From Odoribacter sp. (lineage in GTDB: Bacteria > Bacteroidota > Bacteroidia > Bacteroidales > Prolixibacteraceae), in contig PNOH01000041.1 of the NCBI GenBank assembly GCA_013824715.1, positions 1-37,715 of the forward strand: a stretch of DNA of 37,715 nt, in the 5' to 3' direction. How positions within the stretch are numbered: position 1 is the first letter of the stretch; each line of letters begins with the position of its first letter. A program made the translations under genes and the position numbers. The notes below the pieces were generated by a model. It saw nothing but the letters and a program-made list of their open reading frames with translations. It did not search any database and had not been told where the DNA came from. Positions 1 to 37,715 of this stretch are shown one piece after another.

Positions 1-177
1 AGAACACCGAGAAACACTAAGAAAATTTCGGAAAACTCTTAGTGAAACTTCGTGGACTTAGTGCCTTAGTGGCAAAAAAAAGAAAACAAACACTCAGACA
101 CTGAGAACACCGAGAAACACTAAGAAAATTTCGAAAACCCCTTAGTGAAACTAAGTGAACTTAGTGCCTGAGTGGTG
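1..177. repeat. Two copies of a quasi-palindromic intergenic repeat (first copy cut by window edge)
   Basis: A complete copy occupies 91-177 and a partial one 1-74. The left arm, starting CACTCAGACACTGAG, is close to the reverse complement of the right arm, which ends in CTTAGTGCCTGAGTG, so each copy can fold into an imperfect hairpin with arms of roughly 40 nt. Related copies lie at 625-702 and 711-787, on the other side of the GxxExxY gene. No open frame is supported inside. The arrangement resembles REP/MITE-type non-coding repeats. That the repeat is moved by a transposase acting in trans is inference. Confidence 0.8.
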
Positions 178-205
178 AAAAAAGTACAGTAAAAAAAAGC
201 AAACG

Positions 206-616
206 ATGATAACACAAAAGTACATTAACGACATTGCTTACAAAATAGTTGGCTGCGCTATTGAGGTACACAAACAACTCGGGCCCGGATTACTGGAATC
301 GGTTTATGAAACTTGCCTGATCGAAGAATTAAAATCTGCCGGACTAAAGGTACAAAGTCAACTATATGTGCCTGTTAATTATAAAGGGAAAGAGGTAGGA
401 ACACCTCTAAAGCTCGATTTACTCGTTGAAGATTTAGTGATTGTTGAAAATAAAGCAGTTGAAGCAATGATTCCGCTTTTTTCGGCTCAATTATTAACCT
501 ATTTAAAGCTCACCGGAAAACCAAAAGGTTTGCTAATAAATTTCAATTGCGAAAATATTACAAAGCATTTAGTTTCATTGGTCACCGATGAATTTGCAAA
601 ACTGCCAAAAGAATGA
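206..616 (+). CDS. GxxExxY family protein (PD-(D/E)xK nuclease-like fold)
   Basis: A 136-residue protein beginning MITQKYINDIAYKIVGCAIEVHKQ. The family-defining motif is visible as GPGLLESVYE near residues 26-35. A PD-(D/E)xK-like core follows: an aspartate in the strand LKLDLLVE and then E-x-K in IVENKA. In this family the Gly-x-x-Glu-x-x-Tyr motif is fixed and the core suggests a nuclease fold, but the biological role is unknown. The length is normal for the family (about 125-140 residues). The gene stands alone between palindromic repeats, about 30 nt after one copy and 10 nt before the next. In Bacteroidota such genes are often found with repeats of this kind, which suggests the two are linked. 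The family call is secure; the function is not. Confidence 0.9.
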   Translation: MITQKYINDIAYKIVGCAIEVHKQLGPGLLESVYETCLIEELKSAGLKVQSQLYVPVNYKGKEVGTPLKLDLLVEDLVIVENKAVEAMIPLFSAQLLTYLKLTGKPKGLLINFNCENITKHLVSLVTDEFAKLPKE

Positions 617-624
617 AAACATTA

Positions 625-787
625 ACCACTCAGACACGGAGAACACAGAGAAACACTTAGAAAACCCTTAGTGAAACTTAGTGAACTTAGTGCCTGAGTG
701 GTAAAAAAAACACTAAGTTCACTCAGAACACAGAGAAACACTTAGAAAACCCTTAGTGAAACTTAATGCTCTTAGTGCCTGAGTGGT
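625..787. repeat. Two further tandem copies of the palindromic repeat
   Basis: Copies at 625-702 and 711-787 share the elements CACTCAGA, GAGAAACACTTAG, CCCTTAGTGAAACTTA and CTTAGTGCCTGAGTGGT with the copies at 1-177. They are slightly shorter because the central spacer between the arms is reduced. They end about 30 nt before the start codon of the kinase gene at 819, so they probably form part of its upstream region. A GTG at 783, inside the last copy, is in frame with the kinase but is not a convincing start. Confidence 0.8.
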
Positions 788-818
788 AAAAAAATACAGT
801 GGTAAAAAAGAAAAACCT

Positions 819-2048
819 ATGAAAAATTTGAACTTAAAAAACTCCCGGATACTTATTGTTGACGACGAGCAATCAAACATTGATATATTAACCGGCCTTC
901 TTGAAATAAAAGAATACACTAATGTACAAACCACCACCGACCCAAGGTTGGTAGTGGAAATATTTCAGGAAACAAAGCCAGACATCCTCCTGCTCGACCT
1001 GATGATGCCCCACCTGAACGGCTTTCAGGTTATGGAACAGTTGCAGGCAAACATCCCGGCAAACACCTATTTTCCTGTACTGGTACTTACAGCCGATGTT
1101 TTACCACAGACGAAGTTACTGGCGCTGGCCGGCGGCGCCAAAGACTTCCTGACCAAGCCTTTCGATCTGACCGAAGTTGACCTGCGCATCAGCAACTTGC
1201 TTCAAACCCGTTTGCTCCATACCCAGCTTCAAAACCAGAATGAAATTCTTGAAGAGAAAGTAAAGGAACGGACACTGGAATTGGAAAACAACATGAAAGA
1301 ACTTGAAATATCGAAAAACAAAGCTGAGGCCAGCGACCGCCTGAAAACCGCTTTCATCAATAACATTTCGCACGAAATACGCACACCTCTCAATGGTATT
1401 CTTGGTTTCGCATCGTTCCTTGCCGAACCCGATATTTCGGAGGAAGAAAAAGAAATATTCCTGGATTATCTGCGGGACAGCAGCGATCGACTGGTGAAAA
1501 CTGTAACCGATTATATGGATATTGCCATGCTGGTTTCAGAAAACATCGAGGTAAAACCGAAAAGGTTCAATCTTTTGACCTTGTTTAACGGGATACAGCA
1601 AAAATATCAAAAGTCATGCGCTGAAAAAAATCTGGAGCTTTTTCTGGAAATTCCTGATCAATCGCTTAATCTGGAACTGAATTCAGATGAAACGCTTGTG
1701 AGTAAATGTTTGGCCCAACTGATGGACAATGCCGTCAAGTTTACACAAAAAGGAAATATTACACTGGGTTACAGTCACAAGGCCAATCAGTTTGAAATTT
1801 CTGTCAGGGATACCGGTGTTGGAATCGCCGAAGAAGCACAGTCGCTCATTTTTCAAAGTTTCAGTCAGGAGGATAGTTCCAATACACGAAGCTATGAAGG
1901 CAATGGGCTGGGCCTAAGCCTGGTTAATGGTTTTGCCAGGTTACTGGGCGGGCAGGTCAAGCTGGAATCAGAAAAAGGCAAAGGCACCGAAGTGGTACTC
2001 ATTCTTCCGGCGGAAACTAAAAAAAGACCTGAAATGGCCATCGCCTAA
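819..2048 (+). CDS. Response regulator-histidine kinase hybrid (REC-HisKA-HATPase), soluble
   Basis: A 409-residue protein read from ATG 819. Its order is an N-terminal receiver domain (acidic pair D15-D16, phospho-acceptor D60 in LLLDLMMP, conserved K113 in LTKPF), a charged coiled coil at about residues 135-175, a HisKA domain with the phosphorylated H185 in SHEIRTPLNG, and a HATPase domain with N-box DNAVKF (about 300), DTGVGI (about 333) and GNGLGLSL (about 361). No membrane segment or signal peptide is seen, so it should act in the cytoplasm, with its receiver gating its own kinase. The open frame extends upstream to a GTG at 783, but that stretch is repeat DNA, so ATG 819 was chosen. 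The partner regulator and output are not evident nearby. Confidence 0.93.
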   Translation: MKNLNLKNSRILIVDDEQSNIDILTGLLEIKEYTNVQTTTDPRLVVEIFQETKPDILLLDLMMPHLNGFQVMEQLQANIPANTYFPVLVLTADVLPQTKLLALAGGAKDFLTKPFDLTEVDLRISNLLQTRLLHTQLQNQNEILEEKVKERTLELENNMKELEISKNKAEASDRLKTAFINNISHEIRTPLNGILGFASFLAEPDISEEEKEIFLDYLRDSSDRLVKTVTDYMDIAMLVSENIEVKPKRFNLLTLFNGIQQKYQKSCAEKNLELFLEIPDQSLNLELNSDETLVSKCLAQLMDNAVKFTQKGNITLGYSHKANQFEISVRDTGVGIAEEAQSLIFQSFSQEDSSNTRSYEGNGLGLSLVNGFARLLGGQVKLESEKGKGTEVVLILPAETKKRPEMAIA

Positions 2049-2086
2049 GACAATGGTGAAATAAATAATTTATGCGGATCCCGGAG

Positions 2087-2962
2087 CTATAAAACTGGCA
2101 ACAGCCTCCTGTGCTTTTTATAATAAACCAGGGCAAGGACCACATAGGTAGCCATCAGATTGATGAAAGAAATGAGTATGGCCAGAATGAAAATCCCGAT
2201 TACAGTGGAAAGCAACCGACTTAGATGGAAGATATAGGCGGTCAGGTCGAACCCAAAAAGCTGGGCCAAAAAATTTCCTGAAAGAAATAGTACCAGAATT
2301 GCCCAAAAGCCCGACCACATGCTTTTTATATCGGCCAGGCTTAATTGCATGTGCGACGAAATACAGAATGAAAGGTATATGAAAAGCCAGAAAGTGAACT
2401 CGCTCAAATTAGGAATGGCAAACACTTTCCCCGTCAGTTCCATACCAAATGTCATAACATCGCCAAGGCTTTTCATCAGTTCAAAAATCCCGGCGCCATT
2501 AATCCCATTGGCCGATATCAGGCCAGATATCTCATTAAAGTTTGGCAAACAAAAATAAAGAAGCACATAAAGGAGAAAAGCGCCGAACAGGATCGGGCCG
2601 GTCCCGATAAAAAAATTACCAACCCGCTGATAATAACTTTTTGCATTGAACGAATGATTGACGTACCCCAAAGTCCCATCCGAACGGTTTGGCGCGAATA
2701 ATTTCAACTCTGTGATCCGGTGTCCGAACAACAGGCAAAAAACGGCATGTCCCGTTTCGTGCACCGGGGTTCCGATCCAGCCCGTTAAATAAATATCTAA
2801 TTTGCCAAAACCTGAATTTGCAAACGCTTTTCGCGTTGAACGGGAAATCAGGTACAGCAAAAGGCCAAAAATGAAGATAAAACCAAAAATGGCCACCAAT
2901 TGATAAACGGTAGATATTAACACACGCGAAATAAAACGCAGGATGGGATCGACATAAGCCAT
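2087..2962 (-). CDS. Multi-pass membrane protein with HExxH motif, M50-like metallopeptidase
   Basis: A 291-residue, strongly hydrophobic protein with about five or six predicted membrane segments. The first lies near residues 15-40 and the last near 245-285. After the first segment comes GTPVHETGHAVFCLLFGH, with the zinc-binding H68-E-T-G-H72 signature inside a hydrophobic stretch, as in site-2-type (M50) intramembrane proteases. A second aspartate-containing M50 motif is not obvious. One possible place for the third zinc ligand is the ADIKS segment around residue 213. It could therefore be a divergent M50 peptidase or a relative that has lost activity. It is convergent with the kinase at 819-2048 and divergent from the nuo operon. 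The substrate is unknown. Confidence 0.7.
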   Translation of the reverse strand: MAYVDPILRFISRVLISTVYQLVAIFGFIFIFGLLLYLISRSTRKAFANSGFGKLDIYLTGWIGTPVHETGHAVFCLLFGHRITELKLFAPNRSDGTLGYVNHSFNAKSYYQRVGNFFIGTGPILFGAFLLYVLLYFCLPNFNEISGLISANGINGAGIFELMKSLGDVMTFGMELTGKVFAIPNLSEFTFWLFIYLSFCISSHMQLSLADIKSMWSGFWAILVLFLSGNFLAQLFGFDLTAYIFHLSRLLSTVIGIFILAILISFINLMATYVVLALVYYKKHRRLLPVL

Positions 2963-3064
2963 AAATTCTACTTTCTGTTTTTGGTTCTATAACGAATCCT
3001 GTGGGTATTTTAGCATTGTCCGGTGCAGCCTTTTTTATCAAAGTTTAAGGAATTTTCATTTCTT

Positions 3065-3215
3065 AAAACCTTATTTGTCAGAGAAACCTTAGTAGTAATG
3101 GTTTATGGATGTGAATCTGACCTTATTACTTATATATTTACAGATGAATAAATAAGGTTAGAAACAAGTGTAATTGTGCTTACTACTAAGGTTATTAAAA
3201 TAAAAATAAGGTTTT
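3065..3215. repeat. Nested inverted repeats (three arm pairs) upstream of the nuo operon
   Basis: Three perfect inverted repeats are nested in one 151-bp stretch: 12-bp arms AAAACCTTATTT at 3065-3076 and 3204-3215; 14-bp arms AACCTTAGTAGTAA at 3085-3098 and 3180-3193; and 8-bp arms ACCTTATT at 3120-3127 and 3151-3158. All three contain the word ACCTTA. The element sits in the 531-bp non-coding gap (2963-3493) between the divergent M50-like gene and nuoA. The rest of that gap holds only the nuo promoter and AT-rich sequence in which nothing else was recognised. It could be a cruciform, a multi-site operator or a miniature mobile element. Confidence 0.75.
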
Positions 3216-3422
3216 TCTTAGAAAAGAATCTGCTCGTTCGAAATTTGCTTTGAAGTCAGTAAAAATTCTTACCCAAACCCCAAGTTCTAGAACCCTATTT
3301 TTCTGAAAAACGACTGGAAAGGTAAAATTAATTTCGACAGTGAATAAAACCGCGAAGCCATAAAATATTCAGGTTTCTTCAATACCTGCTAAATATCAAC
3401 TCATTTTTTTCTTAAAAAAAAG

Positions 3423-3452
3423 TTTGGTACTAATCTGAAAAAACTACTTTTG
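3423..3452 (+). promoter_or_regulatory. Bacteroidota-type promoter of the nuo operon
   Basis: A -33 element TTTG at 3423-3426 and a -7 element TACTTTTG at 3445-3452 match the Bacteroidota consensus (TTTG, then TAnnTTTG). The spacer is 18 bp, within the usual range. Transcription should start near 3458-3460, giving a leader of about 35 nt before the nuoA ATG. The match is complete in both boxes. Confidence 0.75.
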
Positions 3453-3493
3453 CACGGTCTTTTTAACTTATCAAATTATACAGATATCAAGAT

Positions 3494-3844
3494 ATGGAAA
3501 GTGAATCGTTAATTCTCTTTTTTATAGTTGCGCTCATCCTTGTGGGTGGGGCAATTATTTTTTCAACCCTTGTTGCGCCAAATTCATTTAACCCGGCAAA
3601 ATCAGAACCTTATGAATGCGGTATTCCAACTGAAGGGCCTGCATGGATCCAGTTTAATGTAGGCTATTACCTTTTTGCAATTATTTACCTGATTTTCGAC
3701 GTGGAAACAGTCTTTCTGTTTCCCTGGGCAGTTGTGATGAAATCAATTGGAATGAGGGCATTTATCGAAATCATAATTTTCCTGTTCATACTTGGTCTCG
3801 GACTATTGTATGCATGGAAAAAAGGAGCTTTGAAATGGGTGTAA
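3494..3844 (+). CDS. nuoA: NADH-quinone oxidoreductase subunit A
   Basis: A 116-residue membrane subunit of complex I with three transmembrane helices (about residues 4-27, 55-78 and 88-110). The family hallmarks are present: YECGIP in the loop after helix 1 and [12 protein letters not shown] in helix 2, whose acidic residues belong to the membrane-arm charge path near the quinone cavity. The length is typical. It is the first gene of the operon, about 40 nt after a strong promoter. Its end overlaps nuoB by 10 nt if nuoB starts at 3835, implying translational coupling. Confidence 0.97.
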
Positions 3845-4395
3845 AAATCAAATCAATGGATTATGAAGATTTCGGCGATAATGAATCGCTCGAACTCTTA
3901 AAAACTTCAGGAAATAATTTTTTTCTGACCAGTATAGACAGTCTTCTTAACTGGGGCCGTTCGAACTCGGTTTGGCCACTCACTTTCGCAACCAGTTGTT
4001 GCGGAATCGAGATGATGGCAGCCGGCGCTTCGCGCCACGACTTTGCCCGTTTCGGGATTGAAGTTTACCGCGCTTCGCCGCGTCAGGCCGATGTGATCGT
4101 TGTTGCCGGAACCATCGTTCATAAAATGGTACCCGTGTTGAAACGCTTGTACGATCAGATGCCCGATCCGAAATATGTAATCGCCATGGGCGCCTGCGCT
4201 GTTTCCGGAGGGCCTTTCTTTTACAACAGTTATTCAGTTGTTCGCGGAGTTGACCATGTCATTCCTGTTGATGTTTACATCCCCGGTTGCCCGCCCCGCC
4301 CGGAAGCCTTGCTTTACGGAGTGATGCAACTTCAGCGGAAAATCAAGGGCGAATCATTTACCAATCCTGCTGATCAGACCGACAGGCTGCTATAG
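3835..4395 (+). CDS. nuoB: NADH-quinone oxidoreductase subunit B (cluster N2 carrier)
   Basis: A 186-residue peripheral-arm subunit holding the terminal [4Fe-4S] cluster N2, which passes electrons to quinone. All four cysteine ligands are seen: the adjacent C55-C56 in [11 protein letters not shown]121 in [10 protein letters not shown] and C152 in [10 protein letters not shown]. The frame is open from an ATG at 3814, but ATG 3835 is preferred. It is preceded by GGAG at 3823-3826 at normal spacing, gives the usual short NuoB N terminus, and overlaps the end of nuoA by only 10 nt. About 150 nt of non-coding, repeat-rich DNA separates it from nuoC. Confidence 0.96.
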
Positions 4396-4482
4396 CAAAT
4401 AAGTGTGAAGTGCTTAAAGTGTAACTAAAGTGCCTAAAGTTATTTGGCGAAGCATAAAGTGTCATTGAAAAGTTGAAAATTT

Positions 4483-4534
4483 AATCGGAGCGTTCCGGCT
4501 CCCCCTCCCTGTTGGAGGGGGTTGGGGGGAGGCC
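4483..4534 (+). repeat. GC-rich hairpin repeat, copy 1 (before nuoC)
   Basis: A 52-bp element beginning AATCGGAGCGTTCC, with a strong stem formed by CCCCCTCC and GGAGGGGG, and ending TTGGGGGGAGGCC. It is almost identical to 12541-12591 before nuoN, with the differences mostly in the loop. It ends 12 nt before the nuoC ATG, and its GGAGG could serve as a ribosome-binding site. The rest of the nuoB-nuoC gap (4396-4482) contains short recurring AAAGTG words. Confidence 0.8.
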
Positions 4535-4546
4535 AATCATTAAAAT

Positions 4547-5005
4547 ATGCTGAATAAAGAAGAAATCTCAGAAATAATCAGGGCTCATGTTCCTGAAACG
4601 GTGTTCCCCGAAGGAACTCAACTGATGGAAGTTATTGTTCCGGCTGAAAAATACTTCCTGCTGTTTGAAAAACTGAAATCGGATCAGAAACTTTCCTTTA
4701 ATTACTTAATCAGCCAGACTGCCGTTGATTATACATCAAACATGACAGTAGTTTGTCACCTGGAATCAACTGAATTCAGGTATTTGATCGTAGTTAAAGT
4801 TGTTCTGACCGATCGCGAAAATCCTGCAATTGATAGTTTAACTGCCTTGTACCCCACTGCCGAATATTTCGAACGCGAAATCTTCGACCTGTTTGGAATC
4901 CGTTTTAACAACCATCCAAACCTGAAACGTCTTTTTCTGGAAGATGATTACGGGTATCCGCTTCGCAAGGATTTCCGCGACGAAGTAAATATGATTGAAC
5001 GCTAA
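4547..5005 (+). CDS. nuoC: NADH-quinone oxidoreductase subunit C
   Basis: A 152-residue soluble subunit of the peripheral arm (30-kDa-subunit family). The family signature appears as YPTAEYFEREIFDLFGIRF near residues 104-122, followed by HPNLKRLFLEDDYGYPLRKDF. Here it is a separate gene from nuoD, whereas many Bacteroidales and enterobacteria have a fused nuoCD. A stop codon and a few bases separate it from the nuoD start, so translation is probably coupled. The start is the first ATG after the GC-rich repeat. Confidence 0.95.
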   Translation: MLNKEEISEIIRAHVPETVFPEGTQLMEVIVPAEKYFLLFEKLKSDQKLSFNYLISQTAVDYTSNMTVVCHLESTEFRYLIVVKVVLTDRENPAIDSLTALYPTAEYFEREIFDLFGIRFNNHPNLKRLFLEDDYGYPLRKDFRDEVNMIER

Positions 5006-5012
5006 AACCCGA

Positions 5013-6143
5013 ATGATGAGTGAAGAAATTATAAAAGATGTGATTGTTGGGGAACATGAGGACTATCTTATCAATTTAGGCCCGCAACACCCTTCCACCC
5101 ACGGAGTATTAAGGCTGGAGGTTTGCCTGAAGGGCGAAACGGTAAAATATCTGAACCCACATATCGGGTATATTCACCGGGGAATTGAAAAAATGTGCGA
5201 AGCCATTACCTACCAGCAAATTATTCACCTGACCGACCGGATGGATTACCTTTCGGCCCATATCAACAACGAAGCGGTTTGTATGATTGTGGAAGATGCC
5301 TTGCAGGTTGAAGTTCCGGAACGGGTAAAATACATCCGTACCATATTGGACGAATTAAACCGCATTGCTTCCCATCAACTTTGGTGGTGCGCATTCGGGA
5401 TGGATTTGGGAGCGCTTACTACCTTTTTTTATGGCCTCCGCGACCGCGAACACATCCTCGACATTTTTGAAGAATCATTCGGATCGCGCTTACTGCACAG
5501 CTTCGTTTGTCCCGGTGGTTTGATGCACGATGTTCACCCCAATTTCCAGAAACGCACCAAGGAATTTATCAAATACTTCAGGACCAAACTTCCTGAATAC
5601 GATCAGCTTCTGACTGGCAATATCATTTTCCAGAACCGTGCCAAAGGCATTGGTTTAATGAGCCGCGAAACAGCAATTGGCCACGGAGTTACCGGTCCTT
5701 CAGGCAGAGGATCAGGCTTTTCGTGTGACGTTCGTAAAATAGCGCCTTACGGAGCTTACGATAAAGTCCATTTCAACGAAATCCTGGAAACTGAGGGCGA
5801 CGTGTTTGCCCGTTATAAAGTCAGGATGGCCGAAATGCGTGAGTCGCTGAGCATCATCGAACAATTGATTGACAATATTCCTGAAGGCGATTTCACAGCC
5901 AAAATGAAACCAATAATCAAATTACCGGCAGGGGAATATTTCCGCAGGGTGGAAACTGCACGCGGCGAACTGGCTGTTTATGTGGTTAGCGACGGAAATA
6001 AATCGCCATACCGGATGAAATTCCGTACGCCAAACTTTAGCAACCTGTTTGTTATGAACGAAATTGCTTCCGGCTACAAAATTGCCGACCTGATTGCCAT
6101 CAGCGGTTCGCTCGACCTTGTAATTCCTGATATTGACCGCTAA
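5013..6143 (+). CDS. nuoD: NADH-quinone oxidoreductase subunit D
   Basis: A 376-residue subunit of the 49-kDa family, related to the large subunit of [NiFe] hydrogenases, which lines the quinone-binding cavity with NuoB. The family signature INLGPQHPSTHGVLRLEV is near the N terminus (about residues 19-36). HIGYIHRGIEK and the C-terminal SGSLDLVIPDIDR are also typical. ATG 5013 and ATG 5016 are both plausible starts. A TTG at 4995 is in frame but lies inside nuoC and was rejected. The stop codon at 6141-6143 abuts the nuoH ATG directly. Confidence 0.96.
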   Translation: MMSEEIIKDVIVGEHEDYLINLGPQHPSTHGVLRLEVCLKGETVKYLNPHIGYIHRGIEKMCEAITYQQIIHLTDRMDYLSAHINNEAVCMIVEDALQVEVPERVKYIRTILDELNRIASHQLWWCAFGMDLGALTTFFYGLRDREHILDIFEESFGSRLLHSFVCPGGLMHDVHPNFQKRTKEFIKYFRTKLPEYDQLLTGNIIFQNRAKGIGLMSRETAIGHGVTGPSGRGSGFSCDVRKIAPYGAYDKVHFNEILETEGDVFARYKVRMAEMRESLSIIEQLIDNIPEGDFTAKMKPIIKLPAGEYFRRVETARGELAVYVVSDGNKSPYRMKFRTPNFSNLFVMNEIASGYKIADLIAISGSLDLVIPDIDR

Positions 6144-7244
6144 ATGAACACAAATATGTCATCAAACATTTACGATTTTTCGACACTGACCGGCTCTATT
6201 CATACCTGGTTATCAGGGATGATGTCGTCAGGATGGGTCATTTTTACCGAAATGGTCCTCGTCGGACTGATTTTTCTACTGATGTATGCACTGCTGGGGC
6301 TGTTCCTGGTTTACCTCGAACGTAAAGTATGTGCCATCATGCAGAACCGCATAGGACCAAACCGCGTAGGGAAATGGGGGCTTTTGCAAACCATTGCCGA
6401 CCTGATTAAATTACTTCTGAAAGAGTTGATTCCAATCCGCAAATCAGATGCCCTGCTTTTCAATCTGGCGCCTTTTATTGTAATTATCTGTTCTTTCCTG
6501 GCCATGGCCGCATTGCCATACGCTAAAGGACTTCAGGCTATTGATTTCAATATCGGTGTTTTTTATGTGATGGCCGTTTCGTCGCTCAGCGTGGTAGGAA
6601 TTCTGTTGGCAGGTTGGGCGAGTAACAGTAAATACTCGCTGATTGGCGCTATGCGGAGCGGAGCACAAATCGTGAGCTATGAGCTTTCTGTTGGCCTTTC
6701 ACTTCTTGCTATTGTTGTTTTTTCCGGGACCATGCAGCTTTCAGGAATTATTGAAAGCCAGGCCAACGGATGGTGGATTTTTAAAGGCCACATTCCGGCA
6801 TTTATTTCCTTTGTAATATTCCTGATTGCCAGTACAGCCGAAATCAACCGCGGCCCTTTCGATTTGGCCGAAGCTGAATCGGAACTGACTGCAGGTTTCC
6901 ATACCGAATATTCAGGGATCAAATTCGCCTTTTTCTTTTTGGCCGAATACATGAACATGTTTATTGTTGCTGCCCTGGGTGCCACGATCTTTCTGGGCGG
7001 ATGGATGCCATTTCATGTCGGAAACTGGGAAGGGTTCAACCAGATTATGGACTTCATTCCTTCGGTAGTTTGGTTCTTTGCAAAAACCTTTTTTATCATT
7101 CTGATCATCATGTGGTTTAAATGGACCTTCCCCCGCTTGAGAATTGACCAGTTATTGACTTTGGAATGGAAATACCTGTTACCAATAAGTTTATTCAACA
7201 TTGTATTGATCGCCTTCATCGTTTTGATGGGCTGGCATTTTTGA
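6144..7244 (+). CDS. nuoH: NADH-quinone oxidoreductase subunit H
   Basis: A 366-residue membrane subunit with about eight or nine transmembrane helices, which connects the peripheral and membrane arms and forms part of the quinone tunnel. Seen motifs are [20 protein letters not shown] (ERK and RIGPNRVG signatures, about residues 57-76), [20 protein letters not shown] near 233-252 and [16 protein letters not shown]. It starts immediately after the nuoD stop. The downstream 108-nt gap to nuoI is filled with short recurring words such as TTGAATT and CTTGAAACTTTGAA. Confidence 0.96.
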
Positions 7245-7352
7245 ATTATAAATTTTGAATTGTGAATTATGAATTACTTTCAGATAATGAATACACAAGA
7301 GTTCACTGTTTGGACTTTAAACTTGAAACTTTGAACTTGAAACTTTGATCAG

Positions 7353-7832
7353 ATGAATAGTATAGCACAATATTTTACCGACCTGTTTAAAGGACTTTCC
7401 ACGTTATGGGCAGGTATGCGCGTTACCGGGAAATACTTTTTCAGTCCGGGGGCAATTGTAACCCAGCAATATCCTGAAAACCGGAAAACCCTGAAAATGG
7501 AAGACCGGTTCAAAGGTGAAATCATCATGCCTCATGATGCAAACAACCTTCATGCCTGTACGGGTTGCGGAATTTGTGAAATAAATTGCCCCAATGGCTC
7601 CATCGAAATATTGACCGATCGGGTTGCCAATGCTGAAGGCAAACTCGAAAGGGTGATTGACAAACATATTTACCATCTCTCGATGTGTACATTTTGTGGA
7701 TTGTGTGTCAAAACCTGCCCTTCGGATGCACTGGCTTTTGGTCAGGAATTCGAACATGCTGTATTTGACCGGAGTAAACTCACCAAGGTTTTGAACCAGC
7801 CAGGTTCGAAAATCAGAAAGGAGGCCAAATAA
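7353..7832 (+). CDS. nuoI: NADH-quinone oxidoreductase subunit I (2x[4Fe-4S])
   Basis: A 159-residue ferredoxin-like subunit carrying clusters N6a and N6b, which relay electrons to NuoB. Two complete cysteine motifs are seen: C69-x2-C72-x2-C75-x3-C79P (CTGCGICEINCP) and C112-x2-C115-x2-C118-x3-C122P (CTFCGLCVKTCP). With nuoE, nuoF and nuoG absent, NuoI should be the entry point for electrons from an external donor; that is inference from the gene set. The stop codon overlaps the nuoJ start by one base (TAATG). Confidence 0.96.
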   Translation: MNSIAQYFTDLFKGLSTLWAGMRVTGKYFFSPGAIVTQQYPENRKTLKMEDRFKGEIIMPHDANNLHACTGCGICEINCPNGSIEILTDRVANAEGKLERVIDKHIYHLSMCTFCGLCVKTCPSDALAFGQEFEHAVFDRSKLTKVLNQPGSKIRKEAK

Positions 7833-8350
7833 TGAATGTATTCATGTTTTATATGTTTTCAGGAATTATCCTGATTTGTTCACTTCTGACGATCACAACC
7901 CGAAGAATTCTGAGGGCGGCAGTTTACCTGCTTTGTGTTTTGTTGGCTACCGCTGGTTTGTATTTCATGCTGAAATACGAGTTTATGGCTGCTGTTCAGC
8001 TCACCTTATACGCCGGTGGTATCGTGGTCCTTATCATTTTCAGTATTCTGCTCACCAGCCATATCACACATCGCTTTAAACATCCCGACCTGGTGAAACT
8101 GATCATGGGTGTCAGCACTGCACTAGTTGGCAGCGGACTGGTAATAGCAACGATACTCTCGCACCCTTTTCAGACGGGTACGACCAGTGAACTGCCTGTG
8201 AATATGACAGAAATAGGAAACCAATTGCTAAGTACCGGAAAAAACGGATACGTGTTGCCATTCGAGCTAATCAGTATTCTGTTACTGGCTGCCATGATTG
8301 CAGCTATTGTAATTGCCAAAAAAGATAAAAATAAAAATTCAGAAATATGA
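7832..8350 (+). CDS. nuoJ: NADH-quinone oxidoreductase subunit J
   Basis: A 172-residue membrane subunit with five transmembrane helices. The third carries the family motif AVQLTLYAGGIVVLIIF (about residues 54-70), whose bend is important for coupling in complex I. The length is typical. It overlaps the nuoI stop by one base and the nuoK start by four (ATGA), so the three genes are translationally coupled. Confidence 0.95.
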   Translation: MNVFMFYMFSGIILICSLLTITTRRILRAAVYLLCVLLATAGLYFMLKYEFMAAVQLTLYAGGIVVLIIFSILLTSHITHRFKHPDLVKLIMGVSTALVGSGLVIATILSHPFQTGTTSELPVNMTEIGNQLLSTGKNGYVLPFELISILLLAAMIAAIVIAKKDKNKNSEI

Positions 8351-8664
8351 TTCAGGGAATTCCAATCGAACATTTTTTAATCGTGAGCACCATCATGTTT
8401 TTCATTGGTGTTGCCGGGTTCATCATTCGCCGAAACCTGATTACCATGCTGATGGCTATCGAACTTATCCTGAATTCGGTCAATATCAATTTTGTGGTTT
8501 TCAACCGTTACCTGTATCCCGATCAGTTGCAAGGGCAATTCTTCTCGCTTTTTATTGTTGGAATTGCCGCAGCCGAAGCTTCGGTGGCCATTGCCCTGAT
8601 CATCAATATTTACCGGAAATTACAGAATATTGATGTGGAGAATGTAAATGAGATGATGTATTAA
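8347..8664 (+). CDS. nuoK: NADH-quinone oxidoreductase subunit K
   Basis: A 105-residue subunit with three transmembrane helices. The two buried glutamates needed for proton transfer are present: E39 in AIELILNSVN and E77 in AAAEASVAIA. The length is normal for the family. It starts within the nuoJ stop codon and ends 10 nt before the nuoL ATG. Confidence 0.96.
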   Translation: MIQGIPIEHFLIVSTIMFFIGVAGFIIRRNLITMLMAIELILNSVNINFVVFNRYLYPDQLQGQFFSLFIVGIAAAEASVAIALIINIYRKLQNIDVENVNEMMY

Positions 8665-8674
8665 AATATATAAT

Positions 8675-10594
8675 ATGACAGGTTATACTTACACTGTGTT
8701 CATTTTAATAATTCCGCTGGTGATATTTTTAATCACCGGATTAATGGGAATGAAATGGAAACCGATTGTTTCAGGAGTAATTGGCACAGCAGGAATGGGA
8801 ATTTCGTTTGTACTTTCACTCCTTGCGGCAGCTTCCTATTTTTTCGGTGGAACACATGGAGCTGAAGGCTTCCAAACCATTATCCCTTTTGAAATAACGT
8901 GGCTGCGCCTGACCGAAAGCCTGATCATCAAAATGGGTATTTTACTCGATCCGATTTCGGTGATGATGCTGGTCGTTGTAACCACCGTTTCGTTTATGGT
9001 TCATCTTTACAGTTTGGGCTACATGAAAGGCGAAGGCGGATTTGCCCGTTTCTACTCCTTTTTATCATTGTTTACCTTTTCAATGCTGGGACTGGTTATT
9101 GCCACCAACATTTTCCAAATGTACATTTTCTGGGAATTGGTTGGCGTTAGCTCATACCTGCTGATCGGATTTTATTATCAGAAACCTTCGGCTGTTGCCG
9201 CTTCCAAAAAGGCATTTATAGTAACCCGCTTTGCCGATCTGGGTTTCCTTATCGGAATTCTAATCCTGTCGTTTGTAACCGGAACATTTGATTTCGGTAA
9301 GCTAACCAGTCCTGACGGCGCTATTTTTGCAGGAGCAGCCTCCCTGAGTTTCATGGGCATTTCAGCTTTAACCTGGGCAATGACACTTATCTTTATTGGT
9401 GGCGCCGGTAAATCGGCCATGTTTCCGCTACACATCTGGCTACCCGATGCCATGGAAGGCCCGACACCGGTTTCAGCATTGATCCATGCCGCCACTATGG
9501 TTGTTGCCGGTATATTTTTGGTGGCCCGGATGTTCCCCGTTATTCATTTTCAGGCGCCTGCAGCTCAGGAAATAATTGCTTTCGTGGGTGGATTTACTTC
9601 GCTTTTCGCAGCGGTAATCGCCATAACACAATATGATATTAAACGGGTACTGGCATTTTCAACCTTGTCGCAACTCGGATACATGATGCTTGCGCTCGGC
9701 GTTTCAGGATATGGTGGGGAAGATGGTCTGGGTTATATGGCTTCCATGTTCCACCTGTTTACACACGCCATGTTTAAAGCTTTGTTGTTCCTTGGCGCCG
9801 GGTCAATCATTCATGCCGTCCATTCAAACTACATGTACGATATGGGCGGATTACGCAAATATTTGCCCATTACTCATATTACTTTCCTGATTGCCTGCCT
9901 GACCATCGCAGGAATTCCGCCATTTTCAGGCTTCTTCAGTAAAGATGAAATTCTGGTTGCCGCTTTACACCACAACAAGTTTTTGTTTGCTGTTGAGTAT
10001 TTGGTTGCCGGGCTGACTGCATTCTATATGTTCCGTTTATATTTTAATGTATTCTGGGGAAAAGACCGTCATTATCATCATACCCCGCACGAATCGCCGA
10101 TGACCATGACCATTCCGCTGATGTTTCTGGCTGTAGCTTCCATTTTTTCCGGATTTATACCATTCCATCACCTGGTAACTTCTGACAAAATGGGGTTTGA
10201 TACCGAAATGCACCTGGTAGTAGCTGTTCCATCCGTATTAATCGGATTACTGGGAATTGCATTGGCATGGATCCTTTACAAGAAAGAAAGCGCCATTCCG
10301 GAGAAACTTGCTTTGAGATGGGGGATTTTATATACCGCAACTTATAACAAATTTTATTTCGACGAAATTTATCTTTTTGTTGCCAGAAATATCATATTCA
10401 AATACATATCACGGCCAGTTGCATGGTTCGACCGCCACATTGTTGATGGATTTATGGTTGGAATAGCAGTGGTGACCGAAAAGATATCGTTTCAAATTAA
10501 AGGAATGCAATCGGGACAATTGCAACATTATGCTTTTATTTTCGTGGCTGGAACATTGGCGCTGGCGCTTTCGATGCTGTATTTTCTGATGTAA
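8675..10594 (+). CDS. nuoL: NADH-quinone oxidoreductase subunit L
   Basis: A 639-residue antiporter-like membrane subunit, the distal proton channel of complex I, with about 16 transmembrane helices. Recognised segments are YIFWELVGVSSYLLIGFYY (about residues 150-168), GGAGKSAMFPLHIWLPDAME (about 242-262) and HLFTHAMFKALLFLGAGS. The C-terminal extension is of the length expected for the long lateral helix. An untypically long spacer of 318 nt filled with repeats follows before nuoM. Confidence 0.96.
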   Translation: MTGYTYTVFILIIPLVIFLITGLMGMKWKPIVSGVIGTAGMGISFVLSLLAAASYFFGGTHGAEGFQTIIPFEITWLRLTESLIIKMGILLDPISVMMLVVVTTVSFMVHLYSLGYMKGEGGFARFYSFLSLFTFSMLGLVIATNIFQMYIFWELVGVSSYLLIGFYYQKPSAVAASKKAFIVTRFADLGFLIGILILSFVTGTFDFGKLTSPDGAIFAGAASLSFMGISALTWAMTLIFIGGAGKSAMFPLHIWLPDAMEGPTPVSALIHAATMVVAGIFLVARMFPVIHFQAPAAQEIIAFVGGFTSLFAAVIAITQYDIKRVLAFSTLSQLGYMMLALGVSGYGGEDGLGYMASMFHLFTHAMFKALLFLGAGSIIHAVHSNYMYDMGGLRKYLPITHITFLIACLTIAGIPPFSGFFSKDEILVAALHHNKFLFAVEYLVAGLTAFYMFRLYFNVFWGKDRHYHHTPHESPMTMTIPLMFLAVASIFSGFIPFHHLVTSDKMGFDTEMHLVVAVPSVLIGLLGIALAWILYKKESAIPEKLALRWGILYTATYNKFYFDEIYLFVARNIIFKYISRPVAWFDRHIVDGFMVGIAVVTEKISFQIKGMQSGQLQHYAFIFVAGTLALALSMLYFLM

Positions 10595-10614
10595 AAAGCA
10601 AAGCCCCCTTCTTA

Positions 10615-10864
10615 TTCCCCCAAAATGGGGGAAAGATTTGGGTACTGATTCGCTATCGTACTTAGCTCCAGAGGAGCGCAATATTTGTAGCCCGGGGTTT
10701 CAACCCCGGGATGAAAATTGGGAAAGTGAAATCGTCCGCGAGAAAAAGTTTAATAAAGCGAATGTGGATGTTCGGACGAAAAAGAGTAAACGACATAAAA
10801 TAAACACCGAACAAGAAATAAGGAACATCAAAATAGTCGTTCTACATTCCTTATTTCTCGTTCG
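10615..10864. repeat. Cluster of three palindromic repeats in the nuoL-nuoM spacer
   Basis: The 318-nt spacer (10595-10912) holds no credible gene. It contains TTCCCCC/GGGGGAA (10615-10621 and 10627-10633), then GCTCC-AGA-GGAGC (10665-10677) followed by CCCGGGGTT/AACCCCGGG (10691-10699 and 10702-10710), and a long inverted repeat CGAACAAGAAATAAGGAA (10808-10825) with its near-perfect complement at 10847-10864 (one mismatch). The middle pair matches a repeat type common in environmental bacterial genomes and often mis-annotated as a small protein containing PEERNICSPGF. The stems could act as attenuators or mRNA-stability elements. Confidence 0.75.
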
Positions 10865-10912
10865 ATATTCGATATTTAGAATTTAAAGAGTATAAAACTA
10901 AAATTTAAGAAA

Positions 10913-12418
10913 GTGAATATTCTGACTTTATTAATAGTAATACCGATCCTTACTATTGTAGCGATCCTTTTTACCAGGGATAGTAAGGGCTCCCGCATGG
11001 CTGCGGCAATCGGAATGGGAGTTCAGCTCATAACTACAGCAGTTCTTTTGTTCATGTACCTGGCAGCACGAAAAACAGGCGATATGCATGAAATGCTATT
11101 CACCGCCGACATCATGTGGTTTAAAAGTTTAAATATCCATTATTTCATCGGCGTTGACGGAATTGCGGTTGCTATGCTCTGTCTGACTTCAATAGTGGTA
11201 TTTGCCGGAATTTTTGCCAGTTGGGAAGTGGAATACCTTTCGCGCGAATTCTTCATTTCGCTGATTTTGCTGGCAACCGGCGTATTTGGTTTCTTCATTT
11301 CGCTCGACCTGTTTACCATGTTCCTTTTCTATGAACTTGCAGTAATCCCAATGTATTTGCTGATTGGAGTCTGGGGCACTGGTCCGAAAGAAAGTTCGGC
11401 AATGAAACTGACCCTGATGCTGATGGGAGGTTCTGCCCTGTTAATGGTCGGTATCTTCGGGATTTATTTCAATTCGGCACCCGATGGTGGTCCTTTGACC
11501 TTTAATATTATAGAAATCTCAAAAATACAGATACCTGTAAAAGCTCAGATGTTCTTCTTCCCATTCACTTTTGTGGGATTCGGCATACTTGGAGCTTTGT
11601 TCCCATTTCACACCTGGTCGCCTGATGGCCATGCCTCAGCTCCAACTGCTGTTTCCATGCTTCATGCCGGGGTACTGATGAAACTGGGAGGATACGGTTG
11701 TTTCCGCGTTGCCATGTTCCTGATGCCTGAAGCCGCCACCGAAATGGCCTGGATCTTCATTATCCTGACAACCATCAGTGTGGTTTACGGAGCTTTTGGT
11801 GCAATCTGGCAAACCGACCTGAAATACATCAATGCCTACTCATCAGTAAGCCATTGCGGTCTGGTACTTTTTGCCCTGTTGATGATGAACGAAACCGCGA
11901 TGGACGGGGCAATTATTCAAATGATTTCACACGGTTTAATGACAGCCCTTTTCTTTGCCCTGATCGGGATGATTTACGGAAGGACACACACCCGGGAGAT
12001 CAGTGAAATGGGTGGTTTGATGAAAGTAATTCCATTCCTTGCTGTTGTATATATGATTGCCGGTTTTGCTTCTTTAGGCTTGCCCGGATTAAGTGGTTTT
12101 GTGGCCGAAATGACTGTCTTTGTTGGAGCATTCCAGCATCAGGATATGTTTCATCGTGTAGTAACAGTTATTGCAGCTTCATCCATCGTAATTACAGCAG
12201 TTTATATATTACGGGTAGTTGGAAAAATCCTGCTTGGCCCAATCATCGATGAACATCACAAGCACATCACAGATGCCAAATGGTTCGAAAAACTAAGCAC
12301 TGTGACTCTTGTACTCGCAATTGCAGCAATTGGTATCGCACCACTTTGGTTGTCGGATACCATCCTTGCCAGTTTGAAACCAATTGTTGATAAGTTAGTG
12401 ATGGTTATACCATTCTAA
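10913..12418 (+). CDS. nuoM: NADH-quinone oxidoreductase subunit M
   Basis: A 501-residue antiporter-like proton channel with about 14 transmembrane helices. Typical segments are MFLFYELAVIPMYLLIGVWG (about residues 136-155), GFGILGALFPFHTWSPDGH (about 221-240) and the following HASAPTAVSMLHAGVLMKLG. The translation begins with GTG at 10913, which gives the expected short N terminus (MNILTLLIVIPILT); no in-frame ATG is suitably placed. The length agrees with the family (about 490-510). Confidence 0.95.
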   Translation: MNILTLLIVIPILTIVAILFTRDSKGSRMAAAIGMGVQLITTAVLLFMYLAARKTGDMHEMLFTADIMWFKSLNIHYFIGVDGIAVAMLCLTSIVVFAGIFASWEVEYLSREFFISLILLATGVFGFFISLDLFTMFLFYELAVIPMYLLIGVWGTGPKESSAMKLTLMLMGGSALLMVGIFGIYFNSAPDGGPLTFNIIEISKIQIPVKAQMFFFPFTFVGFGILGALFPFHTWSPDGHASAPTAVSMLHAGVLMKLGGYGCFRVAMFLMPEAATEMAWIFIILTTISVVYGAFGAIWQTDLKYINAYSSVSHCGLVLFALLMMNETAMDGAIIQMISHGLMTALFFALIGMIYGRTHTREISEMGGLMKVIPFLAVVYMIAGFASLGLPGLSGFVAEMTVFVGAFQHQDMFHRVVTVIAASSIVITAVYILRVVGKILLGPIIDEHHKHITDAKWFEKLSTVTLVLAIAAIGIAPLWLSDTILASLKPIVDKLVMVIPF

Positions 12419-12434
12419 TAAGATAAAGTTTAAA

Positions 12435-12518
12435 ACTCACCCCACGTTCGATATATCGGACGTCCCCCCTCTTTACGAGTAGAGAGGGGAAGAGCACAGC
12501 AGGTGCGAAGGGGTGAGT
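12435..12518. repeat. Palindromic repeat between nuoM and nuoN
   Basis: An 84-bp element bounded by the perfect inverted repeat ACTCACCCC (12435-12443) and GGGGTGAGT (12510-12518). Inside are two more palindromes: a near-perfect one around CGATATATCG, and CCCCTCT/AGAGGGG with an 8- to 9-nt loop. The nested architecture is of the REP/MITE type and is different in sequence from the other nuo spacers. Confidence 0.75.
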
Positions 12519-12540
12519 CAAAAAATGAAATAGAAATTAT

Positions 12541-12591
12541 AATCGGAGCGTTCCAGCTCCCCCTCCTACCGGAGGGGGTTGGGGGGAGGCC
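12541..12591 (+). repeat. GC-rich hairpin repeat, copy 2 (before nuoN)
   Basis: A 51-bp near-copy of 4483-4534. The stem CCCCCTCC/GGAGGGGG is conserved and the loop differs. It ends 13 nt before the nuoN ATG, almost the same distance as copy 1 has to nuoC, and again places GGAGG upstream of the start. Confidence 0.8.
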
Positions 12592-12604
12592 TAAAATAAA
12601 CTAT

Positions 12605-14032
12605 ATGGATCTCGGACAATTTATACTCATGCGACACGAATTACTGCTCACCTTTGCAGCAGTGGTAGTTTTGATTGCAGAAATTGCGACCAGCGAAAAA
12701 AACAAAGCCAGGCTAATTCCGGTATCAATCGGATTGTTTGCCCTGGTAACCTTCATTGGTTTTATTCCAGGTGAAACCGGAACGATATTTGGAGGCTCAT
12801 TTCAGTCGAGCCAACTGACCATTTTCATGAAAAATACCCTGAACCTGGCCGTTCTGATCATCTTTTTGCAGGCAGAAGGCTGGCTTCGGAAACCCGAGAA
12901 TTCAGATAAAATCAGCGAGTACTTCATCCTGACCATATCAACGCTGATAGGGATGAACTTTATGATCTCGGCGGGCGATTTCCTGATTTTTTACATTGGT
13001 CTCGAAACAGCGACTATCCCAATTGCAGGGTTGGCCGCCTTCGACAAACTGAAAAGCCGCTCCTCCGAAGCCGGTATCAAGTTAATTTTATCCTCTGCCC
13101 TTTCTTCAGGAATACTTTTATTTGGGCTTTCATTGCTTTACGGCGCTACCGGTTCGATTTACTTTGCTGATATTGCTCCAAAAATTACAGCCAATGCAAT
13201 GATCGCCCTCGGCTTTATTTTCTTCGTGAGTGGAATGGGCTTTAAAATTTCACTGGTACCTTACCATTTTTGGACAGCCGATGTTTACGAAGGCGCTCCG
13301 ATCAATGTAACTTCGTACCTTTCTGTGGTTTCAAAAGGAGCGGCAGTCTTTATTTTTACGATTGTATTGTTCACCGTTTTCAGGAATATTGTTGAAATGT
13401 GGAAACCGCTTATTTATACCCTTGCCGTATTCACCATGACTTTAGCCAACTTATTTGCCTTGCGTCAGGATAATATCAAGCGATTTCTGGCATTTTCGTC
13501 AATTGCACAGGCCGGCTTCATTCTGCTGGGGGTAATAGGTGCAGGCGAACTGGGTATGACTTCGGTTGTTTATTTTGTGTTGGTGTACGTTTTTACTAAC
13601 CTCGGCGCTTTCGGTGTTGTTGCTGCCATTCACAATGCTTCGGATGTCGAAACCATTTCAGGATATAACGGGCTGTACCAAACAAACCCGAAACTCAGTT
13701 TACTGATGACACTGTCGCTATTTTCACTGGCTGGGATTCCACCTGTTGCCGGGTTCTTCGGAAAATTCTTCCTGTTTACGGCTGCTGCCGGAAGCGGATA
13801 TTATATCCTTGTATTGATTGCAGTTTTGAATGCAACCGTTTCTCTTTACTATTATTTAAAAGTAGTAAGAGCTATGTTCATCGAAAAGAATGAACAACCA
13901 ATCGCAGCCTTCCGCAGTACAAATGCCATGCGGCTTGCTTTAATCATGTGTGTTGCCGGCATCTTTATCATTGGTTTTGCAGGTGGAATATTTGAATACA
14001 TCCGCAGCATCAGTGAATTATTTTTAAACTAA
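12605..14032 (+). CDS. nuoN: NADH-quinone oxidoreductase subunit N
   Basis: A 475-residue antiporter-like membrane subunit, the third proton channel and last gene of the complex I operon, with about 14 transmembrane helices. Family segments include GMGFKISLVPYHFWTADVYE (about residues 210-230) and FLAFSSIAQAGFILLG. The frame stays open upstream to 12503 only because it runs through two palindromic repeats. ATG 12605 gives a normal NuoN N terminus (MDLGQFILMRHELLL). A small unknown gene follows after 13 nt. Confidence 0.95.
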   Translation: MDLGQFILMRHELLLTFAAVVVLIAEIATSEKNKARLIPVSIGLFALVTFIGFIPGETGTIFGGSFQSSQLTIFMKNTLNLAVLIIFLQAEGWLRKPENSDKISEYFILTISTLIGMNFMISAGDFLIFYIGLETATIPIAGLAAFDKLKSRSSEAGIKLILSSALSSGILLFGLSLLYGATGSIYFADIAPKITANAMIALGFIFFVSGMGFKISLVPYHFWTADVYEGAPINVTSYLSVVSKGAAVFIFTIVLFTVFRNIVEMWKPLIYTLAVFTMTLANLFALRQDNIKRFLAFSSIAQAGFILLGVIGAGELGMTSVVYFVLVYVFTNLGAFGVVAAIHNASDVETISGYNGLYQTNPKLSLLMTLSLFSLAGIPPVAGFFGKFFLFTAAAGSGYYILVLIAVLNATVSLYYYLKVVRAMFIEKNEQPIAAFRSTNAMRLALIMCVAGIFIIGFAGGIFEYIRSISELFLN

Positions 14033-14045
14033 TCAAACTTCAAAA

Positions 14046-14366
14046 ATGCCACTAAATAAAGGTAAACATATCATCGAAGAAATTGACGGAACACGTTGTT
14101 CACTGGTTGAAAAAGGAATTTCTCCTGAACGCATGGAGTTTCTGAAAAAATTACTCGAAATCAATAAGTATTCGGTGAAAGTTGCATCCGAAGGAGAAAC
14201 AGGCACCTTTAAAATAGGTGTGACTGACATGCTGTTTAATCCGGTTGTTGATGTTTATAGACGTAGTTTAATGAGTCCTTCAGGTAAAAAAGTAACTCCT
14301 GCATACTGGCTACAGGAATCAGATAAAGAAACTGAAGCAGAAGTGAATTACTGGGATTTTAAATGA
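14046..14366 (+). CDS. Small protein of unknown function downstream of nuoN
   Basis: A 106-residue soluble protein beginning MPLNKGKHIIEEIDGTRCSL; not recognised. It has mixed alpha/beta character, one cysteine and no signal peptide or membrane segment. The sequence includes SERMEF-like helical and GTFKIGVTDMLFNPVVDVY beta-like stretches. It begins 13 nt after the nuoN stop in the same direction, so it is probably co-transcribed with the nuo operon. Codon use looks normal, and the continuous frame fills most of the space up to the MITE-like element. A regulatory or accessory role for complex I is possible but not supported by any motif. Confidence 0.7.
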   Translation: MPLNKGKHIIEEIDGTRCSLVEKGISPERMEFLKKLLEINKYSVKVASEGETGTFKIGVTDMLFNPVVDVYRRSLMSPSGKKVTPAYWLQESDKETEAEVNYWDFK

Positions 14367-14390
14367 ATTTTAACTTGTGCATGCTATAAG

Positions 14391-14639
14391 AAAAGGCTTT
14401 CTCAAAAGGCATTAGTCCCGTCATCCTGAACTTCCTGCCCTCTCGCCTGGCAGCTACCGTGTACCCATATCAATTGTCATAGAGCCAAAATTAATAGACT
14501 TGTGGGTACACGGTAATCGTTTGGCAGGCGGGGCTTCAGTATCCCAACATACTGTATATCAGACACATAAATCCCGAGCACTCGGGATCGCGGTGACCAG
14601 GTTTGCAAATATTTTGACTTTTGAGACAGCCTCTTTTTT
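14391..14639. mobile_element. MITE-like element with terminal and internal inverted repeats
   Basis: About 250 bp of non-coding DNA lies between GGCTTTCTCAAAAG (left end) and CTTTTGAGACAGCC (right end). These are inverted copies with one mismatch, both followed outward by A/T runs. Inside are a perfect 13-bp inverted repeat TACCGTGTACCCA (14455-14467) and TGGGTACACGGTA (14503-14515), and a tight hairpin ATCCCGAG-CA-CTCGGGAT (14571-14588). No transposase frame is present, as expected for a miniature element mobilised in trans. It fills most of the 413-nt gap between the unknown gene and purB. The right end could also serve as a terminator because it runs into TTTTTT. Confidence 0.65.
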
Positions 14640-14779
14640 GTAGTCATTTTCCAGGGTGTGGCAGTTATTAACTTACTTTCCTTATAACAAAAATCTGCGG
14701 TTACAAATCGCAATACCCAATGCGGGCTATTCCCAATCACAAAATTTCCTACCTTTACAGCTTGAAAAACCAATCAGGC

Positions 14780-16126
14780 ATGGAATTAAATTTACTTACA
14801 GCTATATCACCCATCGATGGACGATACCGTTCCAAAGTTGAAAACCTTCAGCTCTATTTTTCGGAGTTTGCCCTGATTAAATACCGTATTCTGGTTGAAG
14901 TTGAATACTTTGTTGCTTTGTGCGAACTGCCTTTACCCCAATTAGCACAGTTCGACAAAAATTTGTTTGAATCACTTCGAAAAATAGTTACCAATTTTTC
15001 AATTGACGATGCCCAACGGATCAAGGACATCGAAAAAATTACCAATCACGATGTGAAAGCTGTTGAGTATTTCCTGAAAGAAGAATTTGACAAACTAAAC
15101 ATTCAGGCTTACAAAGAGTTTATCCACTTCGGACTGACCTCGCAGGACATAAACAACACGGCTGTTCCGAAGTCAATTCACGACGCATTGGATAACGAAT
15201 ATTATCCTGCCATCAACAATCTGGTTGATAAATTAGACGAACTCGCGACCGAATGGAAAAATATCCCGATGCTGGCCAAAACCCATGGACAACCTGCCTC
15301 CCCAACCAATCTGGGCAAGGAAATCCGTGTATTTTCTGAACGGATCAAAGGTCAACTGGAACAATTAAAAGCCATTTCGTGCGATGCCAAATTTGGCGGC
15401 GCAACCGGCAATTTCAACGCCCATCAAATAGCTTATCCAGAAATCAGTTGGAAAGCGTTCGGGAATCATTTTCTGAAAAAACATTTGGGGCTTGAGCGGG
15501 CACAATACACCACGCAGATTGCCAATTACGACAACCATGCAGCTATATTCGATGCCATGAAACGCGTCAACACCATCATCATGGATCTGAACCGCGACAT
15601 GTGGTCTTACATTTCGATGGAATACTTCAGGCAAAAAATTAAAGCAGGTGAAGTTGGTTCATCGGCCATGCCACATAAAGTCAATCCGATTGATTTCGAA
15701 AATTCAGAAGGAAACATTGGTATGGCGAATACCATTTTCGAACATTTATCGGCCAAGCTACCGGTATCACGTTTACAGCGCGATCTGACCGACTCCACTG
15801 TTTTACGCAATATCGGAGTTCCGTTTGCACACACCCTGATTTCGATTAACTCAACCATGCTTGGTTTGAAAAAATTGCTTCTTAATCCTGAAGCCATTAA
15901 TGCCGATCTGGAAAAAAACTGGCCGGTAGTGGCCGAAGCTATTCAAACCATCCTTCGACGCGAAGGATATCCTAATCCATACGAAGCGCTCCGCAACCTG
16001 ACGCGTGTCAACAGGAAGATCGATAAAGAGGTAATTCATGAATTTATTGATTCGCTCGAAATTTCTGAGGCGTTAAAAACCGAACTTAAAAAGATTACTC
16101 CTCAGAACTACACCGGTATTTTCTGA
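14780..16126 (+). CDS. purB: Adenylosuccinate lyase
   Basis: A 448-residue cytoplasmic enzyme of purine synthesis that releases fumarate from SAICAR and from adenylosuccinate. The fumarase/aspartase superfamily signature is seen as SSAMPHKVNPIDFENSEGN (about residues 293-311), which includes the catalytic serine of the flexible loop. KTHGQPASP (about 167-175) and the N-terminal LTAISPIDGRYRSK are also typical of PurB. The start is ATG 14780. The frame extends upstream to 14720, but those residues do not belong to the family. It stands alone, after the MITE-like element and before a toxin-antitoxin pair. Confidence 0.96.
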   Translation: MELNLLTAISPIDGRYRSKVENLQLYFSEFALIKYRILVEVEYFVALCELPLPQLAQFDKNLFESLRKIVTNFSIDDAQRIKDIEKITNHDVKAVEYFLKEEFDKLNIQAYKEFIHFGLTSQDINNTAVPKSIHDALDNEYYPAINNLVDKLDELATEWKNIPMLAKTHGQPASPTNLGKEIRVFSERIKGQLEQLKAISCDAKFGGATGNFNAHQIAYPEISWKAFGNHFLKKHLGLERAQYTTQIANYDNHAAIFDAMKRVNTIIMDLNRDMWSYISMEYFRQKIKAGEVGSSAMPHKVNPIDFENSEGNIGMANTIFEHLSAKLPVSRLQRDLTDSTVLRNIGVPFAHTLISINSTMLGLKKLLLNPEAINADLEKNWPVVAEAIQTILRREGYPNPYEALRNLTRVNRKIDKEVIHEFIDSLEISEALKTELKKITPQNYTGIF

Positions 16127-16173
16127 TTGTGCGCACATAAAAAGTAATTTTGCGCGAATATTAAAAACCATAG

Positions 16174-16201
16174 GTTGACATACTAAAAAGACATACTTTT
16201 G
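16174..16201 (+). promoter_or_regulatory. Promoter and possible operator of the MazEF-like pair
   Basis: TACTTTTG at 16194-16201 matches the Bacteroidota -7 box, 21 nt before the antitoxin ATG. GTTG at 16174-16177 is a possible -33 box, although the 16-bp spacer is short. The direct repeat GACATACT at 16177-16184 and 16190-16197 overlaps the promoter with 13-bp spacing, which would suit autoregulation by a dimeric antitoxin. Confidence 0.45.
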
Positions 16202-16221
16202 TGATATAAAACTATGGATAA

Positions 16222-16452
16222 ATGAAAACTGTATCATTAAAAATTGACGACTCAGTCTTCGGCGAAACTGAAAAAATTCTTTCCCGCATTAAAATGCCAC
16301 GAAACAGGTATATTAACGACGCGATTGAAAATTATAACCGAATTCAAAAACGACTGATTCTTGAGAAAAGACTTAAAAGTGAATCTGATTTAGTAAGAGA
16401 AGATTCATTAAACATCCTTCAGGATTTTGAAAGAATTGACTATGTTGATTAA
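16222..16452 (+). CDS. Antitoxin of a MazEF/PemIK-like pair
   Basis: A 76-residue protein, MKTVSLKIDDSVFGETEKIL at the N terminus, with the beta-alpha-alpha pattern of a ribbon-helix-helix DNA-binding domain (VSLKIDDSVF, then two helices with RNRYINDAIENYNR). The charged C-terminal tail would be the toxin-neutralising part. It overlaps the downstream toxin gene by 11 nt, the usual antitoxin-first order. The role is inferred from size, fold pattern and partner; there is no closely recognised family name. Confidence 0.75.
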   Translation: MKTVSLKIDDSVFGETEKILSRIKMPRNRYINDAIENYNRIQKRLILEKRLKSESDLVREDSLNILQDFERIDYVD

Positions 16453-16789
16453 ACAATACGACATCTGGATCGCAGATTTGAATCCAAAAATTGGAACAGA
16501 GCCAGGCAAAACCAGACCTGTACTAATTATTCAAACCAATTTTCTAAATAAAATTTCGCACCCATCAACTATTATTTGTCCGATTACTACAAAAGTTGAG
16601 AATGATTCAGATATTTTGAGGGTCCATTTAAACAAAGGTATGGCCAACCTGCTTGAAAATTGTGATATCATGATCGACCAGATTCGTGCCATTGATAACA
16701 ATCGCTTAATAAAAAAAATTGGCAGTTTAACCGCTGAACTAATTGATAAAGTGAAAGAAAATATCATGATTACCTTGGACCTGGAATAG
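16442..16789 (+). CDS. MazF/PemK-family endoribonuclease toxin
   Basis: A 115-residue toxin with the PemK/MazF hallmarks: an N-terminal YDIWIADLNPKIGTEPGKTR, where the arginine after GKT is the conserved catalytic-site residue, then PVLIIQTNFLN, and ICPITTKVE in the second strand. The family cleaves mRNA at short sequences. ATG 16442 overlaps the antitoxin; the in-frame TTG at 16427 was not used because it adds residues outside the family. The stop is followed by about 90 nt of AT-rich DNA before the ABC exporter gene. Confidence 0.88.
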   Translation: MLIKQYDIWIADLNPKIGTEPGKTRPVLIIQTNFLNKISHPSTIICPITTKVENDSDILRVHLNKGMANLLENCDIMIDQIRAIDNNRLIKKIGSLTAELIDKVKENIMITLDLE

Positions 16790-16879
16790 AATCCACACCT
16801 GTTTTGACCATACAGCACAATAAATACATCAAGACAAATGTTTTTTATACAGTAAGTTATACTGGTTATTTTGCATCAA

Positions 16880-18700
16880 ATGAAGGAATTTTTTCAGATT
16901 TTAAAGCGGTTTATCCCCCCTTATAAAAAGCAGTTATTTCTCAATTTCCTGTTTAACCTGCTCTCCGCCATGTTCACGGTTTTTTCTGTGACCATGATGA
17001 TCCCTATTCTGGAAATCCTGTTCGAAACTTCAAAAGACGTGACAGACTTAGTGCCGTGGGCCATGAATCTGGGCGTCATTAAAAACAACCTGTACTATCA
17101 CATTACAACTTTCAAAATTGAGAATGGCGCCGGGCTCACGCTTCTGTTTGTTGGCCTTTTTGTCATTATCGCTACCATGCTGAAGGTTGGGTTTTATTAT
17201 CTGGGGGCTTACGAGGCGGTTTATATCCGTAATGGTGTGGTCAAAGATATCCGCGAGCAAATCTTCAATAAAATACTGAGACTGGCTCTCCCGTTTTTCT
17301 CGGAAGAACGTAAAGGCGACATAATTTCGCGCATTACAGGCGACGTCACCGAGGTTGAAAACTCAATCATGTCGTCGCTCGACATGTTCCTGAAAAATCC
17401 GATCATCATCCTGGTTTTACTTGCGTCCATGCTGGTTATGAGTCCAAGCATGACTCTTTTTATCCTTTTAGTACTTCCGCTTGCCGGATTTGTGATTGGC
17501 CGTGTTGGGAAATCCCTGAAAAAAGTTTCGCGCGAAGGCCAGGACAAAATGGGTGTAATCCTGACGGTTATTGAGGAAACCCTGGGCGGACTACGTATTA
17601 TCAAAGCATTCAATGCCGAAAAGAAAATGAATGCACGCTTTAATTCCGAACTTCACGATTACAAATCGATCATGAACCGGTTGATGCGCCGCCGCGAACT
17701 GGCCCATCCGCTCAGCGAATTACTGGGTACCATTGTAATTATCATTGTTGTATGGTATGGCGGAACCTTAATCTTAGACAAAAACAGTGAACTTTCGGGA
17801 CCGGAATTTATAGCCTACATCGCCATTTTTTACCAAATCATAAATCCGGCCAAAGCTTTTACTACAGCCTTATACAGTATTCAGAAAGGTTTGGCCTCGA
17901 TGAACCGAATAGATAAAATTCTCATGGCCGATGTGACCATTCCACAGGCTCCTGATGCAAAACCAGTAAGTACACTGGTTAATTCGATCGAATACAGGAA
18001 TGTGACCTTTGCATACGACGAAAAAGTAATACTAAACTCCGTATCGCTCGAAATCGAAAAAGGAAAAACTATTGCTTTGGTAGGGCAATCAGGAAGCGGA
18101 AAGACTACTTTTGTTGATCTCCTGCCCCGCTTCTACGATGTAGATGGAGGCCAGATTCTGATTGATGGAATTGATATTCGTGAACTGAAGCTGCACGACT
18201 TGCGCGATCTGATGGGTAATGTGAATCAGGAAGCTATTTTATTTAACGACAGCATTTTCAATAACATAGCGTTTGGAGTTGAGAATACCTCAATGCCTGA
18301 AGTGATTGCAGCAGCCAGAGTGGCCAATGCACACGATTTTATTATCGAAACCGAACATGGCTACGACACGGTGATTGGTGACCGGGGAAGCAAACTATCG
18401 GGTGGACAGCGTCAACGGTTGAGCATTGCACGGGCTATCCTGAAAAACCCACCGATCCTGATTCTGGACGAAGCCACTTCTGCACTGGATACCGAATCGG
18501 AACGCCTGGTTCAGGATGCCTTGGAAAACCTGATGAAAAACCGTACTTCAGTAGTGATTGCCCACCGGCTTTCAACAGTCCGAAATGCCGATCTGATTTG
18601 CGTTTTCCACGATGGCGAAATTGTTGAGCGTGGCACCCACGACGAACTGATCGAACTGGATGGACGCTACAAGAGGCTGCATAGTATGCAGATGTTTTAA
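16880..18700 (+). CDS. ABC exporter, fused permease and ATPase (MsbA-like)
   Basis: A 606-residue half-transporter that should work as a homodimer in the inner membrane. Residues 1-330 are a type-1 exporter membrane domain with six helices. The ATPase domain follows, with Walker A GQSGSGKTT (about 402-410), the signature LSGGQRQR (about 506), Walker B ILILDEATSALD and the H-loop AHRLS. The overall sequence resembles the lipid A/lipid flippase group of MsbA, but the substrate cannot be read from it. ATG 16880 was chosen over the TTG at 16871. It seems to be a single-gene unit. Confidence 0.9.
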   Translation: MKEFFQILKRFIPPYKKQLFLNFLFNLLSAMFTVFSVTMMIPILEILFETSKDVTDLVPWAMNLGVIKNNLYYHITTFKIENGAGLTLLFVGLFVIIATMLKVGFYYLGAYEAVYIRNGVVKDIREQIFNKILRLALPFFSEERKGDIISRITGDVTEVENSIMSSLDMFLKNPIIILVLLASMLVMSPSMTLFILLVLPLAGFVIGRVGKSLKKVSREGQDKMGVILTVIEETLGGLRIIKAFNAEKKMNARFNSELHDYKSIMNRLMRRRELAHPLSELLGTIVIIIVVWYGGTLILDKNSELSGPEFIAYIAIFYQIINPAKAFTTALYSIQKGLASMNRIDKILMADVTIPQAPDAKPVSTLVNSIEYRNVTFAYDEKVILNSVSLEIEKGKTIALVGQSGSGKTTFVDLLPRFYDVDGGQILIDGIDIRELKLHDLRDLMGNVNQEAILFNDSIFNNIAFGVENTSMPEVIAAARVANAHDFIIETEHGYDTVIGDRGSKLSGGQRQRLSIARAILKNPPILILDEATSALDTESERLVQDALENLMKNRTSVVIAHRLSTVRNADLICVFHDGEIVERGTHDELIELDGRYKRLHSMQMF

Positions 18701-18811
18701 AAGGATATTTTATTACATTTACCGCCACTGAAAAATCTTGGATCAATCAGTACTGGCGCGGTTTACCGTGAATTAATTATCAAGTATCAACAAAGAATTA
18801 ACTTTTCCTTA

Positions 18812-20704
18812 ATGAGAAAATGGCGTATTGAAGACTCGGCTGAACTCTACAACATACATGGTTGGGGGATCAACTTTTTTTCTATCAACCAAAAAGGTCA
18901 TGTTACTGTAACTCCAAAGAAAGACGGCATACAAGTTGACCTGCACGAATTGGTTGAAGAACTTCAGCTTCGGGACGTTTCGGCGCCCATGTTGCTTCGT
19001 TTCCCCGATATTCTGGACAACCGGATTGAAAAAATGGCCAGTTGCTTTAAAGTTGCCGCCGAAGAGTACGAATACAAAGCCAACAACTTTATTATATACC
19101 CGATTAAGGTTAATCAGATGCGCCCGGTGGTAGAAGAAATTGTTGGCCACGGCAAAAAATTCAACATTGGCCTCGAAGCTGGTTCGAAACCCGAATTACA
19201 CCTGGTAATAGCAACCAATACAGACAACGACTCGCTGATTATTTGCAACGGCTACAAAGATGAGGACTACATCGAACTTGCGCTGCTGGCACAGAAGATG
19301 GGAAGGCGCATCTTTTTGGTGGTTGAAAAATTGAACGAACTGAAATTGATTATCAAGATTGCGCATCGCCTGAAAGTAAAGCCGAACCTTGGAATTCGTA
19401 TCAAACTGGCAAGCTCCGGAAGCGGTAAATGGGAAGACTCGGGTGGCGATGCCAGCAAATTCGGCCTAACCTCAAGTGAATTGCTCGAAGCTCTTGATAT
19501 TCTGGAGAAAAAAGAAATGCAGGATTGCCTGAAACTGGTGCATTTTCACATCGGAAGTCAGGTTACCAAAATACGCCGGATCAAGTTGGCTATGCGCGAA
19601 GCTTCACAATTCTATGTACAGCTTTACCTGAAAGGATTTAATGTTGAATTCGTGGATATCGGTGGTGGTTTAGGAGTTGATTACGACGGAACCCGCTCCT
19701 CGAGCAGCGAAAGCAGCGTCAATTACAGCATTCAGGAATATGTGAACGATGCCATAGCTACCATGGTGGATGTCAGCGATAAAAACAACATTCCCCATCC
19801 GAACATTATCACAGAATCAGGCCGCTCTTTAACGGCTCACCATTCGGTTTTGATTTTCGAAGTGCTTGAAACTTCAACTCTGCCTACTATGGGCGAAGAA
19901 GAAGTCTCCAAAGATGACGACCATGAACTGGTTCGTGAATTGTTTTCGTTATGGGAACAGCTCAACCAGTCGAAAATGCTCGAAACATGGCACGATGCGC
20001 AGCAAATCCGTGAGGAAGCGCTCGACTTGTTCAGTCTAGGTCATCTCGACCTGAAAACAAGAGCCCAGATTGAACGATTATTCTGGTCAATTACCAAGGA
20101 AATCCATCAGATGACCGGCGAGTTAAAACACATTCCTGAAGAATTGCTATACTTGCCCAAACTGCTGTCGGATAAATATTTCTGTAACTTTTCTTTGTTC
20201 CAGTCATTACCCGATTCATGGGCCATAGATCAGGTTTTCCCGATTATCCCGATCCAGCGGCTGGACGAAAAGCCTGAGCGTTCGGCAACTATTCAGGACA
20301 TTACCTGTGACTCGGATGGGAAAATAGACAACTTTATTTCGACACGGAACTTCTCTTATTACCTTCCGGTACATCCACTGAAATCCAAAGAACCTTATTA
20401 CATTGGCGTATTTCTGGTCGGAGCCTATCAGGAAATTCTGGGCGATTTGCATAACCTGTTTGGCGATACCAATGCCGTGCATATTTCGGTTGACAGTAAA
20501 GGTTATAGTATTGATCAGATTATTGATGGGGAAACCGTTGCCGAAGTGCTCGACTACGTGCAGTACAACGCCAAAAAGCTGGTTCGGACCGTTGAAACCT
20601 GGGTGACTTCATCAGTAAAATCAGGAATAATTACTGCCGAAGAAGGGAAAGAGTTTTTATCGAACTACCGCTCCGGATTGTACGGATATACTTATCTGGA
20701 ATAA
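18812..20704 (+). CDS. speA: Biosynthetic arginine decarboxylase
   Basis: A 630-residue PLP enzyme of fold type III that turns arginine into agmatine for polyamine synthesis. The PLP lysine is K99 in NNFIIYPIKVNQ. HFHIGSQ (about residues 246-252) and the glycine-rich phosphate loop GGGLGVDYDGT (about 286-296) are in place, as is ITESGRSLTAHHSV. The length agrees with the long biosynthetic SpeA family (about 630-660), not the shorter LysA/ornithine enzymes. It ends at a strong terminator shared with pckA. The N terminus MRKWRIEDSAELYNIHGWG is typical for the Bacteroidota enzyme. Confidence 0.96.
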   Translation: MRKWRIEDSAELYNIHGWGINFFSINQKGHVTVTPKKDGIQVDLHELVEELQLRDVSAPMLLRFPDILDNRIEKMASCFKVAAEEYEYKANNFIIYPIKVNQMRPVVEEIVGHGKKFNIGLEAGSKPELHLVIATNTDNDSLIICNGYKDEDYIELALLAQKMGRRIFLVVEKLNELKLIIKIAHRLKVKPNLGIRIKLASSGSGKWEDSGGDASKFGLTSSELLEALDILEKKEMQDCLKLVHFHIGSQVTKIRRIKLAMREASQFYVQLYLKGFNVEFVDIGGGLGVDYDGTRSSSSESSVNYSIQEYVNDAIATMVDVSDKNNIPHPNIITESGRSLTAHHSVLIFEVLETSTLPTMGEEEVSKDDDHELVRELFSLWEQLNQSKMLETWHDAQQIREEALDLFSLGHLDLKTRAQIERLFWSITKEIHQMTGELKHIPEELLYLPKLLSDKYFCNFSLFQSLPDSWAIDQVFPIIPIQRLDEKPERSATIQDITCDSDGKIDNFISTRNFSYYLPVHPLKSKEPYYIGVFLVGAYQEILGDLHNLFGDTNAVHISVDSKGYSIDQIIDGETVAEVLDYVQYNAKKLVRTVETWVTSSVKSGIITAEEGKEFLSNYRSGLYGYTYLE

Positions 20705-20727
20705 AATTTAGAAGTTGTATAAAATTG

Positions 20728-20780
20728 AAAAATCCGGAAGCAGATGATTTAAAAATTATCTGCTTCCGGATTTTTTTTTT
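20728..20780. terminator. Bidirectional intrinsic terminator between speA and pckA
   Basis: An 18-bp perfect stem: AAAAATCCGGAAGCAGAT at 20728-20745 and its complement at 20758-20775, with a 12-nt loop. The plus strand runs on into ten T residues, and the A-rich left side provides U residues on the other strand. It serves two convergent genes. Confidence 0.92.
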
Positions 20781-20788
20781 AGCAGTGA

Positions 20789-22387
20789 TTAGTTTAACTG
20801 AGGACCAGCAGCTTTCAAAGCAATTGCAGAATCATTATCGCAATATTGCTCAAAATTAGCAATGTATTTAGCGGCTAATTGTTTCGCCTTTACAGTCCAG
20901 TCGGCTTCAGTTGGATAGGTGTCGCGGGGATCAAGAATTCCGGCATCAACACCATTTAATGCTTTAGGAGCAACCAGGTTTAAAACCGGGATTATAACAG
21001 TTTCCGAGTTTAAGATAGAACCATCGATAATAGCATCGATAATCGTCCGTGTATTTTTTAACGAGATACGTTTCCCAGTTCCGTTCCAACCTGTATTTAC
21101 CAAATAAGCTTTTGCACCGTGTTCCTGCATTTTGCCAACCAATGTTTTTGCATACATAGTTGGGTGAAGAGTCAGGAAAGCTTCACCAAATGCTGGTGAG
21201 AACGACATTTGTGGTTCAGTAATACCGCATTCAGTTCCAGCCAATTTTGAGGTGTAACCACAAAGGAAGTGGTATTGGGCTGATTGGTCATCTAAAATTG
21301 AAACCGGGGGCAACACACCAAAAGCGTCAGCACTTAAATAAATAATTTTGCTGGCATGACTTGCACGTGAAGGAAGAATAATTTTGTTTATATGGTAAAT
21401 CGGGTATGAAACACGGGTATTTTCAGTCTTAGAAGCTTCTTTTGAATAATCAGGAGTTCCATCTTCCAAAATAGTAACATTTTCCAACAAAGCATCCCGA
21501 CGAATTGCTCCCCAAATATCAGGTTCGTTTTCTTTGCTCAGGTCAATTACTTTAGCATAACAACCACCTTCGTAGTTAAATACACCGCGGTTGTCCCAGC
21601 CGTGTTCATCGTCACCAATCAAATAACGTTTTGGGTCAGCCGAAAGAGTGGTTTTACCTGTTCCAGACAAACCGAAGAATATAGCTACATCGCCTTCTTT
21701 TCCTACGTTAGCAGAGCAGTGCATGGAAGCGATGCCGCGCAATGGTAGATAGAAGTTCATCAAAGCGAAAATACCTTTTTTCATTTCGCCGCCATACCAG
21801 GTACCACCAATAACCTGCATTTTGCGTGTAAGATCGAACAAAGTGAAGTTTTCAGAGTTCAAACCCTGTTCTTTCCAATTTGGGTTGGTGGTTTTTGAAC
21901 CGTTCAAACAAACGAAATCTGGTTCACCATAATTTTCCAGTTCGTAGTGAGAAGGACGGATAAACATGTTTGTTACAAAGTGGGCTTGCCATGCAACTTC
22001 CATGATGAAACGCACTTTCATGCGCGTATCTTCGTTTGTACCGCAATAAGTATCAACAACGTATAGTTTTGTGGCGCCTGCAAGCTGTTTGGTAACTAAG
22101 TTTTTACAAGCTTCAAAAACTTCAGGTGATGTTGGTCGGTTGATTGTACCATCCCACCACAAGGTATCTTTGGTAGTGTCGTCAAAAACAATAAACTTAT
22201 CTTTGGGGGAACGTCCGGTAAAAATACCAGTATCAACAGCAACAGCTCCGGTACTGGTCAATATCCCTTTTTCAAAACCTTGGTTGGAAGGATCAATTTC
22301 TGCCTGAAAAAGCTCTTCATAGGTAGGGTTGTGTATAATTTCGACAGTAGTATCAATTCCATACTTTAACAAATCTGTATTCTTCAT
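20789..22387 (-). CDS. pckA: Phosphoenolpyruvate carboxykinase (ATP)
   Basis: A 532-residue cytoplasmic enzyme that interconverts oxaloacetate + ATP and PEP + CO2 + ADP. The ATP-dependent family is shown by the P-loop [13 protein letters not shown] (about residues 240-252), the metal-binding IGDDEHGWD, the substrate-binding arginine in FTGRSPKDK (about 56-64) and NYEGGCYAK. In Bacteroidota this enzyme often works in the carboxylating direction during fermentation to succinate; whether that applies here is unknown. The gene converges on speA at the terminator. Its upstream region holds a likely promoter. Confidence 0.97.
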
Positions 22388-22437
22388 AGTAAGTATTTAT
22401 AATTTCATAGTTTCAAAGTCCAAAAAAAATCAGGCAT

Positions 22438-22467
22438 CAAAAATAGTTTTTTTTCACACCGTAAAAC
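22438..22467 (-). promoter_or_regulatory. Probable pckA promoter
   Basis: On the minus strand, TATTTTTG (plus-strand 22438-22445) matches the TAnnTTTG box, about 50 nt upstream of the pckA ATG. The -33 region is only a weak match (GTTTTAC, plus-strand 22461-22467). Confidence 0.4.
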
Positions 22468-22567
22468 ATGTGGAAATACTAAATTTAGAATATTTTGAAA
22501 CCCTATGTTTAACGACATAAAACTTGAGAACCAATACATCGAAGGCAACATTTGTTCATGTATAAAT

Positions 22568-22610
22568 AAAAAAAGAATGCTAAGAAATTAATAACTTCCT
22601 AACATTCTTT
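22568..22610 (-). terminator. Intrinsic terminator of xerD
   Basis: Read on the minus strand, a stem of 15 bp with two mismatches (AAAGAATGTTAGGAA with TTCTTAGCATTCTTT) is followed by a run of seven T residues. It starts about 22 nt after the xerD stop codon. Confidence 0.8.
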
Positions 22611-22632
22611 GATACTGAAAACTCTGATCAGT

Positions 22633-23532
22633 TTATGATCTTGGATGAAATTGATGCAATGTAGTTTTTAGATAATCCCTGTCCAGATGAGTATAAATCT
22701 CAGTGGTTAAAATTGATTCGTGACCCAACATTTCCTGAACCGCTCGTAAATCGGCCCCACCATTAATTAAATGGGATGCAAACGAGTGACGGAAAGTATG
22801 AGGACTAATCTTCTTTTCAAAACCAGCTTTAATTGCCAGATTTTTAATGATGGTGAAAATCATTACGCGGCTTAGCTTTTTACCTCTCCGGTTTAAGAAC
22901 AGGATATCTTCACTGTCTTTTGAAATTTTTAAAGTTTTACGATAAACATTTGTGTATTTATTGATTTCTTCAATAGCTTTTTCGCTAACCGGAACCAATC
23001 TTTCCTTATTCGATTTACCTTCAACTTTAATATATCCCTGATCAAATGACAAGTTTGAAATCTTGAGGTTTACCAGTTCAGAAACACGAAGACCACAGCT
23101 ATAGAGAGTTTCCAACATAGCTTTATTACGTTGTCCTTCAGCTTTACTGAGTTCAACAGTGTCAATCATCAGGTCAATTTCTTCAATAGTCAGAACATCC
23201 GGAAGTTTTCTGCCAATTTTGGGAGATTCCAACAGGGTTGTGGGATCATTGGTAACTTTGCCTTCCAGAAGCAAATACTTAAAGAACGACTTAATACCAG
23301 AGATTGTCCGGGCTTGAGTACGGGGTGAAACACCCTTGTCATTGATCCATTCAACAAATTTTTTCAAGTGAGCCAATTTCACTTTTTCAGGAGCCAGTTT
23401 CTTAAGTTCTTCATCCGAAAAAACCATCAGCTTGTTTATATCGTTGATATAAGCAGCGATTGAATTTGCCGACAAACCTTTTTCCAAACGTAAGAAAGAC
23501 TCAAATCCTTTTTTGCTATCTTCCCATTTCAT
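22633..23532 (-). CDS. xerD: Tyrosine recombinase XerD-like
   Basis: A 299-residue site-specific recombinase that resolves chromosome dimers at dif together with XerC. The N-terminal SAM-like core-binding domain spans about residues 1-90. The catalytic domain has the full set R149 (CGLRVSEL), K173 (EGKSNKERLVP), H245 and R248 (HTFRHSFASHL), H271 (LGHES) and the nucleophile Y280 (TEIYTHLD). The length is standard for XerC/XerD. It is divergent from aroQ-pyk, a neighbourhood usual in Bacteroidota, so it is the housekeeping enzyme and not the integrase of a mobile element. XerC/XerD assignment is by overall resemblance. Confidence 0.92.
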   Translation of the reverse strand: MKWEDSKKGFESFLRLEKGLSANSIAAYINDINKLMVFSDEELKKLAPEKVKLAHLKKFVEWINDKGVSPRTQARTISGIKSFFKYLLLEGKVTNDPTTLLESPKIGRKLPDVLTIEEIDLMIDTVELSKAEGQRNKAMLETLYSCGLRVSELVNLKISNLSFDQGYIKVEGKSNKERLVPVSEKAIEEINKYTNVYRKTLKISKDSEDILFLNRRGKKLSRVMIFTIIKNLAIKAGFEKKISPHTFRHSFASHLINGGADLRAVQEMLGHESILTTEIYTHLDRDYLKTTLHQFHPRS

Positions 23533-23704
23533 AATTAAATACTTTTAATTTTAAATTCTATAACAAATATTAATAATTTTGGTTTCGTAAACTCTTTAAA
23601 TGCATATTGAAATAAAAACTATGTCCATCCACCCAGATTACATAATTTCGTTACGAGTTTACGAACGGTTAAGTTACTAATTTTTTATAATAATATAACA
23701 AATC

Positions 23705-24133
23705 ATGAAAATTTTGTTAATAAATGGGCCTAACTTGAATTTGTTAGGTATTAGAGAAAAAAGTATTTACGGGACCCAATCATTCGATGACTATTTTCAA
23801 ATCCTAAAAAATAAATTTCCTGATATCGAAATGGAATATTATCAATCGAATGTTGAAGGTGAATTAATCAACAAAATTCATGAACGAGGTTTCATTTACG
23901 ACGGTATCATTATCAATGCCGGAGCTTATACTCATACTTCAGTTGCAATCAGGGATGCAATTTCCGGAATAAAGGCGCCAGTTATTGAAGTTCACATTTC
24001 AAATATCTTAACCAGGGAAAGTTTCAGGCACGAATCGCTCATAGGTCCTGTTTGTTCAGGCAGTATTATGGGTTTTGGACTTGATTCATACCGACTTGGT
24101 ATTGAGGCAGTTATTGAACGCGTTAAATCTTAA
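23705..24133 (+). CDS. aroQ: 3-dehydroquinate dehydratase, type II
   Basis: A 142-residue enzyme of the shikimate pathway, which dehydrates 3-dehydroquinate. Type II features are clear: GPNLNLLGIRE (residues 8-18), the catalytic tyrosine Y22 in SIYG, INAGAYTHTSVAIRDA (about 70-85) and the catalytic H97 in EVHISN followed by RESFRHESL. The family forms dodecamers. It is separated from pyk by a single base between stop and start, so the two form an operon. The 172-nt gap to the divergent xerD is AT-rich and should hold both promoters. Confidence 0.96.
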   Translation: MKILLINGPNLNLLGIREKSIYGTQSFDDYFQILKNKFPDIEMEYYQSNVEGELINKIHERGFIYDGIIINAGAYTHTSVAIRDAISGIKAPVIEVHISNILTRESFRHESLIGPVCSGSIMGFGLDSYRLGIEAVIERVKS

Positions 24134-24134
24134 A

Positions 24135-25556
24135 ATGATGAAGCATACAAAAATAGTTGCAACCATTTCGGATAAGCGTTGTGATGTCGAATTTATCCGT
24201 CAGTTGTTCGAAGCCGGAATGAATGTGGTTAGATTAAATACTGCTCACATTTCGACTGAAAGTGCAATAACAATGATTAAAAATGTTCGTGAAGTATCAG
24301 ATTCCATCGGAATTCTGGTTGATACAAAAGGTCCTGAGATCAGGACTAAAAATATCGGGGAACCAATAGAAGTTAAAGAAGGAGATCGAATCAAAATTAA
24401 AGGAGGTGATGGTCAGTCGGATCAGGAGACTGTCTATGTAAGTTACTTAAACATTCATAAAGAAGTTCCGGCAGGTAACCAAATCCTTATTGATGACGGC
24501 GACCTTTCACTTGATGTGATCGAACAGACTGAGGATGGACTGATCTGCCGTGTTGGTAACAGCGGACAGATAAAAAATAAGAAAAGCATCAATACTCCTG
24601 GAATTAGCCCGAACCTACCTTCAATCAGTGAAAAAGATATTGAATTTATCGAATTTGCCACGCAAAACAACATAGACTTTATTGCCCATTCATTTGTGAG
24701 GAATAAAAAAGATGTACAGGCAGTTCAGGAGATTCTTGATAGGTTTAACAGCAGTATAAAGATTATTGCCAAAATAGAAAATCTGGACGGTGTAAACAAT
24801 ATTGATGAAATTCTCGAACATGCGTACGGCATTATGGTTGCCCGTGGTGACCTGGGAATTGAAATTCCGGCTGAAAAGATTCCCTCCATTCAGCGGAGAC
24901 TTATCAGAAAAGCGGTCCAGCAAAAAAAACCTGTAATTATTGCCACTCAAATGTTGCATTCGATGATCGACAATCCCCGGCCTACCCGGGCCGAAGTGAG
25001 CGATGTTGCCACTGCAATCTACGATCGGACTGATGCCATTATGCTTTCAGGAGAAACTGCTTATGGTAACTATCCTATCGAGTCGGTAAAAGTTATGTCT
25101 AAAATTGCAATTGAAGTTGAGGCAAGCAAAGACCGCCGCAATGACTTACCCGTACCGCGCCTTGATAATGAGACTTCGGCATTTCTTGCTGAAGCTGCAG
25201 TATTGGCCTCGAAAGAATTAAAAGTCAGCGCTATTGTCACTGACACACTTACCGGAAAAATTGCCAGATATATTGCAGCTTTCAGAGGTGCATTGCCGGT
25301 ATTTGCCAAATGTCATAATGGAAGGGTAAAACGCGAATTAGCCCTTTCATACGGGGTTTTTCCAAGTGAAATCAAATCTAAGAAAAACAAGCATAAACTC
25401 ATCGAAACTTCGCTGTTAGACTTGGTAGAAAGAAACATGATTACTGAAAAAGACACGGTGATTTATGTTGGTGGCAACTTTGGAGTTGGAGGGGGTACTT
25501 CATTTATCGAGATCGCTTCAGTTGAACAGATGGCACACGCAAAAATGAAAGGCTAG
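24135..25556 (+). CDS. pyk: Pyruvate kinase
   Basis: A 473-residue glycolytic enzyme that transfers phosphate from PEP to ADP. The (beta/alpha)8 barrel with its inserted B domain is followed by the C-terminal domain. Seen motifs are NVVRLNTAH (near residue 30), DTKGPEIRT, the catalytic lysine in IIAKIENLDG and MVARGDLGIEIPAEKIP (about 234-250). ATG 24135 is two bases after the aroQ stop; an upstream start at 24075 lies inside aroQ and was rejected. The neighbouring aroQ gene uses PEP-derived carbon, and co-transcription is common in this phylum. Confidence 0.96.
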   Translation: MMKHTKIVATISDKRCDVEFIRQLFEAGMNVVRLNTAHISTESAITMIKNVREVSDSIGILVDTKGPEIRTKNIGEPIEVKEGDRIKIKGGDGQSDQETVYVSYLNIHKEVPAGNQILIDDGDLSLDVIEQTEDGLICRVGNSGQIKNKKSINTPGISPNLPSISEKDIEFIEFATQNNIDFIAHSFVRNKKDVQAVQEILDRFNSSIKIIAKIENLDGVNNIDEILEHAYGIMVARGDLGIEIPAEKIPSIQRRLIRKAVQQKKPVIIATQMLHSMIDNPRPTRAEVSDVATAIYDRTDAIMLSGETAYGNYPIESVKVMSKIAIEVEASKDRRNDLPVPRLDNETSAFLAEAAVLASKELKVSAIVTDTLTGKIARYIAAFRGALPVFAKCHNGRVKRELALSYGVFPSEIKSKKNKHKLIETSLLDLVERNMITEKDTVIYVGGNFGVGGGTSFIEIASVEQMAHAKMKG

Positions 25557-25805
25557 ACAAAAAGAATATCAGTAATTCAATTTGCAAACAACCCCTGAAA
25601 ATTACAACTTTTTTAATTGCTTTACGTTTATACAAATGGTTTTCAATTACTAAAAAAAACAAAATCTTAAGATTTTGGCTGTTCGTTCAGAAACTATAAA
25701 ACTTCTTTGATTTGTAGAGATGGTTGATGGGTTAGGTTAGTAAAAACAAGTCATTTACGCAATTAGGTGATGATTGGTTTTTGTGTGGATTGATTGTGTG
25801 GATTA
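25557..25805. other. Non-coding stretch after pyk
   Basis: About 250 nt of AT-rich DNA lie between the pyk stop and the terminator. A short direct repeat TGTGTGGATT occurs twice near 25780-25800. No gene, RNA or promoter was recognised. The long untranslated tail could contain a small RNA, but there is no positive evidence for that. Confidence 0.4.
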
Positions 25806-25850
25806 GAAGAACCGTTTCAAACCGAAGTTTGAAACGGTTTCTTCATTTTT
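25806..25850 (+). terminator. Intrinsic terminator downstream of pyk
   Basis: A 12-bp perfect stem ACCGTTTCAAAC/GTTTGAAACGGT around the tetraloop CGAA (25811-25838) is extended by GAAGA/TCTTC with a one-base bulge and followed by CATTTTT. It probably ends the aroQ-pyk transcript, although it lies 250 nt beyond the stop. Confidence 0.75.
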
Positions 25851-26022
25851 ACCATTACCTGATAACCTACGCCGGGCACAAAATTTTCTCATCTGTTTTT
25901 ACTTCTCAAAAAGACATTATTTACAAGGAAAATTTTAGATTTGCATCGCATTTCGAAGTTAACTTTCAGTTTATATGAAAGATCATTTCCTGCAATGAAA
26001 AACGGGTTATAAATTTATTGCA

Positions 26023-26096
26023 CGGGGTATAGCGCAGCTTGGTAGCGCGCGTCGTTCGGGACGACGAGGTCGTCGGTTCAAATCCGGCTACCCCGA
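26023..26096 (+). tRNA. tRNA-Pro (anticodon CGG)
   Basis: The complete cloverleaf is 74 nt: acceptor CGGGGTA/TACCCCG, D arm GCGC-AGCTTGGTA-GCGC, anticodon arm CGTCG-TTCGGGA-CGACG, variable loop AGGTC, T arm GTCGG-TTCAAAT-CCGGC and discriminator A. Anticodon positions 34-36 read CGG, which decodes CCG proline codons. The C1-G72 pair is typical of bacterial tRNA-Pro. The 3' CCA is not encoded (ACAAA follows), so it is added after transcription. Confidence 0.96.
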
Positions 26097-26206
26097 CAAA
26101 ATGAGAAATAAATTAGCGAGAGAGAGATAAGATTAAATCAGCCTTACAAATAAATAAGAAGACTGCAATTGATTGGCATCATAATAACTTTCATCCTTTC
26201 AGGAAG

Positions 26207-26629
26207 TTGAGAAGCTTGATGTCAATGGAATTATTGAAAGAGACGAAACCTTCTTTCGTCAATCAGAGTATCCCGATGGACATTTGCATGAGCCAGTACT
26301 GGTGTAAAAAATACCTTCAGGATAAACGTGCTCAAGGTTTTTATCAGAACAAATCGGATCAGGATATTAATACAGGTATTGATTTCACTCCTTTAAAGAT
26401 TAAAGGTCTGGCCTCGATGGTTGAAACAAATGATCTTTTCTGCACACCATCTGAATACCTCATGGGTGATAAGCTCAGGCCAGCCATTTATGCAGGTTCT
26501 CCTGATGGATTTGGAACCGGAAAAGAAACAGCAGCCCGAAAAGGTATATCGATGGAATTCACTTACAAGACTGCAAACTTGTATATCTATCCCGGTAATG
26601 TTCCTTTGACTGAAGCATTACCAGGATAA
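26207..26629 (+). CDS. Unrecognised protein downstream of tRNA-Pro, possibly a degraded gene
   Basis: An open frame of 140 codons, not recognised. Internal starts at 26219 and 26222 are equally possible. The C-terminal two thirds (from KKYLQDKRAQGFYQNKSD to NLYIYPGNVPLTEALPG) look coding. Over the first 90 nt, however, another frame reads KLDVNGIIERDETFFRQSEY and looks at least as protein-like until it stops near 26306. This suggests a frameshift and a gene whose real 5' part is damaged. The next gene follows after a few bases. Position just after a tRNA and the lack of recognisable metabolic motifs fit a decayed mobile element, but no phage hallmark is seen. Confidence 0.4.
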   Translation: MRSLMSMELLKETKPSFVNQSIPMDICMSQYWCKKYLQDKRAQGFYQNKSDQDINTGIDFTPLKIKGLASMVETNDLFCTPSEYLMGDKLRPAIYAGSPDGFGTGKETAARKGISMEFTYKTANLYIYPGNVPLTEALPG

Positions 26630-26634
26630 TTCCG

Positions 26635-26871
26635 ATGTGGACCAAGTACTTCAACTTCATAAAACTTCGCCGCGGACGGGTAATTGTACCCTTCCACGGC
26701 GAAATTGATTTCAGCCGGGATGATATCCCTCTGGAAATCTGCAAAGAACTTTTTAATAACGATTTTCCTTATCTGGAATTGACAGAGTTTGGGAAAAGCG
26801 AACTGTATGGGGTTATTGCAGAAACTCCTTTGCCAAAGCAAGAACAAACGCCGAAGAAGAAAAAGTTCTGA
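26635..26871 (+). CDS. Small unrecognised protein, possibly phage-derived
   Basis: A 78-residue protein beginning MWTKYFNFIKLRRGRVIVPF, with a middle section LEICKELFNNDFPYLELTEFGKSELYG and a basic tail ending PKKKKF. Short proteins with this kind of aromatic-rich start and FPYLELTE-like helix-strand pattern occur among structural-region genes of Bacteroidota prophages, but this is a resemblance only. It starts 5 nt after the preceding gene, so they are probably a unit. Nothing else in the window supports an intact prophage. Confidence 0.45.
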   Translation: MWTKYFNFIKLRRGRVIVPFHGEIDFSRDDIPLEICKELFNNDFPYLELTEFGKSELYGVIAETPLPKQEQTPKKKKF

Positions 26872-26982
26872 ACACTCAGAGCTTTTCTTTTAAAATTGGC
26901 TTAGCTTGAATATTTTTTTGCTGCAAAGTGTAGTAATGTTCAAATAAAGTACGTAATTTTGTACGATATAATGTATAAAACT

Positions 26983-27240
26983 ATGAAAGCAGTAAACTAT
27001 TCGGAATTAAGACAAAATTTAAAGTCTAACCTTGATGCGGTTACCGACAATGCTGAATTGTTGGTCGTTCACCGGTCAAAGGGTAAAAGTATTGTTGTTA
27101 TGTCGCTTGACGAATATAACTCAACGATTGAAACCCAATATCTTCTGCAAAGCAAAAATAACCGGGAAAGGCTTGAAAAGGCGGTTGAGAATATCAGGAC
27201 TAAAAGTAACCTGATCAAAAGCAATCTCATTGAACAGTAG
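26983..27240 (+). CDS. YefM/Phd-family antitoxin
   Basis: An 85-residue protein, MKAVNYSELRQNLKSNLDAV at the N terminus, with the Phd/YefM pattern: an N-terminal DNA-binding part (SELRQNL, LLVVHRSKGKSIVVMSLDEYNS) and a polar C-terminal helix that would neutralise the toxin. Starts at 26959 (TTG) and 26971 (ATG) are in frame, but MKAVNYSEL is the family's normal beginning. The toxin gene follows after 2 nt. A TAATTTTG box at 26954-26961 and overlapping GTAC words suggest an autoregulated promoter. Confidence 0.88.
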   Translation: MKAVNYSELRQNLKSNLDAVTDNAELLVVHRSKGKSIVVMSLDEYNSTIETQYLLQSKNNRERLEKAVENIRTKSNLIKSNLIEQ

Positions 27241-27242
27241 CA

Positions 27243-27497
27243 ATGGATATTTATTGGGATAAAACTGCCTGGGATGATTATTTGTACTGGATTGAAACAG
27301 ACCGAAAAATCATGCATAAAATTAATTCCTTAATCAAGGAATGTCAACGAACCCCTTTTTCTGGTTCCGGAAACCCTGAACCATTAAAGCAAAACTTGAA
27401 TGGGTTTTGGTCAAGGCGAATTAATTCAGAACACCGCCTGGTATATCGGATCGACGAAAACGTATTGTTCATTGCTCAATGCAGGTATCACTATTAG
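27243..27497 (+). CDS. yoeB: YoeB-family toxin (ribosome-dependent mRNA interferase)
   Basis: An 84-residue RelE-superfamily toxin that cleaves mRNA in the ribosomal A site. The length and the catalytic residues agree position by position with E. coli YoeB: E46 (GNPEPLK), R65 (SEHRLVY) and H83 (CRYHY at the C terminus). The GSGNPEPLKQNLNGFWSRRI segment is diagnostic. It is the second gene of a two-gene unit with its antitoxin. All key residues are intact, so the toxin is expected to be active. Confidence 0.94.
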   Translation: MDIYWDKTAWDDYLYWIETDRKIMHKINSLIKECQRTPFSGSGNPEPLKQNLNGFWSRRINSEHRLVYRIDENVLFIAQCRYHY

Positions 27498-27625
27498 AAT
27501 GAATAATTTTATAAAATTTCATAAAAGCTCTGAGTAATCAGGGCTTTCCCTATTTTAAAGATTACCTGACAATTGGTATAGAAACAACTGAAAAAGAAGA
27601 AATAGAATCCTATAATGTGTGAATT

Positions 27626-27682
27626 GTGTAACTTTAATAAAAAATGGTGTAACACTTTTGTAGTTTAAGTTGTACACCTTTG
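27626..27682 (+). promoter_or_regulatory. Repeat-bearing upstream region of the AraC-type gene
   Basis: GTGTAAC occurs at 27626-27632 and 27647-27653, exactly 21 bp apart (two helical turns). GGTGTAACACTT near 27647 is also partly the inverse of AAGTTGTACACC at 27668-27679. A TTTG at 27657-27660 and CACCTTTG at 27675-27682 are poor promoter boxes. The arrangement looks like an operator, perhaps for autoregulation. Confidence 0.35.
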
Positions 27683-27707
27683 TGAAAATCACTCTAAAAT
27701 TCATCGT

Positions 27708-28274
27708 TTGAAATTATACATCAAATACATGGTCAGCAACCGTTGTAAAATAACGGTGAAAGAAGAGCTGAAAAAACTTGGGCTGCATTTTATCTTAGTT
27801 GATCTGGGTGAAATTGAGATTATGGAGAATCTTACAGCAGATCAGCGGGAGCAGGTTAAAACAGCATTACTCAACTGCGGCTTTGAATTGATGGATGACA
27901 AACGGGCCATATTGATTGAGCGGATAAAAAATACAATTGTTGAAATGGTTCATCATTCAAATGAAGTAATCAAAACGAACTTTTCAAACTATTTAAGTGA
28001 AAAATTAGACCACGATTATACCTACCTGGCCAATTTGTTTTCGGAAGTTCAGGGAACTACCATCGAGCAATTCATCATTTCTCATAAAATTGAGCGGATT
28101 AAAGAATTAATCATTTATGGCGAATTTAATATTACCGAAATTGCATGGAAGATGAATTACAGCAGTGTTGCGCATTTATCCAATCAATTTAAAAAAGTTA
28201 CAGGACTCTCGCCTACTCATTTTAAACAATTGAAGGAAAAAAGACGAAGCCCGATTGAAGAAATTGGAAATTAA
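27708..28274 (+). CDS. Short AraC-family regulator with an N-terminal HMA-like domain
   Basis: A 188-residue protein with a C-terminal AraC-type DNA-binding domain of two helix-turn-helix units (about residues 85-180: YTYLANLFSEVQGTTIEQFI, then ITEIAWKMNYSSVAHLSNQFKKVTGLSPTHFK). The first 75 residues have the beta-alpha-beta-beta-alpha-beta pattern of a heavy-metal-associated domain. The MxCxxC position reads MVSNRC, so one metal ligand would be missing. The start is TTG 27708; ATG 27729 would delete the first beta strand. It lies 19 nt upstream of the HAMP-array kinase and is probably co-transcribed with it, which suggests a shared regulatory circuit. Metal sensing is inference. Confidence 0.8.
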   Translation: MKLYIKYMVSNRCKITVKEELKKLGLHFILVDLGEIEIMENLTADQREQVKTALLNCGFELMDDKRAILIERIKNTIVEMVHHSNEVIKTNFSNYLSEKLDHDYTYLANLFSEVQGTTIEQFIISHKIERIKELIIYGEFNITEIAWKMNYSSVAHLSNQFKKVTGLSPTHFKQLKEKRRSPIEEIGN

Positions 28275-28293
28275 GTGCTATAAACCAAAGCAA

Positions 28294-31200
28294 ATGAAAA
28301 CAAAAGCGTTAAAGTCCAGTACAAACGGCATAAAACCAAAAACCGTGCACCCGAAAACTAACAGTGCAATGCCCAAAGTGGAGGAATCAATCCTTACAGA
28401 TGCAGAACTTCTAAAAATTCTCCTGAAGGTTAAAAATGGAAATTTTTCTCTCCGATTGCCTACGGATCAAAATGGAATAAAAAGATCAATTTGCGATACG
28501 TTGAATGAAATTATTGACCTTAATGAAAGAATGGTTTATGAATTTCAGAAAGTTGGGAAAAGTATCGGTAAACAAGGAAAGTTGACAAACAGGGTAGTAC
28601 TTGATGGCGCAAGGGGATCATGGAGTTCGTGCGTTGATTCAGTAAACACGCTTATCTCCGATTTGGTGCATCCAACAATTGAAATTGCACACGTTATTAC
28701 TTCTGTGGCTTACGGTAATCTTTCACAGGAGATGCCTTTATCCATTGAAGGAAACCCGTTGCAAGGCGAATTTTTAAGGATTGCAAAAGAGGTGAACGGA
28801 ATGGTGAAGCAATTGAATTCATTTTCAATGGAGGTAACCAGGGTGGCACTTGAAGTAGGTACCGAAGGTAAACTGGGTGGCCAGGCAAAAGTAAAAGGCG
28901 TGGCCGGTGTATGGAAAGATTTGACCGATAGTGTAAACAAAATGGCCAGTAACCTTACCGGACAGGTACGTAACATTGCCGATGTTACCACTGCGGTAGC
29001 GAAAGGCGACCTTTCTAAAAAAATTACTGCTGACGCCAAAGGAGAGATATTAGAGCTTAAAAATACGATCAATACCATGGTCGATCAGTTGAATTCATTT
29101 TCTTCGGAGGTAACCAGGGTGGCCCGTGAGGTTGGTACGGAAGGTAAATTGGGCGGACAAGCACAGGTTAAAGGAGTAGGGGGAACTTGGAAGGATTTAA
29201 CGGATAGTGTGAACAAGATGGCCAGTAACCTTACCGGACAAGTACGTAATATTGCCGATGTTACAACTGCAGTGGCGAATGGTGACCTTTCTAAAAAGAT
29301 TACTGCAGTTGCAGAAGGCGAAATTCTGGAATTGAAAAAAACCATCAATACCATGGTCGATCAGTTAAACTCTTTTGCTTCGGAGGTTACACGTGTGGCT
29401 CTTGAGGTAGGTACGGAAGGGAAACTGGGTGGCCAGGCAAAAGTAAAAGGCGTGGGCGGTACTTGGAAAGATTTAACGGATAGCGTAAATCAAATGGCAA
29501 GCAACCTAACCGGTCAGGTACGTAATATTGCAGAAGTTACCACTGCCGTGGCGAATGGCGACCTTTCACGACAAATTACCGTGGATACAAAAGGGGAGAT
29601 TTTGGAGTTGAAAAACACAATCAATACCATGGTGGGCCAATTAAACTCTTTTGCTTCGGAGGTTACAAGGGTGGCACGCGAGGTAGGTACTGAAGGCAAA
29701 CTTGGCGGCCAGGCACAAGTAAAAGGCGTTGATGGAATCTGGAAAGATTTAACCGATAGCGTAAATCAAATGGCCGGTAACCTTACCGGGCAGGTACGTA
29801 ATATTGCGGAAGTTACCACTGCGGTTGCAAAAGGTAACCTTTCACTGCAAATTACAGCTGACGCAAAAGGAGAAATTCTGGAATTAAAAAATACCATCAA
29901 TACAATGGTGGATCAGCTAAAAGGATTTGCATCTGAGGTAACACGTGTGGCGAAAGAGGTTGGAACAGAAGGGAAATTAGGCGGTCAGGCCGATGTGCCC
30001 GGCGTTGCAGGAACATGGAAAGACTTAACAGATTCTGTGAACCAGATGGCGGGCAACCTTACAGCTCAGGTGCGTAATATTGCCGATGTGGCTATTGCCG
30101 TGGCAAGTGGAGACATGTCGCGTAAAATTACAGTGGATGTACGCGGAGAATTTTTGCAACTGAAAGAAATATTGAATACGATGGTGGATCAGTTACGATC
30201 GTTTGCATCGGAAGTTACCCGCGTGGCGCGTGAGGTTGGTACGGAAGGAAAATTGGGAGGCCAGGCAAATGTGCCGGGCGTTGCAGGTACATGGAAAGAT
30301 TTAACAGACAGCGTAAACCAAATGGCAGGGAATCTTACCGCACAGATGAGAAATATTGCCGAAGTAACGATAGCAGTGGCAAATGGTGATATGTCTAAAA
30401 AAATCACCGTCGATGTTAGGGGGGAATTTTTACAGTTGAAAGAAACCATCAATACGATGGTCGATCAGTTGAGGGCATTTGCATCGGAGGTAACCCGTGT
30501 GGCGCGCGAGGTGGGTACCGAAGGAAAACTGGGAGGCCAGGCATTCGTGCCAGGAGTTGCGGGAACTTGGAAAGATCTGACGGATTCAGTAAATCAAATG
30601 GCAGGTAATCTTACTGCACAGGTCAGAAATATTGCAGAAGTAACCAATGCGGTAAAAAGTGGTGACCTTTCTAAACTGATTACGGTGGATGTAAAAGGAG
30701 AACTTTTGGATTTGAAAAATACCATCAATACGATGGTGTCGCAGTTGAATTCATTTGCATCGGAAGTAACCCGTGTGGCGCGTGAAGTGGGTACGGAAGG
30801 TAAACTGGGCGGACAGTCGCAGATAAAAGGTGTTGCCGGAATATGGAAAGACCTGACGGATAGTGTAAATGTTATGGCATCCAATTTAACCGGCCAGGTT
30901 CGTGGCATCGCAAAAGTTGTCACCTCAGTTGCTAAAGGAAATCTGAAACAGAAATTATACATTGATGCAAAAGGAGAGGTAGCTCAATTGGCAGATACGA
31001 TAAATGAGATGATCGATACACTGGCAACGTTTTCCGATCAGGTTACAACAGTGGCACGCGAAGTTGGCGCTGAAGGCAAATTGGGCGGACAGGCCAATGT
31101 GCCGGGAGCTTCGGGCACATGGAAGAACCTCACCGAAAATGTGAACCAACTGGCGGCCAATCTTACTACTCAGGTGCGTGCTATTTCTGAAGTTGCTTCG

Positions 31201-34104
31201 GCTGTAACAAAAGGCGACCTTACGCGAAGTATCCAGGTAGATGCAAAAGGCGAAGTAGAAGCATTAAAAGACACTATCAATCAGATGATCACAAATCTGA
31301 AAACCACTACCCAGAGAAGTCAGGAGCAGGATTGGCTTAAATCGAACCTTGCCAAATTTACGCAGATGCTTCAAGGACAGAAAGAATTAAATTCTGTTAC
31401 CACTAAAATTCTTTCGGAGCTCGCGCAGGTGGTCAATGCACAGCACGGATTATTTTATGTCCTGAATGAAGAAGAAAAACTGATGGAGTCTAAACTCGTA
31501 TTAGTTGCTTCTTATGCATTTAAAAAAAGAAAGAATGTTTCCGCGGAATTTGCCATGGGCGAAGGTTTAATAGGACAATGTGCAGTAGAAAAAGAACGTA
31601 TTTTGCTTACCAATGTTCCTGATAATTATATCAGGATAAGCTCGGGCCTGGGCGAAGCAATACCGCTCAATGTAATAGTTTTGCCTGTGCTTTTTGAAGG
31701 TCGGGTAAAAGCGGTAATTGAATTGGCATCTTTTGATATTTTTACACAAATCCATCAGAATTTTCTTGACGGATTAACTGAAAGTATTGGCATTACTTTA
31801 AATACCATTGAATCCAACTCTAGAACCGAAGAACTTCTTGTGCAATCTCAATCATTGGCCGGTGAACTTAAAAGTCAGCAGGAAGTATTGCGCAACACAA
31901 ATGAGGAACTGGAAGAAAAAGCGATCCTGTTGGCAAATCAAAAAGAAGAGGTGGAGAACAAGAACCAGGAAGTAGAAGAAGCAAGGAAAGCACTTGAAGA
32001 AAAAGCGGATCAATTGACTATTACCTCCAAATATAAATCGGAATTTTTGGCGAATATGTCGCACGAATTAAGAACCCCGCTTAACAGCTTGCAGATATTG
32101 GCCAATGAACTCATCTCCAATCGCGATGGAAATCTTACAGAAAAACAAATTCAGTTTGCTAAAACCATCAATGCCTGTGGGGATGATCTTATTCAGTTAA
32201 TTAACGACATTCTGGATTTATCGAAAATTGAATCCGGTTATATTTCAGTAGATTATACATCGATCAAATTTGGTGGGATCTGCAAATTCTTGGAATCGAC
32301 ATTCAATCATACAGCAAAGTCCAAACTCCTGAAATTCACTATAGAAATGGATGAACAACTCCCTGAATATATCGAAACGGATTCTCAACGGTTGAATCAA
32401 ATCCTTAAAAATTTATTGTCTAATTCATTTAAGTTTACAGAGAGGGGTCGGGTTAGTTTAAAAATATACAAAGCAAACAAAAACCTGCCTGCCGGACAGA
32501 CTGGCTGGAAAACAAAAAACATCAATTTGGACAGTGCCGAAACAGTAATCGGCTTCGAAATAACTGATACGGGAATTGGTATTTCACAAGATAAACAAAA
32601 CATCATATTCGAAGCGTTTCAACAAGCCGAAGGTTCAACCAGCCGAAAATACGGTGGTACGGGTTTAGGTTTATCTATCAGCCGTGGCCTTTCTGATTTA
32701 TTGGGTGGAACAATAGAGTTGGAAAGTGAATTGAATCAGGGAAGTAAGTTTACTTTGTTTTTGCCCCTTAAATTTATGCCTGATCAGCAAAATAAACCAG
32801 TGGAAGCCGAAGAAAGCCAACCTGCTTTAAAAAGCGATCTTAAATCCTCATTTTCATCCATTGTTCAGAAATTGGATATCGAAATGTTTTTTGCGGATGA
32901 AGCGGGCGACGACAGGACCAATATTAAACCGGATGATAAGGTGGTGCTAATAGTGGAAGATGATCTTACATTCGCTAAAATTTTGCTCGAAAAAGCACAC
33001 AAGAATGGAATTAAGGCTATTGTCACCAACAAAGGTAACAATGTGATAGATTTCATCAATCAATTTCATCCTGATGTCATCACTATGGATATTAAAATGC
33101 CCGATACCAGCGGGTGGAAAGTGTTGGATCGGCTCAAAACAGATTTTAATTTGCGGCATATCCCCGTTTATATAATATCAGGCGAAGACGATAGGAACAA
33201 GGGGCTAAAACGGGGAGCCCGAAACTTTTTGGTGAAACCCGTGAATAATGAATCCCTGAAAAATTTGTTTAACGACATTCATGATTTTTGCAATAAAAAA
33301 GTAAAAAACCTCTTGATTATAGATGATAACGAGTTTGAATTATTAATGGTTGTGAAAGCTATGGAGGGCAGCGATACTGAAATCGCCACTGCTAAAACAG
33401 TAAAAGAGGCTATTCATCTGATTAGAGAAAAAGCATTTGACTGTATCATCTTAGATTTAGTTTTGCCTGATGCAGATGGACTTGATATAATCAAAGAGCT
33501 GGAGAGTGACAAATCTGCGCAGGAAACTGCCTTGATTGTTTATTCGGCAAAAGACCTTAGTAAAAAAGAAAGATCAAGGCTAAATCAATTTGCTAACCGT
33601 CTCATTTTAAAAAGTGCCCATTCTTTAGATCAGTTAATAGATCAGGCGGCAATATTTCTGCACCGGGTTCATAAAGGGTTACCAGAAGAAATGAGAAGCC
33701 GGATAGAAAAATTTTACTTAAAAGAAGACGTGCTTAAAGGAAAAACAGTGTTGATAGTGGATGATGATGTGCGAAATTTGTTTGCATTAACTGCCGCACT
33801 CGAGCGTTTTGGGCTAAATATTATAAGTGCAGAAAGCGGACAAGAGGCTATTGGCATTTTGAAAAAAACAAAAAACATTGATATTGCTTTAATGGATATC
33901 ATGATGCCTGGGATGGACGGATATGAAACGATGCAAGATATTCGGGAAGTACTTAAAAATAAAGACTTAACAATCATTGCTGTCACTGCCAAAGCCATGA
34001 AAGGCGATCGGCAGAAATGCATTGATTCGGGAGCTTCCGATTATATTACAAAACCGGTGAATATTGATCAACTGTCATCCCTAATGCGTGTCTGGCTTAA
34101 ATAA
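28294..34104 (+). CDS. Hybrid histidine kinase with about 21 tandem HAMP domains, GAF, HisKA, HATPase and three receivers
   Basis: A 1936-residue protein with no membrane segment. In order: an Asn/Lys-rich N terminus, about 21 HAMP domains (residues 35-1005), a GAF domain (about 1030-1172), a coiled coil (1183-1246), HisKA with H1257 in SHELRTPLN, HATPase (N-box LLSNSFKFT about 1373, DTGIGIS, GTGLGLS), then receivers with phospho-acceptors D1599 (TMDIKMP), D1721 (ILDLVLP) and D1868 ([10 protein letters not shown]). Poly-HAMP hybrid kinases such as fungal Nik1 are soluble sensors of osmotic and other stress; what this one senses is unknown. It has no HPt domain, but the next gene has one. ATG 28294 was chosen over TTG 28255, which overlaps the AraC gene. 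Confidence 0.93.
28837..31320 (+). repeat. Nine tandem 276-bp units encoding HAMP-domain pairs
   Basis: Nine consecutive units of exactly 276 bp (92 codons) run without any insertion or deletion. Each encodes two HAMP modules: one with [11 protein letters not shown] and WKDLTDSVN, and one with GDLSKKI and LKNTINTMV. Units 1-4 carry KVKGV and GNLTGQV. Units 5-7 carry [10 protein letters not shown] and GNLTAQ. Units 8 and 9 are more divergent. Synonymous sites vary between units, so the protein sequence is conserved more than the DNA. Another three degenerate modules precede them (from about 28400). Confidence 0.93.
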
Positions 34105-34105
34105 T

Positions 34106-34195
34106 ATGAATATTGACCAACTTATTAAATTATTATTGGTTGATGAAAGAGAAGAAACTTTGACAATATTTTTTATTGAAAATGAAAGCAAATAG
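34106..34195 (+). pseudogene. 29-codon remnant of a receiver-domain N terminus
   Basis: An ATG one base after the stop codon of the HAMP-array kinase opens a 29-codon frame whose start, MNIDQLIKLLLVDEREETL, parallels the N terminus of the next protein (MKANSLIKILLVDDRAENLF): LIK-LLLVD and a charged pair align without gaps. After about 19 residues the similarity stops and the frame ends at 34195, overlapping the next start codon. It appears to be the stub of a duplicated receiver gene, or it may still be translated as a leader coupling the two large genes. Confidence 0.6.
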
Positions 34196-37100
34196 CCTTA
34201 TTAAAATCTTATTGGTAGACGACCGGGCAGAAAATTTGTTTGCCTTGGAAGTAATTCTTTCCGACAAGCATTATTTATGTGTGAAAGCAAGTTCGGGCAA
34301 GGAAGCATTAAAAATTCTTCTCCGCGAACAAGACTTTGCCGTTATATTAATGGACGTACAAATGCCCATAATGGATGGATTTGAAACCGTAGAATTAATT
34401 CGCCAAAGCGAAAAACTTAAGCATGTTCCGATTATTTTTTTAACTGCAAACATGAATACTCCTGAATATATTTTCAAAGGGTATCAGGCTGGTGCAGTTG
34501 ACTATATGATTAAACCACTTTCGTCGGAAATATTAAAGGCAAAAGTGGCGGTTTTTGTGGATTTGTATAAGAAAACAAATGAATTAATAGTTCAACATGA
34601 AGAGAAGGGAAAACGGGCCGCTGAACTAATCATTGCTAACAAGGAACTTGTATTCCAGAACGAAGAGAAGGAAAAGCGGTCAGATGAATTGGTCATTGCC
34701 AACAAAGAACTTGCCTTCCAGAACGACGAAAAGGAGAAGCGGGCCGAAGAGTTAATCCTTGCCAACAATGAACTTGCTTTTCAGAATGACGAAAAGGAAA
34801 AAAGGGCCGACGAGTTAAGCATTGCCAACAAGGAACTTGCTTTTCAGAACGAAGAAAAGGAAAAGCGGGCCGATGAGTTAATCCTCGCCAACAAAGAACT
34901 TCTCTTTCAAAACGAAGAAAAAGAAAAACGGGCAGCAGAGTTAATCATTGCAAACAAAGAATTACTGTTTCAGAACGAGGAGAAAGAAAAACGGGCGGCA
35001 GAATTAATCATAGCCAACAAGGAACTTGCTTTTCAGAACGAAGAAAAGGAAAAGCGGGCCGAAGAGTTAATCCTCGCGAACAAAGAACTTGTTTTTCAGA
35101 CCGGAGAGAAAGAAAAGCGGGCGGCAGAATTGGCTATCGCTGACAAAGAGCTTGACTACCAAAATGAGGAGAAAGAAAGACGATCAGTTGCCAATAAAAA
35201 ATTGGAAGCATCCAGCTATTCCTTAAAATTAGCTTCCCAGTATTCGCTCAGTTTGATTGAAGCGAGCCGTGACCCATTGGTGGTGATAAGCCCTGAAGGC
35301 AAAATTACCGACATGAATGAGGCATTGGTGAACATCACCGGAGTATTGCGCGAAGAACTGAAAGACACCGACTTCCTCTATTATTTTACCGAACCTCAAA
35401 AAGCACGACAGGTTTATCAGGAAGTGTTCGCCAAAGGATCGGCTGCCGATTCGCCGCTTACTATTCGCCATGCCGACGGTAAACTGACTGATGTATTGTT
35501 TAACGGATCGGTTTACAAAGACGACAGCGGAAACGTGTTGGGCGTTGTGATTGTTGCCCGCGATGTGACTGACCAAAAACGGATTGCAACTGAATTGAAT
35601 GAAGCTATTGTGTTTGCCGAAATGGCTGTTGATATTGCAGAAGAGGCCAAAGCAAAAGCTGAAAGCGCCACTTTGACTGCCGAAAACGCGGTAAAAGCCA
35701 AACAGCAGTTTTTGTCGAACATGAGCCATGAAATCCGCACCCCAATGAACGCGATTATCGGATTCACCAAAGTACTTCTAAAGACTGAGTTATCAGCCAG
35801 ACAAAAAGAATATCTGCTTGCCATAAAATTGAGCGGCGATGCATTGATTGTACTCATCAACGACATACTCGATCTGGCAAAAGTCGATGCCGGGAAAATG
35901 ACATTCGAACAAACCCCTTTCAAAATGTCGGCTTCTATTTCGGCCATGGTTCATCTGTTCGAAACAAAAATTCAGGAAAAGAATTTAAAGTTAGTGAAGG
36001 AATACGATAAAAATATTCCTGAAGTTTTGGTTGGCGACCCGGTAAGGTTGCACCAGATTATTTTAAACCTGGTGAGCAACGCGGTAAAATTTACGACCAA
36101 AGGAAAAATTACCGTTAGTGTAAATTTGCTGAGCGAAGATGAGAAGAAAGCGACCATCCGGTTCTCTGTTTCAGATACCGGGATCGGAATACCAGAAAGT
36201 AAAATCGGAAAGATATTTGAGAACTTTCAGCAGGCATCGAGCGTCACTTCACGCTTATATGGTGGAACCGGACTTGGACTGGCCATCGTTAAACAATTGA
36301 TTGAACCACAGGGAGGAACCATCAGTGTAACGAGTAAAGTTGACGAAGGATCAACATTCAGCTTCGTGTTAAGTTTTCTGAAAACCAGTGCGGATGCCGA
36401 TTTAGAATCAGAAATCCTCGAATTGGACCGCGACATTAAAACCCTAAAGGTTTTGGTTGTTGAAGACATCGTCCTCAATCAGTTACTGATGAAAACCTTG
36501 CTCGATGATTTCGGGTTTGAACGCGATATTGCCGATAATGGAATAATTGCCATCGAAAAACTGCGGCTAAAAGCTTATGATGTTATTTTGATGGACTTAC
36601 AGATGCCCGAGATGAATGGGTTTGAAGCTACAGATTACATCCGCAACATCATGAATTTGAAAATCCCGATCATCGCTTTAACGGCCGATGTAACTACCGT
36701 TGATTTAGCCAAATGTAAAGCGGTTGGCATGAACGATTACATCGCCAAGCCTGTTGATGAGCGCGTATTGTACAGCAAAATAATTGGCCTGGTTAAGCGA
36801 AATTCAGGGCAGGAAATCATTGTCAAAGAAGAAATTATTAAGGAAAAATGTATTGACCTGGACTATTTAAACCACCGTACCAAATCGCATCCTAAGTTAA
36901 TGATGGAAATGATTGCAGCTTACCTGGAACAAACCCCGCCATTAGTTTCAGCCATGAAACAGAGCCTGATCGACAAAGACTGGGACCTGTTGTATGCTTC
37001 GGTACACAAAATGATCCCTTCGTTTTCGATCATGGGCATCAGTATTGATTTCGAAAACATGGCCAAAAAAGTTCAGGAATATGCATTGAACCAAAAACAG

Positions 37101-37205
37101 GCTGAAGGAATACCCAACATGGTACTTCAACTTGATAAAATATGTTCGCAGGCATGCACCGAATTAGAAGAAGAGTTTAACCGGATTAAAAGTACGAACC
37201 AATGA
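34182..37205 (+). CDS. Hybrid histidine kinase: REC, coiled-coil repeats, PAS, HisKA, HATPase, REC, HPt
   Basis: A 1007-residue soluble protein. In order: a receiver (D13-D14, D58 in LMDVQMP, K111), a coiled coil made of nine 21-residue repeats (140-328), a PAS domain with PAC motif (about 350-475, IEASRDPLVVISPEGKITDMN to VIVARDVTDQKR), a short helix, HisKA with H516 in SHEIRTPMN, HATPase (NLVSNAVKFT about 630, DTGIGIP about 666, GGTGLGL about 694), a second receiver with D805 (MDLQMPEMNG) and a C-terminal HPt domain with H942 in SVHKMIPSF. It thus contains every step of a phosphorelay, and its HPt could serve the neighbouring HPt-less kinase. ATG 34182 was chosen over TTG 34176. It overlaps the downstream response-regulator gene by 4 nt. 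Confidence 0.94.
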   Translation: MKANSLIKILLVDDRAENLFALEVILSDKHYLCVKASSGKEALKILLREQDFAVILMDVQMPIMDGFETVELIRQSEKLKHVPIIFLTANMNTPEYIFKGYQAGAVDYMIKPLSSEILKAKVAVFVDLYKKTNELIVQHEEKGKRAAELIIANKELVFQNEEKEKRSDELVIANKELAFQNDEKEKRAEELILANNELAFQNDEKEKRADELSIANKELAFQNEEKEKRADELILANKELLFQNEEKEKRAAELIIANKELLFQNEEKEKRAAELIIANKELAFQNEEKEKRAEELILANKELVFQTGEKEKRAAELAIADKELDYQNEEKERRSVANKKLEASSYSLKLASQYSLSLIEASRDPLVVISPEGKITDMNEALVNITGVLREELKDTDFLYYFTEPQKARQVYQEVFAKGSAADSPLTIRHADGKLTDVLFNGSVYKDDSGNVLGVVIVARDVTDQKRIATELNEAIVFAEMAVDIAEEAKAKAESATLTAENAVKAKQQFLSNMSHEIRTPMNAIIGFTKVLLKTELSARQKEYLLAIKLSGDALIVLINDILDLAKVDAGKMTFEQTPFKMSASISAMVHLFETKIQEKNLKLVKEYDKNIPEVLVGDPVRLHQIILNLVSNAVKFTTKGKITVSVNLLSEDEKKATIRFSVSDTGIGIPESKIGKIFENFQQASSVTSRLYGGTGLGLAIVKQLIEPQGGTISVTSKVDEGSTFSFVLSFLKTSADADLESEILELDRDIKTLKVLVVEDIVLNQLLMKTLLDDFGFERDIADNGIIAIEKLRLKAYDVILMDLQMPEMNGFEATDYIRNIMNLKIPIIALTADVTTVDLAKCKAVGMNDYIAKPVDERVLYSKIIGLVKRNSGQEIIVKEEIIKEKCIDLDYLNHRTKSHPKLMMEMIAAYLEQTPPLVSAMKQSLIDKDWDLLYASVHKMIPSFSIMGISIDFENMAKKVQEYALNQKQAEGIPNMVLQLDKICSQACTELEEEFNRIKSTNQ
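34599..35165 (+). repeat. Nine tandem 63-bp repeats encoding a 21-residue coiled-coil unit
   Basis: Nine in-frame units of exactly 63 bp encode variants of EEKEKRAAELIIANKELAFQN; a partial tenth follows. Twenty-one residues equal three heptads, so the block would form one continuous parallel coiled coil between the receiver and PAS domains. DNA identity between units is high, which makes unequal recombination and changes in copy number likely. Confidence 0.93.
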
Positions 37206-37633
37206 GCAACGATAAGATTAAAATATTTTTAGTGGATGACGATTCTGTGTATTTAAAATTACTTGAAATAGAATTCCTTCAGCATGGCGATTTCGAGATT
37301 GAAACTTATGCCACGGGCGAGCTGTGTGTTGAAAACCTGAAACATGCCCCGGATGTAATTGTATTGGATTATTACCTCGATGGCATCGATAAATCAGCGA
37401 TGAACGGAATTGAAACACTGGATAAAATAAAGGCCATCAATCCTGATATTTCGGTGATCATGCTTTCTTCGCAGGATAGTATCGACATTGCCATAGACTG
37501 TATGCACCACAGGGCATTCGACTATGTCATGAAAAGCGAAACAGCCTTCCTGCGGCTCAAAAAAATCATATCCCGCATTTTTAGCTACAAAAGAATGGAA
37601 AAGCAATTGAACTGGTATATGGAGAGGATGTGA
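37202..37633 (+). CDS. Single-domain response regulator
   Basis: A 143-residue CheY-like receiver with acidic residues D12-D14, phospho-acceptor D56 in VIVLDYYLD, the switch serine in IMLSSQDS (S89/S90) and K111 in FDYVMKSE. After the receiver there is only a basic amphipathic tail (SRIFSYKRMEKQLNWYMERM), with no DNA-binding or enzymatic domain. It overlaps the end of the hybrid kinase by ATGA and is therefore translationally coupled to it. It is a natural acceptor for the kinase's HPt domain. The output would have to be a protein-protein interaction or a later step encoded elsewhere. Confidence 0.93.
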   Translation: MSNDKIKIFLVDDDSVYLKLLEIEFLQHGDFEIETYATGELCVENLKHAPDVIVLDYYLDGIDKSAMNGIETLDKIKAINPDISVIMLSSQDSIDIAIDCMHHRAFDYVMKSETAFLRLKKIISRIFSYKRMEKQLNWYMERM

Positions 37634-37715
37634 TCACCCGGGTGTACGACAAAAATCCCTTTTTGAAAAATTAACCACACGAGTGGTTGAATGTGAATAG
37701 GCCTGAGTGAAACTT
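37634..37715. other. Window end, non-coding
   Basis: Contains a short inverted repeat AACCAC-ACGA-GTGGTT near 37673-37688 and the words GCCTGAGTG and GTGAAACTT, which also occur in the repeats at the window start. A further copy of that repeat could begin here, but the window ends too soon to tell. Confidence 0.3.

Follow-up and report, generated by a model that had tools for sequence, protein, structure and literature searches.

A predicted soluble poly-HAMP hybrid kinase with a family-wide 92-residue register and a downstream receiver-headed kinase in an Odoribacter genome

Regulation of the HOG pathway and of the response to fungicides is a fungal trait of group III (Nik1-type) histidine kinases, which together with AskA/AskB of Myxococcus are the best-described relatives of the kinase treated here. 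Deletion or alteration of the HAMPs is reported to deregulate the fungal members (PMC3848655, PMC5159414, PMC6433957), with phenotypes that vary between the accounts given there, i.e., a constitutive kinase in some reports and Hog1 activation in CaNik1p. The closest bacterial systems by description are AskA/AskB of Myxococcus xanthus and Amb07 of Sorangium. According to the account in PMC7643160, the kinase gene askC lies immediately downstream of askB in Myxococcus, the third receiver of AskA (REC3) interacts with that of AskC by two-hybrid assay, and ambruticin and glycerol are known as inducers.

Here, we compare these systems with a locus of Odoribacter sp. (Prolixibacteraceae, Bacteroidota; assembly GCA_013824715.1, contig PNOH01000041.1). 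The window, i.e., the whole stretch of DNA analysed, is 37,715 nt long and contains the following features:

27708..28274, + strand: AraC-type HTH gene, directly upstream (Pfam)
28255..34104, + strand: poly-HAMP hybrid histidine kinase gene (reading frame open throughout; domains, orthologues)
28294..28395, + strand: variable N-terminal tail, residues 14-47 (orthologues differ here by small indels and show low identity)
28396..28641, + strand: degenerate N-terminal HAMP modules, A-type at about residues 48-95 by eye and B-type at about 96-129 (within the match to the homologue 9trk)
28642..28932, + strand: first repeat unit, 97 residues with a longer connector, the N-terminal cap unit (module profiles, spacing)
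28933..31140, + strand: eight full 92-residue HAMP-pair units, A then B, residues 227-962 (tandem repeat, module profiles, spacing)
31141..31299, + strand: last A-type HAMP module, residues 963-1015, towards the GAF domain (module profile)
31381..31800, + strand: GAF domain, residues 1043-1182 (PF13185, E 2.2e-16)
32035..32772, + strand: HisKA and HATPase_c, residues 1261-1506 (Pfam)
32926..34080, + strand: three receiver domains, about residues 1558-1942 (three stretches of PF00072)
34176..37205, + strand: partner kinase gene, 1009 aa, 71 bases downstream of the poly-HAMP gene
37202..37633, + strand: single-domain response regulator (PF00072, E 6.1e-17), 4 bases of which lie within the partner gene

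The poly-HAMP reading frame encodes 1949 aa when counted from the TTG at 28255, and the in-frame ATG at 28294 (residue 14) is the likelier start. His1270, inside the SHELRTP motif, is the expected phospho-accepting residue. The hydropathy profile never exceeds a 19-residue mean of 1.61 and peaks in the GAF region; therefore, the kinase is predicted to be soluble. An initial sequence-only reading of this DNA had proposed a soluble hybrid kinase with no transmembrane segment, and the Pfam domains, together with hydropathy alone for solubility, agree with it.

The same reading had counted about 21 HAMPs in a Nik1-like array and had stressed their strict register. Using profiles made from the window's own modules, we found 20 matches in strict B-A alternation over residues 96-1015; the way the profiles were built makes adjacent matches overlap by as many as 9 junction residues. 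One further degenerate A-type module, at about residues 48-95, was read by eye and brings the total to the proposed 21; the corresponding module scores as a 25th match in some orthologues. The spacing of the units is 97 residues once, for the first unit, and then 92 residues eight times, which upholds the register apart from that single longer step. Tandem Repeats Finder reports a period of 276 with 7.5 copies and 0% indels (28801-30869, score 1765). In Pfam, HAMP (PF00672) matches nine stretches of the array and HAMP_2 (PF18947) ten, and all ten HAMP_2 places are in the A phase, with 276 bases between successive ones after the first. Since the eight full units are only 52-92% identical in protein and 56-82% in DNA, the repeats are old rather than the product of a recent slip. 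These values also bear on the idea that the repeat is an artefact of assembly or of recent duplication, which could be raised for any tandem repeat in a draft contig. The full units differ by 18-44% in DNA, however, and in several plasmid records the match is a single piece whose length agrees exactly (997 residues over 2991 bases), so we give this idea practically no credence.

Counting about 21 HAMPs depends on taking the B module as HAMP-like. A HAMP profile search, the check proposed for the count, went only halfway: Pfam matches occur in every unit, but just one of the two modules in each unit is matched. Specifically, the B module has no HAMP match in Pfam, which finds one module type only, and hhalign of the B profile against the A profile paired nothing beyond the 9 junction residues common to both alignments. 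At the same time, a close homologue of solved structure, 9trj/9trk, aligns with residues 44-327 (E 5.7e-120, PDB sequence match) with no gaps, and an HAMP-like B module would fit 9trk, which by this alignment covers A and B modules. Two AlphaFold2 single-chain models have mean pLDDT values of 52.6 and 41.7, too low to judge dimeric four-helix bundles. A fold search with the better model ranked the Aer2 poly-HAMP structure 4i3m first of 174 (probability 0.98, E 0.2); because of this E-value, and because no match of that search reached E <=0.001, the result is only suggestive.

The register extends well beyond the window. Compared with 67 orthologues, all indels in the array past residue 51 are whole multiples of 92 residues, whereas the C-terminal half shows 205 indels against the same 67 proteins. 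Among proteins with at least eight matches of a given type, the window included, A-A spacings are exactly 92 in 704 of 775 cases and B-B spacings in 705 of 774, the remainder being 97. Nine further open segments show 97 then 92 in seven cases, 103 then 92 in Streptomyces, and 92 only in one (L093, a fragment beginning at the start of its contig). The 97-then-92 register is therefore shown to be family-wide, with copy number changing by whole units only; the original register argument is strengthened, since the register extends to the 67 orthologues and to other phyla. This pattern is also relevant to the proposal that the array serves chiefly as spacer or scaffold, keeping the kinase at a distance from a partner assembly or attaching it to one, with no conformational relay. 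Interior modules that are interchangeable across phyla and a variable copy number would suit such a spacer, but it would tolerate small indels, none of which is seen past residue 51 against the 67 orthologues, and we regard the proposal as quite improbable.

The length of the array is less unusual than it had seemed. We surveyed those 67 orthologues, all from Bacteroidota and no shorter than 1800 aa, applying the same profile count throughout. The number of modules is higher than the window's 20 in 62 orthologues, equal in four and lower in one; 52 of the 67 carry 24 modules, and the range is 17-26 matches. Elsewhere, relatives in Alphaproteobacteria and Streptomyces have 20-23 modules and one in Deinococcus has 14. 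The array had been called an extreme case, a description that does not survive a count by which it is surpassed by 62 of 67 orthologues. The accompanying range of five to nine HAMPs for known kinases fits the fungal proteins as described in PMC5159414 and PMC3848655, but not the bacterial relatives, with 14-26 modules. The window kinase is an ordinary-length member of a known, widespread family: a good example and no record.

Mean identity to the 67 orthologues is 91.4% in the array and 71.5% in the C-terminal half. With fourfold sites in windows of the array at 21-49% in five comparisons, this conservation points to selection. In a comparison of end and interior modules, performed module by module with gaps allowed, the first and the last two A-type modules retain their identity in nine of ten relatives tested, the exception being a Streptomyces relative with no conserved ends, while those of the interior can no longer be matched by position between phyla. 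These results can be set against the view that the array is itself the sensor, i.e., that the rod senses a condition of the cytoplasm (crowding, osmolarity, thiol stress or a metabolite) over its whole length and the number of units tunes threshold or gain. The lack of a transmembrane segment and the better conservation of the array relative to the catalytic half speak for it, as do the fungal drug-resistance mutations, which according to the account in PMC6433957 lie mostly in HAMPs, and the HAMP cysteine that matters in Drk1. Against it, the GAF domain between array and kinase and the partner kinase offer other inputs, and in the binding results given for M. xanthus AskC bound ambruticin, weakly, whereas AskA and AskB did not (PMC7643160). 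Moreover, since interior identity is lost across phyla and module number varies (17-26 matches among the 67 orthologues), a relay suits the data better than a specific sensor, which we consider unlikely.

DNA binding by HTH-like segments of the array, as suggested for AskA/AskB, appears highly improbable. AskB is reported to bind promoter DNA in vitro (PMC7643160), and Pfam SpoIIID and HTH_6 score across the whole protein, SpoIIID exceeding its cut-off. Yet no single stretch passes for SpoIIID or HTH_6, and the best ones (residues 211-246 and 270-297) straddle A/B module junctions, so these scores look like sums over the repeat.

A second hybrid kinase gene lies immediately downstream on the same strand, an arrangement like that of askB and askC. 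Its product consists of a receiver, nine 21-residue coiled-coil-like repeats, PAS, HisKA, HATPase_c, a receiver and an HPt-like tail; the tail has no Hpt match in Pfam and aligns within the ArcB model up to position 762 of 779. BLAST detects a co-directional receiver-headed kinase gene downstream, as in the window, at 65 of 70 testable Bacteroidota loci and at one of two plasmid loci, i.e., at 66 of 72 overall; this count treats Azospirillum locus L095 as lacking the gene, despite a response regulator annotated beside it in its record. The architecture of the partner differs, with about 410 aa in Flavobacterium and 1009 aa here, and at the Deinococcus locus other genes adjoin the poly-HAMP kinase gene. 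The upstream AraC-type gene was rejected as a conserved partner, since a match spanning at least half its length occurs at just one of 80 orthologous loci.

Regarding the origin of the gene, N-terminal identity to Flavobacterium is 95%, whereas the family of the window has two other genomes with a match, at 40-47%. Two trees built from the window and 25 of the 80 loci, one for the N-terminal and one for the C-terminal part, agree in putting the window near Flavobacterium. A recent horizontal transfer from Flavobacterium is rejected, because fourfold sites in windows of the array (21-49% in five comparisons) are near saturation and both trees agree; an old transfer is possible. The trees do not support a mosaic gene. 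One locus (L064) groups differently between them.

We put at roughly 0.8 the probability that this protein is a soluble bacterial poly-HAMP (group III/Nik1-like, AskA/AskB-like) hybrid kinase, with the array as a phase-locked relay rod with specialised ends and with a partner kinase. Two chains would form a parallel HAMP rod. If a HAMP module contributes about 2.5 nm, this rod would be roughly 50 nm long. A signal arising at the N-terminal cap, or supplied by a bound partner, could travel as helix rotation or a two-state change through fused AS2-AS1 helices, and then via the GAF domain and a signalling helix to the kinase. Since phase would have to be kept, only whole units could be gained or lost. 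By analogy with fungal Nik1, the array may regulate the kinase/phosphatase balance, and the kinase would signal onward via its three receivers and by forming a complex with the receiver-headed kinase encoded downstream, in the style of AskA/B-AskC.

More tentatively, and with doubt outweighing confidence, poly-HAMP and receiver-headed kinases may form a conserved two-gene module in at least two phyla, in which rod ends are specialised, the phase-locked interior is interchangeable, and unit number is tunable by whole-unit recombination to set signalling range or gain. For the question of how signals travel along serial HAMPs, the family offers natural length variants, ranging from 14 to 26 modules when counted alike and all fixed in phase, whose end modules stay recognisable while the middle turns over; because of these variants, the end modules and the conserved partner kinase, the relay, sensor and spacer models become directly testable.

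Among known systems, 9trj/9trk ("histidine kinase, Gcn4p") shares the N-terminal cap and first units by sequence match, but is only a fragment fused to GCN4. Aer2 poly-HAMP chemoreceptors likewise concatenate HAMPs, and our A-module profile matches Aer2 3vol (E 3e-7); the Vibrio Aer2 model matches 10 stretches at 271 of 1200 bits, far under its cut-off. Aer2 differs in its output, being a chemoreceptor, and the solved Pseudomonas chain is described with three HAMPs (PMC3570549). The window kinase has the features of group III, namely 92-residue pairs, no transmembrane segment by hydropathy, and HisKA, HATPase_c and receivers, as well as several concatenated HAMP modules recognised by profile. 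Fungal group III/Nik1-type kinases (CaNik1p, DhNik1, Bos1, Drk1) likewise lack a transmembrane segment and carry HisKA, HATPase and receiver domains, and CaNik1p is described with 92-residue HAMP-pair repeats and nine HAMPs (PMC3848655). They have fewer HAMPs, with 5-7 repeats, and a C-terminal half given as HK, ATPase and one RR, in contrast to the GAF domain and three receivers here (both as described in PMC5159414). Likened by description, AskA/AskB and Sorangium Amb07 are likewise soluble bacterial group III-type hybrid kinases that combine an extended poly-HAMP region with several receivers (PMC7643160).

The poly-HAMP kinase gene is an intact frame of 1949 residues, whose array repeats with an exact period of 276 bases. 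It lies in the window among the following genes:

783-2048: another REC-HisKA-HATPase_c gene
22633-23532, minus strand: phage-type tyrosine integrase gene, upstream of the kinase locus
26023-26097: tRNA-Pro (cgg) gene, upstream of the kinase locus
28255-34104, plus strand: poly-HAMP kinase gene
34176-37205, plus strand: partner gene (receiver, nine 21-residue repeats, PAS, kinase, receiver, HPt-like tail)

When the protein is laid out at a 92-residue step, the units fall in column. The sequence-only reading had estimated about 21 HAMP modules, and this number holds: the window's own profiles recover 20 strictly alternating A and B modules, and one degenerate N-terminal module is recognized by eye. 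Pfam reports HAMP in 9 stretches and HAMP_2 in 10; because the HAMP_2 places all fall in a single phase, Pfam is blind to the second module type. At E 0.001, HAMP_2 has no other match in the window's genome. The array is followed by GAF, HisKA, HATPase_c, and three receivers (Pfam), and hydropathy bears out the earlier description of a soluble kinase, with no transmembrane segment. Pfam SpoIIID and HTH_6 also score across the array (28255-31300), with no single stretch significant; these scores may be repeat-sum artefacts, and the accessible text of PMC7643160 gives comparable putative partial HTH matches for the Myxococcus kinases AskA and AskB.

To place the array among its relatives, 157 N-terminal residues were searched against genome contigs, and the best 80 of the 202 relatives found were kept; by record titles, all 80 are Bacteroidota, chiefly Flavobacterium. 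The 67 whose open frame reaches 1800 aa or more served as orthologues. Counted by the same method as the window's 20, they carry 26 (n = 3), 25 (n = 4), 24 (n = 52), 23 (n = 2), 22 (n = 1), 20 (n = 4), or 17 (n = 1) modules, with odd counts arising because degenerate first modules score in some proteins and not in others. Since most orthologues have 24 modules, the window stands two units below the usual Flavobacterium form, and matching of A modules to L009 (Flavobacterium) and L064 places the difference at units 3-4. A search of plasmid records with the first 1048 residues matched 184 of them, with at least 80% coverage in 147; an Azospirillum thermophilum plasmid aligns 997 residues on 2991 bases in a single piece at 77%. 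In these records, Azospirillum, Novosphingobium, and Mesorhizobium have 20 modules each, Sinorhizobium 23, Streptomyces 22, and Deinococcus 14. The kinase is nonetheless not common in every genome: matches occur in 3 of 100 genomes of a family sample (E 1e-3) and in 4 of 148 of a phylum sample (E 1e-20), the window's genome being among the matches listed in both.

The register is kept throughout. In the window and orthologues having at least 8 hits of the given module type, spacing is 92 residues in 704 of 775 A-A and 705 of 774 B-B steps, and 97 in all others; in nine further segments from other relatives, the 97 step (103 in Streptomyces), where present, always comes first. Within the array, global alignments of the window with the 67 orthologues contain only indels of 92, 184, 276, or -92 residues (three were broken in two by the aligner, the pieces adding up to whole units), except for small ones (1-7 residues) between residues 44 and 51, near where the first module starts. 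The C-terminal half has 205 indels in the same alignments. Given the orthologues' kinship, such counts are not independent events. The array is the more conserved half (mean identity 91.4% versus 71.5%), and fourfold-site identity of 21-49% in array windows (five comparisons) places synonymous sites near saturation.

Each window module was aligned, gapped, to the modules of ten relatives. The first, next-to-last, and last A modules find their best match at the same end position in nine of ten, Streptomyces excepted; against Deinococcus, the last A shows 75% to its positional counterpart and at most 57% to any other module. The last B keeps its position in eight (not in Novosphingobium or Streptomyces), the first B has a clear positional match only in the five highest-identity relatives (L009, L064, L070, L073, and the Azospirillum locus L095), and the next-to-last B has none outside Bacteroidota. 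Interior A modules are strictly ordered in L009 and L064, with scattered matches in other Bacteroidota and other phyla. Profile scores are also lower at the ends (A: first 22.8, last two 93-94; B: 15.9 and 75.2) than in the interior (A: 101-110; B: 108-113). Because the ends keep their position and interior matches are scattered, the interior seems, from these comparisons, to have turned over by whole-unit recombination with the ends retained.

Structurally, PDB entry 9trk, an N-terminal fragment of a close homologue, matches 284 residues gap-free from residue 44 onward. Among PDB chains, the A profile matches Aer2 (3vol); the B profile scores clearly for 9trk and 9trj and otherwise matches four chains over 12-13 residues, one short match being a designed protein (E 6e-7, no stretch passing alone). 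Low-confidence single-chain AlphaFold2 models contain helices of ~31-39 residues starting every 43-49 residues, which is weak evidence for fused AS2-AS1 helices, whose expected length and spacing these are. Beyond the anatomy, register, end-middle difference, and gene pair observed directly, the literature about Nik1, Ask, and Aer2 suggests that the array may form a dimeric rod, that a two-state relay could run along it and control the kinase, and that contact with the partner would be made through receivers.

Of the 72 loci having downstream ORFs, two of them plasmid loci, 66 have a receiver-headed gene 3' on the same strand, including one plasmid locus. L061, L068, L069, L073, L086, and L095 count as misses, although the L095 record annotates a response regulator in the adjoining position. 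The gap is at most 33 bases in 60 loci and 104-435 bases in four; in the two at 3.5 and 4.9 kb, the array frame is broken. In the inspected partner proteins, the kinase region comes after the receiver. The HPt-like tail of the window partner is our reading, no Hpt being listed by Pfam, and a single-receiver gene follows directly. The partner's nine coiled-coil-like 21-residue (63-base) repeats (34599-35122) lie between its first receiver and PAS; this array is absent from the L009 partner, the one Flavobacterium partner inspected for it. The gene at 783-2048 shows only generic kinase similarity to partner kinases in sequence comparison. Azospirillum (L095) and Novosphingobium (L096) have the kinase pair, one small hypothetical gene, and then DUF5985 genes. 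By record annotation, Mesorhizobium and Sinorhizobium carry a response regulator gene at the partner position; the Deinococcus locus has an adjoining CheR-type gene, which is followed by an ATP-binding protein, and the Streptomyces record is unannotated.

In the accessible literature, we found no published account of a poly-HAMP/partner pair outside Myxococcus. According to the accessible text of PMC7643160, the M. xanthus gene for the kinase AskC comes directly after askB, which encodes a poly-HAMP kinase, and AskC interacts with both AskA and AskB. The askB-askC arrangement places a kinase gene 3' of a poly-HAMP kinase gene, as in the window; in 65 of 70 Bacteroidota loci, a receiver-headed gene occupies this position.
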